Shown in pieces: positions 1-64,000 of a stretch of 64,000 nucleotides of DNA. The notes under the pieces were generated by a model. It made no database searches. It was not told the DNA's origin and was given only the letters and a program-made list of their open reading frames with translations. The DNA is from Gammaproteobacteria bacterium RIFOXYD12_FULL_61_37 (GTDB lineage Bacteria; Pseudomonadota; Gammaproteobacteria; Chromatiales; Chromatiaceae). The stretch's first letter is position 1. Every line of letters begins with the position of its first letter. Made by a program: the position numbers and the translations under genes. The DNA is taken from the NCBI GenBank assembly GCA_001801995.1, contig MGZB01000016.1:62001-126000 (forward strand). The letters are read 5' to 3'.

Positions 1-1147
1 GACCGCCCGCCCATATCACTACGGCTTCATTCCCGAGGTACGGGTGGACAAGGAGGGAGGGGTCAACCTGGTGAAGCACTACGCCATGGGCCGCGCCTCC
101 TGGGAGATGGCCCTGGTCATGACTGACGGCAGGACCGTCTATTCCGGTGACGACGGTACCCACGGGCTGTTGGCCATGTTCATCGCCGACAAAGCCGGAG
201 ACCTTTCAGCCGGAACCCTTTACGCCGCCCGGTGGGGCCAGACATCGGCCGATGGAGGTGGAAAGGCCGACCTGGCCTGGGTCAGGCTGGGCCACGCCAC
301 CGACGCAGGGATCAGGGCCATTATCGAGACGGGGACAGATTTCAATGGCATCTTCGACGCCGTTGCGGCCCAGGGCGGTGCTTGTCCCGAGGGTTACAAC
401 CGCATCCGCGCAGGTTCATCCGCCGATGAGTGCCTGAGGGTAAGGCCCGGCATGGAGCAGGCCGCCGCCTTTCTGGAAACCCGCCGCTATGCCGCCTTGC
501 AGGGCGCGACCACCGAATTCACCAAAATGGAAGGCATTGCCCGTAACACCAAGGACAACAAACTCTATATGGCCATGTCCCGCATCGAAGGTAGCATGAA
601 GGCCGAAGCCGGAGCCCCCGCCGACCACATCCAACTGCCGGAGAACAAGGCGGGCGCCACCTACACAGTTGAATTGGCCGGCGGACAACGGCCGGTCAAT
701 GGCGGCGAGGTCATCGATTCCCATCAGACCGCCGTTCGCATGTACGTGGAGCCCGCCCTGCTGGGCAGGCCCGTTGCGCCCGATGACCAAGGAAATACCG
801 CCGACCTAAATACTGTCGCCAACACGGACAACCTCTTCTTTTCCGAGAAGATGCGGACCCTCTTTATCGGCGAGGACTCAAGCCTCCACCTCAACAACCG
901 CCTCTGGGCCTACAACATCGACACGAAAAAATTGACCCGCATCCTCTCCGCCGCAGCCGGGGCCGAGATCACGGGCTTGCAAGTCCTGGACAGCCTCAAC
1001 GGTCACGCCTACATCATGAGCAACAGCCAGCACTGGGGTGATATCTCCGACGGTGTGCCTGCCGGATTGAAGTCGCAGCTTTCGGCCAGGATCGACAGAT
1101 TCCACGCCCCCGTGGGCTATATCGGTGGACTTCCGGGTTTCGAGTAG
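1..1147 (+). CDS. PhoX-family (DUF839) secreted phosphatase, 5' end outside window
   Basis: The frame is open from base 2 (TARPYHYGFIPEV...) without a start, so the gene begins upstream; a GTG at 44 is only an internal codon. The visible ~380 residues carry features I associate with the PhoX/DUF839 beta-propeller phosphatases: the YGFIPEV segment, the VKHYAMGRASWEMALV block and the VYSGDDG acidic motif, and a late FFSEKMRTLFIGEDS block. Known members are Tat-exported, Ca/Fe-dependent alkaline phosphatases or related phosphodiesterases; the signal peptide is not in the window. It ends 62 bp before the convergent nirN. Substrate is inferred from family only. Confidence 0.75.
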   Translation, partial: TARPYHYGFIPEVRVDKEGGVNLVKHYAMGRASWEMALVMTDGRTVYSGDDGTHGLLAMFIADKAGDLSAGTLYAARWGQTSADGGGKADLAWVRLGHATDAGIRAIIETGTDFNGIFDAVAAQGGACPEGYNRIRAGSSADECLRVRPGMEQAAAFLETRRYAALQGATTEFTKMEGIARNTKDNKLYMAMSRIEGSMKAEAGAPADHIQLPENKAGATYTVELAGGQRPVNGGEVIDSHQTAVRMYVEPALLGRPVAPDDQGNTADLNTVANTDNLFFSEKMRTLFIGEDSSLHLNNRLWAYNIDTKKLTRILSAAAGAEITGLQVLDSLNGHAYIMSNSQHWGDISDGVPAGLKSQLSARIDRFHAPVGYIGGLPGFE

Positions 1148-1209
1148 GCCGACCTATCTCTTACCGCACCGGTCGGGGTTGTGAGGCACCAAATAGGAAC
1201 TTAAAAGGC

Positions 1210-2844
1210 TCAATGGCTCGTCCCCTCGGAGCGAGTGATTTTGTTGTGGACGTTATATTTGCCGGAGGGCTTGACCATGGGCAGGCGCTTTACCTCTTTC
1301 AGGCTGTTTGCGTCGTAGATCACTACCGCGCCGTCCATCTCCCAGATGCTCAAGAGAGCATGGCGCCCATCCTTGTCGAACTCTACATGGGCAGCGGTCT
1401 TGCCCGGTTCGGGGCGAAGGGTATCGACGATCTTCAGCTTCTGCTTGTCGATGATATGCACGGCATCCTTGCTGGTGCCCAGGGAAACATCCGCCCAGGC
1501 GTAGGGGGAATTTTCGTGGCTGCGCATGAAAAAGCCGGGACCCAGGGTCTTCAGCTCCTTGATGACCTTCCATTTCCGCATGTCGATGATGGAAATCGTG
1601 CTTTCCTTGAGGTTGGGGGTTGCCATGACGCGGTTCCCCTTGTAGTTCCAAGTGATGCCCGATCCGAGATGCGGCATCCCCGGCAGCTTGAGCTTGTGCG
1701 TAACTCGCCCTATATCGAGGTCCACCACCTGGATTCCCCCCTGGCGCGAGGAGCCGATCAGGGTGCTGTAGTCCGGGCTGAAGAGGAAGTCATCCAGGTA
1801 GTCGCTGACCTTGATCTTCCGTATGGGAAAGGGTTCCACCTCAGTGTTCTCGCCGGAATCCTCATTGAAGTCATGCACCCAGGTACCGAATCCCTTGGGT
1901 GGGTGGTCCTGGTAGTTGATCTCCCAGACCTCGGGGAGGTCCTTGAGGGCGACCACGAAGCTGTGCCGGGGGTCGGCGGTATAGACCGCGCTGACGCGGG
2001 AACTGGGGCCTGACTCTCCCTTCACCTCGATGACCTTGATCGGACTCAGGTCCCCTGCATCCAGCAGGGTAAGGGTATGGGGGAGGTAGTTGGCGGCCAT
2101 GAGATAGCGGCCATCATCGGAGACAGCTAGGTTGCGGGTGTTGATACCAGCCCTGGTCTCGGCAACCAGTTGCAGGCTGTACATGTCGAACTTGCTGACC
2201 CAGCCGTCACGTGAAGCAAAATAGACATAACGCCCGTCAGGGGAATATTTGGGTCCGCCGTGAAGGGCGAAACGGGTCTTGAAGCGGTGGATGGGCTCGA
2301 ATTTGTCGCCATCAAGGATAGTGGCGTGATGGTCCCCCAATTCCACCACCACGAACATGTTCATGGGGTCGGCTGAGTGGACCGGCTTGGGGTGCAGCTT
2401 CTCGGGCGGAACCAGAATCTGCCGGCTGGCGGTGATTTCAGCCATGCCCCATTGGGGAATCGACGCCAGGGGGGTGTAGATAAAATCGACCAGGGACTGA
2501 ATCTGCTCGGGATTCAGCTTGTCGGCAAACTTGGGCATTTGCACCGCCGGACGGCTGTTGGCGATCACATCGGCTGCATCCGCCTTCTTCAGGCGTCCCA
2601 GGTTCTCAGGCAAGAGCGCTGGCCCCATGCCGCCAAGCCGGTCCTTGCCATGGCATTCGGCGCAGTGCCGCCGAAAGAGGTCGGCAGGGGCCGCGACAAC
2701 GGAGGGGCTCTCAGGGGCGGGTGCCGCGACGGGCTCGCCACCGCTGGGGCCTGCCTGAGCCGCTTTCGCATCCACCGGCTCTGCCCCAAGAGAGAGGGGG
2801 GAGAGAAATAGCAGCGCCAGGGGGAGATATCTCAGGTTGATCAT
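1210..2844 (-). CDS. nirN: NirN, dihydro-haem d1 dehydrogenase (cytochrome cd1-like)
   Basis: Periplasmic cd1-type protein of 544 residues that catalyses the last step of haem d1 synthesis, oxidation of dihydro-d1. A signal peptide (about 1-20) leads into a Pro/Ala linker and a c-type haem domain with CAECH at 61-65; the remainder is an eight-bladed d1-binding propeller (for example GMPHLGSGI and MRSHENSPYAWAD). It is related to NirS and NirF in this window. NirN is preferred over a second NirS because of the placement at the end of the d1 biosynthesis operon and the greater similarity of the other cd1 protein (10262-11938) to NirS. Its ATG overlaps the stop of the upstream cytochrome gene (ATGA), so the two are translationally coupled. 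Confidence 0.85.
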   Translation of the reverse strand: MINLRYLPLALLFLSPLSLGAEPVDAKAAQAGPSGGEPVAAPAPESPSVVAAPADLFRRHCAECHGKDRLGGMGPALLPENLGRLKKADAADVIANSRPAVQMPKFADKLNPEQIQSLVDFIYTPLASIPQWGMAEITASRQILVPPEKLHPKPVHSADPMNMFVVVELGDHHATILDGDKFEPIHRFKTRFALHGGPKYSPDGRYVYFASRDGWVSKFDMYSLQLVAETRAGINTRNLAVSDDGRYLMAANYLPHTLTLLDAGDLSPIKVIEVKGESGPSSRVSAVYTADPRHSFVVALKDLPEVWEINYQDHPPKGFGTWVHDFNEDSGENTEVEPFPIRKIKVSDYLDDFLFSPDYSTLIGSSRQGGIQVVDLDIGRVTHKLKLPGMPHLGSGITWNYKGNRVMATPNLKESTISIIDMRKWKVIKELKTLGPGFFMRSHENSPYAWADVSLGTSKDAVHIIDKQKLKIVDTLRPEPGKTAAHVEFDKDGRHALLSIWEMDGAVVIYDANSLKEVKRLPMVKPSGKYNVHNKITRSEGTSH

Positions 2845-3314
2845 GGTTGCTCCGCTTCGATGCGATAGGCTGCGTGACAGGCGACGCAGTTGCTCATGAC
2901 GCGGGCAAGGTCGAGCTGCGCCTGCTGCGGGTCTCCCATCTGTTCCGCGTTGAGCGCCAGTTGGTCAAATTGCCGGTGGGTATCCAGCCCCAGTGACTTG
3001 AAGGCCAATGGCAACTTGCCCATGAGGGAGGCCGGCACCCCTTGCTGGGCAGTCGCGCCGACCCCACGCGCCGCCCGCGCAATGGCGGCCGGGTCGCTTT
3101 TGGTGCCGCCCTCGACGACGCCCTGGGCCGCAGCAAGGAAGGAGCGCATCTCGGCCAGGACCAGATTGCGTTCCGCCGGGGTCAGCAGGATGGCGGTACG
3201 CCCATCCTCCGAGGGCCGGGTCTTGCCCTGGATCAGGAAGGTATAGGCCAGCACAAGGGTAGTGATCAAAAAAAAGACCGCAAGGCCCCAGCCAAGCCGG
3301 CATTTACCCGTCAT
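2841..3314 (-). CDS. membrane-anchored small cytochrome c in the nir operon
   Basis: A 157-residue protein with one N-terminal membrane segment (about residues 8-28), a helical domain and a single CVACH haem site close to the C-terminus. The C-terminal haem position is the layout of cytochrome c'/c556-type four-helix proteins rather than class I cytochromes. It overlaps nirJ upstream and nirN downstream by four bases each, with a GAGGAG ribosome site six bases before the ATG, so it is an integral operon member. A role in electron transfer to or from NirN, or in NO binding as in cytochrome c', is inference. I do not know an established gene symbol. Confidence 0.75.
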   Translation of the reverse strand: MTGKCRLGWGLAVFFLITTLVLAYTFLIQGKTRPSEDGRTAILLTPAERNLVLAEMRSFLAAAQGVVEGGTKSDPAAIARAARGVGATAQQGVPASLMGKLPLAFKSLGLDTHRQFDQLALNAEQMGDPQQAQLDLARVMSNCVACHAAYRIEAEQP

Positions 3315-4507
3315 CGGGAACTCCTCTTTTTCAACAAGGGTGTGTGCTCATTATTCTTACCGATCAAACCGATTTCCTCGTCGGTCAGATAGCAGCCCGG
3401 ATCTTCAGCCCAGGGGTTACCCGTCAGTTGCCAGGCACGGGTCCGGCTGTTTCCGCCGCAGATGTCCCGATAACCACATTGGGCGCACCTCCCCTCCACC
3501 GGGCGGTGCTTTCTCTTCAAGCCCGCCATAAGCGGATCGCTCTCGTCCCGCCAGATGGAGGAAAAGGGCCGGTCGCGCACGTTGCCGAGATTATAATCCC
3601 ACCACATGGTATCTGGATGAACATTACCCAGATTATCGATATTGGCCACATGGACCCCGGAGGCGTTGCCACCCCAGCGCCGCAGCATGGGGAGCAATTT
3701 GGCCTCCCTGTCGGGCAGGTTCCTCCTGATCCAATGGAGCAGGAAAACCCCGTCGGCGTCGTTGTTGCCGGTGACGAACTCCTTGGGCCTGCCGCGCCTT
3801 ATGCTGTTCCAGCAGCTCTCGATCAGCAGGTCCATGGCCAGGCGGGTGACGCGGAAATGGGCATCGCCAGCGCGATTCTTGTTGCCGCGCCCGGCGTAAT
3901 TGAGGTGCGAAAGGTAAAATTTGTCGATCCGCTCAGCCTCCATCAAGCGCAGAAGTCCGGGCAAGTCCGCCGCGTTCTCAGCCGTCAGGGTGAAACGGAT
4001 GCCGACCTTGACTCCCGCCTCCCGGCACAACCGGATTCCGCGCAGGGATTCGTCGAACGCCCCCTCGCGGCGGCGGAAGCGGTCGTGGGTCCCGGCGATG
4101 CCATCCAGGCTGATGCCGACGTAATCGTAGCCCACGGAGGCAATCTCGCCGATGTTGTCTTCTGAGATCAGAGTCCCGTTGGTGGAGAGGGCTGTGTAGA
4201 AACCCATCGCCTTGGACCGGCGCGAGATGTCGAAGATATCGGGCCGCATCAGGGGCTCCCCGCCGGAGAGGATCAGCACCGGTACGCCGAATGCCTTGAG
4301 ATCCTCCATGACACTCCCCACCTCCTCGCCGCTCAATTCGCCCGCGAAGGTCTTGTCGGCCGAGGTGGAGTAACAATGCTTACAGGTCAGATTGCAGCGC
4401 CGGATCAGGTTCCAGATCACCACCGGCCCACTTGGGGGTGCTACCTGCGGACGCATGCCCTCCGGACCATCCGCGAGGGCCTTGAGAAATCGGGTCAGGC
4501 GGAACAT
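3311..4507 (-). CDS. nirJ: NirJ, radical SAM enzyme of haem d1 synthesis
   Basis: Cytoplasmic radical SAM protein of 398 residues. The CNLTCKHC motif near residue 39 supplies the SAM-binding [4Fe-4S] cluster; the LSGGEPLMRPD segment is the SAM-contact region; a C-terminal SPASM-type domain has CAQCGYRDICGGNSRTRAW followed by a late Cys (DPGCYL). NirJ removes the two propionate side chains from didecarboxysirohaem and installs the oxo groups on the d1 ring. The start has GAGGAG six bases upstream. It lies ten bases after nirDL and overlaps the next gene, consistent with one transcript. Confidence 0.9.
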   Translation of the reverse strand: MFRLTRFLKALADGPEGMRPQVAPPSGPVVIWNLIRRCNLTCKHCYSTSADKTFAGELSGEEVGSVMEDLKAFGVPVLILSGGEPLMRPDIFDISRRSKAMGFYTALSTNGTLISEDNIGEIASVGYDYVGISLDGIAGTHDRFRRREGAFDESLRGIRLCREAGVKVGIRFTLTAENAADLPGLLRLMEAERIDKFYLSHLNYAGRGNKNRAGDAHFRVTRLAMDLLIESCWNSIRRGRPKEFVTGNNDADGVFLLHWIRRNLPDREAKLLPMLRRWGGNASGVHVANIDNLGNVHPDTMWWDYNLGNVRDRPFSSIWRDESDPLMAGLKRKHRPVEGRCAQCGYRDICGGNSRTRAWQLTGNPWAEDPGCYLTDEEIGLIGKNNEHTPLLKKRSSR

Positions 4508-4517
4508 CGCTATCTCC

Positions 4518-5510
4518 TCAGATTCTGAGACCGCTTTTCTTCAGGATGGCTGTGCTGGAGAGGGTATCCTGGCCCCGGCAGCGGCCGCCTAGAAGGGCCG
4601 CGATCCGTTCCGCCTTCAGCCGGACCTCCTCCTGGTCCCTGCCATGCACCATGGCAAAGAGGTTGTAGGGCCAGACGCCGGGGTGACGCACCCGTTCGTA
4701 GCAATGGCTGACGAAATCGAGCGCGCCGATGGCCCGGCCCGCCTCATCAACCCATTCATCGGGGACATCCCAGACCGTCATGCCGTTGCCGCGCAGGCCA
4801 AGTCTGTAGTGGTTGGGCATGGCGCCGATCCGCCGGATGGCCCCCTTGACCAGCATCCCCCCCATGGCTTCGATCACCGTCTGGGATGTGAGTCCGATTG
4901 TCCGGGCGATCTTTTCAAAGGGGGCCTCGACCAACGGCAGCCCATCCTGGGTGGCCCGGATGATCCCGAGGCAGATATCTTCGCCTGGCTCACCCCGGCC
5001 ATCGGCAGGGGTTTCCGGCACAAGGGGCGCGGGCATGGTTTCCACTCGGCCGTCCTCGTCCAGATGGAGCCAGAGCCCCAGATAAAATTCCCGCTGCTTG
5101 GGAAAGTCATGGACCTTCAGGCCCGTCATGGCCTCGATCTCGCCGATGCACGCAGCCACCCCGCCCCTTTCTAGGCTGGAGACGACAAACCACATGTTGA
5201 GGGCGTGATCACGCCGGTAGTTGTGGGCCACCGCCGGGAGGGCATTGACCTGATCGGCGACCGCATCGAAACGCGTCTCGGGCACGGCCATGGCCGCCAG
5301 GGTCAGTTCGCCCTCGATCCGGGAGGCATCGTAGGAGGGACCGAAGCGGGTCAGCAGGCCACGTTCCAGCAGACTGCGTATCAAATCCAGAAGCTCGCTT
5401 TCGCTGGCGCCCAACTCCTCCCCCATTATCCGGTAGGGCCGCTCCACGAGCGGGACCCCACCCTGGAAACAGTTGACGAAGGCCCTCTCCAGAGGGCTCA
5501 AGACACCCAT
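4518..5510 (-). CDS. nirDL: NirDL, fused sirohaem decarboxylase subunits
   Basis: Two AsnC/Lrp-like modules in one chain of 330 residues. The N-terminal half has the NirD/G-type signature NYRRDHALNMWFV; the C-terminal half has the NirH/L-type signature CYERVRHPGVWPYNLFAMVHG. Together with NirG and NirH this complex decarboxylates sirohaem to 12,18-didecarboxysirohaem. The frame stays open upstream to 5666, but that extension overlaps nirH and lacks family character, so I start at the ATG at 5510, seven bases after the nirH stop. Fusion of NirD and NirL is known in several denitrifiers and is not itself odd. Confidence 0.85.
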   Translation of the reverse strand: MGVLSPLERAFVNCFQGGVPLVERPYRIMGEELGASESELLDLIRSLLERGLLTRFGPSYDASRIEGELTLAAMAVPETRFDAVADQVNALPAVAHNYRRDHALNMWFVVSSLERGGVAACIGEIEAMTGLKVHDFPKQREFYLGLWLHLDEDGRVETMPAPLVPETPADGRGEPGEDICLGIIRATQDGLPLVEAPFEKIARTIGLTSQTVIEAMGGMLVKGAIRRIGAMPNHYRLGLRGNGMTVWDVPDEWVDEAGRAIGALDFVSHCYERVRHPGVWPYNLFAMVHGRDQEEVRLKAERIAALLGGRCRGQDTLSSTAILKKSGLRI

Positions 5511-5517
5511 TTCGTTC

Positions 5518-6087
5518 TCATTCAGACTGCCCCGGCTCGCCGTCGAGGGAGACATAACGCGCCCCCCGCTGCTTGAAGCAGCGACGGCTGAAGAGCACCT
5601 CGTATTGCTTGTCCTGCAAGGCGCAGTGGTCCGCCATGGTCTCGATCCGCGCACGGACCTCGTCATGGCCCCGGCCGTGGATCATGGTAAAGAGGTTGTA
5701 GCGCCATTGGGGCAGGCAGCGCGGCCGCTGGTAGCAGAGGGTAACAAAGGGAAAGCGACCGAAGCAGCGGCCAATCTCGCCGACCCGCTCGTCGGGGATG
5801 TCCCAGACCACCATGGCGTTGGCCTTGTAGCCGAGCTGGCCGTGGCGCACTACCACGCCCATGCGCTTGATCAGATCGTTGTCGAACAGGAGCTGGATGC
5901 GTCCGATCACCTCCGCCTCGCAGATACCCAGCCGCTCGCCGATGAGGGCGTAGGGTCTCGCCGTCAAGGGCAAGCCCCCCTCAATGGCCTTGATCAGGGC
6001 TTTCTGGACCGGATCGTCCAGCTCGGACTGTATTTGAGGCGCCGATGCATCGCAGTCCAGCGGATTGGGATATACCTTCATGTCCAT
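5518..6087 (-). CDS. nirH: NirH-like sirohaem decarboxylase subunit
   Basis: AsnC-like protein of 189 residues with a winged-helix N-terminal module and the NirH/L-type motif QWRYNLFTMIHGRGHDEV. It has the VWDIPDERV segment shared with the C-terminal half of NirDL, marking it as the H/L paralogue. It acts with NirG and NirDL on sirohaem. The start overlaps the end of nirG by ten bases; an alternative ATG lies two codons in. The assignment H versus L rests on gene order and paralogy only. Confidence 0.8.
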   Translation of the reverse strand: MDMKVYPNPLDCDASAPQIQSELDDPVQKALIKAIEGGLPLTARPYALIGERLGICEAEVIGRIQLLFDNDLIKRMGVVVRHGQLGYKANAMVVWDIPDERVGEIGRCFGRFPFVTLCYQRPRCLPQWRYNLFTMIHGRGHDEVRARIETMADHCALQDKQYEVLFSRRCFKQRGARYVSLDGEPGQSE

Positions 6088-6545
6088 TGCAGCCGAAACC
6101 CCAGGTCGATGTGGAAGTCCTGGATCATGGGCAAATCAAGCACCTCAAGCCCCGTCCGTTCAGAAATCTCCTCCAGCACCCGATCCAGGTGCGCCCGGTT
6201 CGGCGCGGTCGCGACGAACCAGAGATTGAAATGGTGTTCTCGCTCGTAGTTGTGATTCACCTCGGGGAGGGCGCTGATCAGGGCTGCAACCTCCTCCAAT
6301 CGCTCGGGTTCGACCGCGAGTGCCGCCAAGGTGCTCACCCCGATCCGGTTGGGCGGAAAAACCGGCCCTACCCGGCTGACAAGACCAGCCTCTTGAAGCA
6401 GACGCAGCCGCTCAATCACCTCATCCTCCCCGATGCCGAGGCACTCAGCGATCCGGGCGAAGGGCCGGGGCTCCAGGGGAAAGTCCCGCTGAAAGCCGTC
6501 GAGGAGGGTCCGATCAAGCGCGGTGATTTCGTTGGACTCCCGCAT
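6078..6545 (-). CDS. nirG: NirG, sirohaem decarboxylase subunit
   Basis: AsnC-like protein of 155 residues. It has an N-terminal helix-turn-helix (residues 10-60) and the D/G-type signature NYEREHHFNLWFVAT, matching the N-terminal half of NirDL. Together nirG, nirH and the two halves of nirDL give the usual four paralogous modules. It starts eight bases after the nirF stop, in the same transcript. Confidence 0.82.
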   Translation of the reverse strand: MRESNEITALDRTLLDGFQRDFPLEPRPFARIAECLGIGEDEVIERLRLLQEAGLVSRVGPVFPPNRIGVSTLAALAVEPERLEEVAALISALPEVNHNYEREHHFNLWFVATAPNRAHLDRVLEEISERTGLEVLDLPMIQDFHIDLGFRLQWT

Positions 6546-6553
6546 CCTTCCCC

Positions 6554-7726
6554 CTAGAGACCGCCACGGTGGGCGCGTGCGGTCAGGAAGATGCCGCTCG
6601 GCTTCATGGATGCGATGACCGTGCGGCGCGCATAGCTACTCGTATCATAGACATGGAGCTGGTCCGAGTCGCGAACAGAGACCCAGACCTCCTCGCCGCG
6701 TGGCTCAAACTCCAGATGAAGCACACCCTTGCCCGGCTCCAGGGTCTGCGTAACCTTCTGGTCCAGGGTGTCGATGACTTGGATGTATTGGTTGTCGGGG
6801 AGGGCGAAGTTGACCCAGACATGGCGCCCGCTGGGTTGGCCGACGACGAATACGGGCTGGCCCTTGACTGGAATGCGCTGGACGACCTGCCAGCTCAGGG
6901 TATCCACAACCAGCACCTCATGCCGCCCAACGGCAGGGAGATAGGCCCGGTTGCCTGCAATGGCCCAGCCCTCCAGGTGGGGCATCTTGTAAACAGGCAG
7001 CTTCTCCTCCCCCTTACCGTAATCGGGCAGGATGCGCTTAACCCCGGCCTCCGGACGCCAGAGGTCCAGCAGGGCAAGCCCATCCTCGCCGAAAAGGCCG
7101 GCAATGTAATAGCGTCCGTCCGGGGTGATGATGCCGTCGTAGGGATTGCGGCCGATGTCGCGGTATTTCACGACGGCGGGCTTGGTCTTGTCGGTGAAGT
7201 CCGCCACCCATATCTCGCCCGCGTCCCAAAGACTGAAGACGAAGCGATTGCCTGGGGCATCCACCAGCCCAACCACCTTGGAGAGCTTGCCGCCGTCGTA
7301 TTCGGCTGGGATATCGGCCACCTGTTCCAGGGTGCGGGCATCGAAGACCTTGACCCCGCCTGGGGTGTAATTGGAAACCGCCACCAGAGAGCCATCCTGG
7401 GAAATGGCGCCGCCGATGCTGTTGCCGGACTGCAACACACGGGCAACGATCCTGCGTTCCAGCAGATCGACCTTGGTCAGGCCGCCGTCGCGGCCAAAGA
7501 TATAGGCAAACCGCTCGTCACGGGAGAAAACCGCAGAGGCGTGCGAAAGATCGCCAAGGCCGGGGATCTCGGCCAGAAGGCTATTGCCGCTGGTCTCGAT
7601 CAATTGCAGGCTGCCGTGCTCGCGCTCAATGACGATACCCAGGTCGCCGGTAGCGCGCGCCTCCGGCCCTTCGGCCTGAAGCACTCCGGCCCAGAAAAGG
7701 GCTGCTGCGATTAGATACAACCTCAT
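6554..7726 (-). CDS. nirF: NirF, haem d1 biosynthesis propeller protein
   Basis: A 390-residue cd1-like beta-propeller without a haem c domain, the hallmark of NirF. The frame is open to 8029, but the real start is the ATG at 7726, which overlaps the nirC stop as ATGA and begins a clear signal peptide (MRLYLIAAALFWAGVLQAEG). NirF acts in the periplasm late in d1 assembly. Some NirF proteins are lipoproteins; here no lipobox cysteine follows the signal peptide, so a soluble periplasmic form is expected. Confidence 0.85.
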   Translation of the reverse strand: MRLYLIAAALFWAGVLQAEGPEARATGDLGIVIEREHGSLQLIETSGNSLLAEIPGLGDLSHASAVFSRDERFAYIFGRDGGLTKVDLLERRIVARVLQSGNSIGGAISQDGSLVAVSNYTPGGVKVFDARTLEQVADIPAEYDGGKLSKVVGLVDAPGNRFVFSLWDAGEIWVADFTDKTKPAVVKYRDIGRNPYDGIITPDGRYYIAGLFGEDGLALLDLWRPEAGVKRILPDYGKGEEKLPVYKMPHLEGWAIAGNRAYLPAVGRHEVLVVDTLSWQVVQRIPVKGQPVFVVGQPSGRHVWVNFALPDNQYIQVIDTLDQKVTQTLEPGKGVLHLEFEPRGEEVWVSVRDSDQLHVYDTSSYARRTVIASMKPSGIFLTARAHRGGL

Positions 7727-8043
7727 GGAAAAACCCCCTCTTTCAGACCCTGTGCCAGCCAGACCGCTTCGGTCTCGCTGAGAAAGGGGAGCCAAGGCGG
7801 CATGGCCGTTCCTGGACGGCCATGTACGATGGTCATGGCGAGCTGTTCTGCCGTGAATGGCTTGAGCCGGTCTGGCGTCAGTGAGGGGCCAAGCCCCCCT
7901 TGCAGGGTCAGGCCATGACAGGAGCCGCAATCGTGCTTGACGAGATGCCTCAGCTCCTGCTGCCGCTCCGTCTCCGCCCAGGCGATGCCGCTCGGCAGTG
8001 CAAGGAGAATAGGCAGTAATCTCATGCAAACAGATCTGACCAT
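7723..8043 (-). CDS. nirC: NirC, periplasmic c-type cytochrome
   Basis: Small class I cytochrome c of about 106 residues with a signal peptide and one haem site, CGSCH at about residues 39-43, plus a downstream Met region (GTAMPPW) for the sixth ligand. NirC donates electrons to NirS or serves d1 maturation in known denitrifiers. Several in-frame starts exist (8079, 8043, 8025); 8043 or 8025 put the signal peptide at the N-terminus and I use 8043. It overlaps nirF by four bases. Confidence 0.8.
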   Translation of the reverse strand: MVRSVCMRLLPILLALPSGIAWAETERQQELRHLVKHDCGSCHGLTLQGGLGPSLTPDRLKPFTAEQLAMTIVHGRPGTAMPPWLPFLSETEAVWLAQGLKEGVFP

Positions 8044-8132
8044 CACTTCCGCCCCCTCAGCCCATGTCGCTCTGAACACTCTCTCCTTTGAGCGGCCCGA
8101 AGACTTTGACCTTCATCAAGCAGTTCCGGAGG

Positions 8133-8453
8133 CTAGTCCACATGGACGGTTCCGGTCATTTCAGGGTGGGGGCCGCAATGGTAGGGGTAGACGCCGGGCG
8201 CCGGAAAGGCCTTCTCAAAGGTATCGCCCGGAAAGAGGTAGTCGGACTCCGCCTGCCCCGGAAAGAGGACGCTGTGGAACTGCCGTTTTTCCCGGTTGAC
8301 CCAGCGAATACTGTCCCCCGCCTTGATGCGCAACTCCTGCGGCTGGAAGCTGTACTTCTGCATGATGACCTCGACCGTCTCCGCCTGGGCGGCCAAGGTC
8401 ATCGACCCCAGCAGCCCGGCCACGACGAGAAGCATTATGCCTCTGGATTTCAT
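8133..8453 (-). CDS. periplasmic cupredoxin (type I copper protein)
   Basis: A 106-residue blue-copper protein with a signal peptide ending near AAQA. Copper ligands are recognisable: His in QFHSV, then Cys, His and Met in YHCGPHPEM, an arrangement of the plastocyanin/azurin superfamily. Located between the NapC-type cytochrome and nirC, it is a plausible electron carrier to NirS. A GTG at 8459 overlapping the upstream stop is an alternative start; the ATG at 8453 has AAGGGG at better spacing. It is too short for a copper nitrite reductase. Confidence 0.8.
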   Translation of the reverse strand: MKSRGIMLLVVAGLLGSMTLAAQAETVEVIMQKYSFQPQELRIKAGDSIRWVNREKRQFHSVLFPGQAESDYLFPGDTFEKAFPAPGVYPYHCGPHPEMTGTVHVD

Positions 8454-8455
8454 CC

Positions 8456-10153
8456 TCACCGCCCCTTGGCGTTGATTTCGGCCTGGTCGTTGTCCAGCCC
8501 CAGCTTGTAACCCAGGGAGACATGATGGAAACGGGCATCGGTATAGTCGTCGTGGATGGCGAATCCGAAGTTGTAGAGCACACCTGGTTCGATGCCGACA
8601 TCCCCCGGCTTGCCGGCCTTCAAGGGACGTTTGATTTCCACGGTCCAGCGACCGCCGGCCTCTGCGATGCTGGCCTGAACGCCTTGCCCGCCCGTCATGA
8701 CGCGCTGCTCCAGGACCTGACCATCCTCGACGCTGCCGTCGCTTTTCACTCGCACCAGATCCATGTAGTGCCCGGCCTTGAGGGACTCGGCAAGGGCACC
8801 GGCATCCTTGAGCTTGTCCCAGCCGCCCAGCTTGGCCCCCATGCGCCCGGCTTCTTCCACGGCGGTGCGGGATTCCTTGATGTATTTGGTGACTCCCTTG
8901 GCGAGGTCTAGCCCGGCCAGGGAGGCATCCTTCGGCGCCTCCGGCATGGAACGCAGGTCATGATGACAGGTGCCCCAGCACCCAGCCCGGTCGGCGTATT
9001 GCGGCGCATCGGTAGCCAGCATGAAGGCCAGTTTGACCGCGTGAGCCGGGTCCATCTTTCCCCCCTCCACGAAGGGCGCGGGGGTATGGGCAGTGGCTTC
9101 CCACTGGAAGCGCAGATAGAGATTGTCAGCATCGTGGGCAGCCTGCACAGCGACCGGGATGGAGCCTCGCTTGCCGGGAATGGGCGTGGGCTCCGCCTTT
9201 TCGCCGCTCACGATCTTGCGGCCCATGTCGGCGGTTTCCTTGTCGTGGCAGGTGAAGCAACGGTCACCGGCTTTGAAGGGCCGCGCCCCGCCGTGCATGG
9301 AGCCCACCAGGGTCCACTCCATGGAGGCTTGGCCCGGATAGAAGATCGTGATCTGGCGAGCCGGCGCCTTGCTCCAATCAACCCCAAGCCCTCCTGTGGC
9401 GGCTCCGGCGGTAGCGGCGGAACTGGCTGCGGGTGCAGCAGGCGCCGCAGCCACGGCAGTCTTGGCGGCTTCCGCCTCGGCCTTGGCATCGGCGGCCTTG
9501 GCCCGTTCCATGCCGGCCTTGAAGCTCTCGGGGATCGGGCGAATATAGTCAGGGTTAGGCTGAGCTAGACGCTCCAGCTCTTCGTCGGGCAAATTCTTGT
9601 GGGCGGGCTTGTGCGCTATGCCCTTGTGGCAATCGATGCAGGTATTGCCCTTCTCCATGGCGAACAAATGCTGATTGCGGGCCCTCGGTTTTTGATGCGC
9701 CGGGTCCATGGTGTCGAAGTCGTGGCAGTTGCGGCACTCACGGGAATCGGTGGACTTCATCGCCGACCAGACCCGTTGGGCCATTTCCAGGCGATGCTCG
9801 TTAAACTTCTCCGGGGTATTTACCGTCCCCATAAGCTTGTGGAATATCTCGTTGCTGGCCTTGATCTTGCGGACGATCTTGTGAATCCAGGGCCGAGGCA
9901 CATGGCAATCGGGACAGCCAGCGCGCACACCGCTACGGTTGGCATCATGGATGCTGCCCTGGTATTCGGCATAGACGTTATCCTTCATCTCGTGGCACGA
10001 GATGCAGAATTCTTTAGTGTTGGTTACCTCCAGGGTCCAGTTGAAACCACCCCAGATGATCACGCCGAACACCATGAACAGGACCGCACCCCCCACGGTG
10101 GCGCCGAACAGGGTCCTACGGGCCAAAAAACCGAATTTTGTCATGCCAATCAT
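8456..10153 (-). CDS. NapC/NirT-type multihaem cytochrome fused to an extra haem domain
   Basis: 565 residues. Residues 1-180 are a NapC/NirT quinol dehydrogenase: one membrane anchor (about 10-37) and four CX2CH sites at 50-54, 80-84, 140-144 and 172-176. An Ala/Lys-rich linker (about 215-255) leads to a second periplasmic domain with CFTCH at 299-303 and an unusual C-X3-C-H at 392-397. This domain, with its DNLYLRFQWEA and C-terminal FGFAIHDDY stretches, resembles the ethylbenzene dehydrogenase-related haem domain family. The protein probably passes electrons from menaquinol or ubiquinol to NirS or its carriers. Canonical NirT is about 200 residues, so the C-terminal 350 residues are additional. 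GGAGA lies eight bases before the ATG. Confidence 0.8.
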   Translation of the reverse strand: MIGMTKFGFLARRTLFGATVGGAVLFMVFGVIIWGGFNWTLEVTNTKEFCISCHEMKDNVYAEYQGSIHDANRSGVRAGCPDCHVPRPWIHKIVRKIKASNEIFHKLMGTVNTPEKFNEHRLEMAQRVWSAMKSTDSRECRNCHDFDTMDPAHQKPRARNQHLFAMEKGNTCIDCHKGIAHKPAHKNLPDEELERLAQPNPDYIRPIPESFKAGMERAKAADAKAEAEAAKTAVAAAPAAPAASSAATAGAATGGLGVDWSKAPARQITIFYPGQASMEWTLVGSMHGGARPFKAGDRCFTCHDKETADMGRKIVSGEKAEPTPIPGKRGSIPVAVQAAHDADNLYLRFQWEATAHTPAPFVEGGKMDPAHAVKLAFMLATDAPQYADRAGCWGTCHHDLRSMPEAPKDASLAGLDLAKGVTKYIKESRTAVEEAGRMGAKLGGWDKLKDAGALAESLKAGHYMDLVRVKSDGSVEDGQVLEQRVMTGGQGVQASIAEAGGRWTVEIKRPLKAGKPGDVGIEPGVLYNFGFAIHDDYTDARFHHVSLGYKLGLDNDQAEINAKGR

Positions 10154-10184
10154 GGAGCCATCTCCGCCAAAATCTCAAGATAAA

Positions 10185-10240
10185 GGGGGAGGATGGGCCT
10201 CCCCCTCGCCAGCGGCGGGGTCTCCAACAGACCCCGCCGC
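10185..10240 (-). terminator. two tandem hairpins between nirS and the downstream nir genes
   Basis: A 12-bp perfect stem with a 5-nt loop (10212-10223 with 10229-10240) is followed, in the direction of nirS transcription, by an 8-bp GC-only stem (10185-10192 with 10198-10205) and then TTTATCTT. The second is a plausible partial terminator; the first may protect the nirS mRNA 3' end. The expected effect is more nirS than biosynthetic mRNA. Confidence 0.6.
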
Positions 10241-10261
10241 GCCCCGAAGGGCCTTGGGCAA

Positions 10262-12025
<1,764 letters not shown>

Positions 12026-12049
12026 CTAATCCTTCCGCTTCCTAGGGCT

Positions 12050-12063
12050 TTGATATTTGTCAA
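12050..12063. promoter_or_regulatory. FNR/DNR-type box between nirS and hemerythrin
   Basis: TTGATATTTGTCAA reads TTGAC-N4-ATCAA on the minus strand, nine of ten bases of the FNR/DNR/NNR consensus. Placed at -41.5 it predicts a nirS start near 12015 and a roughly 75-nt leader. Because the site is nearly symmetrical it may also serve the divergent hemerythrin gene, whose ATG is 121 bp away. Confidence 0.75.
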
Positions 12064-12183
12064 GTTCGTAAAAATGGCGAGCGGTTAACGTGCGTATGAG
12101 GGTGCTAGGATACGACTGGGAAGCACAGTTTCCTCGTCAACCATGGGCCACGCCAACTACCATAGAACCCAAGGGGTGCAGAG

Positions 12184-12753
12184 ATGAAACAAAGTGTCAG
12201 CATGTTGATGTACTCACTTGCATTGGTCGTATTACTGGTCGTGGACGTTATGTTATTCGTGGCACTGGGCCTTGCTTCCCCCATCCCATGGGTGGTATTG
12301 GCCGCGATCGCCACCATTCCCTACTTCTCTTCCAGACAGGAAAAGCGCCGCTTCGTCACTTGGCATGACAGCTATTCCACGGGAATAGAGGCCATCGATA
12401 ACGATCATAAAAAGCTGCTTGGCTTGATCAACAATCTCCAGGCATCCGTCCACTACCACACGGGAGAGCAGTTCGAGCGGCAGTCCCTGAACGAGCTGAT
12501 CGATTACACCCGCTTCCATTTCGGGCGCGAGGAATCCCTGATGGAAAAGCACGGCTTTCCCGGCTTTGCTGATCACAAGCGGCAACATCATGAGATGATT
12601 CAGGAAGTGGAAAGGTTTGTAGCCGAGTACGAGAAAAAGGGTTCAGACGCGCTCGATCAGGTGGCCGAATACCTGAAGGTCTGGCTGGTGAACCACATCA
12701 ACGGCACGGACCAGGAATACAGCCCCTATCTACGGGAGAAAGGTGAGAAATAG
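12184..12753 (+). CDS. membrane-anchored bacteriohemerythrin
   Basis: 189 residues: two N-terminal hydrophobic segments (about 8-30 and 33-49), then a complete bacteriohemerythrin domain with the diiron ligand set H61, H75, H112, E116, H131, H135, H171 and D176. Hemerythrins bind O2 and can bind NO; in this setting it may deliver or sense O2/NO at the membrane. It is divergent from nirS across a shared FNR-type box and ends two bases from the convergent nirE stop. Confidence 0.85.
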   Translation: MKQSVSMLMYSLALVVLLVVDVMLFVALGLASPIPWVVLAAIATIPYFSSRQEKRRFVTWHDSYSTGIEAIDNDHKKLLGLINNLQASVHYHTGEQFERQSLNELIDYTRFHFGREESLMEKHGFPGFADHKRQHHEMIQEVERFVAEYEKKGSDALDQVAEYLKVWLVNHINGTDQEYSPYLREKGEK

Positions 12754-12755
12754 CC

Positions 12756-13541
12756 CTATCTCTCCCCAACCAGCGCTTGCGTCAAGGTGGTGGGGCAAAA
12801 CCAGTCGCCCATGACCTCCGCCATGCGCACAACTTCACCGAACACCAGAAGCACGGGCGCGGATAGGCCCGCCTCCCTCACCTCCAAGGCCAACCGGTCC
12901 AGACGGCTGGCCAAGCAGAAGTGATTGGGCGTGGTGCCGTTCTGAATAGCCGCTGCCGGGGTCGCCCCCGGCATGCCCGCTCGCATAAGCTCTTCGGCTA
13001 TCCTCTCGATGTTCGACAGTCCCATGTAGACCACCAAAGTGGATTCTGGCCCGGTCAGGCGCTCCCAATCGAGGTCGATGGGCTCGTCGTCGCGAAAATG
13101 GCCGGTAACAATGTGAACGACGCGGCTCATGCCCCGGTGCGTGAGCGGGATGCCCGAGTATGCGGTGCAAGCCGCCGCCGCCGTGATGCCGGGCACAACC
13201 TCGAAAGCCACCCGCCGCTGCCCCAGATACTCCGCCTCTTCGCTGCCACGCCCGAAAATGAAGGGGTCCCCGCCCTTCAGCCGAACCACCGAGGGATACC
13301 GTTTCGCCAGATCGTAGAGCAGCGGATTGATCTGGTCCTGGGGGACGCAATGTCTGCCTGCCGACTTGCCGACCGACCAGCGCTTACTCTTTTCGGGAAT
13401 CATCGCCAGGATCTCGGCGGAAACCAAGCGGTCATAGACCACCACGTCCGCCGCCTTGAGCAGCCGTAGCGCCTTAACTGTCAACAGATCCGGATCGCCC
13501 GGCCCCGCCCCGACCAAATAGACCTTGCCCATCTGACTCAT
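12756..13541 (-). CDS. nirE: NirE-type uroporphyrinogen-III C-methyltransferase
   Basis: SUMT of 261 residues with the SAM-dependent tetrapyrrole methylase motifs VGAGPGDPDLLT near the N-terminus, VVRLKGGDPFIFGRG, PGITAAAACTAYSGIPLTHR and VVYMG. It converts uroporphyrinogen III to precorrin-2, the entry to sirohaem and haem d1. There is no CysG-like dehydrogenase/ferrochelatase part. The open frame reaches 13658; the ATG at 13541 (or 13532) fits the family. The dedicated d1-pathway name nirE is inferred from the neighbouring nir genes and the FNR box upstream. Confidence 0.82.
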   Translation of the reverse strand: MSQMGKVYLVGAGPGDPDLLTVKALRLLKAADVVVYDRLVSAEILAMIPEKSKRWSVGKSAGRHCVPQDQINPLLYDLAKRYPSVVRLKGGDPFIFGRGSEEAEYLGQRRVAFEVVPGITAAAACTAYSGIPLTHRGMSRVVHIVTGHFRDDEPIDLDWERLTGPESTLVVYMGLSNIERIAEELMRAGMPGATPAAAIQNGTTPNHFCLASRLDRLALEVREAGLSAPVLLVFGEVVRMAEVMGDWFCPTTLTQALVGER

Positions 13542-13640
13542 AACCCACCCTGAGATATTTCGTTTCACCAGCCGGCACCGGCCTTTGCGCCATACCGCCT
13601 TCTGCCGGCCAAACGCTAGAGACGAGCCCCTCCAGTCGCC

Positions 13641-13654
13641 TTGATTATTATCAA
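13641..13654. promoter_or_regulatory. FNR/DNR-type box upstream of nirE
   Basis: TTGATTATTATCAA is a perfect TTGAT-N4-ATCAA palindrome about 100 bp upstream of the nirE ATG. A second site lies 37 bp away facing the opposite gene, so each divergent promoter has its own box. Confidence 0.8.
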
Positions 13655-13690
13655 ACACCCCCTGGCTCCCGCTTCCCGTTCTGGATATGC

Positions 13691-13704
13691 ATGATCTTTA
13701 TCAA
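13691..13704. promoter_or_regulatory. FNR/DNR-type box upstream of the hemerythrin-DUF2249 operon
   Basis: ATGATCTTTATCAA matches nine of ten consensus bases. With the box at -41.5 the predicted start is near 13739, with AATACT at 13726-13731 in the -10 position and a leader of about 27 nt to the ATG at 13766. Confidence 0.75.
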
Positions 13705-13765
13705 GGAGTCCCCCCAGCCAAAATGAATACTGAGGCAATCGAGCCCACTAGGAATTGGAGAGACC

Positions 13766-14203
13766 ATGAAAATCTCGGAAATCATGACGCAGGATCACCG
13801 AGAATGTGACGAGTTCTTTTTCCGGCTTGAATCCCTCGCCTTGAAGAACAACTGGCCGCAGTGTTCCGAAGAAGCCCATAGATTCGTCGGAGCCATGCAA
13901 AAGCATTTTTCCATCGAGGAGGGAAAGCTCTTCCCCGCCTTCGAGACGATCACCGGCATGACCGGGGGACCCACCTCCATCATGCGCCAGGAACATATCC
14001 AGATGCGCGGCCTGCTCGATGAGTTGCTGGAGTCCGTCGGCGACAAGGACGCCCGCGCAGTCCGGGGGGTTTGCGAGACCATTCTCATCATGATGCAGCA
14101 GCACAATCTGAAGGAAGAGAACATCCTCTACCCCATGCTGGATCAAACCCTGGACTCGAACATCTATTACGACGTGGAGCGGGAGCTGGCTGGAGCTGCC
14201 TAG
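13766..14203 (+). CDS. HHE hemerythrin-domain protein
   Basis: A soluble 145-residue hemerythrin-like protein with HHE-type metal ligands spread over four helices: QDHREC, HRFVGAMQKHFSIEE, RQEHIQM and QQHNLKEENILYPM. Relatives act in NO or oxidative stress (YtfE/DnrN-like), with a di-iron site. It is first of three co-directional, closely packed genes behind its own FNR-type box, so NO or low-oxygen induction is likely. Exact role unknown. Confidence 0.8.
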   Translation: MKISEIMTQDHRECDEFFFRLESLALKNNWPQCSEEAHRFVGAMQKHFSIEEGKLFPAFETITGMTGGPTSIMRQEHIQMRGLLDELLESVGDKDARAVRGVCETILIMMQQHNLKEENILYPMLDQTLDSNIYYDVERELAGAA

Positions 14204-14208
14204 CAGAA

Positions 14209-14457
14209 ATGGAACGGATCATCGACGTCAGCAAACTGGAACCGCCTGAGCCCCTGGAGAGGATTCTCGACAGTCTCGCCGAGATGGCGCCGGGGGACTG
14301 GCTCAAGGTCCTGCACCATCGGGAACCCTATCCCTTGTATGGGATGCTGAGAAACATGGGCTATTGCTGGTCCACCATACCCGGCGAGGTCACCTCGATC
14401 GAAATCCTGATCTGGCCGGAGGAGCAGGAAGCGCCGCCGGGGGCGGAACTCTTTTGA
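14209..14457 (+). CDS. DUF2249 domain protein
   Basis: 82 residues starting at the ATG at 14209; the longer open frame from 14071 is only the shadow of the preceding gene. The sequence IDVSKLEPPEPLERILDSL...GDWLKVLHHREPYPLYGML matches the DUF2249 fold, related to SirA/TusA-like small proteins. Such genes recur beside hemerythrins and denitrification genes; function is not established. It is five bases after the hemerythrin gene and overlaps the next gene as TTGA. Confidence 0.75.
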   Translation: MERIIDVSKLEPPEPLERILDSLAEMAPGDWLKVLHHREPYPLYGMLRNMGYCWSTIPGEVTSIEILIWPEEQEAPPGAELF

Positions 14458-15734
14458 ACACATCCGGCCTCAGTCTGGAACAAGCCCCGCCGGTCGAGGT
14501 GCCGCTCCGTTTTTTCCTAGCCGCCCCCCTTCACTTGTTGCTGGCCGGTATCCTAATCGCCCTGAATCCCGGCGAGCTGGGCTCACGCTGGTCCCCCGCC
14601 GTCTTGGCATCTGTCCATTTGGTGGCCCTAGGGTTTATGACGCAGATCATGATCGGCAGCCTCTTCCAGTTGCTGCCGGTGCTTTCAGGCATATCCTTGG
14701 GCCGACTGGAACGGAACAGCCTCCTGCCTTGGCTGTCGCTGAATCTCGGCGCGCCTTGTATGGGGGCGGGATTTCTCTTCGGCAATTTCTCCCTGCTTGC
14801 GGTAGGTGCGGCATCCGTCGCCCTTGCCGTTCTCCCCTTCATTTTCATCGCCCTTTTTCCCCTATTGAAACGCGATGCCCCAACGTTCACCATCAGGGGA
14901 ATTCGGTTCGCCCTTGCCGTTTTTTTCCTGGTCGTCTGCTACGGCCTTTTCCTGGTGGCGGTCCTGAATAACTGGCTCCCGTCCGAGCGGCTCACCACCC
15001 ACGTCGATACCCACGCCACCCTGGCGTTGGCTGGCTGGCTGGGGCTCTTGGCCATGTCTATCTCATTTCAGCTAACGCCCCTGTTTTTCATCACCGGCGA
15101 ATTTCCCTCCTGGTTCAGACAAGGGGCAGGGATCGCCATCCTCGCTCTTTTATGTCTCCGCATGACGCTTGTCCTGCTGGAGCTGGACCCCTCCATCGCC
15201 ACGAACCTGCTGTCTCTAACAGCCATGCTGTTCTCCTTGCTCTTCATCAGGCTCCTGCGAAAGAGGGCGCGCAAGACGCCGGACCCGGTCGTTTTTTATT
15301 GGCAGGTTTCAGCACTGACCCTCTTCATCGCCAGCCTGCTGCTTTTGTTTGGCGGCCAGGGAGAAACCGTTGCAGCCCTGGCGCTGATAGGGGTTGGTGT
15401 GATCATGCCGTGCGGTACGCTGCTCAAGATCATCCCCTTTCTAAGTTGGCTCCAACTGCAAAACAACCAGTCAAAATTGGGGCGCTTCGTTATCCGCATT
15501 CCCCACATGAACAGCTTTATCGACGCCACAAGCCCCTGGATTCTGCTTGCGCTATTGATACTGCTGCTGCCCAGCTTAGCCGTTGCCCTGCGCGGCTACA
15601 GCTATGCCGGGCTGTTCAGCGGACTCTTGCTGATAGCCTGCGCCCTCCTTCAAATGCGCATATTCATTGGAGCACACACCAAATTCCGCAGCACCAACCG
15701 GAAGATCATTGAGATTCCGCTCAAAGCTGACTAA
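14454..15734 (+). CDS. polytopic membrane protein of the hemerythrin-DUF2249 operon (NnrS-like)
   Basis: About 426 residues with roughly twelve hydrophobic segments. A conserved-looking block SVHLVALGFMTQIMIGSLFQLLPVL and further His residues in membrane segments (THVDTHATLALAGWLGLL) suggest haem or metal binding, as in the NnrS and heme-copper-like superfamilies. There is no ATG; a TTG at 14454 overlaps the DUF2249 stop as TTGA and is preceded by GGGGGCGGAA, which I take as start and ribosome site. Co-transcription with hemerythrin points to NO handling. The NnrS relation is distant and uncertain. Confidence 0.65.
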   Translation: MNTSGLSLEQAPPVEVPLRFFLAAPLHLLLAGILIALNPGELGSRWSPAVLASVHLVALGFMTQIMIGSLFQLLPVLSGISLGRLERNSLLPWLSLNLGAPCMGAGFLFGNFSLLAVGAASVALAVLPFIFIALFPLLKRDAPTFTIRGIRFALAVFFLVVCYGLFLVAVLNNWLPSERLTTHVDTHATLALAGWLGLLAMSISFQLTPLFFITGEFPSWFRQGAGIAILALLCLRMTLVLLELDPSIATNLLSLTAMLFSLLFIRLLRKRARKTPDPVVFYWQVSALTLFIASLLLLFGGQGETVAALALIGVGVIMPCGTLLKIIPFLSWLQLQNNQSKLGRFVIRIPHMNSFIDATSPWILLALLILLLPSLAVALRGYSYAGLFSGLLLIACALLQMRIFIGAHTKFRSTNRKIIEIPLKAD

Positions 15735-15844
15735 TCAATTAAAGATCGTAGGCTTTGTGATTGATTTATCTGTTATTCACTCTCATCAGAGGATAAAATT
15801 CATCCCCTAAGCATTTTTTGAGCATCAGAAACCCGTTGTTTCCC

Positions 15845-16678
15845 ATGTCAGCTCCCTACATACCCCACCTATCTCAACTCGCGCGAACACTGGCCGTTCT
15901 CATCTCACTCCTGATGGCGGCGGGCACGGTCCAGGCCAGCCTGTCTGAATGGCGGAGCGGCCACACAGCCACCTCGAAACCCGCACCCAGGCTCTTCGCG
16001 CGCAAGCAACTCAACAATTTCAATCGTTTCCTGGACAAATCCCTGCGCGGCGATGGGAAAAGGGTCTTTCAGCAGGTCTCCAATGGCGTCCGTCGCAATA
16101 TCAACTGGCGCGACGATCAAGGGAAAAATGCCTACATCGAGGCATTCCGGCAATCCTATCCCTTCATCAAGTCGGTTGACCTTCAAGGAATGCCCGACAT
16201 CATCCTCCTCATGCCCTACCTGGAGTCCCAATGGAACAGTCAGGCAGGTCTGCGCGAAAAGGATTACGGCTACTGGCAGATAGGGCGCTATGTGGTCGAA
16301 GAGATCCAAACGCTGGACAACACGCCAGACGACATCAAGGTGACCCACCCTGACATAATTCGCTCCGACCCCGCCCTAAGCACCAAGGCGGCACAGATCC
16401 ATTTACGCCGCTATTGGTACTACTTCGCCAAGGTCGCCAATCTGCCGGAGGCCGACGCCTGGCTCTTCTCCATCACGGCCTACAACTGGGGCGCGGGCAA
16501 CGTAAAACGCATGATCGCCGACATGGAAGCCGAAGGTGTCGCCGTCAATTTCTCGAACTTCTACCACCGGCTCTACGCCACCCAGCAACGCAACCAGGGA
16601 GACAAATCCATGAGAGCCGCCGTCGAGTATTTGCCCAATCTCTGGAACATCGCGCAACTGATCGTCGCGTCCAGTTAA
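15845..16678 (+). CDS. SLT-type lytic transglycosylase
   Basis: About 277 residues with a signal peptide (about 12-31) and a lysozyme-like transglycosylase domain. The catalytic Glu lies in PYLESQWN (E127), followed by YGYWQIG and TAYNWGAGNVKRM, the family 1 signature order. It cleaves peptidoglycan with anhydro-muramic ends in the periplasm. A TTG at 15818 would add nine residues; neither start has a strong ribosome site. No LysM repeats are present, unlike MltD. It stands alone after the membrane protein gene. Confidence 0.8.
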   Translation: MSAPYIPHLSQLARTLAVLISLLMAAGTVQASLSEWRSGHTATSKPAPRLFARKQLNNFNRFLDKSLRGDGKRVFQQVSNGVRRNINWRDDQGKNAYIEAFRQSYPFIKSVDLQGMPDIILLMPYLESQWNSQAGLREKDYGYWQIGRYVVEEIQTLDNTPDDIKVTHPDIIRSDPALSTKAAQIHLRRYWYYFAKVANLPEADAWLFSITAYNWGAGNVKRMIADMEAEGVAVNFSNFYHRLYATQQRNQGDKSMRAAVEYLPNLWNIAQLIVASS

Positions 16679-16767
16679 CGATCAGGGGCGAGGCGAGCCC
16701 CGGAAGAAAAAAGTGCGGAGTGCGTTCGGAATTTCTCGCACTTCTACTCCGCACTACGCACAGCATT

Positions 16768-19700
16768 TCACGGAAAGGCCGTGCAACGGCCCACAAAACC
16801 CGCCGCGTCCCCCGCCAGCTCCCGCACCATCGCCTCCGGCAGATCGCCACCGCTCTGGGCCAGCGCCAAGGCGCGCGCCAACAGCGCGGCCTGGCCCTGA
16901 TCGAGCAGTCCCCTGGGCAAGATCTCCCCATAGAGCCAGACCCCGGCCCGTTGCGGTTCGGGGGGGGCCGTCTCGCCCGCCAGGGAGGCCGCGGCGGCGA
17001 GGAGGCCGCCGATCAAAAGCTCGACGGCGGGGCCAAGGCAGTTCTGTTGGATGAGCAGGTCGGCGGCCCGAATCTTTTCCCTGGCCTGCCTTAGCAGGGG
17101 CGGTTCGACCTCGACCGGGGGTGCTGCCTCGAACAGGGTGTCGGCCTCGGCAACCGGCGAACCCGCCCCCAGCCGCCCCAGACCCTTGAGAGTACGCGGA
17201 TCGATCAGGGCGACGGGCACGGCATCGGAGAGCCCGTCGGCGGTGCGTTCGTCCTCCTCGCCCACCCGATCCAGCACCACCAGCAGACCCCCACCCGCGC
17301 CGAGTATGCGCTCGATCCGGCAGCCGAAACCCTGTTGCAGCGCGACGATGACCCCGCGCACCGCCTCGGCCCTTTCACCCTTCCAGCGCCGGGCGATCCG
17401 GTCCCTGTCGATCCCGTCTGGGGGTCGCGGGGACTCCACCGGCGAGGCGGCTGCCTCCTCCTTGTTGAGGTCGGCCACCAGCACCTCGACCAGCCTTTTG
17501 GAGACCCCTACCACATCCTCGGTGGCGTCGCCCTCCACCACGTTGTCGAACAGGTTGCGCTTGCCCTCCACCATGTAGAGCACCGACTCCTCGTAGGCCC
17601 CGGCGGCGACCAGAAGGATGATCTGGACCTTGTTGCGCTGCCCCAGGCGATGGATACGGGCGTTGCGCTGTTCCAGCACCGCCGGATTCCAGGGGATATC
17701 GAGGTTGATCAGGACCGAGGCGTTTTGCAGATTGAGTCCGGTGGCGCCCGCGTCGGTGGAGATGAAGACCTGGACGGCGTCGTCGTCGCGGAAGCGGTCC
17801 ATGAGTGCACCGCGCTTATCGGTAGGGATGCCGCCGTGGAGCCGCACGCAGCCCAGGCCGAGGGCGCGCGCCCGTGCCTCCGCCATCTGGGTCATAAGCT
17901 CCCACTGGGAGAAGATCACCGCCTTGAGCCCCGACTGGACGCAAAGCTCGTCCAGCAGGTTGGACAGCTCGTCCAGCTTGGGCGAGCCCTGGGTCTCCTT
18001 GTCCACCAGACCGGCGGCGTCGCAGGCCATGCGCGCGGTCTGCAAGGCGGACATCATGCGGTTCTGTTCGCCGGGGGTTAGGGGGCGGCGCTTGGCGATC
18101 CGGGCGATGTTGCCCGCCGCTGTCAGGGCCGCATTGTGCAGTTCCCACTGGGCCTCGGTCAGCTCCACGTCGATGCGTTGCGTGATGCGGTCCGGCAGTT
18201 GATCCCGCACCAGGCGGCGGTCGCGGCGCAGCATCACCCGTTTCAGCCGCCGGCGCAGCTCCGAGAGGTTGCGGTAACCCAGCACCTTGCCCTTGTCGTC
18301 GGTGACATGGAAATCGACCCGGTAGCGCCAGAGCGGCCCCAGCACATGGGGGTCCACCACCTGCATCAGGCTGTAGAGGTCCTCTAGCCTGTTCTCCAGC
18401 GGGGTACCGCTCAGCACGAAGGCGTAGCGCGAGGGAATCTGTTTCACCGCCGAGGCGATCTTGGTGCGCCAGTTCTTGATCCGTTGCGCCTCGTCCAGGA
18501 TCAGCAGGTCGGGGCGCAGGGTCTCGCCGATCAGGCTCAGGTCGCGCAGGACCAGCTCGTAGTTGAGGATGGTGAAGACCGCTCCGCGCCGGTACTGCAC
18601 CCCGCGCGCCTCGGCGTTGCCCTGGACGATCTGCACCGGGGCATCGGTAAAGCGCTCGACCTCCCGCGCCCACTGGTGCTTGAGCGAGGCGGGGCAGACG
18701 ATCAGGACCCGCTCGGCCCCGGCGTTGTCGCGCAGCCAGACCGAGGCGGCGATGGCCTGGAGGGTCTTGCCCAGCCCCATGTCGTCCGCCAGCAGGGCTC
18801 GGCTGTTGGCGGCAAGAAAGGCCACCCCCTCCATCTGATAGGGATAGAGCCGCGCCCGGACACCGGGGATATGGCCGCCCGTGGCCTGTATCCGGGCACG
18901 GATGCGTTCCGCCTGTAACTCATGGGCCGCCTGCCCCGCCAGACGGCGGGCATAGGCGAGCGCGTCCGCGCCGATGTCGATCGCCTCCTGCCCCTCCAGC
19001 AGGCCGGCCAGGCGCAGGAAGTCCTCCGGCATGCGCAGGCGGAAGCCGCCCGCATCATCAAAGTGGTTATCGAGCAACCGGGACAGTTCCGGATTCGCCG
19101 CGTCCTCCGCGCGATGGAGCCGCACCCCCGGCGCCTCCTCTCCCTCCCAGTCCAGGTAGATATAGGGATGGGGCGGGGCCTGCATCTTCAGGCCGTTGAA
19201 ATTGCGCTGCTTCTGCAACTTGTGCAGCACCGCCTCGATGTGCTTGCAGGTGCCGAGCTGGTTGACCGCGAAGTCGGGGCAACCGCAATAGTTGGCCCGG
19301 CGGACGAGGGAGCGGATGTGCACCTCATAGCGGCGCGGGAAGTGGGTGGCGCTCGACACCGACCAGGCGAGCCAGGGGCCGTAACCCGGCTCGGCGGACA
19401 GGTGCTCCACCCGCACCTCGGACCGGGCGCTCTGGATACGCTCCTTGATGGCACCCTCGTTCGCGCTCATCAGCTCCCGCGACGCGCCCGCCTGGGCCGC
19501 ATAGGCAAAGAGGGCCGCGATACCGTGCCGGCAAAGGGCACCGTCAATCCGGCCACAACCGCATTCGGCCAGGAGATTGCCATCGATGCCGGATCGAATC
19601 TCCAATGCCACCTCCTCCTCCGAGACGGCATCCTCCACCCGCGCCACCAGCAATCCGCCCTCCACCTCCGCCCAGGTCACCCGGTTGGCCTTGAAATCGT

Positions 19701-19806
19701 CCAGCCCCTCCCGCACCCGCTGCTCATCGGCCAGGGCCTGGAGCTGCTCGATGTCGAACACAAAGGGGGCTTGGACCGGCGGGGTTTCTGGGGACGGGCT
19801 ACTCAT
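16768..19806 (-). CDS. SWIM zinc-finger SNF2-family helicase
   Basis: About 1012 residues. Two Cys/His clusters near 82-94 (CGCGRIDGALCRH) and 174-189 (CGCPDFAVNQLGTCKH) are SWIM zinc fingers. The SNF2 ATPase follows: DDMGLGKT near 341-348, DEAQ at 438-441, and a C-terminal helicase block with STDAGATGLNL and the QRNARIHRLGQRNKV motif VI. The last 200 residues are of unknown type. Such proteins are Swi2/Snf2-type translocases of unclear role in bacteria. The frame is open to 20136, but the region above 19806 lacks coding character; an ATG at 19860 is an alternative. Confidence 0.85.
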   Translation of the reverse strand: MSSPSPETPPVQAPFVFDIEQLQALADEQRVREGLDDFKANRVTWAEVEGGLLVARVEDAVSEEEVALEIRSGIDGNLLAECGCGRIDGALCRHGIAALFAYAAQAGASRELMSANEGAIKERIQSARSEVRVEHLSAEPGYGPWLAWSVSSATHFPRRYEVHIRSLVRRANYCGCPDFAVNQLGTCKHIEAVLHKLQKQRNFNGLKMQAPPHPYIYLDWEGEEAPGVRLHRAEDAANPELSRLLDNHFDDAGGFRLRMPEDFLRLAGLLEGQEAIDIGADALAYARRLAGQAAHELQAERIRARIQATGGHIPGVRARLYPYQMEGVAFLAANSRALLADDMGLGKTLQAIAASVWLRDNAGAERVLIVCPASLKHQWAREVERFTDAPVQIVQGNAEARGVQYRRGAVFTILNYELVLRDLSLIGETLRPDLLILDEAQRIKNWRTKIASAVKQIPSRYAFVLSGTPLENRLEDLYSLMQVVDPHVLGPLWRYRVDFHVTDDKGKVLGYRNLSELRRRLKRVMLRRDRRLVRDQLPDRITQRIDVELTEAQWELHNAALTAAGNIARIAKRRPLTPGEQNRMMSALQTARMACDAAGLVDKETQGSPKLDELSNLLDELCVQSGLKAVIFSQWELMTQMAEARARALGLGCVRLHGGIPTDKRGALMDRFRDDDAVQVFISTDAGATGLNLQNASVLINLDIPWNPAVLEQRNARIHRLGQRNKVQIILLVAAGAYEESVLYMVEGKRNLFDNVVEGDATEDVVGVSKRLVEVLVADLNKEEAAASPVESPRPPDGIDRDRIARRWKGERAEAVRGVIVALQQGFGCRIERILGAGGGLLVVLDRVGEEDERTADGLSDAVPVALIDPRTLKGLGRLGAGSPVAEADTLFEAAPPVEVEPPLLRQAREKIRAADLLIQQNCLGPAVELLIGGLLAAAASLAGETAPPEPQRAGVWLYGEILPRGLLDQGQAALLARALALAQSGGDLPEAMVRELAGDAAGFVGRCTAFP

Positions 19807-19965
19807 GGAGGAATCCTCGGCCTTATGGCGGCGGAGCTGGGCTTGAAGCTGGATGCGCATTGTAGGGCGGCCCCCCTGTCGCGGCAAAGCCGGACGCGGC
19901 CATTGCCCCGGCGGCCTCCCCCGGCAATACTTTGCAGACTGAGCCAACGATTGGAGGATGACACC

Positions 19966-20538
19966 ATGGGATTGCCGCAAACCAAACCCCGTTTCGACGC
20001 CGACGCCTACCTCGCCTGGGAGGCCGAACAGCCGGACCGATCCGAATACGTCGCCGGCGAGGTCTTCGCCATGGTCGGAGTGCGGCGGGAACATGCCACC
20101 GTTACCCTGAACATCGGCTCCGCCCTGCGCGAACACCTGCGCGGTTCCCCCTGCCTACCCTTCATCGCCGACATGAAGCTGCGCGTCGCCACCGCCGACG
20201 CCTTTTTCTACCCCGACATCATGGTCAGTTGCGACGCGCGCGACCGCCAGTCTGCCATCCTCTACCTGGAACACCCCAAACTGATCGTCGAGGTCCTCTC
20301 CGAATCCACCGCCGCCCACGACCGTGGCGCCAAGTTCGTCGCCTACCGGCAGATCGCCGACCTGCAAGAATATGCCCTGGTCGACATTGACGACCTCCGC
20401 GTCGAGGTCTTCCGCCGCCAGCCCGGCAACGAATGGTTGTTGCACGACTACGCCGCCGAGCCCGCCTGCCGCTTCGAATCGGTCGGTTTGACGCTGGAAA
20501 TGGAAAGGGTGTTTGAGGATGTAGCTGGGTTGGAGTAG
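19966..20538 (+). CDS. Uma2-family (DUF820) nuclease-like protein
   Basis: 190 residues preceded by GGAGG eight bases before the ATG at 19966. The PD-(D/E)xK-like core is visible: YPDIMVSCD, then HPKLIVEVLSEST and YRQIADLQEYALVD. These proteins are abundant in cyanobacteria and Chromatiales-like bacteria and are predicted restriction-endonuclease-fold enzymes of unknown target. The gene is isolated, divergent from the SNF2 helicase, and directly followed by a toxin remnant. Confidence 0.8.
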   Translation: MGLPQTKPRFDADAYLAWEAEQPDRSEYVAGEVFAMVGVRREHATVTLNIGSALREHLRGSPCLPFIADMKLRVATADAFFYPDIMVSCDARDRQSAILYLEHPKLIVEVLSESTAAHDRGAKFVAYRQIADLQEYALVDIDDLRVEVFRRQPGNEWLLHDYAAEPACRFESVGLTLEMERVFEDVAGLE

Positions 20539-20542
20539 TTTC

Positions 20543-20827
20543 GTGATTGATCCCATTACGCTGCTCCGGCGTGGAAATAACCAATTACCCTCCGGTGTCC
20601 CAAAACGCCTTCAAGATGCCGTGGTTCGAAATCTTCAAATTATGGCCGAGTCAAGCCAACGACTGTCAGACGAGGAAAAGTCAAAGCATCCTGCGATCCC
20701 ATGGCGGGATATCGCTGGCTTTCGCAATATTCTGGTTCATGATTATCTCGGGCTGGATTTAGACATAATCTGGTCAGTGGTTGAGCAAGATCTTCCAAGC
20801 CTTCGTGATGCTCTGAAAGCCTGGTAG
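20543..20827 (+). pseudogene. HepT-like toxin remnant lacking its N-terminal third
   Basis: The last 72 residues (LQDAVVRNLQIMAES ... RNILVHDYLGLD ... LPSLRDALKAW) match HepT/DUF86 RNases and contain the active motif RX4HXY as R61, H66, Y68. Full HepT proteins have about 110-115 residues, with two N-terminal helices that are absent here; the first ~20 codons of this frame show no similarity to them. No MNT nucleotidyltransferase antitoxin partner is nearby. I read it as a 5'-truncated leftover of a HepT-MntA module, joined to the end of the Uma2 gene; a short functional protein is not excluded. Confidence 0.6.
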
Positions 20828-20949
20828 CGAAGCGAGCAGCCTGGATAGAACGCAGTGGAATCCAGGAAATCCGTACGCCATCACCTCGGGCTACTCGCTG
20901 CCCTGTAGGTCGCCCTTCAGGACGACTGTCGGCCTGAAGCCGACCCACA
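20826..20949. repeat. cluster of short palindromic repeats
   Basis: Three imperfect inverted repeats sit together: CCTGGAT...ATCCAGG (20840-20866), a hairpin around GTCGCCCTTCAGGACGAC (20909-20926), and TCGGCCTGAAGCCGACC (20929-20945). The last belongs to the same family as elements at 39278 and 44470. The cluster reaches into the 3' end of hoxW, whose last codons are element-derived. Confidence 0.6.
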
Positions 20950-21414
20950 TCCCATCGTTTCCGTCAAAGCGGCCAACGCAGCCTCCAGATTACCGGCCGC
21001 CTGTTCGGTCAATCCTTCGCCCAATTCGAACCCATAGCCCCGTATGGCCATGACGCAGGCAGGGGGCGGCTCGCCGTAGAGTTTTTGGTAGGCGTGGAGC
21101 AGGGCGCCGGGGGAGAGGGCGTGGCTGCTGTAGCTGACATCCTCCATTGCTGCTACTGGCCCGTAGAGGAAAGGCTCCGGGCCGCTGGCTGCGGCATCGA
21201 TGAATATCACCTGCTCCCGGCCTTGCAGGTCCAGGGCATATTCCACCTGGAGCTGAAAGTCGGTAAGCAGTTCGACGCCGGGCAGCGCCATGGCCTCCAG
21301 CCGTTCGATACAGCGAGGCCCCAGGGCATCGTCGCCCCGGCTGGGATTGCCGATGCCGATGATGAGGGTGGGAGGCAGGTTCATCTTGTCATTTGGCTTG
21401 AGGCTACAAGACAT
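20917..21414 (-). CDS. hoxW: HoxW-like hydrogenase maturation endopeptidase
   Basis: HyaD/HoxW-type protease of about 165 residues that trims the C-terminus of HoxH after nickel insertion. The signature GIGNPSRGDDALG lies at the N-terminus, with metal-binding Glu/Asp residues (FIDAAASG) and His in the SSHALSPG block. The ATG at 21414 has AGGAAC upstream; an internal ATG at 21384 starts closer to the conserved core. It follows hoxH by 22 bp in the same transcript. The last dozen residues (GCGSASGRQSS) are low-complexity and come from a palindromic repeat. Confidence 0.85.
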   Translation of the reverse strand: MSCSLKPNDKMNLPPTLIIGIGNPSRGDDALGPRCIERLEAMALPGVELLTDFQLQVEYALDLQGREQVIFIDAAASGPEPFLYGPVAAMEDVSYSSHALSPGALLHAYQKLYGEPPPACVMAIRGYGFELGEGLTEQAAGNLEAALAALTETMGCGSASGRQSS

Positions 21415-21436
21415 TGTTCCTAAAGCCTCATCTCCC

Positions 21437-22936
21437 TCAACAAATGCCCTGGCTCTCGCGGACCAAGCTATCCACTGGCGTCCCCTCGGCATCCAGCAGT
21501 TCCACGATCAGGGGCATCTTGCCCAGGGCGTGGGTGGCGCAGGATAGGCAGGGGTCGAAGGCGCGGATGGCGACCTCGATGTGGTTAAGCAGGCCCTCGG
21601 TGAGTTTCCTGCCATCCAGGTATTGGCGGGCCACCTGGCGGATGGCCTCGTTCATGGCCTGGTTGTTGTGGGTGGTGGAGACGATGAGGTTGCAGCGGGT
21701 GATGAGGTCGTCCCCGTCCACCCGGTAGTGGTGAATCAGGGTCCCGCGCGGGGCCTCGATGACGCCCACGCCTCGCTCCTGGCGTTCGCCCTGGACCAGC
21801 AGCTCATCCCCCGAAAGGTCGTCGTCGTGCAGCAGTTCCTTGATGGCCTCGGCGCTGTGCAGCATCTCGATCATGCGCGCCCAGTGGGTGCCTAGGGTCG
21901 CCCCGGCGGCGCGGCCGGCGTCGTAGGCCAGGAAGTCGCGCCGCTCGTGGTCGGCAAAGGGGGTGGGGATGAAGTCGCACTGGGCGACGCGAGTAAGCGG
22001 CCCCACTCGGTACCAGCCCTGCTCCGGCCCCAGCTCCCGCAGGTAGGGGAACTTCATGTAGGACCAGGGCTTCACTTCTTCCAGGATTTTTTCCCAGTAG
22101 TGGTCGTAGTTGACGTGATCGAACAGGGTCTCGCCGCTCTTGTCGCGGGCGCGCAGGCCGCCGTGGTAAAGATCCATGGCCCCGTCGGCGCGGATCAGCG
22201 ACAGCCCGTGGGCCTCGAAACGGCCGAAGTTGTTGTAAAGCTCCCTGTTCTGTTCGAACAACTGCCGCGCCAACTGCACGGCATCGCGGCACCAGGCGAT
22301 GATCTGATAGATATCCTTGAGCAGGAAATCGCGTTCTTCCCTCGAAAGGTTCTTGTTGACGCCACCGGGTACCGAGCCCGTGCCATGGACCCGCTTGCCG
22401 GCGGTGAGGCGGATCACCTCCTGGCCGAATTTGCGCAGCAGCACCCCCTGCTTGGCGACCTCGGGATATGCGGCGATGACGCCAACGATATTGCGCTTGG
22501 CTACCTCCGAATCGAAGCCGAACAGCAGGTCCGGCGAGGAGAGGTGGAAAAAGTGCAGGGCATGGGACTGGAGCATCTGGCCATAGTGCATGAGCCGACG
22601 CAGCTTCTCGGCCGTGGGGGTGATCTGTATGGCGCCGACGATCTGGTCCATGGCCTTAGAGGCCGCCAAGTGATGGGAGACCGGACAGATGCCACAGAGG
22701 CGCTGCACCATCACCGGGGCCTCCCAATAAGGCCGGCCCTGGATGAATTTTTCGAAACCCCGGAACTCGACGATGTGCAGCCGCGCCTGCTGGATACGGT
22801 CATCCGCATCCAGCAACAGGGTCACCTTGCCGTGACCCTCCACCCGCGACAGGGGCTCGATGGCCACGCGGCGCAGGTTCTCGGGATGCCGGGCGTTTTC
22901 CAGATCGTTGCTCATGGGGTAGACAGCCTCAGTCAT
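21437..22936 (-). CDS. hoxH: HoxH, large subunit of bidirectional [NiFe] hydrogenase
   Basis: 499 residues. Nickel ligands are in RLCGICPVSHH near the N-terminus and DPCLSCATH near the C-terminus; the latter is followed by a 29-residue tail (LGKMP... to the end) that HoxW would remove. This is group 3d, NAD-linked hydrogenase, cytoplasmic. It overlaps hoxY by eight bases. It oxidises H2 with electrons passing through HoxY to the HoxFU diaphorase. Confidence 0.95.
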   Translation of the reverse strand: MTEAVYPMSNDLENARHPENLRRVAIEPLSRVEGHGKVTLLLDADDRIQQARLHIVEFRGFEKFIQGRPYWEAPVMVQRLCGICPVSHHLAASKAMDQIVGAIQITPTAEKLRRLMHYGQMLQSHALHFFHLSSPDLLFGFDSEVAKRNIVGVIAAYPEVAKQGVLLRKFGQEVIRLTAGKRVHGTGSVPGGVNKNLSREERDFLLKDIYQIIAWCRDAVQLARQLFEQNRELYNNFGRFEAHGLSLIRADGAMDLYHGGLRARDKSGETLFDHVNYDHYWEKILEEVKPWSYMKFPYLRELGPEQGWYRVGPLTRVAQCDFIPTPFADHERRDFLAYDAGRAAGATLGTHWARMIEMLHSAEAIKELLHDDDLSGDELLVQGERQERGVGVIEAPRGTLIHHYRVDGDDLITRCNLIVSTTHNNQAMNEAIRQVARQYLDGRKLTEGLLNHIEVAIRAFDPCLSCATHALGKMPLIVELLDAEGTPVDSLVRESQGIC

Positions 22937-23480
22937 AGGAAATCAAACCATGCCCCAGTTTGGGCGAGCGCCCGGCAAGCAGATCGGTGAGAAATTTCCA
23001 GATGGCATCCCCCGAGGGCGGGCAGCCGGGAACGAAATAGTCCACCTTCACCACCTCGTGGATGGGGTGGACCTTGTCCAAAGGCAGGGGTAGTTCCGGG
23101 TCGTTGGGTATTCCGCCCCTGGAGAGGCTGGCCTCGGTCACATAGACCTCTTGCAGGCAGTCGGCCAGATCGAGGTGGTTGCGCTGGGCGGGCAGGCCGC
23201 CGGTAGCGGCACAGGCGCCCAAAGCCACCAGCAGCTTGCAGTTCTTGCGGAATTCACGCAGCACATGGACGTTCTCAGCGTTGCAGACCCCACCCTCCAC
23301 CAGCCCGATGTCGCAGGGGCCGCAATGTTTGATGTCGGTCAGGGGAGTGCGGTCGAATTCGATGAAGGGCAGCAGTTCCAGCAGCCGCTCGTCGATATCC
23401 AGAAAGGACATGTGGCAGCCAAAACAGCCCGCCAGCGAGGTAGTGGCGAGGCGCAGTTTTTTCTCGACGGGTTCGCTCAT
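22929..23480 (-). CDS. hoxY: HoxY, small subunit of bidirectional [NiFe] hydrogenase
   Basis: 183 residues carrying the proximal [4Fe-4S] cluster ligands: Cys in GCFGCHMS, CNAEN, GACAATGG and PGCPPSG. No Tat signal, as expected for a cytoplasmic group 3d enzyme. It forms the hydrogenase module with HoxH and overlaps hoxU by four bases. Confidence 0.93.
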   Translation of the reverse strand: MSEPVEKKLRLATTSLAGCFGCHMSFLDIDERLLELLPFIEFDRTPLTDIKHCGPCDIGLVEGGVCNAENVHVLREFRKNCKLLVALGACAATGGLPAQRNHLDLADCLQEVYVTEASLSRGGIPNDPELPLPLDKVHPIHEVVKVDYFVPGCPPSGDAIWKFLTDLLAGRSPKLGHGLISYD

Positions 23481-24223
23481 TGGGTCTCCTGGATGGCGGT
23501 GGCCGCTGGCGGCCGGGGTGCATCCTCCAGTGCCTGGGCGCTGATGGGACGCTCGTCATACCGGCGCTTGCCGATAGGCACGGCGAAACCCACCCGTTTT
23601 TTCAAAATGACTCCGACAGGACAGACGGCCACGGACTTATCGGTCGCAGCAATGCCGGTATCCGCCAGACGGCCGCTGGCCGCGTTGACGATGAGATGCT
23701 TGCCGATGCCACGCCCCGAGAGGGAGAAGATGTTCTTACCATCCACCTCAGCGGAGGCCCTCACGCAAAGCTCACAGAGAATGCAGCGATTAAAGTCGAG
23801 CAGCAGGCTGGGGTGGGAGGCATCCACCGGACGGTCCGGAAAGAAATGACGGAAACCGGCATGGGTCAAGCCCAGGTCGTAGCCCAGGGCCTGCAAGGCG
23901 CAGTTGCCGCTCTTCTCGCAGGAGGGGCAGAAATGGTTGCCCTCGGCGAACAACATCTGCACCAGGGTGCGCCGGAGCTGGTTCATCTCTTCAGTAGCGC
24001 TATCCACTTCCAGACCGGCTCGGGCCGGCAGGGTGCAGGAGGCGTGTGTACGCCCACCCGACTTCACCGTGCAGACCTTGCAACTGCCGTGGGGCTTGAA
24101 CTCCGGGTGGTAGCAAAGGTGGGGGATATAGCGCCCAGCGCTCAGCGCCGCCTGCAAGACGGTTTGCCCAGGAATGAAAGGGACCTCTTCCCCATCCAGA
24201 AGAAACTCTTGTCGCTCGCTCAT
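23477..24223 (-). CDS. hoxU: HoxU, diaphorase Fe-S subunit
   Basis: 248 residues, NuoG N-terminal-like. It has a [2Fe-2S] ferredoxin domain (PHLCYHPEFKPHGSCKVC then CTLPA), the His-Cys ligand block HFCPSCEKSGNCALQ and the CILCELCVR [4Fe-4S] motif. The frame is open to 24526, but the ATG at 24223 overlaps the hoxF stop as ATGA. It carries electrons between HoxF and HoxY. Confidence 0.92.
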   Translation of the reverse strand: MSERQEFLLDGEEVPFIPGQTVLQAALSAGRYIPHLCYHPEFKPHGSCKVCTVKSGGRTHASCTLPARAGLEVDSATEEMNQLRRTLVQMLFAEGNHFCPSCEKSGNCALQALGYDLGLTHAGFRHFFPDRPVDASHPSLLLDFNRCILCELCVRASAEVDGKNIFSLSGRGIGKHLIVNAASGRLADTGIAATDKSVAVCPVGVILKKRVGFAVPIGKRRYDERPISAQALEDAPRPPAATAIQETQ

Positions 24224-26013
24224 GCCTCGGTCTCCAAATGGGCGCCGGCATCGTCCCGGCCCGTCATGCGCCGGGCTCTTGCCAGGGCGCCGTCCAGATC
24301 GAAGGCCGGCTCGAATTCCAGGGACTTCAACCGCCTTTCGTAAGTAGGACGGAATTTCTTCAGGGTATCCAGCGTGGAATTGCAGGCAGCCGATCCCAGC
24401 CCGCAGTGGGCCGCCTGGTTCAGCACCCGGTCCAGCGCCTCGATCTCTCCAAGATCGCATGCCGTGCCGTGGCCTGCCGCAATCTTCTCCATGGCCCCCT
24501 TGAGCATGGAGGTCCCCACCCGGCAAGGAGTACAGAAACCGCAGGACTCATGGGCGAAGAACTCGACAAAGTTGCGAGCCACCTCGAACATGTCCCGCTC
24601 CTGGCCGAAGATCATGAAGGAGCCGGCGGTCGGCAAATCCTCGAAGGCGATCCGGCGGCCGAATTCAGTCGCATCGATGCAGCGGCCCGAGGGACCGCTC
24701 ACCTGCACCGCTTGGGCATCTTCGGCGCCGCAGTCTGCCAGGATCTGGCGAATGGAGGTGCCGAAGGGGTATTCGTAGATGCCCGGCTTTGCGCAATCTC
24801 CGGAAATAGACAGCAGCTTGGTTCCGGCAGATTTGGGGGTGCCGATGGAGCGATACCAGTCGCCGCCCTTGTGGGTGATCAGGGCCGCCGCGCAAAAAGT
24901 CTCGACGTTGTTGACCGTGGTGGGCCGTTGCAGATAGCCCTGGGTGACCGGATAGGGCGGCCGGTTGCGGGGGATGCCTCGCTTACCTTCCAGGGACTCG
25001 ATCAGGGCCGACTCCTCGCCGCAGACATAGGCCCCGGCGCCCAGATGAATTTCGATATCGAAATCGAAGCCCTGGCGGCCAAGGATATTTCTGCCCAGCA
25101 ACCCTTCGGCGCGCCTGCGGTTAAGGACCTCCCGGAGCGGCTCCAGCAGGTAGCGGTATTCGCCGCGCAGGTAGAGAAAACCCTCGGCGGCGCCGATGGC
25201 ATAAGCGCAAAGGGTCATGCCCTCGAATACCAGGTCCGCGTAGCGGCTAAGAAGAACCCGGTCCTTGAAGGTACCGGGCTCGCCCTCGTCGGCGTTGCAG
25301 ACCACATAGCGCTGATCGCCCGGCGCGTTGCGGCAGGCTTCCCATTTGAGCCCTGTGGCGAAACCCGCCCCGCCCCGGCCGCGCAGACCCGAGGCCTTCA
25401 CTTGCTCCAGCAGAGAAACAGGGTCTCGCTGCGACGCCACGCGCAGGGCCTCACCGGGCTTGAGGCCGCTGCCCAGAAGAATGCCGGCGCGGCGGATGTG
25501 GTCCTGGATCACAAAAAAATCGGACGGCCATTGCTCGACCGGCCGCCGCCCCAGGATCAATTCGGCGATCTGATCCAGTCGCTCCCGCGTAACGCCAGGG
25601 ATGGCCCAGCCATTCACCAGCAGCCCCGGACCTTGATCACACAAACCGGTGCAGGAGGTGGTGTCCACGGATACCAGTCCCTCCTCGGAGACACGCCCCT
25701 TCTCCAACAGAAGCCGGCCGCAAAGGTAATCCAGCAGCGCCTCGCTGCCCTGCATGCGATCGGTGATGTTGTCGGAAAAAAGGACGCGATAGCGGCAAGG
25801 GCCGCCGGTATGGAGAAAACTGTAGAAATCTGCGACCCCTCTCACCTGCGACCCCGGCAGGCCGAGCCAGTCAGCCAAATCGGCAATCATTTCAGGCGCG
25901 ATCCAGCCCTTCGACTCTTGGACCTCTCGCAGCATTTGCAGCAGACGGACAGGATTGCGTCCATGACGCTGAACCAGGGTGTTCAGCAACAACTTCCAAC
26001 TCAGCTCAACCAT
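24220..26013 (-). CDS. hoxF: HoxF, NAD- and FMN-binding diaphorase subunit
   Basis: About 597 residues. The first ~150 residues are a NuoE-like thioredoxin-fold domain with a [2Fe-2S] motif (DTTSCTGLCDQGPG), and the rest is NuoF-like: FMN/NADH-binding glycine-rich GLRGRGGAGFATGLKW, NADEGEPGTFKDR, and the C-terminal [4Fe-4S] ligands in SCGFCTPCRVG. No separate hoxE is present, as in Ralstonia-type SH enzymes. The ATG at 26013 has GAGG six bases upstream and is preferred over the GTG at 26034. First gene of the hox operon. Confidence 0.93.
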   Translation of the reverse strand: MVELSWKLLLNTLVQRHGRNPVRLLQMLREVQESKGWIAPEMIADLADWLGLPGSQVRGVADFYSFLHTGGPCRYRVLFSDNITDRMQGSEALLDYLCGRLLLEKGRVSEEGLVSVDTTSCTGLCDQGPGLLVNGWAIPGVTRERLDQIAELILGRRPVEQWPSDFFVIQDHIRRAGILLGSGLKPGEALRVASQRDPVSLLEQVKASGLRGRGGAGFATGLKWEACRNAPGDQRYVVCNADEGEPGTFKDRVLLSRYADLVFEGMTLCAYAIGAAEGFLYLRGEYRYLLEPLREVLNRRRAEGLLGRNILGRQGFDFDIEIHLGAGAYVCGEESALIESLEGKRGIPRNRPPYPVTQGYLQRPTTVNNVETFCAAALITHKGGDWYRSIGTPKSAGTKLLSISGDCAKPGIYEYPFGTSIRQILADCGAEDAQAVQVSGPSGRCIDATEFGRRIAFEDLPTAGSFMIFGQERDMFEVARNFVEFFAHESCGFCTPCRVGTSMLKGAMEKIAAGHGTACDLGEIEALDRVLNQAAHCGLGSAACNSTLDTLKKFRPTYERRLKSLEFEPAFDLDGALARARRMTGRDDAGAHLETEA

Positions 26014-26247
26014 TTCGGCCCTCGCTCGATTCACTTCCTCTGCCTCCAGGCGCCTTCCTCAGGTCAGTCTAGCATGGCAAATCCAGCATGAACGGCCGAA
26101 ACCTTGGCCGCAGCCAGGCTGGCCACTCCAGCGCGCATGCCTCTAGTACAGAACTCGATTGCATCAATTAACCTCAAAACTGGACAAGTTCAAAACAATT
26201 CAGCAGAATCGGCATAAAGTAAATTATCAATGTCCTGTTACTGAATC
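26014..26247. other. divergent intergenic region hoxF / aroQ
   Basis: 234 bp that must hold promoters for the hox operon (minus) and the aroQ-accBC run (plus). I see no clear FNR-type box, sigma-54 element or sigma-70 pair here. The part next to aroQ (about 26161-26235) is notably AT-rich against its surroundings. Confidence 0.5.
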
Positions 26248-26697
26248 ATGTCTCGAATCCTGGTGCTCAATGGCCCAAACCTCAATCTGCTGGGCACCCG
26301 CGAACCCGGCATTTACGGGCGCGAAACACTGGAAGACATTCATGCCAAGCTGCGGCGGCTTGCCCTCGACGCCCATCATGAACTCGATTTTTTTCAGAGC
26401 AACGCGGAACACGAACTGATCGAGCGCCTCCACGAGGCCCCTCGCAGTGGCGTACGATTCATCATCATCAATCCGGCCGCGTTTACCCACACCAGCGTGG
26501 CGATTCGCGACGCCCTGCTGGGCGTAGGCATACCCTTCATCGAACTGCATCTATCGAATGTACATGCCCGCGAGCCCTTTCGTGCGCATTCCTATTTTTC
26601 CGACATCGCCGTTGGCGTCATCACGGGTCTGGGCGCACAGGGATACGAACTGGCGTTCATGGCTGCGGCGGCGCGCTTGGCGCACAACCACAAGTAG
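26248..26697 (+). CDS. aroQ: AroQ, type II 3-dehydroquinate dehydratase
   Basis: 149 residues, usual for the dodecameric type II enzyme of the shikimate pathway. The N-terminal [20 protein letters not shown] contains the catalytic Tyr; [18 protein letters not shown] and [17 protein letters not shown] contain the substrate-binding and catalytic His residues. It precedes accB by nine bases, the order usual in gammaproteobacteria. Confidence 0.95.
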
Positions 26698-26706
26698 AGT
26701 TGATCC

Positions 26707-27159
26707 ATGGATATCCGCAAAGTCAAAAAACTGATCGAACTGCTCGAAGAGTCCAACGTGGCAGAAATCGAGATTCACGAGGGAGAGGAATCAGTACGCA
26801 TCAGCCGCTACGCCGGAATGATGCCAACCGCACCGGTCCCCATGCCCCAGGGAGCGGCCGCCATCCAAACTGCCGCCCCAGCCCCGACATCCCCATCGAA
26901 CGAGCCGGCTGCCGAAGTACTCAGCGGCCATGTCATCCGCTCCCCCATGGTGGGCACCTTTTATCGCGCCCCGGCACCTAACGCCAAGAATTTCGTCGAG
27001 GTGGGCAGCCAGGTTTCGGCCGGAGCCACCCTTTGCATCGTCGAGGCAATGAAGATCCTCAACCAGATCGAAACCGACAAGACGGGAACCGTCAAGAAGA
27101 TCCTGGTCGAAAACGGCCAACCGGTGGAATACGACCAGCCGCTGTTCGTCATCGAGTAA
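26707..27159 (+). CDS. accB: AccB, biotin carboxyl carrier protein
   Basis: 150 residues: N-terminal helical region, a Pro/Ala-rich linker (about 38-70) and a C-terminal biotinyl domain with the biotinylated Lys in EAMKILNQI. Subunit of acetyl-CoA carboxylase, first step of fatty acid synthesis. It is five bases upstream of accC. Confidence 0.96.
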
Positions 27160-27164
27160 GCCCT

Positions 27165-28505
27165 ATGATCGAAAAAATCGTCATCGCCAACCGGGGCGAG
27201 ATCGCCTTGCGCATCCTGCGTGCCTGCCAGGAACTCGACATCCGAACGGTCGCCGTTCACTCCACCGCCGACCGCGACCTCAAGCATGTCCGACTGGCTG
27301 ATGAAACCGTCTGTATCGGCCCTGCGCCCTCCGCCGGCAGCTACCTGAATATACCGGCCCTCATCAGCGCTGCCGAGGTGACGGACGCCGTCGCCATTCA
27401 CCCCGGTTATGGATTCCTCTCGGAGAATGCCGACTTTGCCGAGCGGGTGGAAAACAGCGGCTTTGTCTTCATCGGCCCCCGCCCTGAAACCATCCGCCTG
27501 ATGGGCGACAAGGTCTCTGCCATCAACGCCATGAAAATGGCAGGGGTCCCTTGCGTGCCGGGTTCGGATGGCCCGCTGGACGACGACGACCAACGTACCA
27601 TCGGACTGGCCCACAAAATCGGTTATCCGGTCATTATTAAGGCCGCCGGTGGCGGTGGCGGACGCGGCATGCGCGTGGTCCATTCGGAAGCAGCGCTGCT
27701 CAACGCCGTGTCTATGACCCGCGCCGAAGCCGGCGCCGCCTTCGGCAACAGCATGGTGTACATGGAGAAATTTCTTGAGAACCCGCGCCATGTGGAGTTC
27801 CAGATCCTGGCCGACACCCATGGCAACGCCATCCATTTGGGCGAACGCGATTGCTCCATGCAACGCCGTCACCAAAAAGTTGTGGAGGAGGCCCCTGCCC
27901 CTGGAATTACCGAGGAGCAGCGACACCGGATCGGTGAACGTTGTGCCGAAGCCTGCCGCCAAATCGGCTATCGCGGCGCGGGCACCTTCGAATTTCTCTA
28001 CGAGGACGGCGAGTTCTATTTCATCGAGATGAACACCCGCGTCCAGGTGGAACATCCGGTGACCGAGATGATCACCGGCGTCGATATCGTCAAGGAGCAG
28101 ATCTTCATCGCCTCCGGCCAGGCACTTTCTTACAAGCAGAAAGACATCAAGCTCCGGGGACACGCCGTCGAATGCCGCATCAATGCCGAAGACCCGAGGA
28201 ATTTCATGCCCTCCCCCGGCGACATCACGCGGTTGCATCTTCCCGGAGGCCCAGGCGTTCGCGTCGATACCCATATCTACAACGGCTATCGCGTACCGCC
28301 CCACTACGACTCCATGATCGGCAAGCTGATCACCCACGGCGAGACCCGTGACTCCGCCCTGGCTCGCATGCGCACCGCCCTGCGTGAGATCGTGGTGGAA
28401 GGCATCAAGACCAACATACCGTTGCACCAGGAGATCATGCGCGATGCCGCCTTCCAGGCTGGCGGCGCCAACATTCACTACCTGGAAAAGAAGCTCGGAC
28501 TTTGA
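27165..28505 (+). CDS. accC: AccC, biotin carboxylase
   Basis: 446 residues, ATP-grasp biotin carboxylase. Visible motifs are [17 protein letters not shown], the glycine-rich ATP loop [28 protein letters not shown] and the catalytic [14 protein letters not shown]. The frame is open from 27033, but the ATG at 27165 gives the normal N-terminus. It partners AccB. Confidence 0.96.
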
Positions 28506-28562
28506 GGAAGACTCTTTCGGGCACGACGAAAGCCAGACCAACTATCTCTACCGGCCAATGAG

Positions 28563-29444
28563 ATGTCCTGGCTTCAACTGCACCTGACCATCGACAAAAA
28601 GCTCGCCCCCCAAATCGAACAGTTGTTCGAAGACGCGGGCGCGCTCTCGGTCACCTTCGCCGATGCGGGCGATGAACCCATCTTGGAACTTGGTCCCGGC
28701 GAGACGCGGCTCTGGAGCCAGATCCGCGCTACCGCGCTCTTTCCTGGCGACCAGGATCCCGACAGCTTGCGCGCGGGGCTCGCACGCGCTCTCAACGCCG
28801 ACATTTGCCGCCAGTTGACCCTGGAGATCCTGGAGGACCAGGAATGGGAGCGCTCCTGGCTCGATCATTTCCATCCAATGCGCTTCGGCCGGAGACTTTG
28901 GGTCCGGCCCAACGGTCAGGCGATTGACCAGACGGATGCCCTGGTGGTTGACCTGGACCCCGGCCTGGCCTTCGGCACCGGCACCCACCCCACCACGGCC
29001 CTCTGCCTGGAGTGGCTGGACGGCGCAGCCCTCACGGACCGATCCATCATCGATTTCGGTTGCGGCTCCGGCATTCTCGCCATTGCCGCCCTGAAGCTCG
29101 GCGCCCGCATCGCCTTCGGGGCCGATCATGACCCCCAGGCCATTCTGGCTTCGCGGGACAACGCCATGAAAAATGGTGTTTCCGAGCGGCTTGAACTGTA
29201 CGGCCCAGGGGATGCCATCCGGGAGCCTGCGGATATCCTGCTTGCCAACATCCTCTCCGGCACCCTGATCACCCTTGCGGAAACTCTGGCGGAGCTGGTG
29301 AAACCGGGGGGAGACTTGCTGTTGTCCGGCATACTGGCGCACCAGGCCGAAGAGGTTTCCAACGCCTTCAAGCCCTGGTTTCGAATGGACCCGCCACGAG
29401 AGCATGACGAGTGGATATTACTGCACGGCCTCCGGGTGAGATAA
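28563..29444 (+). CDS. prmA: PrmA, ribosomal protein L11 methyltransferase
   Basis: 293 residues. The N-terminal substrate domain (DQEWERSWLDHFHPMRFGRRLWV) leads into a class I methyltransferase domain with FGTGTHPTTALCLEWL, SAM-binding IDFGCGSGILAIAALKLGA and the LANILSG motif. It trimethylates L11. Conserved position after accC. Confidence 0.95.
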   Translation: MSWLQLHLTIDKKLAPQIEQLFEDAGALSVTFADAGDEPILELGPGETRLWSQIRATALFPGDQDPDSLRAGLARALNADICRQLTLEILEDQEWERSWLDHFHPMRFGRRLWVRPNGQAIDQTDALVVDLDPGLAFGTGTHPTTALCLEWLDGAALTDRSIIDFGCGSGILAIAALKLGARIAFGADHDPQAILASRDNAMKNGVSERLELYGPGDAIREPADILLANILSGTLITLAETLAELVKPGGDLLLSGILAHQAEEVSNAFKPWFRMDPPREHDEWILLHGLRVR

Positions 29445-29474
29445 ACTCACAGCAATCAAAAGCCAGGGCTGGAC

Positions 29475-30263
29475 ATGCTCACACGCTGCCCCAAATGCGA
29501 CACCCTTTATCGTCTCACCACCGCTCAAATCGAGGCGGCGGAGGGCCGCGTCCGCTGCTCCCGATGCAATGAGGTGTTCAACGCCATCGAACATTTGCGC
29601 AAGACGGCGGACAAATCCCTGGAAACCGCTCCCGCTCCCGCACCCAAGGCAGAGCCTCCCGCGCCGATAGCGCCGCCGCCACGGCCTCCCCTAGAGGAAG
29701 CCGCCCCAGCACCCCAGAAAATCGAACCCCCACCCATAGTAGCGAGAAAGCCACCTGAACAACCGGCCATCGACATGCTGTCGCAGCCGCAACGCAAGGG
29801 TCCGGGTATCGGCTGGTGGCTCCTGGCCTTGTTCCTGACCGTCACCGCCGCCGCGCAACTGGCTTGGCTGGAGCGCCGAGCCTTGACTCAGGACCCGCAA
29901 GGCAGAAGGTTTCTGGCATCCATGTGCGTTCTAGTCAAATGCGCACTCCCGCCACGGCGAGCGACCGACAAGTTCCGCGTCCTTAGCCGCGACATGTCCA
30001 GCCACCCACAGACTGAAAACGCCCTACTCTTTCTGCTGGTGATGGCGAATCAGGCCGATTTCTCACAGCCTTACCCCCACCTCCAGCTCGATCTCTTCGA
30101 CGCCAATCGCCAACCGGCCGGGCAGCGCATTTTCGAACCCGAGGAGTATCTGAGCGAGAAACCCGAAACCGAACTCCTCACGCCCAATCACGCCGTCTAT
30201 ATCCGTCTGGAACTGGTTGATCCGGGTCCCGACATCAGCGGCTTCGAGATCAAATTCCTTTAG
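29475..30263 (+). CDS. zinc-ribbon DUF3426 membrane protein
   Basis: 262 residues. An N-terminal MJ0042-type zinc ribbon has CPKC and CSRC pairs in the first 36 residues, then a long Pro/Ala-rich stretch (about 50-95), one membrane segment (about 112-132, GWWLLALFLTVTAAAQLAWLE) and a C-terminal DUF3426 domain. The gene sits between prmA and dusB in many gammaproteobacteria. Function unknown. Confidence 0.85.
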   Translation: MLTRCPKCDTLYRLTTAQIEAAEGRVRCSRCNEVFNAIEHLRKTADKSLETAPAPAPKAEPPAPIAPPPRPPLEEAAPAPQKIEPPPIVARKPPEQPAIDMLSQPQRKGPGIGWWLLALFLTVTAAAQLAWLERRALTQDPQGRRFLASMCVLVKCALPPRRATDKFRVLSRDMSSHPQTENALLFLLVMANQADFSQPYPHLQLDLFDANRQPAGQRIFEPEEYLSEKPETELLTPNHAVYIRLELVDPGPDISGFEIKFL

Positions 30264-30315
30264 CGTTCCGCCTATAGTAGAGTACGGGGTTTTCCCACGT
30301 ACCTTGCAACGATTG

Positions 30316-31302
30316 ATGCGGATCGGACCCCATCGACTCCAGAACAACCTGATCCTGGCGCCCATGGCTGGCGTCACGGACAAGCCGTTCCGGGCGCTCT
30401 GTAGGCGCCTGGGAGCTGGCTTGGCCGTGTCGGAGATGATCAGCGCCAACAGCAGCCTCTGGGGGACCTCAAAGTCCGTCCGCCGGCTCGATCATGCTGG
30501 CGAGCCTGGGCCGATCTCCGTTCAGATCCTGGGCGCCGATCCCGTGACCATGGCCGAAGCGGCGCGGATCAATGTCGCCCGGGGCGCCCAGATCATCGAC
30601 ATCAATATGGGCTGTCCGGCCAAGAAGGTCTGCAAGGTCGCGGCGGGCTCCGCCCTGCTCAGGGATGAACCCCTGATCGGCCGCATCCTGGCAGCGATAG
30701 TCGAGGCCGTGGATGTCCCCGTCACCCTCAAGATTCGCACAGGATGGGACCGGGATAGCAGGAATGCGGTCCGGGTCGCCCGGATAGCCGAGGAGAGCGG
30801 CATCCAGGCACTGGCCGTGCATGGCCGGACCCGCGCCTGCGGTTTCTCGGGTCTGGCGGAATACGAGACTATCCAAGAGGTCAAGGGAAGTGTCACCATC
30901 CCGGTCATCGCCAACGGCGACATCGATTCGCCGGAGAAGGCCCAGTCCGTCATGGCATTCACTGGGGCCGACGGCCTGATGATCGGTCGAGCCGCCCAGG
31001 GCCGCCCTTGGATATTTCGAGAGATCAGCCAGTATCTCGCCACCGGCGCGAGGCTCCCGCCCCCTTCGCCCGAATGGATCAGGGACCTGCTCCTGGAGCA
31101 CCACGCGCTCATGCTGGATTTCCATGGCGAGCGGCAAGGAGTACGAATCGCGCGCAAGCACATCGCCTGGTACAGCAAGACCTTCCCTGGAGGAAATCAT
31201 TTCCGGGGGAGGATCAACCAATCGGAAAGCATTTGCGAGCAACGGGATCTCATCTGCGGTTTCTTTGACCGCCTTAGCTACCAGGGAGTTTTAGCTGCAT
31301 GA
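30316..31302 (+). CDS. dusB: DusB, tRNA dihydrouridine synthase
   Basis: 328 residues, FMN-dependent TIM-barrel enzyme that reduces uridine in tRNA. Motifs: APMAGVTDKPFRALCRRLGA, the DINMGCPAKKVCKVAAGSAL block with the catalytic Cys, and VHGRTRACGFSG. The frame is open from 30217; the ATG at 30316 matches the family N-terminus. Its end overlaps fis as ATGA, the classic dusB-fis operon. Confidence 0.95.
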   Translation: MRIGPHRLQNNLILAPMAGVTDKPFRALCRRLGAGLAVSEMISANSSLWGTSKSVRRLDHAGEPGPISVQILGADPVTMAEAARINVARGAQIIDINMGCPAKKVCKVAAGSALLRDEPLIGRILAAIVEAVDVPVTLKIRTGWDRDSRNAVRVARIAEESGIQALAVHGRTRACGFSGLAEYETIQEVKGSVTIPVIANGDIDSPEKAQSVMAFTGADGLMIGRAAQGRPWIFREISQYLATGARLPPPSPEWIRDLLLEHHALMLDFHGERQGVRIARKHIAWYSKTFPGGNHFRGRINQSESICEQRDLICGFFDRLSYQGVLAA

Positions 31303-31577
31303 GCGGCGGCGCCAATATGTCGGGTTTCCGGGTCCCGGACCACAGCCGGGACAAGACCTTGCGGGAGTGCGTCAAGCTGACGCTGGATCACTACTTCGCG
31401 CAACTCGATGGACACGATACGACCGGCCTCTACGAGCTGGTGATCAACGAGGTGGAGAAGCCTTTGCTGGAAACCGTGCTGACCCAGGCCGGCGGCAACC
31501 AGTCGCGGGCGGCTGCCATGCTCGGCATCAGCCGTAGTACCCTACGAAAAAAACTCGCCCAACATGGGATGACCTGA
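31299..31577 (+). CDS. fis: Fis, nucleoid-associated DNA-binding protein
   Basis: 92 residues. The C-terminal helix-turn-helix (GGNQSRAAAMLGISRSTLRKKLAQHG) and the preceding LYELVINEVEKPLLETVLTQA are typical. The start overlaps dusB; an internal ATG seven codons in is possible. It bends DNA and regulates rRNA and other promoters. Confidence 0.95.
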   Translation: MSGGANMSGFRVPDHSRDKTLRECVKLTLDHYFAQLDGHDTTGLYELVINEVEKPLLETVLTQAGGNQSRAAAMLGISRSTLRKKLAQHGMT

Positions 31578-31641
31578 AAAAATACTGGGCATCAAGCGCC
31601 CCCATATCCATTCAATTTAAATAGAGATCAAGAGAGTTCCC

Positions 31642-33198
31642 ATGAGCATCACCCGAGCCCTGATCAGCGTTTCCGACAAGAGCGGCATTGTGGATTTCGC
31701 CCGCGCCCTGGCGGAAAGAGGCGTGGAAATTCTCTCGACCGGCGGCACCGCCAAGCTGCTGACCGAAAGCAATGTCCCCGTCATTGAGGTATCCGAATAC
31801 ACCGGTTTCCCCGAGATGATGGACGGCCGCGTCAAGACCCTTCACCCCAAGATCCACGGCGGCATCCTGGGGCGGCGCGGGATCGACGACCAGGTCATGG
31901 CCACCAACGAGATCGGGCCGATCGATCTGATCGTGGTCAATCTCTACCCCTTCGAGCAGACCGTGGCCAAGCCTGGCTGCACCCAGGAGGACGCCATCGA
32001 GAACATCGACATCGGCGGGCCCACCATGCTCCGCGCCGCCGCCAAGAACCATCGCGATGTCACCGTGGTGGTCGATGCCGCCGACTACGGCCGCGTCCTG
32101 GCGGAGATGAAGGCCAATAACGGCTCTGTCAGCGATGCCACCCGCTTCGATCTGGCGGTCAAGGTCTTCGAGCACACCGCCCGCTACGACGGGGCCATCG
32201 CCAACTGGCTGGGCCTGCGCACTGGCACGGAAACAGCCGGTTTCCCGCGCACCTTCAACATGCAGTTCAAGCAGATCCAGGCCATGCGCTACGGCGAAAA
32301 CCCGCACCAGAAGGCGGCCTTCTACGTCGAGCACAATGTCAAAGAGGCCAGCATTGCCACCGCCCGCCAGCTCCAGGGCAAGGAACTTTCCTATAACAAT
32401 ATCGCCGACACCGACGCCGCCCTGGAGTGCATCAAGCAGTTCAACGAGGGTCCGGCCTGTGTCATCGTCAAGCACGCCAATCCCTGCGGGGTCGCTCTGG
32501 GGGCCAACCTGCTAGAGGCTTATGACCGCGCCTACGCCACCGACCCGGAATCGGCCTTCGGCGGCATCATCGCCTTCAACGGCGAACTGGACGGCTCCAC
32601 CGCCCAGGCCATCGTCGAGCGCCAGTTCGTCGAGGTCATCATCGCCCCCAAGGTCTCCCAGGCCGCCATCGAGGCCGTGGGGACCAAGAAGAACGTGCGG
32701 CTGCTGGAGTGTGGCGCCTGGGGCGCAGAGAACTTGCCCCGCCTCGACTTCAAGCGTGTCACCGGCGGGCTGCTGGTGCAGGGCGCCGACTTACAGCTTC
32801 TCAACGACACCCAGGTGGTGTCGGAGCGCGCCCCCACCGAAGAGGAGATGCGCGACCTGCTCTTCACCTGGCGGGTGGCCAAGTTCGTCAAGTCCAACGC
32901 CATCGTCTACGGCAAGGCAGGGCAGACCATCGGCGTCGGCGCGGGCCAGATGAGCCGGGTCAACTCGGCACGCATCGCCGCCATCAAGGCGGAACACGCG
33001 GGCTTGCAGGTAAAGGGTTCGGTCATGGCCTCCGACGCCTTCTTCCCCTTCCGCGACGGCATCGACAATGCCGCCCAAGTGGGCATCGCCGCCGTGATCC
33101 AACCCGGCGGCTCCATGCGCGACGCGGAGGTCATCCAAGCCGCCAACGAGCACGGCATGGCCATGATCTTCACCGGCATGCGCCACTTCCGCCATTGA
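31642..33198 (+). CDS. purH: PurH, AICAR transformylase / IMP cyclohydrolase
   Basis: 518 residues, the bifunctional enzyme of the last two steps of IMP synthesis. The N-terminal cyclohydrolase domain ([25 protein letters not shown]) and the C-terminal transformylase domain ([30 protein letters not shown]) are both complete. AGAGAG precedes the ATG. Confidence 0.96.
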
Positions 33199-33217
33199 TC
33201 CATTTCGTACCGGTCTG

Positions 33218-34003
33218 ATGAATATCCATCCCACCGCCATCGTCGAGGAGGGCGCCGAGCTTCACCCCAGCGTGAGGGTCGGTCCCTTCTCTATCGTCGA
33301 ATCCGGCGCCGTCATCGGTGAGGGTTGCGTTATCGACAGCAACGTCCGCATCTACGGTCCGGCCCGTATGGGCAAACACAACCGGATCTGCCACGGCGCC
33401 ACCATCGGCAGCGAACCCCAGGACCTGGGCTATAGCCGTGACCGGGCCAAGCCCCTCAGCATCGGCGACAACAACCACTTCAAGGAAGGTGTCAATATCA
33501 GTCATGGCATCAAGGAGGACCATGGGACGGTCATCGGCAACAACAACTATTTCATGGCCTTCTCCCATGTAGGCCATGACTGTCTGGTAGGTGACAACAA
33601 CATCTTCGCCAACGCAGCCACCCTTGGCGGCCATGTGGAGATGGATCACCACATCTTCCTTTCGGGCCATGTGGCGGTGCATCAATTCTGCCGCATCGGG
33701 GCCTATGTCATGGTCAGCGGCGTCTGCGGCGTCGCCCAGGACATACCCCCATTTGCCCTGGCCAGCGGCTCGCGTGCCCGCTTCTCCGGCCTCAATCTTG
33801 TCGGTCTGCGCCGCAACGGCTTCGACCAGGGGCGCCGGACCGCCATCAAGCGGGCCTACCGGCTGCTTTACGGCGAAGGGCCGCAGGGCGTGGTGGCGCT
33901 GCACCAGGGGTTGTCAGAGTCACCGAGCGATGATATTCGACACATCCTCGAATTCGTCAAGGCCAGTAAACGGGGCCTGATTTCCAAAGGGAGGGAAGGC
34001 TGA
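33218..34003 (+). CDS. lpxA: LpxA-like UDP-N-acetylglucosamine acyltransferase
   Basis: 261 residues of left-handed beta-helix hexapeptide repeats with the LpxA landmarks: [18 protein letters not shown] at the start, GSEPQDLGY, the [13 protein letters not shown] catalytic-His region, HVAVHQF, and a C-terminal helical part with [10 protein letters not shown]. This length and pattern fit LpxA (lipid A, first step). It lies between purH and purD, not in the lpxD-fabZ-lpxA-lpxB cluster, so it may be a second copy or a related acyltransferase. It is 19 bases after purH and one base before the purD ATG. Confidence 0.8.
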
Positions 34004-34004
34004 C

Positions 34005-35290
<1,286 letters not shown>

Positions 35291-35294
<4 letters not shown>

Positions 35295-35806
35295 ACCCGC
35301 TTCAACTCATCGAGCGGCTGCGGGCTGCGACCGATCAATATTTCGCCCTGGCGGAACCCCTCTTCCGGACGGCCCGGAAACAGCCCCTGAAGGGGGTCGA
35401 GACCCGCTTCGACCTGACCGGCCTGACCGCCGGCCAGGCGATACACCGGGGACGCCATTATTCCATCCGCTACAACCTCCAGATCGCCCAGCAGCAGCCC
35501 GATACCTTCATCGAGCGAACCGTTCCCCACGAGGTCGCGCACCTGGTAACCCACATCTGCCATGGCAGGGTCCGGCCCCACGGGCAGGAATGGCGGGAGG
35601 TCATGGCCTTCCTCGGCGTCCCCCAGGCCGAGCGCTGCCACAACTTCGACCTTCAAGGCATCCAGGTCCACCGCCAAGCGCGTTGGGGCTACGCCTGCGG
35701 ATGCGGCAGCCACCAGCTCAGCACCACGCGCCACAACCGCGTCCAGCAAGGGCGGCAAAGCTATCTCTGCCGGCGCTGCCGGCAGCCATTGCGTTACAGC
35801 GGCTGA
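35291..35806 (+). CDS. SprT-like zinc metalloprotease-fold protein, apparent CTG start
   Basis: The frame reads without a stop from within purD to 35806 and encodes an SprT domain: LNPLQLIERLRAATDQYFAL, the HEVAHLVTH (HExxH) zinc site near residue 85, then a Cys zinc ribbon (ACGCGSH ... CRRC). No ATG, GTG or TTG is available upstream of the conserved core in this frame. The CTG at 35291 overlaps the purD stop as CTGA and has GGGAAGAG five bases upstream, so I propose CTG initiation, giving 171 residues. Relatives (YgjD-region SprT, Spartan-like) are poorly characterised in bacteria. Confidence 0.75.
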
Positions 35807-35878
35807 GAGGCCAGCCATTCGATCTTGTGGAATGATATTTGCAGCATGGGGCATTCCCCCTCCATCCGAAACTGGACC

Positions 35879-36469
35879 ATGCCCAAGCTCCGCATCATGT
35901 TGGTCGATGACAAGCCCGGGCGCCGCCAGGCCCTCCAGGCGCAGATTCTGTGCGCTGATTGCGAGATCATTGCCGCCGTCGATCCCTCGGATGATCTCCT
36001 GGAGCTGATTTCCCATCACCGGCCCGATGTCGTCATAATCGACATGGACGCCCCCGGCCGCGACACCCTGGAAAATCTCCGCACCGTCCAATCCACCCTA
36101 CCGCGCCCCATGGTTATGTTCAGCCAGGACGGCGACCGTGAAACGATTCGCCGCGCGGTAGAGGCCGGCGTCAGCGCCTATGTGGTTGACGGGGTCCAGC
36201 CGAAACGTGTCCGGCCGATCCTGGACGCAGCCATTGCCCGATTCGAGCAATTCAGGAATCTGTCCACTGAACTGGACAAGACCCGGATGCAACTGCTGGA
36301 ACGCAAGTCGATCGAGCGTGCCAAGGGGCTCATCATGTCCCGGCGAAGGCTGCCGGAACAGGAGGCCTACCAACTGCTACGCAAGGCAGCCATGGACCGC
36401 AACCTACGTATGGCGGAAGTGGCGGACCAGATCATCGCGGCGGCAGACCTTCTGGGGAACTCGGGATAA
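35879..36469 (+). CDS. nasT: NasT-type ANTAR antiterminator / response regulator
   Basis: 196 residues. The N-terminal receiver-like domain (RIMLVDDKPGRRQAL, VVIIDMDAPGRDT) is followed by a linker helix and an ANTAR RNA-binding domain (LLERKSIERAKGLIMSRRRLPEQEAYQLLRKAAMDRN). NasT proteins bind two-hairpin leader RNAs and prevent termination when nitrate releases them from NasS. It is directly upstream of the nitrate operon control region. The ATG at 35879 is chosen because the receiver domain starts there; the frame is open from 35825. Confidence 0.88.
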   Translation: MPKLRIMLVDDKPGRRQALQAQILCADCEIIAAVDPSDDLLELISHHRPDVVIIDMDAPGRDTLENLRTVQSTLPRPMVMFSQDGDRETIRRAVEAGVSAYVVDGVQPKRVRPILDAAIARFEQFRNLSTELDKTRMQLLERKSIERAKGLIMSRRRLPEQEAYQLLRKAAMDRNLRMAEVADQIIAAADLLGNSG

Positions 36470-36473
36470 CCCC

Positions 36474-36488
36474 GCACCAGTCCGGTGC
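36474..36488. promoter_or_regulatory. NtrC-type enhancer dyad
   Basis: GCACC-N5-GGTGC is a perfect match to the NtrC half-site dyad (GCAC-N5-7-GTGC core). It is 97-111 bp upstream of the -24 element at 36584, a normal enhancer distance. A weaker partial match begins near 36532 (GCACGGAGGGGTT). Confidence 0.75.
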
Positions 36489-36583
36489 TTCGGCCCGGCA
36501 AATTGAACCTCCATAGTGCCTTTCTCTGCATGCACGGAGGGGTTAGGGCATCCTCCTCCTTGATACTCAACGTGTTAAATACA

Positions 36584-36599
36584 TGGCACGACTATTGCT
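36584..36599 (+). promoter_or_regulatory. sigma-54 promoter of the nitrate assimilation operon
   Basis: TGGCACGACTATTGCT has the invariant GG (36585-36586) and GC (36597-36598) separated by exactly ten bases, with the full TGGCAC and TTGC consensus. Transcription would start near 36610, leaving a leader of about 204 nt before nrtA. Confidence 0.88.
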
Positions 36600-36636
36600 G
36601 ATATAGTTAACAGACCCAGTAACCCAAAGGCGGGCA

Positions 36637-36717
36637 GACTCAACGGCGAGTCGTACCGGGTAGCGAAGGATGATCAAGCGAGCATTCTTTGCGACAAATG
36701 ACCGGCCAGCGGTGGCC
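36637..36717 (+). ncRNA. candidate ANTAR-target leader RNA
   Basis: Two hairpins with hexanucleotide loops having A at position 1 and G at position 4, the feature known for ANTAR substrates. P1: GACTC stem, loop AACGGC, GAGTC (36637-36652). P2: GGCC stem, loop AGCGGT, GGCC (36704-36717). Between them a 10-bp hairpin with two G-U pairs (36663-36672 with 36683-36692) can form. P2 ends ten bases before the terminator. The 51-nt spacing between P1 and P2 is longer than I would expect, and the P2 stem is only four pairs. Confidence 0.6.
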
Positions 36718-36727
36718 AAGACAGGAC

Positions 36728-36789
36728 AACGGCGTCCGTCATTCCGCTTCTCCTTCCCCAGGAGCGGAATGACGCGACGCCGTTTTTTT
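36728..36789 (+). terminator. intrinsic terminator in the nrt leader
   Basis: A stem of about 20 pairs with one bulged C (36729-36748 with 36763-36783), a 14-nt loop, then six or more T. It lies 25 bases before the nrtA ATG and would end transcription before the operon unless antiterminated, which fits NasT control. Confidence 0.9.
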
Positions 36790-36813
36790 ATGCACAACAG
36801 AAAGGTTTACATA

Positions 36814-38217
36814 ATGAATCCGACCACAAGTGACATCAAGAAACCCTGGCGGCCAATCCGCAGGGCCCTGGGCATCCTGGGCCTGGCGGCGGGACTCACC
36901 CTGTCTGCGGGCACGGTCCTGGCGGACGTGGGCCAGCCAGAAAAAGCGGACCTGAAGCTCGGCTTCATCAAGCTGACCGACATGGCCCCCCTCGCCATCG
37001 CCTATGAAAAGGGCTGGTTCGAGGAGGAGGGCCTATATGTAACCCTGGAGGCCCAAGCCAACTGGAAGGTGCTGCTGGACGGCGTGATCGACGGCCGCCT
37101 GGACGGCGCCCACATGCTGGCCGGCCAGCCCATTGCCGCCACCATCGGCTTCGGCACCAAGGCCAACATCGTCACTCCCTTTTCCATGGACCTGAACGGC
37201 AACGGCATCACCGTCTCCAACGCCGTCTGGGAACAGATGAAGGCCCATATCCCCAAACAGCCCGACGGCAAGCCCCAGCACCCGATCAGCGCCGCCGCGC
37301 TGAAGCCGGTGGTGGAGAAGTTCAAGGCCGAGGGCAAGCCCTTTAGCATGGGCATGGTCTTCCCGGTTTCGACCCACAACTACGAGTTGCGCTACTGGCT
37401 GGCCGCGGGTGGCATCCACCCCGGCTACTACGCCCCGCAGAAGGGTGACATCACCGGCCAAATCAAGGCCGACGCCCTGCTGTCGGTCACCCCGCCGCCG
37501 CAGATGCCCGCCACGCTGGAGGCCGGCACCATCAACGGCTACTGCGTGGGTGAGCCCTGGAACCAACAGGCGGTGTTCAAGGGGATCGGCGTGCCCGTCA
37601 TCACCGACGTCGAGATCTGGAAGGGCAATCCGGAAAAGGTGTTCGGCATGACCAGGGAGTTCACAGAGAAATACCCCAACACCACGATCCGGCTGGTGAA
37701 GGCTCTGCTGCGCGCTGCCCGGTGGCTTGATGAGAACGAAAACGCCAACCGTCCCGAGGCGGTGAAGATCCTCGCCAAGCCCAATTACGTGGGGGCAGAC
37801 GCCCAGGTAATCGCCAACTCCATGACCGGCACCTTCGAATACGAGAAAGGGGACCAACGCCCCGTGCCTGACTTCAACGTCTTCTTCCGTGGCCATGCCA
37901 CCTATCCCTACTATTCGGACGCCATTTGGTATCTGACTCAGATGCGCCGCTGGGGCCAGATCCCCGAGGCCAAGCCGGACAACTGGTATTTCGAGATGGC
38001 CAAGCAGGTCTACCGGCCCGACATCTACCGCAAGGCCGCTGAGGCGCTGATCGCCGAAGGCAAGATGAAGGCCGAGGAATTCCCAGGGTTCGACAAGGAG
38101 AGCGGTTTCCGTGCGCCGCAGGCCGAGTTCATCGACGGAGTCAGCTACGACGGCAGTAAACCCAATGCCTACATCGACAGCCTCAAACTGGGGCTGAAGG
38201 GGCAGGAGCAGCCGTAA
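36814..38217 (+). CDS. nrtA: NrtA, nitrate ABC transporter substrate-binding protein
   Basis: 467 residues with a signal peptide (hydrophobic run about 18-37, ending GTVLADV) and a CmpA/NrtA-type periplasmic binding domain ([56 protein letters not shown]). It captures nitrate for NrtB/NrtD. The ATG at 36814 has AAAGG nine bases upstream; the longer open frame from 36670 would run through the terminator and is rejected. Confidence 0.9.
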
Positions 38218-38283
38218 CCGGCGAACCCGTGGGGTGCGTTGAGATACGAGGCGCATCCCACGGACTGAATCGAGGAAAAAACC

Positions 38284-39255
38284 ATGACAACCTCAGCCAC
38301 AACCGCAGGAACCCCGCGCAACGGCCTCTTCATCGAGGTGGCCGGCCAGCGTTTGGTCCATTTCATCAGCGGGCTGCTGATCCCCACCCTCGCCATCGTC
38401 CTGTTCCTCGGCCTCTGGGGGCTGGGGGCCCGGAATGTACAGACCTCGCTGGGACAACTGCCCGGTCCGGTCAAGGTATGGGGGCAGGTCATCGCCCTCT
38501 ACCAGGAGCACCAGGCGGAGCGGCAGAAGGAGGCGGCCTTCTACCAGCGCCAGGCGGAGCGCAACACAGCGCAGGTGCAAGGGCGCAAATACACCGGCAA
38601 GCCGACCTTCGCCGATCAGATTCTCACCAGCCTGATCACCGTGGCCACCGGGTTCATCCTCGCCTCGCTGATCGCCATCCCGCTGGGCATCCTGTGCGGC
38701 ATGAGTGCCACCCTCTATCAGGCGATGAATCCCCTGATCCAGGTCTTCAAGCCGGTGTCGCCCCTAGCCTGGCTGCCGCTGGTGACCCTGGTGGTCTCGG
38801 CGCTCTATACCAGCGACAACCCGGCCATCCCCAAATCGTTCCTCAACTCGGCGATCACCGTGACCCTCTGTTGCCTCTGGCCCACCATCATCAACACCAC
38901 AGTGGGTGTCGCCGGGGTCAGCAAGGATCTAATCAACGTCAGCCGGGTGCTGCGGCTGGGCTGGCTGACCCGTGTGGTCCGGATCGTCCTGCCCTCGGCC
39001 ATCCCCTTGATGTTCACCGGCCTGCGGCTCTCTCTGGGTATCGGCTGGATGGTGCTGATCGCGGCCGAAATGCTGGCGCAGAACCCCGGCCTGGGCAAGT
39101 TCGTCTGGGACGAGTTCCAGAACGGCAGTTCCGACTCTCTGGCTCGCATCATGGTCGCCGTGCTGGTCATCGGTTTCATTGGTTTCCTGTTGGATCAGGC
39201 CATGCTGGTATTCCAACGCCGGGTGAGCTGGGACAAGGGCGCGGTGCTTCGTTGA
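38284..39255 (+). CDS. nrtB: NrtB, nitrate ABC transporter permease
   Basis: 323 residues with about six membrane segments and the cytoplasmic EAA-type loop near AEMLAQNPGLGKFVWDEFQ. A charged helical insert (about 60-100, rich in Glu, Arg and Gln) follows the first membrane segment. It is 66 bases after nrtA and before the ATPase gene. Confidence 0.9.
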   Translation: MTTSATTAGTPRNGLFIEVAGQRLVHFISGLLIPTLAIVLFLGLWGLGARNVQTSLGQLPGPVKVWGQVIALYQEHQAERQKEAAFYQRQAERNTAQVQGRKYTGKPTFADQILTSLITVATGFILASLIAIPLGILCGMSATLYQAMNPLIQVFKPVSPLAWLPLVTLVVSALYTSDNPAIPKSFLNSAITVTLCCLWPTIINTTVGVAGVSKDLINVSRVLRLGWLTRVVRIVLPSAIPLMFTGLRLSLGIGWMVLIAAEMLAQNPGLGKFVWDEFQNGSSDSLARIMVAVLVIGFIGFLLDQAMLVFQRRVSWDKGAVLR

Positions 39256-39277
39256 ATTCTATTTCGCGCAAAGACGA

Positions 39278-39297
39278 TCGGCCTGAAGGCCGACCTA
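39278..39297. repeat. short palindromic repeat
   Basis: TCGGCCTGAAGGCCGACC is a near-perfect hairpin between nrtB and nrtD, same family as the element at 20929. Confidence 0.6.
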
Positions 39298-39321
39298 TCC
39301 CTTCAAGCTTAAGGTAAAGCC

Positions 39322-40161
39322 ATGAATACATATCTGAGCATCGACCACGTCGGCATCAGCTTTCCCACGACCAAAGGACCCTTGAAGGTGCTCGACGCTG
39401 TCAATCTCCGGGTGGAGAAGGGAGAGTTCATCTCGTTGATCGGGCACTCCGGCTGTGGCAAATCCACCGTGCTGAACATTGTCGCTGGCCTGTTGCAGGC
39501 CACTGAGGGCGGCATCCTCCTAGAGAACCGGGAGGTGAACGAACCGGGTCCAGACCGGGCGGTGGTGTTCCAGAACCACTCCCTGCTGCCTTGGCTGACG
39601 GTATATGGCAACGTTCGTCTGGCAGTGGACCAGGTCTTCAAGCGTACCAAAAGCAAACAGGAGCGCCACGATTGGACCCTGCACAACCTGGAGCTGGTGC
39701 AAATGGGCCATGCCCTGGAGCGCAAGCCCGACGAGATTTCCGGCGGCATGAAGCAGCGGGTCGGTATCGCCCGCGCCCTGGCCATGGAACCCAAGGTCCT
39801 GCTCATGGACGAGCCCTTCGGCGCCCTCGACTCCCTGACCCGCACCCACATGCAGGACTCGCTGATGGAGATCCAGACAAGGCTCAACAATACCGTCCTC
39901 CTGATCACCCATGACGTGGACGAGGCGGTATTGCTCTCCGACCGCATCGTCATGATGACCAACGGGCCTTCGGCGACCGTCGGCAACATCCTCCGTGTCG
40001 ATCTGCCCCGTCCCCGAGACCGCCTGGCCCTGGCGGAGAACCCGACCTACAACCACTACCGGGCCGAGGTGGTGAAATTCCTCCACGAGCGGCATCGAAA
40101 TTCCTCCGGCTCGCGGGAAACGCCAGCGGAATCCCAGCCACGACTAAAAAGGGTGGGCTGA
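39322..40161 (+). CDS. nrtD: NrtD, nitrate ABC transporter ATPase
   Basis: 279 residues. Walker A GHSGCGKST, signature EISGGMKQRVGIARAL, Walker B VLLMDEPFGALD and the switch His in LITHDVDEAV are intact. There is no C-terminal NrtA-like domain, so it is the NrtD type rather than NrtC. Basic low-complexity tail. Confidence 0.9.
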   Translation: MNTYLSIDHVGISFPTTKGPLKVLDAVNLRVEKGEFISLIGHSGCGKSTVLNIVAGLLQATEGGILLENREVNEPGPDRAVVFQNHSLLPWLTVYGNVRLAVDQVFKRTKSKQERHDWTLHNLELVQMGHALERKPDEISGGMKQRVGIARALAMEPKVLLMDEPFGALDSLTRTHMQDSLMEIQTRLNNTVLLITHDVDEAVLLSDRIVMMTNGPSATVGNILRVDLPRPRDRLALAENPTYNHYRAEVVKFLHERHRNSSGSRETPAESQPRLKRVG

Positions 40162-40164
40162 TCC

Positions 40165-41532
40165 ATGAACCGGTCGAATCGCGCCACAACGGAAACCCAT
40201 CCCATGATCCTCGAAAAAACCCGGCTTAGTTTGGGCTACATACCGCTGACCGACTGCGCACCCCTGGTGGTGGCCAGCGAGAAGGGCTTCTTCGAGAAAT
40301 ACGGACTGGAAGTCAATCTATCCAAAGAGACCTCCTGGGCCAGCATCCGCGACAAGCTGGCCATCGGCGTACTGGATGGCGCCCACCTCTTGGCGCCCAT
40401 GGCCCTGGCCAGCCACCTGGTTCCCTCGGCCATCGACAAGCCCTTGGTCACGGCCCTGAGCCTGGATCTCAACGGCAATGCCATCACTCTGTCCAAGGCG
40501 CTCTTTCAACGCCTGCGGGAAATCGATCCCGCCGCAGGACAAGGGACCCTCAGCGCCCTGCCGCTGAGGCGGCTGATCGAGGAAGACCGGCGCCAAGGGC
40601 GACCGCCCCTGACCTTCGCCACGGTCTTTCCCTATTCCAGCCATAATTACCTGCTGCGCTACTGGATGGCCGCTGCCGGTATCGATCCGGACCGGGATGT
40701 GCGAATGATCGTGATACCCCCTTCGCAGATGGTCAATCAACTGCGCAAGGGCGCGGTGGACGGCTATTGCGTCGGCGAACCCTGGAACGCCCTGGCGGTA
40801 CGAGAGGACCTGGGGCGGGTAATCTGCACCAGCGCCGAGATCTGGAACAACCACCCAGAGAAGGTCCTGGGGGTGTGCGAGGAGTGGGCCGAGCAGCATC
40901 CGGCGACCCATCTCGCCCTGGTTTCCGCTCTGCTGGAGGCCCTGCGCTGGCTGGACGAACCGGCCAACCGGCTGGAGGCGGTGGAGCTGATCTCCAGCAG
41001 CATCCACGTGAACGCCCCCGCCGAGGTGGTCCGCATGTCCATGATGGGCACCTTCCAATACGCCCACAACGAATTTCCGCGCAGCCGTCCGGATTTCAAC
41101 GTCTTCCACCGCTACGCGGCCAACTTCCCCTGGCGCTCGCACGCCATCTGGCTCATGACCCAGATGGTCCGTTGGGGACAAATCGATCATCCCTTCGATA
41201 TCCACGAGATAGCCGACCGCGTCTACCGCCCCGCCATCTACCGTCAGGCAGCCGATCGGCTCGGCATCGCGACGCCGCCGGTCGACCGCAAGGCTGAGGG
41301 ATTACACATGACAGCCTGGCCCCTGGAGCAATCCAACGCCCCGCTGACCCTGGGCGCCGATGCCTTCCTCGACGGCAAGCCGTTCGATCCCTCCGATCCC
41401 CTGGGCTACCTGGAGGGATTCGAGACTTCCTGTCCGGCATTCCCCTTGGACGATGATTTAAAGCGGCTCTGGCGCGCCGGGCAGCGGGAATGTCATGCCG
41501 CCGGAATTGAACGCCGGGCATCTGCACTTTAG
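40165..41532 (+). CDS. nasS: cytosolic NrtA-like protein, probable NasS nitrate sensor
   Basis: 455 residues, homologous to the NrtA of this window ([56 protein letters not shown]) but with no signal peptide or membrane segment, so it should stay in the cytoplasm. NasS proteins bind NasT and release it when nitrate or nitrite binds, allowing antitermination. A sensor role therefore fits, given the nasT gene and leader RNA. It is four bases after nrtD; an ATG at 40204 is an alternative start. Confidence 0.75.
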   Translation: MNRSNRATTETHPMILEKTRLSLGYIPLTDCAPLVVASEKGFFEKYGLEVNLSKETSWASIRDKLAIGVLDGAHLLAPMALASHLVPSAIDKPLVTALSLDLNGNAITLSKALFQRLREIDPAAGQGTLSALPLRRLIEEDRRQGRPPLTFATVFPYSSHNYLLRYWMAAAGIDPDRDVRMIVIPPSQMVNQLRKGAVDGYCVGEPWNALAVREDLGRVICTSAEIWNNHPEKVLGVCEEWAEQHPATHLALVSALLEALRWLDEPANRLEAVELISSSIHVNAPAEVVRMSMMGTFQYAHNEFPRSRPDFNVFHRYAANFPWRSHAIWLMTQMVRWGQIDHPFDIHEIADRVYRPAIYRQAADRLGIATPPVDRKAEGLHMTAWPLEQSNAPLTLGADAFLDGKPFDPSDPLGYLEGFETSCPAFPLDDDLKRLWRAGQRECHAAGIERRASAL

Positions 41533-41542
41533 GAGCAAATTG

Positions 41543-43978
41543 ATGAACAAAAAGCGACTGGTACTGATCGGCAACGGCATGGCGGGTATACGCGCCATCG
41601 AGGAGCTGCTTAAGCTGGCCCCGGAGATCTACGAGATCACCGTCTTCGGCGCCGAACACCACCCCAATTACAACCGCATTCTGCTGTCGCCGGTCCTGGC
41701 GGGGGAGAAATCCTTCGACGACATCATCCTCAACAGCCGGGAATGGTACGAGCAGAACGGCATTCGTCTGCATACCGGCGATCCGGTCCAGGAGATCGAC
41801 CGGGTCAGACGCAAGGTGAGGACCGTCTCGGGAATCGAGACGGATTACGACCGGCTGCTGATCGCCACCGGCTCGACCCCCTTCATTATCCCCGTACCGG
41901 GCGCCAGCCTAGAGGGTGTCATCGGCTTTCGCGACATACGCGACGTGGAACTGATGCTGGCGGCTGCCAAGAGCCATAAGAAGGCGGTCGTCATCGGCGG
42001 CGGCCTGCTTGGGCTGGAGGCGGCCAACGGCCTGATGAAGCAGGGAATGGAAGTGACAGTGGTCCACCTGCTCGACAGCCTGATGGAGCGCCAGCTCGAC
42101 AAGCCTGCCGCAGCCATGCTCAAGGCATCCCTGGAGGAGACAGGCATGCGCTTCCTGATGGAGGCCCAGACGGCCGCCATCCTGGGCAACCAGCGGGTGA
42201 CCGGCATCCGGTTTGCCGACGGCAGCGAGATGGAAACCGACCTGGTGGTGATGGCCGTGGGCATCCGCCCCAGCATCGAACTGGCGCAACGGGCAGGCAT
42301 CCGGTGCGAGCGGGGCATACTGGTGGACGACTGTCTCCAGACCTTCGATCCCAGCATCTACGCCCTGGGTGAATGCGTGCAGCACCGGGGCCAGTGTTTT
42401 GGCCTGGTGGCCCCCCTGTTCGAACAGGCCAAGGTCTGCGCCAACCACCTGGCGGGGCTCGGTTATGGGCGGTACACAAGCTCGGTGACCGCCACCAAGC
42501 TCAAGGTAACTGGTATCGATCTCTTCTCCGCCGGGGATTTCCAGGGCAGCGACGGAAGTGAGGAAATCCTGCTGCGCGACCCGTCCGGCGGCATCTACAA
42601 GAAGCTGGTAATCCGGGATGACCGGATCGCCGGCGCCGTGCTCTACGGCGACACCATCGACGGGGCTTGGTATTTTCAGCTCATGCGCGAAGGACGGGAC
42701 ATCGCCGATATCCGTGACCGGCTGCTGTTCGGCGAGGCCCATCTGGGGGACTCCGGTCACGGCGGCCAGAGCAAGGCATCCACCCTGAGCGACGATGCCC
42801 AAGTCTGCGACTGCAACGGCGTCTGCAAGGGGACCATCGTCAAGGCCATCACCACCAAAGGTCTATTCACCCTGGATGAAGTCAAGGCCCACACCAAGGC
42901 CGCCGCCTCCTGCGGCTCTTGCACCGGGCTGGTGGAACAGATCCTGGCCGACACATTGGGCAGCGATTACTCGACGCCGGAACTGAAACCCCTCTGCAAA
43001 TGCACCGACGCAACCCACGACGCTGTGCGCCAAGCCATCCGCGAACAGCACCTGACCTCCCTGGGAGCGGTCTTCGAGGCCCTTGCCTGGCGCCGCCCCG
43101 ACGGCTGTCCGGCCTGCCGTCCGGCCATAAACTATTACCTGATCGCCACTTGGCCAGGGGAGGCCAGAGACGATCCCCAGTCACGCTTCATCAATGAGCG
43201 GGCTCACGGCAACATCCAGAAGGATGGCAGCTTCTCGGTGATCCCGCGCCTCTGGGGCGGCCGTGCCACCCCGGATGAGCTGCGCGCCATCGCGGACGCC
43301 GCCGAGCGCTTCCACGTCGGAGAGGTCCATCTCACCGGCGGCCAGCGCATCAATCTGCTGGGACTGAAAAAAGAGCAATTGCCTGCCATCTGGGCCTTCC
43401 TCGGCGAGAGGGGGCTGGTCTCGGGCCACGCCTACGGCAAGGCCCTGCGCACGGTGAAGACCTGCGTCGGTTCCACCTGGTGCCGTTTCGGCACCCAGGA
43501 CTCCACCGGCATGGGGATCGAGCTGGAGCAGATGACTTGGGGCTCATGGATGCCGCACAAGTTCAAGATGGCTGTCTCCGGCTGCCCCCGCAACTGCGCC
43601 GAGGCCACCATAAAGGACTTCGGCGTGGTGGCCATCGACTCCGGCTGGGAGTTGCACATCGGCGGAAACGGCGGCGTCAAGGTCCGCGCTACCGACCTGC
43701 TGTGCCGGGTTAAGAGTACCCAAGAGGTCAAGGCATACTGCGCCGCCTTCATCCAGCTCTACCGCGAGGAAGCGCGCTACCTGGAACGCACGGCCCCCTG
43801 GCTGGAGCGGGTTGGACTCTCCTACGTCAAGCAGCGTCTTCTGGAAGACGAAATGGGCCGGAACGCCCTGGCTAAGCGCTTCCATGAATCCCAGCGGATC
43901 GCCAAGCAAGACCCCTGGCGCGAACGGGCCGAGGGTAGAGAGGCCCACGAGTTCGAGCCCCTGAAGATCCTGGGCTGA
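41543..43978 (+). CDS. nirB: NirB, NADH-dependent assimilatory nitrite reductase large subunit
   Basis: 811 residues reducing nitrite to ammonium in the cytoplasm. Order: FAD/NAD-binding reductase (LVLIGNGMAGIRAIEELL, LLIATGSTPF, VVIGGGLLGLEAANGL), BFD-type [2Fe-2S] domain (CDCNGVCKGTIV ... CGSCTGL), ferredoxin-like half domain and the sirohaem/[4Fe-4S] domain with TCVGSTWCRFG and SGCPRNCAEA. The ATG at 41543 has AGGAG seven bases upstream. Partner of NirD. Not to be confused with the dissimilatory NirS system. Confidence 0.93.
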   Translation: MNKKRLVLIGNGMAGIRAIEELLKLAPEIYEITVFGAEHHPNYNRILLSPVLAGEKSFDDIILNSREWYEQNGIRLHTGDPVQEIDRVRRKVRTVSGIETDYDRLLIATGSTPFIIPVPGASLEGVIGFRDIRDVELMLAAAKSHKKAVVIGGGLLGLEAANGLMKQGMEVTVVHLLDSLMERQLDKPAAAMLKASLEETGMRFLMEAQTAAILGNQRVTGIRFADGSEMETDLVVMAVGIRPSIELAQRAGIRCERGILVDDCLQTFDPSIYALGECVQHRGQCFGLVAPLFEQAKVCANHLAGLGYGRYTSSVTATKLKVTGIDLFSAGDFQGSDGSEEILLRDPSGGIYKKLVIRDDRIAGAVLYGDTIDGAWYFQLMREGRDIADIRDRLLFGEAHLGDSGHGGQSKASTLSDDAQVCDCNGVCKGTIVKAITTKGLFTLDEVKAHTKAAASCGSCTGLVEQILADTLGSDYSTPELKPLCKCTDATHDAVRQAIREQHLTSLGAVFEALAWRRPDGCPACRPAINYYLIATWPGEARDDPQSRFINERAHGNIQKDGSFSVIPRLWGGRATPDELRAIADAAERFHVGEVHLTGGQRINLLGLKKEQLPAIWAFLGERGLVSGHAYGKALRTVKTCVGSTWCRFGTQDSTGMGIELEQMTWGSWMPHKFKMAVSGCPRNCAEATIKDFGVVAIDSGWELHIGGNGGVKVRATDLLCRVKSTQEVKAYCAAFIQLYREEARYLERTAPWLERVGLSYVKQRLLEDEMGRNALAKRFHESQRIAKQDPWRERAEGREAHEFEPLKILG

Positions 43979-43993
43979 GCGTCTGGCCGCAGG

Positions 43994-44009
43994 CCGGCCT
44001 CCAGGCCGG
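43994..44009. repeat. GC-rich palindrome between nirB and nirD
   Basis: CCGGCCTCCAGGCCGG forms a perfect 7-bp stem with a 2-nt centre. No T-run follows, so it is not a terminator. Confidence 0.5.
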
Positions 44010-44045
44010 TAACAGCGCCTTTAGAAACAAACGATGAGGTGAAAC

Positions 44046-44378
44046 ATGAAGACTGAATGGATCGAAATCGGCCGGGCTGAAGACATTCCCCGCCAGGGTG
44101 CCCGCGTGGTGAAGACGGACAAGGGTGACATCGCGGTGTTCCGCACGGCGGAGGACGAGATCTACGCCATCCGCAACTGCTGCCCTCACAAGGGCGGCCC
44201 CCTGTCGGAGGGGATCGTCTATGGCGCTACCGTCGCCTGCCCCCTGCACAACCTGAGCCTGGATCTGAAGACCGGCCAGGCCGTCGCCCCCGACGATGGC
44301 TGCGTGACGACCTACCCCGTGCTGCTGGAGGGTGGATTGATCTACCTCGATTTCTCCTCCAGGGAACCGGCGGCCTGA
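44046..44378 (+). CDS. nirD: NirD, nitrite reductase small subunit (Rieske type)
   Basis: 110 residues with a Rieske [2Fe-2S] site: CPHKGGPL and CPLHNLSLDLKTG (Cys-X-His and Cys-X2-His). It partners NirB. Located 67 bases after nirB with a GATGAGGTGA ribosome region. Confidence 0.9.
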   Translation: MKTEWIEIGRAEDIPRQGARVVKTDKGDIAVFRTAEDEIYAIRNCCPHKGGPLSEGIVYGATVACPLHNLSLDLKTGQAVAPDDGCVTTYPVLLEGGLIYLDFSSREPAA

Positions 44379-44469
44379 GCCGTGGCAAGTCGGCCTTTGA
44401 CCTCCAGGGAGGGAGGAAATGCAGAAGGTTTGCAAGAACAAACCCTGCCATGCCGGCATCAGACGCTGT

Positions 44470-44493
44470 TGTCGGGCTGAAACCCGACCTACA
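44470..44493. repeat. short palindromic repeat
   Basis: GTCGGGCTGAAACCCGAC forms a hairpin, flanked by TGT and CTACA; a relative of elements at 20929 and 39278. The 120 bp between nirD and nasA holds this element and no gene. Confidence 0.6.
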
Positions 44494-44498
44494 CATAG

Positions 44499-47207
44499 AT
44501 GACAAAGATGAAAACGGCACAGACCATTAAGACCACCTGCCCCTACTGCGGGGTCGGCTGTGGCCTGGCGGTAACGCGCTCGGCGGATGGCGCCATCACC
44601 ATCGCCGGGGACCGGGAACATCCGGCCAATTTCGGCCGACTCTGCTCCAAAGGAGCGGCATTGGCGGAAACCCTCGATCTGGAGGGGCGCCTGCTGTACC
44701 CCGAGATTGCCAGGCGGCGCGCCTCCTGGGACGAGGCACTGGGCCTGGTGGCTGGCCGCTTCACCCAAGTCATCCGCGATCACGGCCCGGAGGCGGTGGC
44801 CTTCTACGTCTCCGGCCAGTTGCTGACCGAGGACTACTACGTCGCCAACAAGCTGATGAAAGGCTTCATCGGCAGCGGCAACATCGATACCAATTCGCGG
44901 CTCTGCATGTCCTCGGCGGTCGCGGGGCACAAGCGCGCCTTCGGCACTGATACCGTTCCCTGCTGCTTTGAGGATCTGGAACAGGCGGACCTCATCATTC
45001 TGGCAGGCTCCAATACCGCTTGGTGCCACCCGGTCCTGTTTCAGCGCATCCGGGCGGCCAAGGAGCGGCGACCAGAGATGCGGGTGATTGTGATCGACCC
45101 CCGCCGCACCGCCACCTGCGATATCGCCGATCTCCATCTGCCGATCCACCCCGGCATGGACATCGCCCTGTTCAACGGCCTACTGGCCTATCTGGTCCGG
45201 CATGGCCATATCGACAAGACCTTTATCGACAGCTCTACCCAGGGCTTCAATGAAGCCATCGCGGCAGCCGACTGTGGGGATGATCCGGCGACTGTCACTG
45301 CCGCCGCTTGCGGGCTGAAGGTTGACGAGGTTGATCGTTTTTTCGCCTGGTTCGGTGAAACCGAGCGAAGCATTACCGCCTATTCCCAAGGGATCAACCA
45401 ATGGTCTTGGGGCACAGACAAGGCCAACGCCATCATCAACTGCCACCTGGCCACCGGGCGCATAGGCCGGCCCGGCGCCGGCCCCTTCTCCCTCACCGGC
45501 CAGCCCAACGCGATGGGCGGACGGGAGGTTGGCGGTCTGGCCAACCAGCTCGCAGCACACATGGATTTTGTTGCCGGGGATATTGAGCGCGTCGGCAGGT
45601 ATTGGCAGGCCGGGCGCATGGCCACCGGCCCAGGCCTGAAGGCAGTCGATCTGTTCGAGGCGGTGGGCGACGGCCGGATCAAGGCCCTTTGGATCATGGC
45701 CACCAATCCGGCAGTCAGCCTACCCGACGCCGACCGGGTACGGGAGGCGATCCGGGGTTGTGATTTCGTGGTGGTCTCTGACTGTGCGCGCCACACCGAC
45801 ACCACCGCCTGTGCCCATGTGCTGTTGCCAGCAACCACCTGGGGGGAGAAGGAGGGCACGGTGACCAATTCGGAGCGGCGCGTTTCCCGTCAACGGGCCT
45901 TTCTCGATCCGCCGGGGGATGCCCGTCCGGACTGGTGGATCATCTCCCAGGTCGCACGTCATATGGGCTTCTCGGCGACATTCCCTTACGAAAACCCCCA
46001 CGAGATCTTCGTCGAACATGCTGCCCTCAGCGGCCTCGACAACAACGGACGGCGCGATTTCGATATTGCTGCCCTGGCCCAGCTCGATGTGCGCGAATAC
46101 GATGCCCTGGTACCTGTGCAGTGGCCAATTGATCCATCCGGGGCCGGAACCGCCAGGATGTTCGCCGATGGACACTTTTTCCATGATAACGGACGGGCAT
46201 TCTTCGTCCCCGTCGCCCAGGCCACAATCCCTGGCCACTGCCAGGAGTATCCGCTGATCCTGAACACCGGCCGAATCCGCGATCAATGGCACACCATGAC
46301 CCGCACCGCCAAGACGCCACGGCTGACCTCGCACATTGCCGAGCCCCTTGTCCAGATTCACCCGGAAGATGCCGATTGTCACGGCGTGGAAGAGGGTGCC
46401 TTGTCCCGGATCACCACCCGCTTCGGGTCCATGCTGGCGCGGGTACGAATCAGCCCTGAACAGCAGCCCGGCTCCCTCTTCGTACCCATGCACTGGAGCG
46501 ATGCCTTTGGCAGCCAGTGCCGCGCGGGCGCCTTGGTCAATCCGGTCCGCGATCCCATCTCGGGGCAGCCCCAATTCAAGCACACTCCAGCCCGCCTCCA
46601 GCCCTATCATCCCCGTTGGCACGCCTTCATCCTCACGCGCAGGGAACTCGTCTTGCCCGAAACCACCTACTGGATACGGGTGCCGGGCAAGGGACACATC
46701 CGCTACGAACTGGCGGGAGACACTCCTTTCGGCGGTCCGGCAAGTGCGAGGCGACTGCTGGGAGACGGCGGCGATTGGATCGAGTACGAAGACACCACCA
46801 AGGCAGTCTACCGGGGGGCGCGCCTGGACCAGGGGCGTCTGGAATCCTGCATTTTCATCTCAACTCGGCAAGATCTGCCGGAGCGGGGCTGGCTGGGTGG
46901 ACTGTTTCTGGAAGATCAACTGCCGCCTGACGACCGGAGCAGCCTCATGTCCGGCCGCCCGGCAGCCGGGCGGAATCCGGCCGGTCCCACCCTCTGTGCC
47001 TGCTTCAACGTCGGCTACAAAACCATCCAGGATGCTATTGACACCAACGGGATCAGCAGCCTGGACGCCATCGGCAAGGCACTGAAGGCAGGTACCAATT
47101 GCGGTTCCTGCATTCCGGAGCTGAGGGTGATGCTGGTTCAATCCCAAGAAAAATCGCGCAACGGTCGAGCGACCGGGCATACCTCTCAAGCCCCTGGTCC
47201 CCGTTGA
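44499..47207 (+). CDS. nasA: NasA, assimilatory nitrate reductase catalytic subunit
   Basis: 902 residues, cytoplasmic molybdopterin enzyme. The N-terminal [4Fe-4S] site is CPYCGVGCGL with the later LCSKG Cys; bis-MGD domains follow; the C-terminus has a BFD-like [2Fe-2S] domain (CACFNVGYKTIQDAI ... CGSCIPEL), as in Klebsiella-type NasA. No Tat signal. It reduces nitrate to nitrite for NirBD. Last gene of the nas block; ends convergent to amgK with only three bases between. Confidence 0.92.
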   Translation: MTKMKTAQTIKTTCPYCGVGCGLAVTRSADGAITIAGDREHPANFGRLCSKGAALAETLDLEGRLLYPEIARRRASWDEALGLVAGRFTQVIRDHGPEAVAFYVSGQLLTEDYYVANKLMKGFIGSGNIDTNSRLCMSSAVAGHKRAFGTDTVPCCFEDLEQADLIILAGSNTAWCHPVLFQRIRAAKERRPEMRVIVIDPRRTATCDIADLHLPIHPGMDIALFNGLLAYLVRHGHIDKTFIDSSTQGFNEAIAAADCGDDPATVTAAACGLKVDEVDRFFAWFGETERSITAYSQGINQWSWGTDKANAIINCHLATGRIGRPGAGPFSLTGQPNAMGGREVGGLANQLAAHMDFVAGDIERVGRYWQAGRMATGPGLKAVDLFEAVGDGRIKALWIMATNPAVSLPDADRVREAIRGCDFVVVSDCARHTDTTACAHVLLPATTWGEKEGTVTNSERRVSRQRAFLDPPGDARPDWWIISQVARHMGFSATFPYENPHEIFVEHAALSGLDNNGRRDFDIAALAQLDVREYDALVPVQWPIDPSGAGTARMFADGHFFHDNGRAFFVPVAQATIPGHCQEYPLILNTGRIRDQWHTMTRTAKTPRLTSHIAEPLVQIHPEDADCHGVEEGALSRITTRFGSMLARVRISPEQQPGSLFVPMHWSDAFGSQCRAGALVNPVRDPISGQPQFKHTPARLQPYHPRWHAFILTRRELVLPETTYWIRVPGKGHIRYELAGDTPFGGPASARRLLGDGGDWIEYEDTTKAVYRGARLDQGRLESCIFISTRQDLPERGWLGGLFLEDQLPPDDRSSLMSGRPAAGRNPAGPTLCACFNVGYKTIQDAIDTNGISSLDAIGKALKAGTNCGSCIPELRVMLVQSQEKSRNGRATGHTSQAPGPR

Positions 47208-47210
47208 TTT

Positions 47211-48212
47211 TTATAGCGTCGGCAACACCCGGTCTTCGATCAGCGCCGCCAACCCAGCCAGTTTTGGGTAGTCGGGGGCGATCTCGACGATATAACCCAG
47301 AGTGCGGGGAATATCTTTCAAATAACCCGGTTTGCCGTCGCGGATATTGAGGCGGGCAAAGATGCCAGCGGCCTTGAGGTGGCGCTGGGCGCCCATGAGC
47401 TCGAACCAGCGCTGAAACCTCGTCTCATGCTCTGCCTTGACGACTCCGGAGTGGAGGGCGAGTTGAAAATAGCCCTGGACCCAGCTCAGCACCTGTTCCC
47501 GCGGCCAGGCGATATAGCAGTCACGCAGCAGGGAGGCCAGATCGTAGGTGACGGGGCCGCAGACTGCGTCCTGGAAATCCAGAACCCCCGGATTGGGATT
47601 GGAAACCAGCAGGTTACGCGAATGGAAGTCCCGGTGGACGCAAACCTGGGGCTGTTCCAGTGCGTTGGCGGCCAGGAGGTCGAACGTTTGGTCGAGCATT
47701 TCCTGGTCCAGATCCGAGAGTTTGATCCCCAGGTGGCGCCGCACCAGCCACTCGCGGAACAGCTCCATCTCCGCCATGAGCAGGCGGCGGTCGTAGTGCG
47801 GAAGTCCCTCGCAGGGACCGCAGGCCTGGATGGAGATCAGCGCCCCCATGGCGTCGCCGTAATGCCGTTCGACGGTCTGGGGATCGAGCACGTCCAGGAA
47901 ATGGGTCGAGCCCAGATCGCTCAAGAGGAGGAAACCCTGCTCCAGGTCCATGGCGTGGATCTGGGGGACATGGATACCGAAGCGGGCAAAGGATTCGGCA
48001 ATGCGGACGAAGGGGGCCGAATTCTCCTTTTCCGGCGGGGCGTCCATGGCGATCAGGGTGCCAGCGTCCCGGAGGCTGACGCGGAAATAGCGCCGGAAAC
48101 TGGCGTCGCCGGAGGCCGGCCTGATATCGAACTCGCCCAGACAGCCTAGCCCGCCGAGCCATTGCCGCAGGGCGGCAAGCCTGGGGTCTTTGTCGGTTCC
48201 GGTTTCCACCAT
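47211..48212 (-). CDS. amgK: AmgK-like cell-wall sugar kinase
   Basis: 333 residues, aminoglycoside-phosphotransferase fold: RPASGDASFRRYFRV, DLGSTHFLDVL, the catalytic VHRDFHSRNLL and the metal-binding LDFQDAVCGPVTYDLASLLRD. AmgK phosphorylates recycled N-acetylmuramic or N-acetylglucosamine at the anomeric position. The usual partner murU is not adjacent. ATG at 48212 has GAGGGG eight bases upstream and is preferred to GTG at 48236. Confidence 0.85.
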   Translation of the reverse strand: MVETGTDKDPRLAALRQWLGGLGCLGEFDIRPASGDASFRRYFRVSLRDAGTLIAMDAPPEKENSAPFVRIAESFARFGIHVPQIHAMDLEQGFLLLSDLGSTHFLDVLDPQTVERHYGDAMGALISIQACGPCEGLPHYDRRLLMAEMELFREWLVRRHLGIKLSDLDQEMLDQTFDLLAANALEQPQVCVHRDFHSRNLLVSNPNPGVLDFQDAVCGPVTYDLASLLRDCYIAWPREQVLSWVQGYFQLALHSGVVKAEHETRFQRWFELMGAQRHLKAAGIFARLNIRDGKPGYLKDIPRTLGYIVEIAPDYPKLAGLAALIEDRVLPTL

Positions 48213-48413
48213 GATGTTTAGCCCCTCGTGATTCACGGGGGACCTTCCCCCCTTATCGGCGCGCGATTATCGCAAATAGCGGCAGGCCGCAAACAGTCTT
48301 TTTCAATCGGATAAGGAAAACACATAGTCGCATCCGCGTTTTGCATTAGCCCCATCTGATAAGGGTGGGATAGACTACGGCGTCTTTTCATTTCGGCTTG
48401 ACAGTTGAGATTT

Positions 48414-48773
48414 ATGCGGCAAATCCCGGACATCACGGAAACCGAGCTCTGGATCGCCAGGACCACTCTAGCTGAGCGGTATGGTCAGCCCATCGCCCCT
48501 GAGGTTGCCGACAGCGAGATTCGCATCGAGCCTTCGGATCGCGAGTTGACCCAGGTGCCGGTCATCTTCTGGCAGGCTGAGGATTGCAACTTCATCATCT
48601 TCAAGACCGGTGAACGCAACTACCGTGGGCAATTCTTTTACCGCCTTTACCAGCAATACGGCACCGGTGTGCGCGAGTACGACGATCTGACCGAATGCAT
48701 CGTCTCCTTGCTTCAGACTCAGGCCGACTACGTCGCGCAGGAAAGAGGGGACATACCGCAGAAGCGGCGTTAG
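48414..48773 (+). CDS. conserved-looking hypothetical protein
   Basis: 119 residues, soluble, acidic N-terminal half (ADSEIRIEPSDRELTQVPVIFWQAEDCNFIIFKTGE) and a charged C-terminus. No domain recognised, no signal peptide or membrane segment. Starts at ATG 48414; a strong terminator follows directly, so it is likely a single-gene transcript divergent from amgK. Confidence 0.7.
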   Translation: MRQIPDITETELWIARTTLAERYGQPIAPEVADSEIRIEPSDRELTQVPVIFWQAEDCNFIIFKTGERNYRGQFFYRLYQQYGTGVREYDDLTECIVSLLQTQADYVAQERGDIPQKRR

Positions 48774-48781
48774 CAATTCAG

Positions 48782-48809
48782 GCGTGACCTCTGGGTTACG
48801 CTTTTTTTT
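48782..48809 (+). terminator. intrinsic terminator after the hypothetical gene
   Basis: GCGTGACC and GGTTACGC form an 8-bp stem (one G-U pair) with a 4-nt loop, followed by eight T. Confidence 0.9.
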
Positions 48810-48849
48810 GCCGAATTTCAGAATTTTGAATTGAACTAAAGGGGAATAC

Positions 48850-50106
48850 ATGACCGCGAAAAATGCCTTTTATGCCCAGTCCGGCGGCGTAACCGCCGTG
48901 ATCAATGCCTCTGCCTGCGGGGTCATCGAGACCGCCCGCCAACACAAGGACAAGATCGCCAACGTTTACGCGGGCCGTAACGGCATCATCGGCGCCTTGA
49001 CCGAGGACCTGATCGACACCAGCCAGGAATCCAGTGCCGACATCGCCGCCCTCAAGCACACCCCTTCCGGCGGCTTCGGCTCCTGCCGCTACAAGCTCAA
49101 GAGCCTTGAGGCCAACAAGCGCGAATATGAGCGCCTGATCGAGGTCTTCAAGGCCCATAACATCGGCTACTTCTTCTATAACGGTGGCGGTGACTCCGCC
49201 GACACCTGCTTCAAGATCTCCCAGCTCTCCGAGAAGATGGGCTACCCGGTCCAGGCGATCCATGTCCCCAAGACCGTGGACAACGACCTGCCCATCACCG
49301 ACAACTGTCCCGGCTTCGGCTCCGTGGCCAAGTACATCGCCGTCTCCACTCTGGAGGCCTCTTTCGACGTGCGCTCCATGGCCGCCACCTCCACCAAGAT
49401 TTTCGTTATCGAGGTCATGGGCCGCCACGCCGGCTGGATCGCCGCAGCTGGTGGCTTGGTGGAAGACAACGGTATTCCCGTCGTGGTCCTGTTCCCCGAA
49501 GTGGAATTCGACAAAGAGAGATTCCTGGTCACCGTCAAGACCAAGGTGGAGCAGCACGGCTTCTGCACCGTCGTGGTCTCCGAGGGCTGTCACTGGCCCG
49601 ACGGCAAGTTTCTGGCCGAGCAGGGTACCCGCGATGCCTTCGGACACGCCCAGTTGGGGGGCGCCGCCCCGGTGGTCGCCAACATGATCAAGGAGGCCCA
49701 CGGCTACAAATTCCACTGGGCCGTAGCCGACTATCTGCAACGCGCGGCCCGCCACCTGGCTTCCGCTTCCGATGTCGAGCAGGCCTATGCCCTGGGCGTC
49801 GCCGCCGTGCAGAAAGCCCTGGAGGGTAAAAACTCCATCATGCCGACCGTAGTGCGCGAGTCCACCAGCCCCTACCGCTGGAGCATCGGCGAGGCCTCGC
49901 TAAGCGAAGTGGCCAACGTCGAAAAGATGATGCCCATGGAGTTCATCACCGAGGACGGTTTCGGGATTACCCAGGGGTGCAAGGATTACCTCTACCCCTT
50001 GATCAAAGGTGAGGCCTATCCCCCCTATAAGGATAACGGCATGCCGGATTATGTGACGCTCAAGCTGGCGGGCGTGCCGAAAAAACTCACGGAGTTCAAG
50101 CTTTAA
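48850..50106 (+). CDS. pfp: pyrophosphate-dependent 6-phosphofructokinase
   Basis: 418 residues. Motifs: AQSGGVTAVINASACGV, FYNGGGDSADTC, the PFP-type PKTVDNDLP with the Lys and Asp characteristic of PPi users, and EVMGRHAGWIAAAGGL. It reversibly phosphorylates fructose 6-phosphate using PPi, and in autotrophs may also act on Calvin-cycle sugars. It precedes hppA, a pairing known in methanotrophs and sulfur-oxidising bacteria. Start at 48850 has AAAGGGG upstream. Confidence 0.92.
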   Translation: MTAKNAFYAQSGGVTAVINASACGVIETARQHKDKIANVYAGRNGIIGALTEDLIDTSQESSADIAALKHTPSGGFGSCRYKLKSLEANKREYERLIEVFKAHNIGYFFYNGGGDSADTCFKISQLSEKMGYPVQAIHVPKTVDNDLPITDNCPGFGSVAKYIAVSTLEASFDVRSMAATSTKIFVIEVMGRHAGWIAAAGGLVEDNGIPVVVLFPEVEFDKERFLVTVKTKVEQHGFCTVVVSEGCHWPDGKFLAEQGTRDAFGHAQLGGAAPVVANMIKEAHGYKFHWAVADYLQRAARHLASASDVEQAYALGVAAVQKALEGKNSIMPTVVRESTSPYRWSIGEASLSEVANVEKMMPMEFITEDGFGITQGCKDYLYPLIKGEAYPPYKDNGMPDYVTLKLAGVPKKLTEFKL

Positions 50107-50118
50107 GCCGTTTGTATT

Positions 50119-50144
50119 GAGGGGGCCTTGTCGCTCCCTTTTTT
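50119..50144 (+). terminator. intrinsic terminator after pfp
   Basis: GGGGGC and GCTCCC pair (one G-U) around a 6-nt loop, then TTTTTT. pfp and hppA may therefore be partly separate transcripts. The next 220 bp to hppA hold no gene that I can support. Confidence 0.75.
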
Positions 50145-50364
50145 ACGCGGCTTGAGAAAAATCAATGCCATGACCCTGGACAAGAAGAAGAGTTAGGCCC
50201 CGCGCAATCGGGGATTTGAACCCGGCAAGGATCAAGGCTTGCAGGCGGCCAACCGGCTTCTTAGAGGAAATGGGGCTGGAACTGGCTTACGGCGGGATTT
50301 CCCGCATCACTCTCGCCGGTGTCACCGGCCACTGACAACTGAAACCACCAACAGGAGAAACTCG

Positions 50365-52386
50365 ATGATAGCTGGATTACTCTTTGCCTTGATCTGCGCC
50401 GTCCTGGCGCTGGTCTATGGCTACGTCTCGGTCAAATGGATACTCGCCCAACCCGACGGCAACGATCGCATGCGCGAGATCGCCGCTGCCGTGCAGGAAG
50501 GCGCCAAGGCCTATCTCAACCGCCAATACACCACCATCGGCATCGTTGGCGCAGTCCTCTTCGTCATATTGTGGGTTGCCCTGGGCGCCGCCACCGCCAT
50601 CGGCTTCGCCATCGGCGCCCTGATGTCGGGGGCAACCGGCTATATCGGGATGAACATCTCGGTCCGCTCCAACGTGCGCACCGCCCAGGCCGCAAACGAC
50701 GGTCTGAATGCGGCCCTGCAAATCGCCTTCCGCGGCGGCGCCATCACCGGCATGCTCGTGGTCGGACTCGCCCTTCTGGGTGTGGCGGGTTACTACGCCG
50801 TGCTCACCGCCATGGGCATGCCCCAGGACAAGGTGCTCCACGCCTTGGTGGGCCTTGGCTTCGGGGGCTCTCTGATCTCCATCTTCGCCCGGCTTGGCGG
50901 CGGCATCTTCACCAAAGGCGCTGACGTCGGCGCCGACCTGGTGGGCAAGGTCGAGGCCGGCATCCCGGAAGATGACCCACGCAACCCCGCCGTCATCGCC
51001 GACAACGTGGGCGACAACGTAGGCGACTGCGCCGGTATGGCCGCAGACCTGTTCGAAACCTATGCCGTCACCCTCATCGCCACCATGTTGCTGGGCACCC
51101 TGCTGGTCAAAGGCGCCGAAATGCAGGCCGCGATCTATCCGCTGGTGCTGGGCGGGGTATCGATCATCGCCTCCATCATCGGCACCTACTTCGTCAAGGC
51201 GAAAGAGGGCGATACCAAGATCATGACCGCTCTCTACAAGGGTCTGATCGTCTCCGGCGGTATTGCCGCCATCGCCTTCCTCCCGGTCACCGTCCTCTTC
51301 ATGAGCGGCGTAGAGGGATACAACACCTGGGCGCTGTACGGCTCCGCCCTGATCGGTCTGGTCCTGACCGCTGCCATGGTGATCATCACCGAATACTACA
51401 CCGCCACCGAGTATTCGCCGGTGCGCCACATCGCCCAAGCTTCCACCACCGGCCACGGCACCAACGTCATTGCCGGCCTGGGCGTCTCCATGAGGTCCAC
51501 CGCTCTGCCGGTACTCGCAGTCTGTGCCTCCATCTGGGGAGCCTATGAACTTGCCGGGCTCTACGGCATCGCCATTGCTGCCACCTCCATGCTCTCCATG
51601 ACCGGCATCATCGTCGCACTGGACGCCTACGGTCCCATCACCGACAACGCTGGCGGCATTGCCGAAATGGCGAACCTGGACGAGAAGGTCCGCAACATCA
51701 CCGACCCGCTCGACGCTGTGGGCAACACCACCAAGGCTGTCACCAAGGGCTACGCCATCGGCTCCGCCGGACTGGCCGCCCTGGTGCTGTTTGCCGACTA
51801 CACCCACGCACTGTCCGCCGGCGGCCAGAACCTGACCTTCGACCTGTCCAACCACATGGTCATCATCGGCCTGTTCATCGGCGGCATGGTGCCCTACCTG
51901 TTCGGTGCGATGGGCATGGAAGCGGTTGGCCGTGCCGCCGGTTCCGTGGTGGTTGAAGTGCGCCGCCAGTTCAAGGAGATTCCCGGCATCATGGAAGGGA
52001 CCGCCAAGCCTGAATACGGCACTTGCGTCGATATGCTGACCAAGGCTGCCATCAAGGAGATGATTGTCCCCTCGCTGCTGCCGGTCGCGGTCCCCGTGAT
52101 CGTCGGCCTGACCCTGGGCGCGCAAGCCCTGGGCGGTGTGCTGGTCGGCACCATCGTCACCGGCATCTTCGTCGCCATCTCCATGACCACCGGTGGTGGC
52201 GCATGGGATAATGCCAAGAAGTACATCGAGGAAGGCAATTACGGTGGCAAGGGTTCCGACGCCCATAAGGCCGCCGTCACCGGCGATACCGTCGGCGACC
52301 CCTACAAGGACACCGCTGGCCCTGCCGTAAACCCGCTGATCAAAATCATCAACATCGTCGCGCTGCTGATCGTGCCGATGCTCTGA
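50365..52386 (+). CDS. hppA: membrane H+-translocating pyrophosphatase, K+-independent type
   Basis: 673 residues with about 16 membrane segments. The PPi-binding motif [11 protein letters not shown] and [19 protein letters not shown] are present. The sequence GNTTK at 453-457 carries Lys where K+-dependent enzymes have Ala, so this is predicted K+-independent and H+-pumping. It hydrolyses PPi while exporting protons, or makes PPi in reverse. AGGAGA precedes the ATG at 50365 by six bases; the open frame extends upstream to 50239 without merit. Confidence 0.95.
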
Positions 52387-52407
52387 TTCAGGGTTCAACC
52401 CAGCATC

Positions 52408-52437
52408 AAAGGCCGTCCCCTTGGACGGCCTTTTTTT
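52408..52437 (+). terminator. intrinsic terminator after hppA
   Basis: AAAGGCCGTCC and GGACGGCCTTT pair over 11 bp with a CCTT loop and a T-run. Confidence 0.93.
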
Positions 52438-52512
52438 ATACGCCCCTATTCAAGTATTGAGGTTTCTGTTACACCTCAAGGCAAGTGTCTCTATTCAGCG
52501 AGATGAAAGACC

Positions 52513-54378
52513 ATGCGCTTGATGCAAAGATCAACGGGGGTATCCCTGCTATCCCTTTTCCTCGCCTTGCCGGTACTGGCAGGTCCTATGCGGGATGCGC
52601 CGATTGCCCCTGCCATCTTTCCATTGACTCTGCTGGCGGAAGCTGAACAGACAGCGGTGGGTGGAGCAAACCCAGAGGCTGAGGCGGCTGCGAAGGCTGC
52701 TGCCGAAGAGGAAGCGCGTAGACAGGCACAGGCTGAATCCGCAGCCAGGGCAGAGCAAGAGGCAGCCAGCCGTGCCGCTGAGGAACAGGCTCGCCGCCAA
52801 GCGGAAGCAGAAGCCGCCGCCAGGACAGAACAGGATGCAGCCAACCGCGCAGCTGAGGAGCAGGCTCGCCGCCAAGCGGAAGCAGAAGCCGCTGCCAGGG
52901 CAGAACAGGATGCAGCCAACCGCGCAGCTGAGGAGCAGGCTCGCCGCCAAGCGGAAGCAGAAGCCTCTGCCAGGGCAGAACAGGATGCAGCAAACCGTGC
53001 TGCGGAGGAGCAGTCACGCCAGCAAGCGGAATCCGGGGCAGCACCCACCCGAGCCGCTCCCAACCCTCTACCGGGGGCGGCTGAGCCGGATGCCGCCCAG
53101 ACTCAGCCTTCCGCGCCTGAGTCCGCCGCTACTCCCGAAAGCCCGGCCCCGTCCACTCCGCCAAGACAAAGGCAACATCCCGGCCGGGAGGGAAATGCCG
53201 CATCCATGTCCTCCCCCTCCGAACCGGCGCTCACGCCAGAGCCAAGCCCAACCTTGGTATCCGAGAATCCTGCCCCTATTTTGGATAGCGCCAAGGAGAC
53301 CACGAGTGAGCCCCGGCCAGAGGTCGCCACCCAACGTCAACGACCTGCGCGGGAGGGGGCTGCCAATGCCCCACCGCCGGCCGATGACCTGAGCGCCCAA
53401 ACCCAGATGGAATCGGCCCCTCCCCGATCATCGCGGGCTGAGCGAGGTGAGCGCCAGGGCTCGGGCAGACAGTCGCAACGGCCCGGACAGGCACAAAGCC
53501 TCGGCGGAACCGGCAACAGACGCATCTTCTCCGTAGATCGCTCCAACATTGTCGAAACTCCCGATACAGCACGCATTGCCCGGCAGAGGGACGAGGTGAT
53601 TGTCGAGCGGCTGCCCGGCAATCGTACCCGCGAAACCATCATCCGTCCGAATGGGGACGAAATTGTCACGATTTACAACCGGTGGGGCGACATCATCCAA
53701 CGCTCCCGTATCCTCCCCAACGGGCGCGAGGTCTTTCTCTCCTATGGCCACCGTTCCGAGGAGAAAGAGGAGAATGCCTGGCGCGATCCAGGGCGCAACC
53801 TTCCCCCGTTGCGCCTTGCGGTTTCTGCCGGCGACTACGTCCTTGACGCAGAGCGGGTGGAGGATGAACGTGAATTCTATGGATTTCTTAAGAAGCCCCC
53901 CGTGGAACGGATTGAGCGCCTCTATTCCCTGAACGAGGTCAAGCGATCTGCCCGGCTGAGGGACAAGGTGAGGCGTATCGAAATGAGCAATCTCCCCTTC
54001 GCCTCCGGATCGGCTGAGATCCCTGAAAGGCAGATCGACAGACTCGCGGGCCTGGCAAGCGCCATTCTGATGTTGCTGGAGAAAAACCCTGCGGAAACCT
54101 TCCTCATCGAGGGCCATACTGACGCGATGGGTCCCGAGGTCGAAAACCTCGCCCTATCTGATCGACGCGCTGAGAATCTGGCCGTGGTGCTTAGCGATGT
54201 GTTCGGCATCCCCCCCGAAAACCTGGCAACGCAGGGCTATGGCGAACGTTTCCTGAGGATCGGTACCGATGGGCCGGAACCCCTGAATCGCCGCATTGTA
54301 TTCCGGCGCATCACCCCTTTGATCCTCCCGCTTCAGGAGGGCGATCCCAGGGCTGGGCGGACCCGGCGCGAGCGGTAA
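52513..54378 (+). CDS. OmpA-domain protein with Ala/Glu/Arg tandem repeats
   Basis: 621 residues: signal peptide (about 1-24), a long Ala/Glu/Gln/Arg coiled-coil-like region with 25-residue repeats (about 80-179), a Pro/Ser/Glu-rich disordered region (about 180-330), a middle part of unknown fold (about 335-480), and a C-terminal OmpA/MotB peptidoglycan-binding domain (FASGSAEIPE, LIEGHTDAMGPEVENLALSDRRAENLAVVL, LNRRIVFRRI). Probably an outer-membrane or periplasmic protein linking envelope layers. Flanked by terminators, so monocistronic. The middle domain is not one I recognise. Confidence 0.82.
   Translation: MRLMQRSTGVSLLSLFLALPVLAGPMRDAPIAPAIFPLTLLAEAEQTAVGGANPEAEAAAKAAAEEEARRQAQAESAARAEQEAASRAAEEQARRQAEAEAAARTEQDAANRAAEEQARRQAEAEAAARAEQDAANRAAEEQARRQAEAEASARAEQDAANRAAEEQSRQQAESGAAPTRAAPNPLPGAAEPDAAQTQPSAPESAATPESPAPSTPPRQRQHPGREGNAASMSSPSEPALTPEPSPTLVSENPAPILDSAKETTSEPRPEVATQRQRPAREGAANAPPPADDLSAQTQMESAPPRSSRAERGERQGSGRQSQRPGQAQSLGGTGNRRIFSVDRSNIVETPDTARIARQRDEVIVERLPGNRTRETIIRPNGDEIVTIYNRWGDIIQRSRILPNGREVFLSYGHRSEEKEENAWRDPGRNLPPLRLAVSAGDYVLDAERVEDEREFYGFLKKPPVERIERLYSLNEVKRSARLRDKVRRIEMSNLPFASGSAEIPERQIDRLAGLASAILMLLEKNPAETFLIEGHTDAMGPEVENLALSDRRAENLAVVLSDVFGIPPENLATQGYGERFLRIGTDGPEPLNRRIVFRRITPLILPLQEGDPRAGRTRRER
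52750..53049 (+). repeat. four tandem 75-bp coding repeats
   Basis: Period exactly 75 bp (25 codons), units at 52750, 52825, 52900 and 52975. Units 2 and 3 are nearly identical in DNA; the first and last are more diverged. The phase is kept, so copy-number change would preserve the frame. Confidence 0.85.
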
Positions 54379-54387
54379 AACTATTAT

Positions 54388-54420
54388 GACCGCCCTGACT
54401 AGCCCAGGGCGGTCCTTTAT
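54388..54420 (+). terminator. hairpin after the OmpA-domain gene
   Basis: GACCGCCCTG and CAGGGCGGTC form a 10-bp perfect stem; the following CTTTATT is a weak T-run. Confidence 0.75.
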
Positions 54421-54495
54421 TCCCTGAACTCGCCTCCCGCTGGGGGCCCTTGGGGTATACTGGCCTGATCGTTTTTTCCAAATCCTGTTACTCAA

Positions 54496-55860
54496 ATGAA
54501 ACTCGGAATCATCATCCTCGCCGCCGGACAAGGCACCCGCATGCGCTCCAAGCTGCCTAAGGTGCTGCATCCCCTAGCCGGCAAGCCGTTATTGAAACAT
54601 GTCATTGACTGTGCAAAGGAACTCGAACCAGAGACTATCGCCGTAGTCTACGGGCATGGCGGCGAGTTGGTGCCGGAGTCACTCAGCACCGAGCCGGTCG
54701 AATGGGTGGAACAGGCAAAGCAGCTCGGCACCGGACACGCCGTTGCACAAGCGATGAAGGCGACCAGAGGGCTTGATCGCGTTATAGTCCTCTATGGCGA
54801 TGTCCCCTTGATCCGCGCCGAGACGCTACGGCATTTGAACGATCGAGCGGCCCAGGGAGTTGGCGTGCTGACCGTCGAACTCTCCGATCCCACCGGATAC
54901 GGGAGAATCTTGCGCGACGATGCACGCCACGTGATGCGCATCGTTGAACAGAAGGATGCCACCCCGGACGAGCTGAGTGTCTGCGAAATCAACAGCGGTA
55001 TCATGAGCATCGGCCGGTCAAATCTTGACGACTGGCTCGCCCGCATCGGCAATGACAATGCCCAGGGAGAGTTTTATCTCACCGATATCGTTGGACTAGC
55101 GGTTGCGGACGGGGTCCCCGTGGAAGGGGTAATGATCGACAACGCTGCCGAGCTGATGGGTATCAATGATCGGGTGCAACTGGCCGCGCTTGAACGGGAA
55201 TATCAGCGCCAGCGCGCCGCCGAACTGATGCGCCAGGGCGTCACTCTGCTCGACCCCGCCCGGTTCGACCTGCGCGGCACCCTTCGCTACGGACGGGACG
55301 TGACTATCGACATCAATGTCCTGATCGAGGGCGATGTGACCCTCGGCGACGATGTCCATGTCGGCGCCAATACGGTACTGCGCAACTGCTGTATCGGGGA
55401 TGAGGTGCATATCCGGGAGAATTGCGTCATTGAGGATGCCAAGATCGGCCCCGGCTGCCGTATCGGTCCCTTCTCCCGTATACGGCCCGGCACTGAGCTG
55501 GTGGGAGCGAACCATGTGGGCAACTTCGTCGAGATCAAGAAGTCACGCATCGATGAGGGGAGCAAGATCAACCACCTTAGCTATGTGGGCGACAGCGTCA
55601 TCGGCAGAAAGGTCAATATCGGTGCCGGCACCATCACCTGCAATTATGACGGCGCCAACAAGCACCAGACCCGCATCGGCGATGGTGCCTTTATCGGCTC
55701 CAACACGGCACTGGTGGCTCCGGTAGCAATCGGCCCCGGCGCAACCATCGGCGCCGGCTCCATCATCAGCAAGGACGCGCCGGAGGAGCGGCTGACCCTT
55801 TCGCGCGCCAAACAGACCACTATCGAGGGCTGGAGACGCCCCATCAAGGAGAAGAAATAG
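54496..55860 (+). CDS. glmU: GlmU, bifunctional UDP-GlcNAc pyrophosphorylase/acetyltransferase
   Basis: 454 residues. Uridyltransferase domain with [24 protein letters not shown], linker, then left-handed beta-helix acetyltransferase domain ending in the usual [17 protein letters not shown]. Makes UDP-GlcNAc for peptidoglycan and LPS. A TATACT at 54456 could be a -10 element. One base separates it from glmS. Confidence 0.95.
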
Positions 55861-55861
55861 C

Positions 55862-57697
<1,836 letters not shown>

Positions 57698-57749
57698 TCC
57701 AGTTCAGTTTTTACTGAGCCTTCAAAAGCGAGCAGATTTCAGGGTTTCA

Positions 57750-57801
57750 GTGACCGTGACGGTCACGACCAATACGATTAGTGACTGGTTCATAGAACCA
57801 G
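57750..57801. repeat. two perfect palindromes after glmS
   Basis: GTGACCGTGACGGTCAC (57750-57766) and CTGGTTCATAGAACCAG (57785-57801). Neither is followed by a T-run on the plus strand. They lie between glmS and a decayed gene. Confidence 0.6.
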
Positions 57802-57815
57802 AACATGCTGCTCTC

Positions 57816-58540
57816 TTATCGACGATTATGAGCCTTGCTGGTCAGGCGCCAAGTCTCCTCGAACAGAAGCCGGCTCTGATCCGGTTCTAGGTAATCGAAG
57901 CGCACCTTGAAGGCGAAGCGGCGGAGGGAAGCCGGGTCGTGCCGCTCCAGCAGGTTGGTGGTGCAGATGAAGATGCCGTCGAACGCTTCCATCTGGATCA
58001 GCACCTCGTTCACCTGGGTGACTTCCCAGTTTTGGCTGGCATCGCGCCGGTCGGCAAGCAGACCATCCGCTTCGTCCAGCACCAGGACATCGCCTTCCTG
58101 TTCCGCCTGGCGGAGTAGGGCTGCGATGTTTTGCTCGGCCTCACCGACCCATTTGGAGAGCAGGCCCGAGGCACGCTTGACGAGAAGCGGGCGGTCCAAC
58201 GCCTGGGCCAGGTGCCGGGCGGGCCGTAGAAGCAGAAGCCGCTAGGACGGCGGCGCAGGCCGGCGATCACTGAGGGGATGTCCAGTCCGATGTTGAGGCA
58301 ATCCAGGCGATAGCCGTGCGGTTCGCCGCTCTTTTTGGGAAACGGCTGCCCCAGAAGCCGGGCCGACTGGCGCAGGGTTCTTTCCGCCACCTGCTCGGCC
58401 TCAGCTTCGGAACAGGGTTGGGTCAATTGGGTCATGCGGGCGGACTTTTCCAACAGTGCGGGTGTCAGTTCCTCCCAGCCAGCAATCCGCGAAACCCAGT
58501 CCGGCCCGATCTTGGTCGTGCTGAAATCCAACTCGGGTCC
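57816..58540 (-). pseudogene. AAA-family ATPase remnant with deleted P-loop
   Basis: Read on the minus strand, one frame encodes DWVSRIAGWEELTPALLEKSARM ... SGFCFYGPPGT and then turns to nonsense, while a second frame continues HLAQALDRPLLVKRASGLLSKWVGEAEQNIAALLRQ ... VLVLDEADGLLADRRD (Walker B) ... ICTTNLLERHDPASLRRFAFKVRF. The switch is at about 58212-58222, inside the Walker A loop, so roughly the GKT segment and a few codons are lost with a frameshift. Both ends also seem truncated. Not functional as an ATPase. Confidence 0.8.
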
Positions 58541-58585
58541 CGGTTTTTTTGCTATGGTTGCGCGAGAACCACACAAGAACCGAAC

Positions 58586-58987
58586 ATGTCCCGTTATCCG
58601 CTTATCCTTCCTTTTCTAGCGCTGTTGATCCTTGTCTCCGGTTGCGACAGCATGCCCTTGACCCCTCCCCAGGAAAAGCTGAGGACAACACTGAGGAGTT
58701 ACGAGGTTACGCTTCGCTGGACCAGCATCGCCGACGCTTACAAATTCCTGACCCCAGAGCTGGCCGAGCAGACCGTGCCCCCGGCCAATCTCAGCAACAT
58801 CAAGATCACCGATTATGAGGTGATCTCGCCGCCACAGATGGAACAGGATCGCGCTCAGCAAAAGGTTAGAATTCGTTACATCTTCCAGGACCGGCAGATA
58901 GTTCGCGAATTGGTCGACTCTCAGCAATGGTTTGATTACCCCGAGCGGGGGTGGCTGCGAGCCAATCCGATGCCCAATTTCCAATAG
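58586..58987 (+). CDS. small lipoprotein
   Basis: 133 residues with a lipoprotein signal ending LILVSGC (lipobox Cys at about 20), so anchored in a membrane facing the periplasm. The remainder is a compact domain (YEVTLRWTSIADAYKFLTPELAEQ ... IRYIFQDRQIVRELVDSQQWFDYPERGWLRANP) that I know only as a recurrent proteobacterial lipoprotein type without known function. Starts at the ATG at 58586, upstream frame from 58316 overlaps the AAA remnant. Confidence 0.75.
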   Translation: MSRYPLILPFLALLILVSGCDSMPLTPPQEKLRTTLRSYEVTLRWTSIADAYKFLTPELAEQTVPPANLSNIKITDYEVISPPQMEQDRAQQKVRIRYIFQDRQIVRELVDSQQWFDYPERGWLRANPMPNFQ

Positions 58988-58996
58988 TCAGCTCTT

Positions 58997-59680
58997 ATGA
59001 CCCTGAAGATTCCATTCAGCCAGCTTCCTGGCCGGCATGAGCGGCATTTCCGCCGCAAGATCCAGAATTCCCTTTTCCCCCGCCCGGTCGAACAATACGG
59101 CGATAGCGACTTGCTGGAGGCCCAGCGGCTGGACCACGGGGAGCTGGTGCAATTCATTTCCCATCTTCACGGACTGGTGACCCGAGCCGTCAGCCTCCCA
59201 CCGAATGTCCCAAGCGAGCAGATTCTCTCACTCAAGGAGGACTTGGACATGGCTTACGAAACCTCTTCCGGTCTCGCCGATGACCAGTCAGGCAACCATT
59301 CCGCCATCCGCGAGCTGACGGTGGTCATCATGAAGACGGTTCGTAGCGGGGCCGACGGGGATCGGCTTGCGGAATCGGAACTTGAGGCAGAGGAACAGGC
59401 ACGCGCGGCCCATTACGCCCTGCTGGAATACCCCATCGTCGCCGATCTGCTACGCCCAGACACCTTGATCGGGGCCGACGAGCTGGCTGCCACCCTGCTG
59501 GGCGAAACACCCGAAGCTCTGGCGGCGGCCCTTTCCCTCTTCGATGCGGTGCAACTCTCCGAACTTGTCTCAGAGTCCCGGATGCTGCTGAATGGCCGGG
59601 CTGGAACGGAAACCGCCCAGGATCGGCTCGCACAGATGGAGGATTATCTGATGGAGGCCGGAGGCAGCTCCGTCAATTAA
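58997..59680 (+). CDS. hypothetical protein
   Basis: 227 residues, soluble, no recognised domain. N-terminal basic part (LPGRHERHFRRKIQN) and an acidic Ala/Leu/Glu-rich helical remainder. Nine bases after the lipoprotein gene, so probably co-transcribed, and convergent with the large FAD/Fe-S gene. Confidence 0.7.
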   Translation: MTLKIPFSQLPGRHERHFRRKIQNSLFPRPVEQYGDSDLLEAQRLDHGELVQFISHLHGLVTRAVSLPPNVPSEQILSLKEDLDMAYETSSGLADDQSGNHSAIRELTVVIMKTVRSGADGDRLAESELEAEEQARAAHYALLEYPIVADLLRPDTLIGADELAATLLGETPEALAAALSLFDAVQLSELVSESRMLLNGRAGTETAQDRLAQMEDYLMEAGGSSVN

Positions 59681-59692
59681 CCGGCCGCCAGA

Positions 59693-62600
59693 TCAGAGCA
59701 GCACACGCTCGATCCCACCCTGCTTCACGCGATCGATGAATTCCCGGCGCCAGTTCGCGCCCAGGGTGGCCAGCGCCAATTCGCTTACGATATAGGCCGG
59801 TGTCAGGCCCGTATCGTCCGTGTAGCGGCTCAGCCCCTGCTGGCAGGCGGGACAGGTCGTCAGCAAGCGCTTCTCCTTATCCCTTCCCAGCGTCCGGATG
59901 GCCGACTGCAACTCCTCCAGCTTGCGGAACCGAAGCTGGTTGGCGATATCGGGACGGGCGGTTCCCAGGGTGCCCGCCTCACCGCAACAACGATCCGAGA
60001 GGAGGGGCCTGGTGCCGAGCAGCTTCTCTCCCACCAGCAAGGGATCATATTGCTTGATGGGACTGTGGCAGGGGTCGTGGTAGATGATGGCCTTCCCCTC
60101 TTCGCGGGGGAGCCGGACCCCCTTTTCCATCAGGTATTCGTGGATATCGAGCAGGCGGCAGCCGGGGAAGATCTTGTCGAATTCGTATTCCCGCAACTGA
60201 TCCATGCAGGTGCCGCAGGAGACGACTACCGTGCGGATGTCCAGGTAGTTCAGAGTGTTGGCGACGCGATGGAAGAGCACTCGATTTTCGGTAGTGATCC
60301 TACGCCCCTTATCGAACAACCCGGCAGCTGCCTGTGGGTATCCACAGCAGAGATAGCCGGGCGGAAGCACGGTTTCGGCCCCGGTCTGGTAGAGCATGGC
60401 GAGGGTCGCCAGCCCGACCTCACTGAACAGCCGCTCGGAGCCGCAACCGGGGAAATAGAAGACCGCCTCGGAATCCTCCTCCTTGCGGTTAGGATCGCGG
60501 ATGATCGCCACCGTGGTCCGATCCTCCAACCCCAGATCGGCCCGCAAGGTGGTGGCGGGGACGGCCACGCGCACCGGCCGCTGCACCAGGTTCCGCACCC
60601 GCTCTCTGGGACTCCCCGTGGTCGCAGCGGGGATGTCGCCCGGCCTCGGCAGCAGACCGCTACGTTTCAGCACCAGATGGGCCAGATTGAGCGCTTTGAA
60701 ACCGATTCTGGCCAAAAGGGTGCGCAGGACTCTCACCGCGCGTGGATCGACCACGTTGAGAAAGGTCAGGGCCGCCCAGGCGCCCAGGTTGCGCCGTTTT
60801 TTCCCGCGCTCAACCAGGATCTTCCGCATCCGGGTTGTCACATCCCCGAAATCGATGTTGACCGGGCAAGGTGTCCGGCACTTGTGGCAGATGGTGCAGT
60901 GATCGGCCACATCGTTCATCTCGGCGAAGTGACGCTGGGAGAGCCCCCTTCGGGTCTGCTCTTCGTAGAGGAAGGCCTCAATGATCAAGCCGGTGGCCAG
61001 GATTTTGTTCCGCGGCGAGTAGAGCAGGTTGGCCCTGGGCACATGGGTCATACAGTGCGGCTTGCATTTACCGCAGCGCAGGCAATGCTTGATCTCGTCG
61101 TTCAGTTGGCCGAGCTCGCTCTCCTTCAGAATCAGGGCCTCCTGCTCGACCAATTGCAGCGAGGGGGTATAGGCCATCTCCAGCCCCGAGCCGGGCATGA
61201 GCTTGCCGCGATTGAAATGCCCCTGGGGGTCCACCACCTTTTTGTAGGCGACGAAGCGCTCCAGCTTTTCCGGCTCCAGGTATTGAAGCTTGGTGAGGCC
61301 GATGCCGTGTTCCCCGGAGATGACGCCACCCAGGGACAGGGCAAGGGCCATGATGCGATCGACGATGCGGTCTGCTTGGTGGAGCATCTCGTAGTTCTGG
61401 GAGTGAACCGGGATGTTAGTGTGGACGTTGCCGTCTCCCGCATGCATATGTAACGCCACGAAGAGCCGCGCATTCCTGATCTCGGCATGGATGGCATCGA
61501 GCCGGACCCGGACTCCCGCCATGGTCTCGCCGTTGAATATCTCCCGGAGCTGTCTCGCCACCTCCCGCCGATAGGAGAGCACCAGCTCCCGGCGCAGCAT
61601 CAGATCCAGCAGGCTGTCGGTCTGCCCCGGCTCGACGCCGTGACCCTCCGCCAGGAGGTCGATGTGCAACGAGGCGGGCTCATCCAGCGAGGCGAGGATC
61701 TTGGCCCATCGCAGTCTGGCGCTTGTCACTCGCTCGAAGGCCGCCTCACGCTTTGGGTTCAGGATCTGGGTATCTTCATCCGAATCCTCGCCCCTTTCGT
61801 CGATGCGCGCCTCGGGGATCTCCCCCTTCAGGTAGTCGATCACCCCATCCATGATGCGGAGTTTGTTTTCGATCGACTGCTCAATGTTGATGCGCTCGAT
61901 CCCCTTGCTGTAGTCGGCGAGGCGATCGAGGGGAATGACCACGTCTTCGTTGACCTTGAAGGCGTTGGTATGGGCGGAGATGGCGGCCGTCCGGGCGCGG
62001 TCGAGCCAGAACCGGCGCCGCGCCTCCGGGCTCTGGGCGACGAAACCCTCCGCACCCCGCGCCTTTGCCAGTTCCACCACATAAGCGGCGGCCTCGGCCA
62101 CCGCTGCGTCTTCCTCTCCCACCACGTCGGCCAGCAGCACCATCTTGGGCAACTGCTGCCGCGCCGCCTTGGTGGAATACTTCACGGCCTTGAGATAACG
62201 CTCGTCCAGGTGTTCCAGCCCCGAGAGTTGGACCTGGCCGTTGGCGTCCAGGTATCCCTTGATCTCGACGATGGCTGGCACCGCGCGGGAGAGGTCGCTG
62301 CCGAAAAACTCCAGGCAGAGGGTCCGGATGTGCGGCGGCATGCGATGCAGGAGGAAACGGGCAGAGGTAATCAGCCCGTCGCAGCCCTCCTTTTGTACCC
62401 CAGGCAATCCACCCAGAAACTTGTCGGTTACATCCTTGCCGAGCCCCGCCGTGCGGAAGGCCGATCCCGGCATCTCTATCTCCTCGGGGGCGCCCAGCGA
62501 TATCTTCCCGTCCGCCTGGAAGCGGCTGACGCGGAAACGCACCCGTGTCTGATCATGGATCAGGCCCAGATTGTGGTCGAGCCGTTCCACCTCCAGCCAG

Positions 62601-63529
62601 TTGGCATCCGGCGTGACCATGCGCCAGGAGACAAGGTTGTCCAGGGTCGTCCCCCAGAGAACCGCCTTCTTCCCGCCAGCGTTCATGGCAATGTTGCCGC
62701 CGATGGTAGAGGCGTCCTGGGAGGTGGGATCAACCGCGAATGCCAGGCCGTTCCGTTCGGCCAGTTCCGAAACGCGCCGCGTCACGACCCCGCAGCCGAC
62801 CTGAACCGTTGCCGCCTCAGCGGGGCTTCCGGGCAGGCGCATCCGCTCCACCGGGCCGATGCGGTCCAGCTTCTCGGTGTTGATCACGGCGGAAAGGAGT
62901 TCCAAAGGCACGGCCGACCCCGTGTAGCCCGTGCCGCCGCCCCTGGGGATGATGGTCAATCCGGTCTCGATGCAGGCCGCCACGATGGGGGCCACTTCTT
63001 CCTCATGATCCGGTGTTATCACCACGAAGGGCAATTCTACGCGCCAGTCCGTCGCGTCCGTGGCATGGGCAGCGCGGGCCATACCGCTGAAATCGATGTT
63101 GTCCGGTCGGGTCACCTTGAGCAGCCGCTTCCTCACCAGGGCGCGGCGGCCGATCTGTTCCACCAGGCAGGACTCGAATCCCTCCAAGGCACGCCGGGCC
63201 GCCCGCAAGAGGGTGATGGCCTGCTGGTTGTCATTGGTACGCAAATCGAATTGATCCAGCCGGTGATTCAAGGCGCCGATCAGGGACTTCCTGCGATCGC
63301 TGTTTTCCAGCAGGTCGTCTTGCAGATAGGGGTTGCGGTTGACCACCCACATATCCCCAAGGACCTCGAACAGCATCCGCGCCGAACGCCCTGTGCGCCG
63401 CGATCCCCGCAACTCCTCGATCAGGCGCCAGCACTCCTTGCCGAGCAGTCGGATGACGATCTCGCGGTCGGAAAAGGAGGTGTAGTTGTAGGGGATTTCA
63501 CGTATGCGTGAAGGGCGGGACTCTTTCAT
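59693..63529 (-). CDS. large FAD-linked oxidase / Fe-S oxidoreductase fusion
   Basis: 1278 residues. An N-terminal region of DUF3683 type (about 1-150) precedes an FAD-binding-4 domain ([35 protein letters not shown]), a FAD-oxidase C-terminal domain ([30 protein letters not shown]), two 4Fe-4S motifs ([11 protein letters not shown] and [11 protein letters not shown]) and GlpC-like CCG domains ([28 protein letters not shown]). The domain set is that of a D-lactate/glycolate/2-hydroxyglutarate-type dehydrogenase with fused Fe-S subunits. The substrate is not known to me. A D-2-hydroxyacid dehydrogenase gene follows divergently, which hints at 2-hydroxyacid metabolism. Confidence 0.85.
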
Positions 63530-63679
63530 CGATCAAGACCATGACGGAAGCGGGTCAACAGCGATCCTGGGCGGAGAGACTGTGAAAATATCCCCAGGCA
63601 TCGCTCTTGAGAAGAGCCATATATTAGCCCAGCATCCGGCTTTGCCCATCCATTTTTGTCTTTTCCAGGAACCATCGAG

Positions 63680-64000
63680 ATGCCCGATTCCATCCCCGCC
63701 TCCTTGCTCGATTTCTCCACCATCGGCCATGACGGCGATGTCAGTCTCGCCCCCTTGCAGGAATTACTTCCCCGCCTGAAGGTCCATGAGCAAACTCATC
63801 CCCATGAGTTGGCTGCGCGGGCGGGTTCGGACCGCATCCTCATCACCAACAAGGTCGTCATCGACAGGGATTTCATCGAGACCGCCCCTGCCCTTGAACT
63901 CATTTGCGCCGCCGCCACGGGCACTAACAACATCGACCTCGAAGCCGCCGAGGAGCATGGTATTGCTGTCTGCAACGTGACCGGCTACGCCACCGCCTCG
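63680..64000 (+). CDS. D-2-hydroxyacid dehydrogenase, 3' end outside window
   Basis: 107 codons of the N-terminal catalytic domain of an NAD-dependent D-isomer 2-hydroxyacid dehydrogenase: RILITNKVVIDRDFIETAPALELICAAATGTNNIDLEAAEEHGIAVCNV. The Rossmann motif is beyond the edge. AGGA lies about ten bases before the ATG. Closest to the glycerate dehydrogenase/hydroxypyruvate reductase group by the GTNNIDLEAA pattern; exact substrate undecided. Confidence 0.85.
   Translation, partial: MPDSIPASLLDFSTIGHDGDVSLAPLQELLPRLKVHEQTHPHELAARAGSDRILITNKVVIDRDFIETAPALELICAAATGTNNIDLEAAEEHGIAVCNVTGYATAS

Follow-up and report, generated by a model that had tools for sequence, protein, structure and literature searches.

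The gene at positions 8456-10153 (minus strand) of the window, by which we mean the whole 64,000-nucleotide stretch of DNA analyzed here, encodes a 565-residue protein in which a membrane-anchored tetrahaem NapC/NirT cytochrome is joined to a C-terminal part that has an EB_dh fold and two further c-haem motifs, and that resembles NirB, NapO, and PcrO. We consider it quite likely that this protein is a fusion of NirT and NirB (NirTB), that is, a quinol dehydrogenase that would itself conduct electrons onward, toward NirS. This membrane cytochrome probably feeds electrons to NirS, the enzyme that converts nitrite to nitric oxide. Its kind is already known, in split or fused form, and the protein is largely ordinary, but one haem-attachment motif is unusual.

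The open reading frame, Pfam matches, and six c-haem motifs together define the fusion. Its N-terminal portion harbors a predicted membrane-anchor helix (residues 20-44; 10022..10096, minus strand), apparent both as a hydrophobic sequence and as a helix in the structure model, and a tetrahaem domain (residues 24-184; 9602..10084, minus strand) matching PF03264 (Cytochrom_NNT) at 240.8 bits (cut-off 24.1 bits), with the four motifs CISCH (residues 50-54), CPDCH (80-84), CRNCH (140-144), and CIDCH (172-176). These features (a match above cut-off, four CXXCH motifs, and the N-terminal helix) place this part in the NapC/NirT family at the level of Pfam; because the score against the NCBIfam model napC_nirT (TIGR02161; 261.4 bits) is below its cut-off of 310.6, we treat the protein as a fusion containing a Pfam NapC/NirT domain and do not count it as a free-standing member of that subfamily. 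The C-terminal domain (residues 259-546; 8516..9379, minus strand), here termed the O domain (and the NirT part, T), matches PF09459 (EB_dh) at 120.2 bits (cut-off 33.3 bits). It contains CFTCH (residues 299-303; 9245..9259, minus strand), the fifth c-haem motif and one kept in relatives, and CWGTCH (residues 392-397; 8963..8980, minus strand), the sixth, which has the C-X3-C-H (CX3CH) spacing. The original prediction had proposed a NapC/NirT-EB_dh fusion with two extra c-type motifs at these same residues and had called for a domain search and a structure prediction; the domain search, with both families above their Pfam cut-offs, and the fold comparison described below confirm the fusion, and the motifs are present as proposed.

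Structure models were obtained for the whole protein (mean pLDDT 76.7) and for the O domain by itself (84.1). The first match of both was EbdC (2ivf_C; Z 14.2 and 14.7, rmsd 3.9, 187 residues aligned in each) and the second NXR-C (7b04_C; Z 12.9 and 13.6), with the following rows at Z 9.5-9.6. The alignment behind the second model included three gamma-subunit rows and the sequence L177, and may therefore lean toward the gamma fold; the alignment for the first model had no gamma rows and gave nearly the same Z. The CBM9-like, dopamine beta-hydroxylase, and cellobiose dehydrogenase cytochrome domains were also considered and rejected, as their Z values (6.6-9.6) fall below those of EbdC and NXR-C. 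When solved structures were searched by sequence, the T part gave a weak match to NrfH (E 0.0039); the O profile matched NXR-C (E 0.00031), and EbdC was absent up to E 1. In a profile-profile comparison, the set of O domains matched 16 gamma sequences with a probability of 93.5% (E 2.3e-07 for one comparison), the alignment ending before the strand that carries the Lys or His discussed below. Membership in the EB_dh fold family is thus indicated by both the PF09459 match and the fold match. NirTB does not qualify as a haem b gamma subunit of the EbdC and NXR-C type, which belongs to enzymes of the DMSO reductase family: it has RFHHVS together with CX3CH, and no Lys pattern. For that type, the model TIGR03477 gave no match over its cut-off (169.85) in 398 genomes (17.7 bits for the window protein), so the gamma set was defined by weaker hits, sequence pattern, and fold family.

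The NirTB gene belongs to a nir cluster ordered as follows: nirS, NirTB, a cupredoxin, a cytochrome c (nirC place), a d1-domain protein (nirF place), three NirDL/GH-type genes, nirJ, a cytochrome c'-like gene, and a nirN-like gene. The cytochrome cd1 nitrite reductase gene nirS (10262..12010, minus strand; PF02239, Cytochrom_D1, 492 bits; working start 11938, start codon uncertain) ends at 10262, 108 bases upstream of NirTB on the same strand, in keeping with the earlier statement that NirTB directly follows it. On the other side, the small cupredoxin gene (8133..8459, minus strand; PF13473 44.5 bits and PF00127 38.7 bits, both over cut-off), encoding a candidate electron carrier, has a GTG start that overlaps the NirTB stop codon by four bases (GTGA). 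The remaining genes, all on the minus strand, encode a small c-type cytochrome (7723..8079; PF13442 46.6 bits), a haem d1-domain protein whose true start lies downstream of the listed one (6554..8029; PF02239 369.9 bits), three sirohaem decarboxylase-like proteins (4518..6545; PF17805 and PF22451 over cut-off in all three), the haem d1 biosynthesis radical SAM protein NirJ (3311..4507; TIGR04051 614.4 bits, cut-off 515.45), and a protein combining cytochrome c and haem d1 domains (1210..2844; PF02239 394.5 bits, PF13442 44.9 bits). From gene order we take the second and third genes downstream of NirTB to be nirC and nirF, and the letters D, L, G, and H for the three decarboxylase-like genes are assumed in the same way; the last gene is presumably nirN-like. 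A bacteriohaemerythrin gene (12184-12753, plus strand; NF033749 131.5 bits, cut-off 84) is divergent from nirS, and a similar gene adjoins nirS on the opposite strand in many relatives.

Some match to NirTB occurs in 60 of 92 related genomes, many of these to the NirT part only. Full fusions take two forms, T-O (as in the window) and T-O-O, with two tandem O domains. A genome-contig scan confirmed 507 loci, of which the best 80 were kept. T is fused in frame in 74 of the 80; of the other six, five begin at a contig end, and in the sixth, L108, T and O occupy different frames. A nirS gene lies directly upstream of the fused gene, on the same strand, in 68/68 loci from these best 80 of 507, in 16/16 of a second set, in 3/3 plasmid records, and in 19/19 loci from an even draw of genomes; these counts cover loci with at least 250 readable upstream bases (6, 1, 0, and 5 fused loci, respectively, had too little), and the four sets partly overlap, all but the last having been chosen for their similarity to the window. 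The plasmid records come from Ruegeria, Azospirillum brasilense Sp7, and Aliiroseovarius, so the NirTB unit also occurs in Alphaproteobacteria. The recurrence of nirS with NirTB across all four sets rules out a lone oddity of the window genome, and the link to NirS made in the original prediction is upheld by gene association, nirS being upstream in every readable fused locus examined.

The even draw comprised 369 genomes of the class Gammaproteobacteria; an O relative occurs in 43 of them, and 69 show a match to nirS (E up to 1e-60). The strong form of the O domain (27 genomes, 26 of them with E of at most 6.2e-128 and one, G288, truncated) is present in 25 of the 69 genomes with a nirS match vs. 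2 of the 300 without (Fisher p 2.7e-18, from a hand tally; the test treats genomes as independent, which is not the case). Both of the latter have the O gene near contig ends, and one shows an adjoining piece of nirS. The fusion is visible in 22 of the 25, and the remaining three (G209, G263, G288) are cut by a contig end.

In the mechanism we propose, the NirT part would be anchored in the inner membrane, oxidize quinol, and pass electrons via its four c haems into the NirB-type domain. This domain, with the fold of the gamma subunit of ethylbenzene dehydrogenase (EBDH), would bind one haem by CFTCH. A second would be bound by CX3CH at about the former haem b site, where His397 and His543 are the likely axial ligands in place of Met and Lys. 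The NirB domain would in turn reduce NirS, most likely via the small cupredoxin (in some relatives, a small c-type cytochrome) or possibly by direct contact, and the quinol pool would thereby feed nitrite reduction without the cytochrome bc1 complex. Haem occupancy, the ligands, quinol oxidation by NirTB, the order of carriers, and the bc1 bypass are all inferred here. How electrons travel from quinol to NirS is of consequence, as it decides whether nitrite reduction passes through bc1 and how nitrite and nitrate compete for electrons.

The step into NirS is where the readings diverge, and we lean, by a modest preference, toward the order quinol, NirT haems, NirB haems, small carrier, NirS, its main rival being direct contact. 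The cupredoxin gene is downstream of 95 of 127 strong-O frames and was not found downstream of the other 32 (some loci or contigs being counted twice, and eight further frames being too short to judge); it is therefore not an obligatory neighbor, although the stop codon overlap and its presence beside 95/127 frames make a mobile carrier at least as likely as direct transfer. Were the fused domain instead to contact NirS and reduce its haem c directly, with the cupredoxin serving another role or route, the constancy of nirS as a neighbor and the 32 frames without a downstream cupredoxin would be readily accommodated. The pentahaem TorC offers a precedent: like NirTB, it has a NapC-type tetrahaem part and a C-terminal haem domain, and that domain feeds one reductase. 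NirTB itself scores 235.6 bits against the TorC equivalog TIGR02162 (cut-off 478.2), the match covering residues 27-182, the NapC part. Against direct contact, the cupredoxin gene overlaps the NirTB stop and follows most frames, and in L055, L059, and L066 a small CSSCH protein begins at the gene end in its place, which fits an exchangeable carrier; we regard direct contact as a real but rather unlikely alternative.

It is improbable, in our judgment, that NirTB acts on NirS as an activator more than as its main electron donor. This role is proposed for NirT in the literature, where the available text of PMC13086519 (citing Zajicek 2004) states that NirT may catalytically activate cytochrome cd1, and the association with nirS would fit it equally. 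Yet the split systems PcrQ/PcrO and NapC/NapO, as described in the accessible part of PMC5845722, serve other reductases by electron transfer, and O genes near MtrB/PioB porin genes point to a general wire. The porin-associated cases are the separate O genes of L049, L167, and L170, near genes for MtrB/PioB outer-membrane porins, and their position suggests that the O domain may be used in extracellular electron transfer. The window genome also has a second EB_dh protein (G000:C42, L050: 6334-8422) with CX2CH and CWVTCH motifs, followed by a T-type gene with four CX2CH motifs.

The second c-haem motif of the O domain is the unusual one. Of 148 O-domain segments from relatives (non-independent, since some contigs occur twice and both tandem copies are counted), 147 carry CX3CH, which argues that the motif is not a chance feature; 147 likewise carry CX2CH, the exception (L038) being cut short by an in-frame stop. 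The CX3CH exception, L086 (10001-10963), reads CWGTSH and is either a real single-thioether variant or a metagenome assembly error. Across 66 aligned fusions His397 is invariant, and C392 and C396 are invariant or nearly so. The motif is kept in distant O relatives (30-47% identity), and L177, with 24% identity to the window domain, has neither c-haem motif.

The candidate second ligand of this haem, His543 (8525..8527, minus strand), was identified from alignments and from the co-occurrence of sequence patterns. We compared 59 distinct EB_dh-type proteins (duplicates removed) from 73 chosen loci, using His and Lys patterns that were written after viewing the sequences, so that the counts are a description and not a blind test. 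The 28 proteins with CX3CH have the pattern RxH[HYQF]xS at the last strand in 25 cases; of the remaining three, L176 is truncated where its contig ends, and L244 and L245 are of another type. The 31 proteins without CX3CH have the Lys pattern in 23 cases, the His pattern in three, and neither in five. No protein of the 73 loci combines CX3CH with the Lys pattern, or the His with the Lys pattern. Three EB_dh proteins (L177, L240, L241) lack both c-haem motifs and have the His pattern, and may bind haem b through a His; L177 also has a hydrophobic C-terminal stretch.

For comparison, the haem b of NXR-C is ligated by Met155 and Lys305, as in EBDH (PMC8387239, in the part accessible), and by analogy with these ligand types the Met of an MMG motif and the Lys of an RK motif are the putative haem ligands of the gamma sequences. 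In 14 of the 16 gamma sequences this Met place is the 20th residue from the preceding strand (the 21st in L184, the 23rd in L192), close to the position of C392; the place is occupied by MMG in 13 sequences, by MG in one, and by no Met in two. CX3CH would thus occupy about the place of the gamma Met, as judged by counting from the preceding strand and not from an alignment column: neither of two joint alignments puts the gamma MMG on CX3CH, and in them the offset between His543 and the gamma Lys is one or two columns. The assignment of the ligands therefore depends chiefly on how often the patterns co-occur. The simplest reading is that the haem site has moved from a Met/Lys haem b to a His/His haem c, with haem predicted to occupy CX3CH. 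The least probable of the alternatives we weighed, that the two cysteines of CX3CH are disulphide-linked or carry no haem, leaving the domain with a single c haem and perhaps a haem b bound non-covalently, draws on the atypical motif and on the C-terminal His pattern kept, as at a haem b site, in L177, L240, and L241, but is opposed by the conservation of His397, C392, and C396 in the 66 aligned fusions and by the dihaem description given to NapO/PcrO and NirB (in the available portions of PMC5845722 and PMC13086519, which give no method of haem counting), while the split relatives examined carry one CX2CH and one CX3CH each.

More broadly, and tentatively, with the odds close to even, the NirB/NapO/PcrO-type domain can be regarded as a covalent descendant or sister of the EBDH gamma haem site. 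CX3CH would have taken the place of Met, and His that of Lys, and a second haem in an N-terminal insert would complete a dihaem c wire. This wire would be used by several reductases, perhaps also extracellularly near MtrB/PioB, and the fused and T-O-O forms would be extended periplasmic wires paired with different NirS lineages. The suggestion that CX3CH needs special handling during maturation was not supported, since a search for the CcmF/NrfE type gave one match in the organism's own genome. With one CcmF-type haem lyase match in the genome, the site makes the proposed conversion of a haem b pocket to haem c attachment, by an atypical motif, open to a clear test.

The tandem T-O-O frames (L031, L035, L036, L037, L039, L040, L043, L045, L047, and L048) are 923-985 residues long, with eight c-haem motifs. 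Over 43 tandem loci, the two O domains of one protein are 68-90% identical (median 77%), and identity between proteins has a median of 61-62%. The first O domain is closest to its own second in just 4 of the 43 (a count blurred by repeated contigs), which speaks against simple recent duplication or conversion.

A quick NirS tree of 63 chosen rows separated 29 that are not beside a fusion (support 100), 29 divergent sequences beside a fusion (100), and five others (82); this last group, which includes the window, has nirS next to a fusion or to separate T and O genes. Some genomes, e.g., G070, have both NirS kinds. A tree of 32 T-O proteins places the window, L033, and L034 among the T-O and T-O-O proteins beside the divergent NirS (100/99), away from L052 and L169; a topology grouping the five together is weakly rejected (AU p 0.035), with L169 forming a long branch. 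As the two trees disagree, at least one re-pairing of nirS with nirTB has probably taken place. Re-pairing suggests that the pairing matters, although the linkage of neighboring genes may also explain it. In Stutzerimonas, nirT and nirB go with one NirS clade, and both they and that clade are tied to nitrite build-up with one exception strain, according to the available text of PMC13086519.

For the extra domain the best assignment is NirB, which is the dihaem cytochrome of Pseudomonas stutzeri nirSTBM; the link runs through the gene order of one relative. L169 encodes T and O separately, and its genes follow the order nirS, T, O, small cytochrome c (Cytochrom_C 47 bits; NCBIfam c551 39.6 bits, below its cut-off of 118), nirC, nirF, nirD, nirL, nirGH, and nirJ. 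This order is that of P. stutzeri nirSTBM, a region of mono-, di-, and tetrahaem proteins according to the title of Jungst 1991 as listed in PMC13086519, and on this basis we read the O domain as NirB. The fused gene, with nirS directly upstream, has its O domain in the corresponding place, and the B part has two motifs, CX2CH and CX3CH. The same source, in its accessible part, already mentions a fused NirTB in Halomonas sp. 2A, and hence the window protein is of a known kind; it also records that NirT is needed for nitrite reduction in strain ZoBell. The novelty implied by the original prediction is thereby reduced, NirT and NirB being known nirSTBM proteins and fused NirTB being in print in that source, while the fusion itself is real. 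What may be new is the CX3CH/His interpretation of the second haem, together with the tandem T-O-O form and the re-pairing of nirS with nirTB; the portions of the open-access literature consulted hold no description that we found of the first two, which is weak evidence of absence.

Set beside these known systems, NirTB shares with NirT and NirB of P. stutzeri, and with NirTB of Halomonas sp. 2A, a tetrahaem NapC/NirT cytochrome and a dihaem cytochrome encoded after nirS (PMC13086519, as far as its accessible text goes), but P. stutzeri has separate genes with nirM next, whereas in the window a single gene is followed by that for the cupredoxin. In Azospira suillum PS, PcrQ/PcrO and NapC/NapO are alike by description, each pairing a NapC/NirT quinol dehydrogenase with a cytochrome that is called dihaem and is a homolog of the EBDH gamma subunit; the perchlorate and nitrate reductases receive their electrons from these pairs, and strains without both napC and pcrQ, or without both napO and pcrO, show no anaerobic growth on nitrate or perchlorate (PMC5845722, in the part available). 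These systems differ in using two proteins for perchlorate and nitrate reductases, whereas NirTB is one protein encoded beside nirS. ImcH and some CymA homologs also have CX3CH as an atypical or putative haem motif, located next to their membrane part in the accessible text of PMC6295460, and in NirTB it lies instead in the EB_dh domain. EbdC and NXR-C have the EB_dh fold in common with the extra domain (Z 12.9-14.7), but bind a non-covalent haem b by Met and Lys, whereas the NirTB domain has CX3CH with a His, plus an extra CX2CH.
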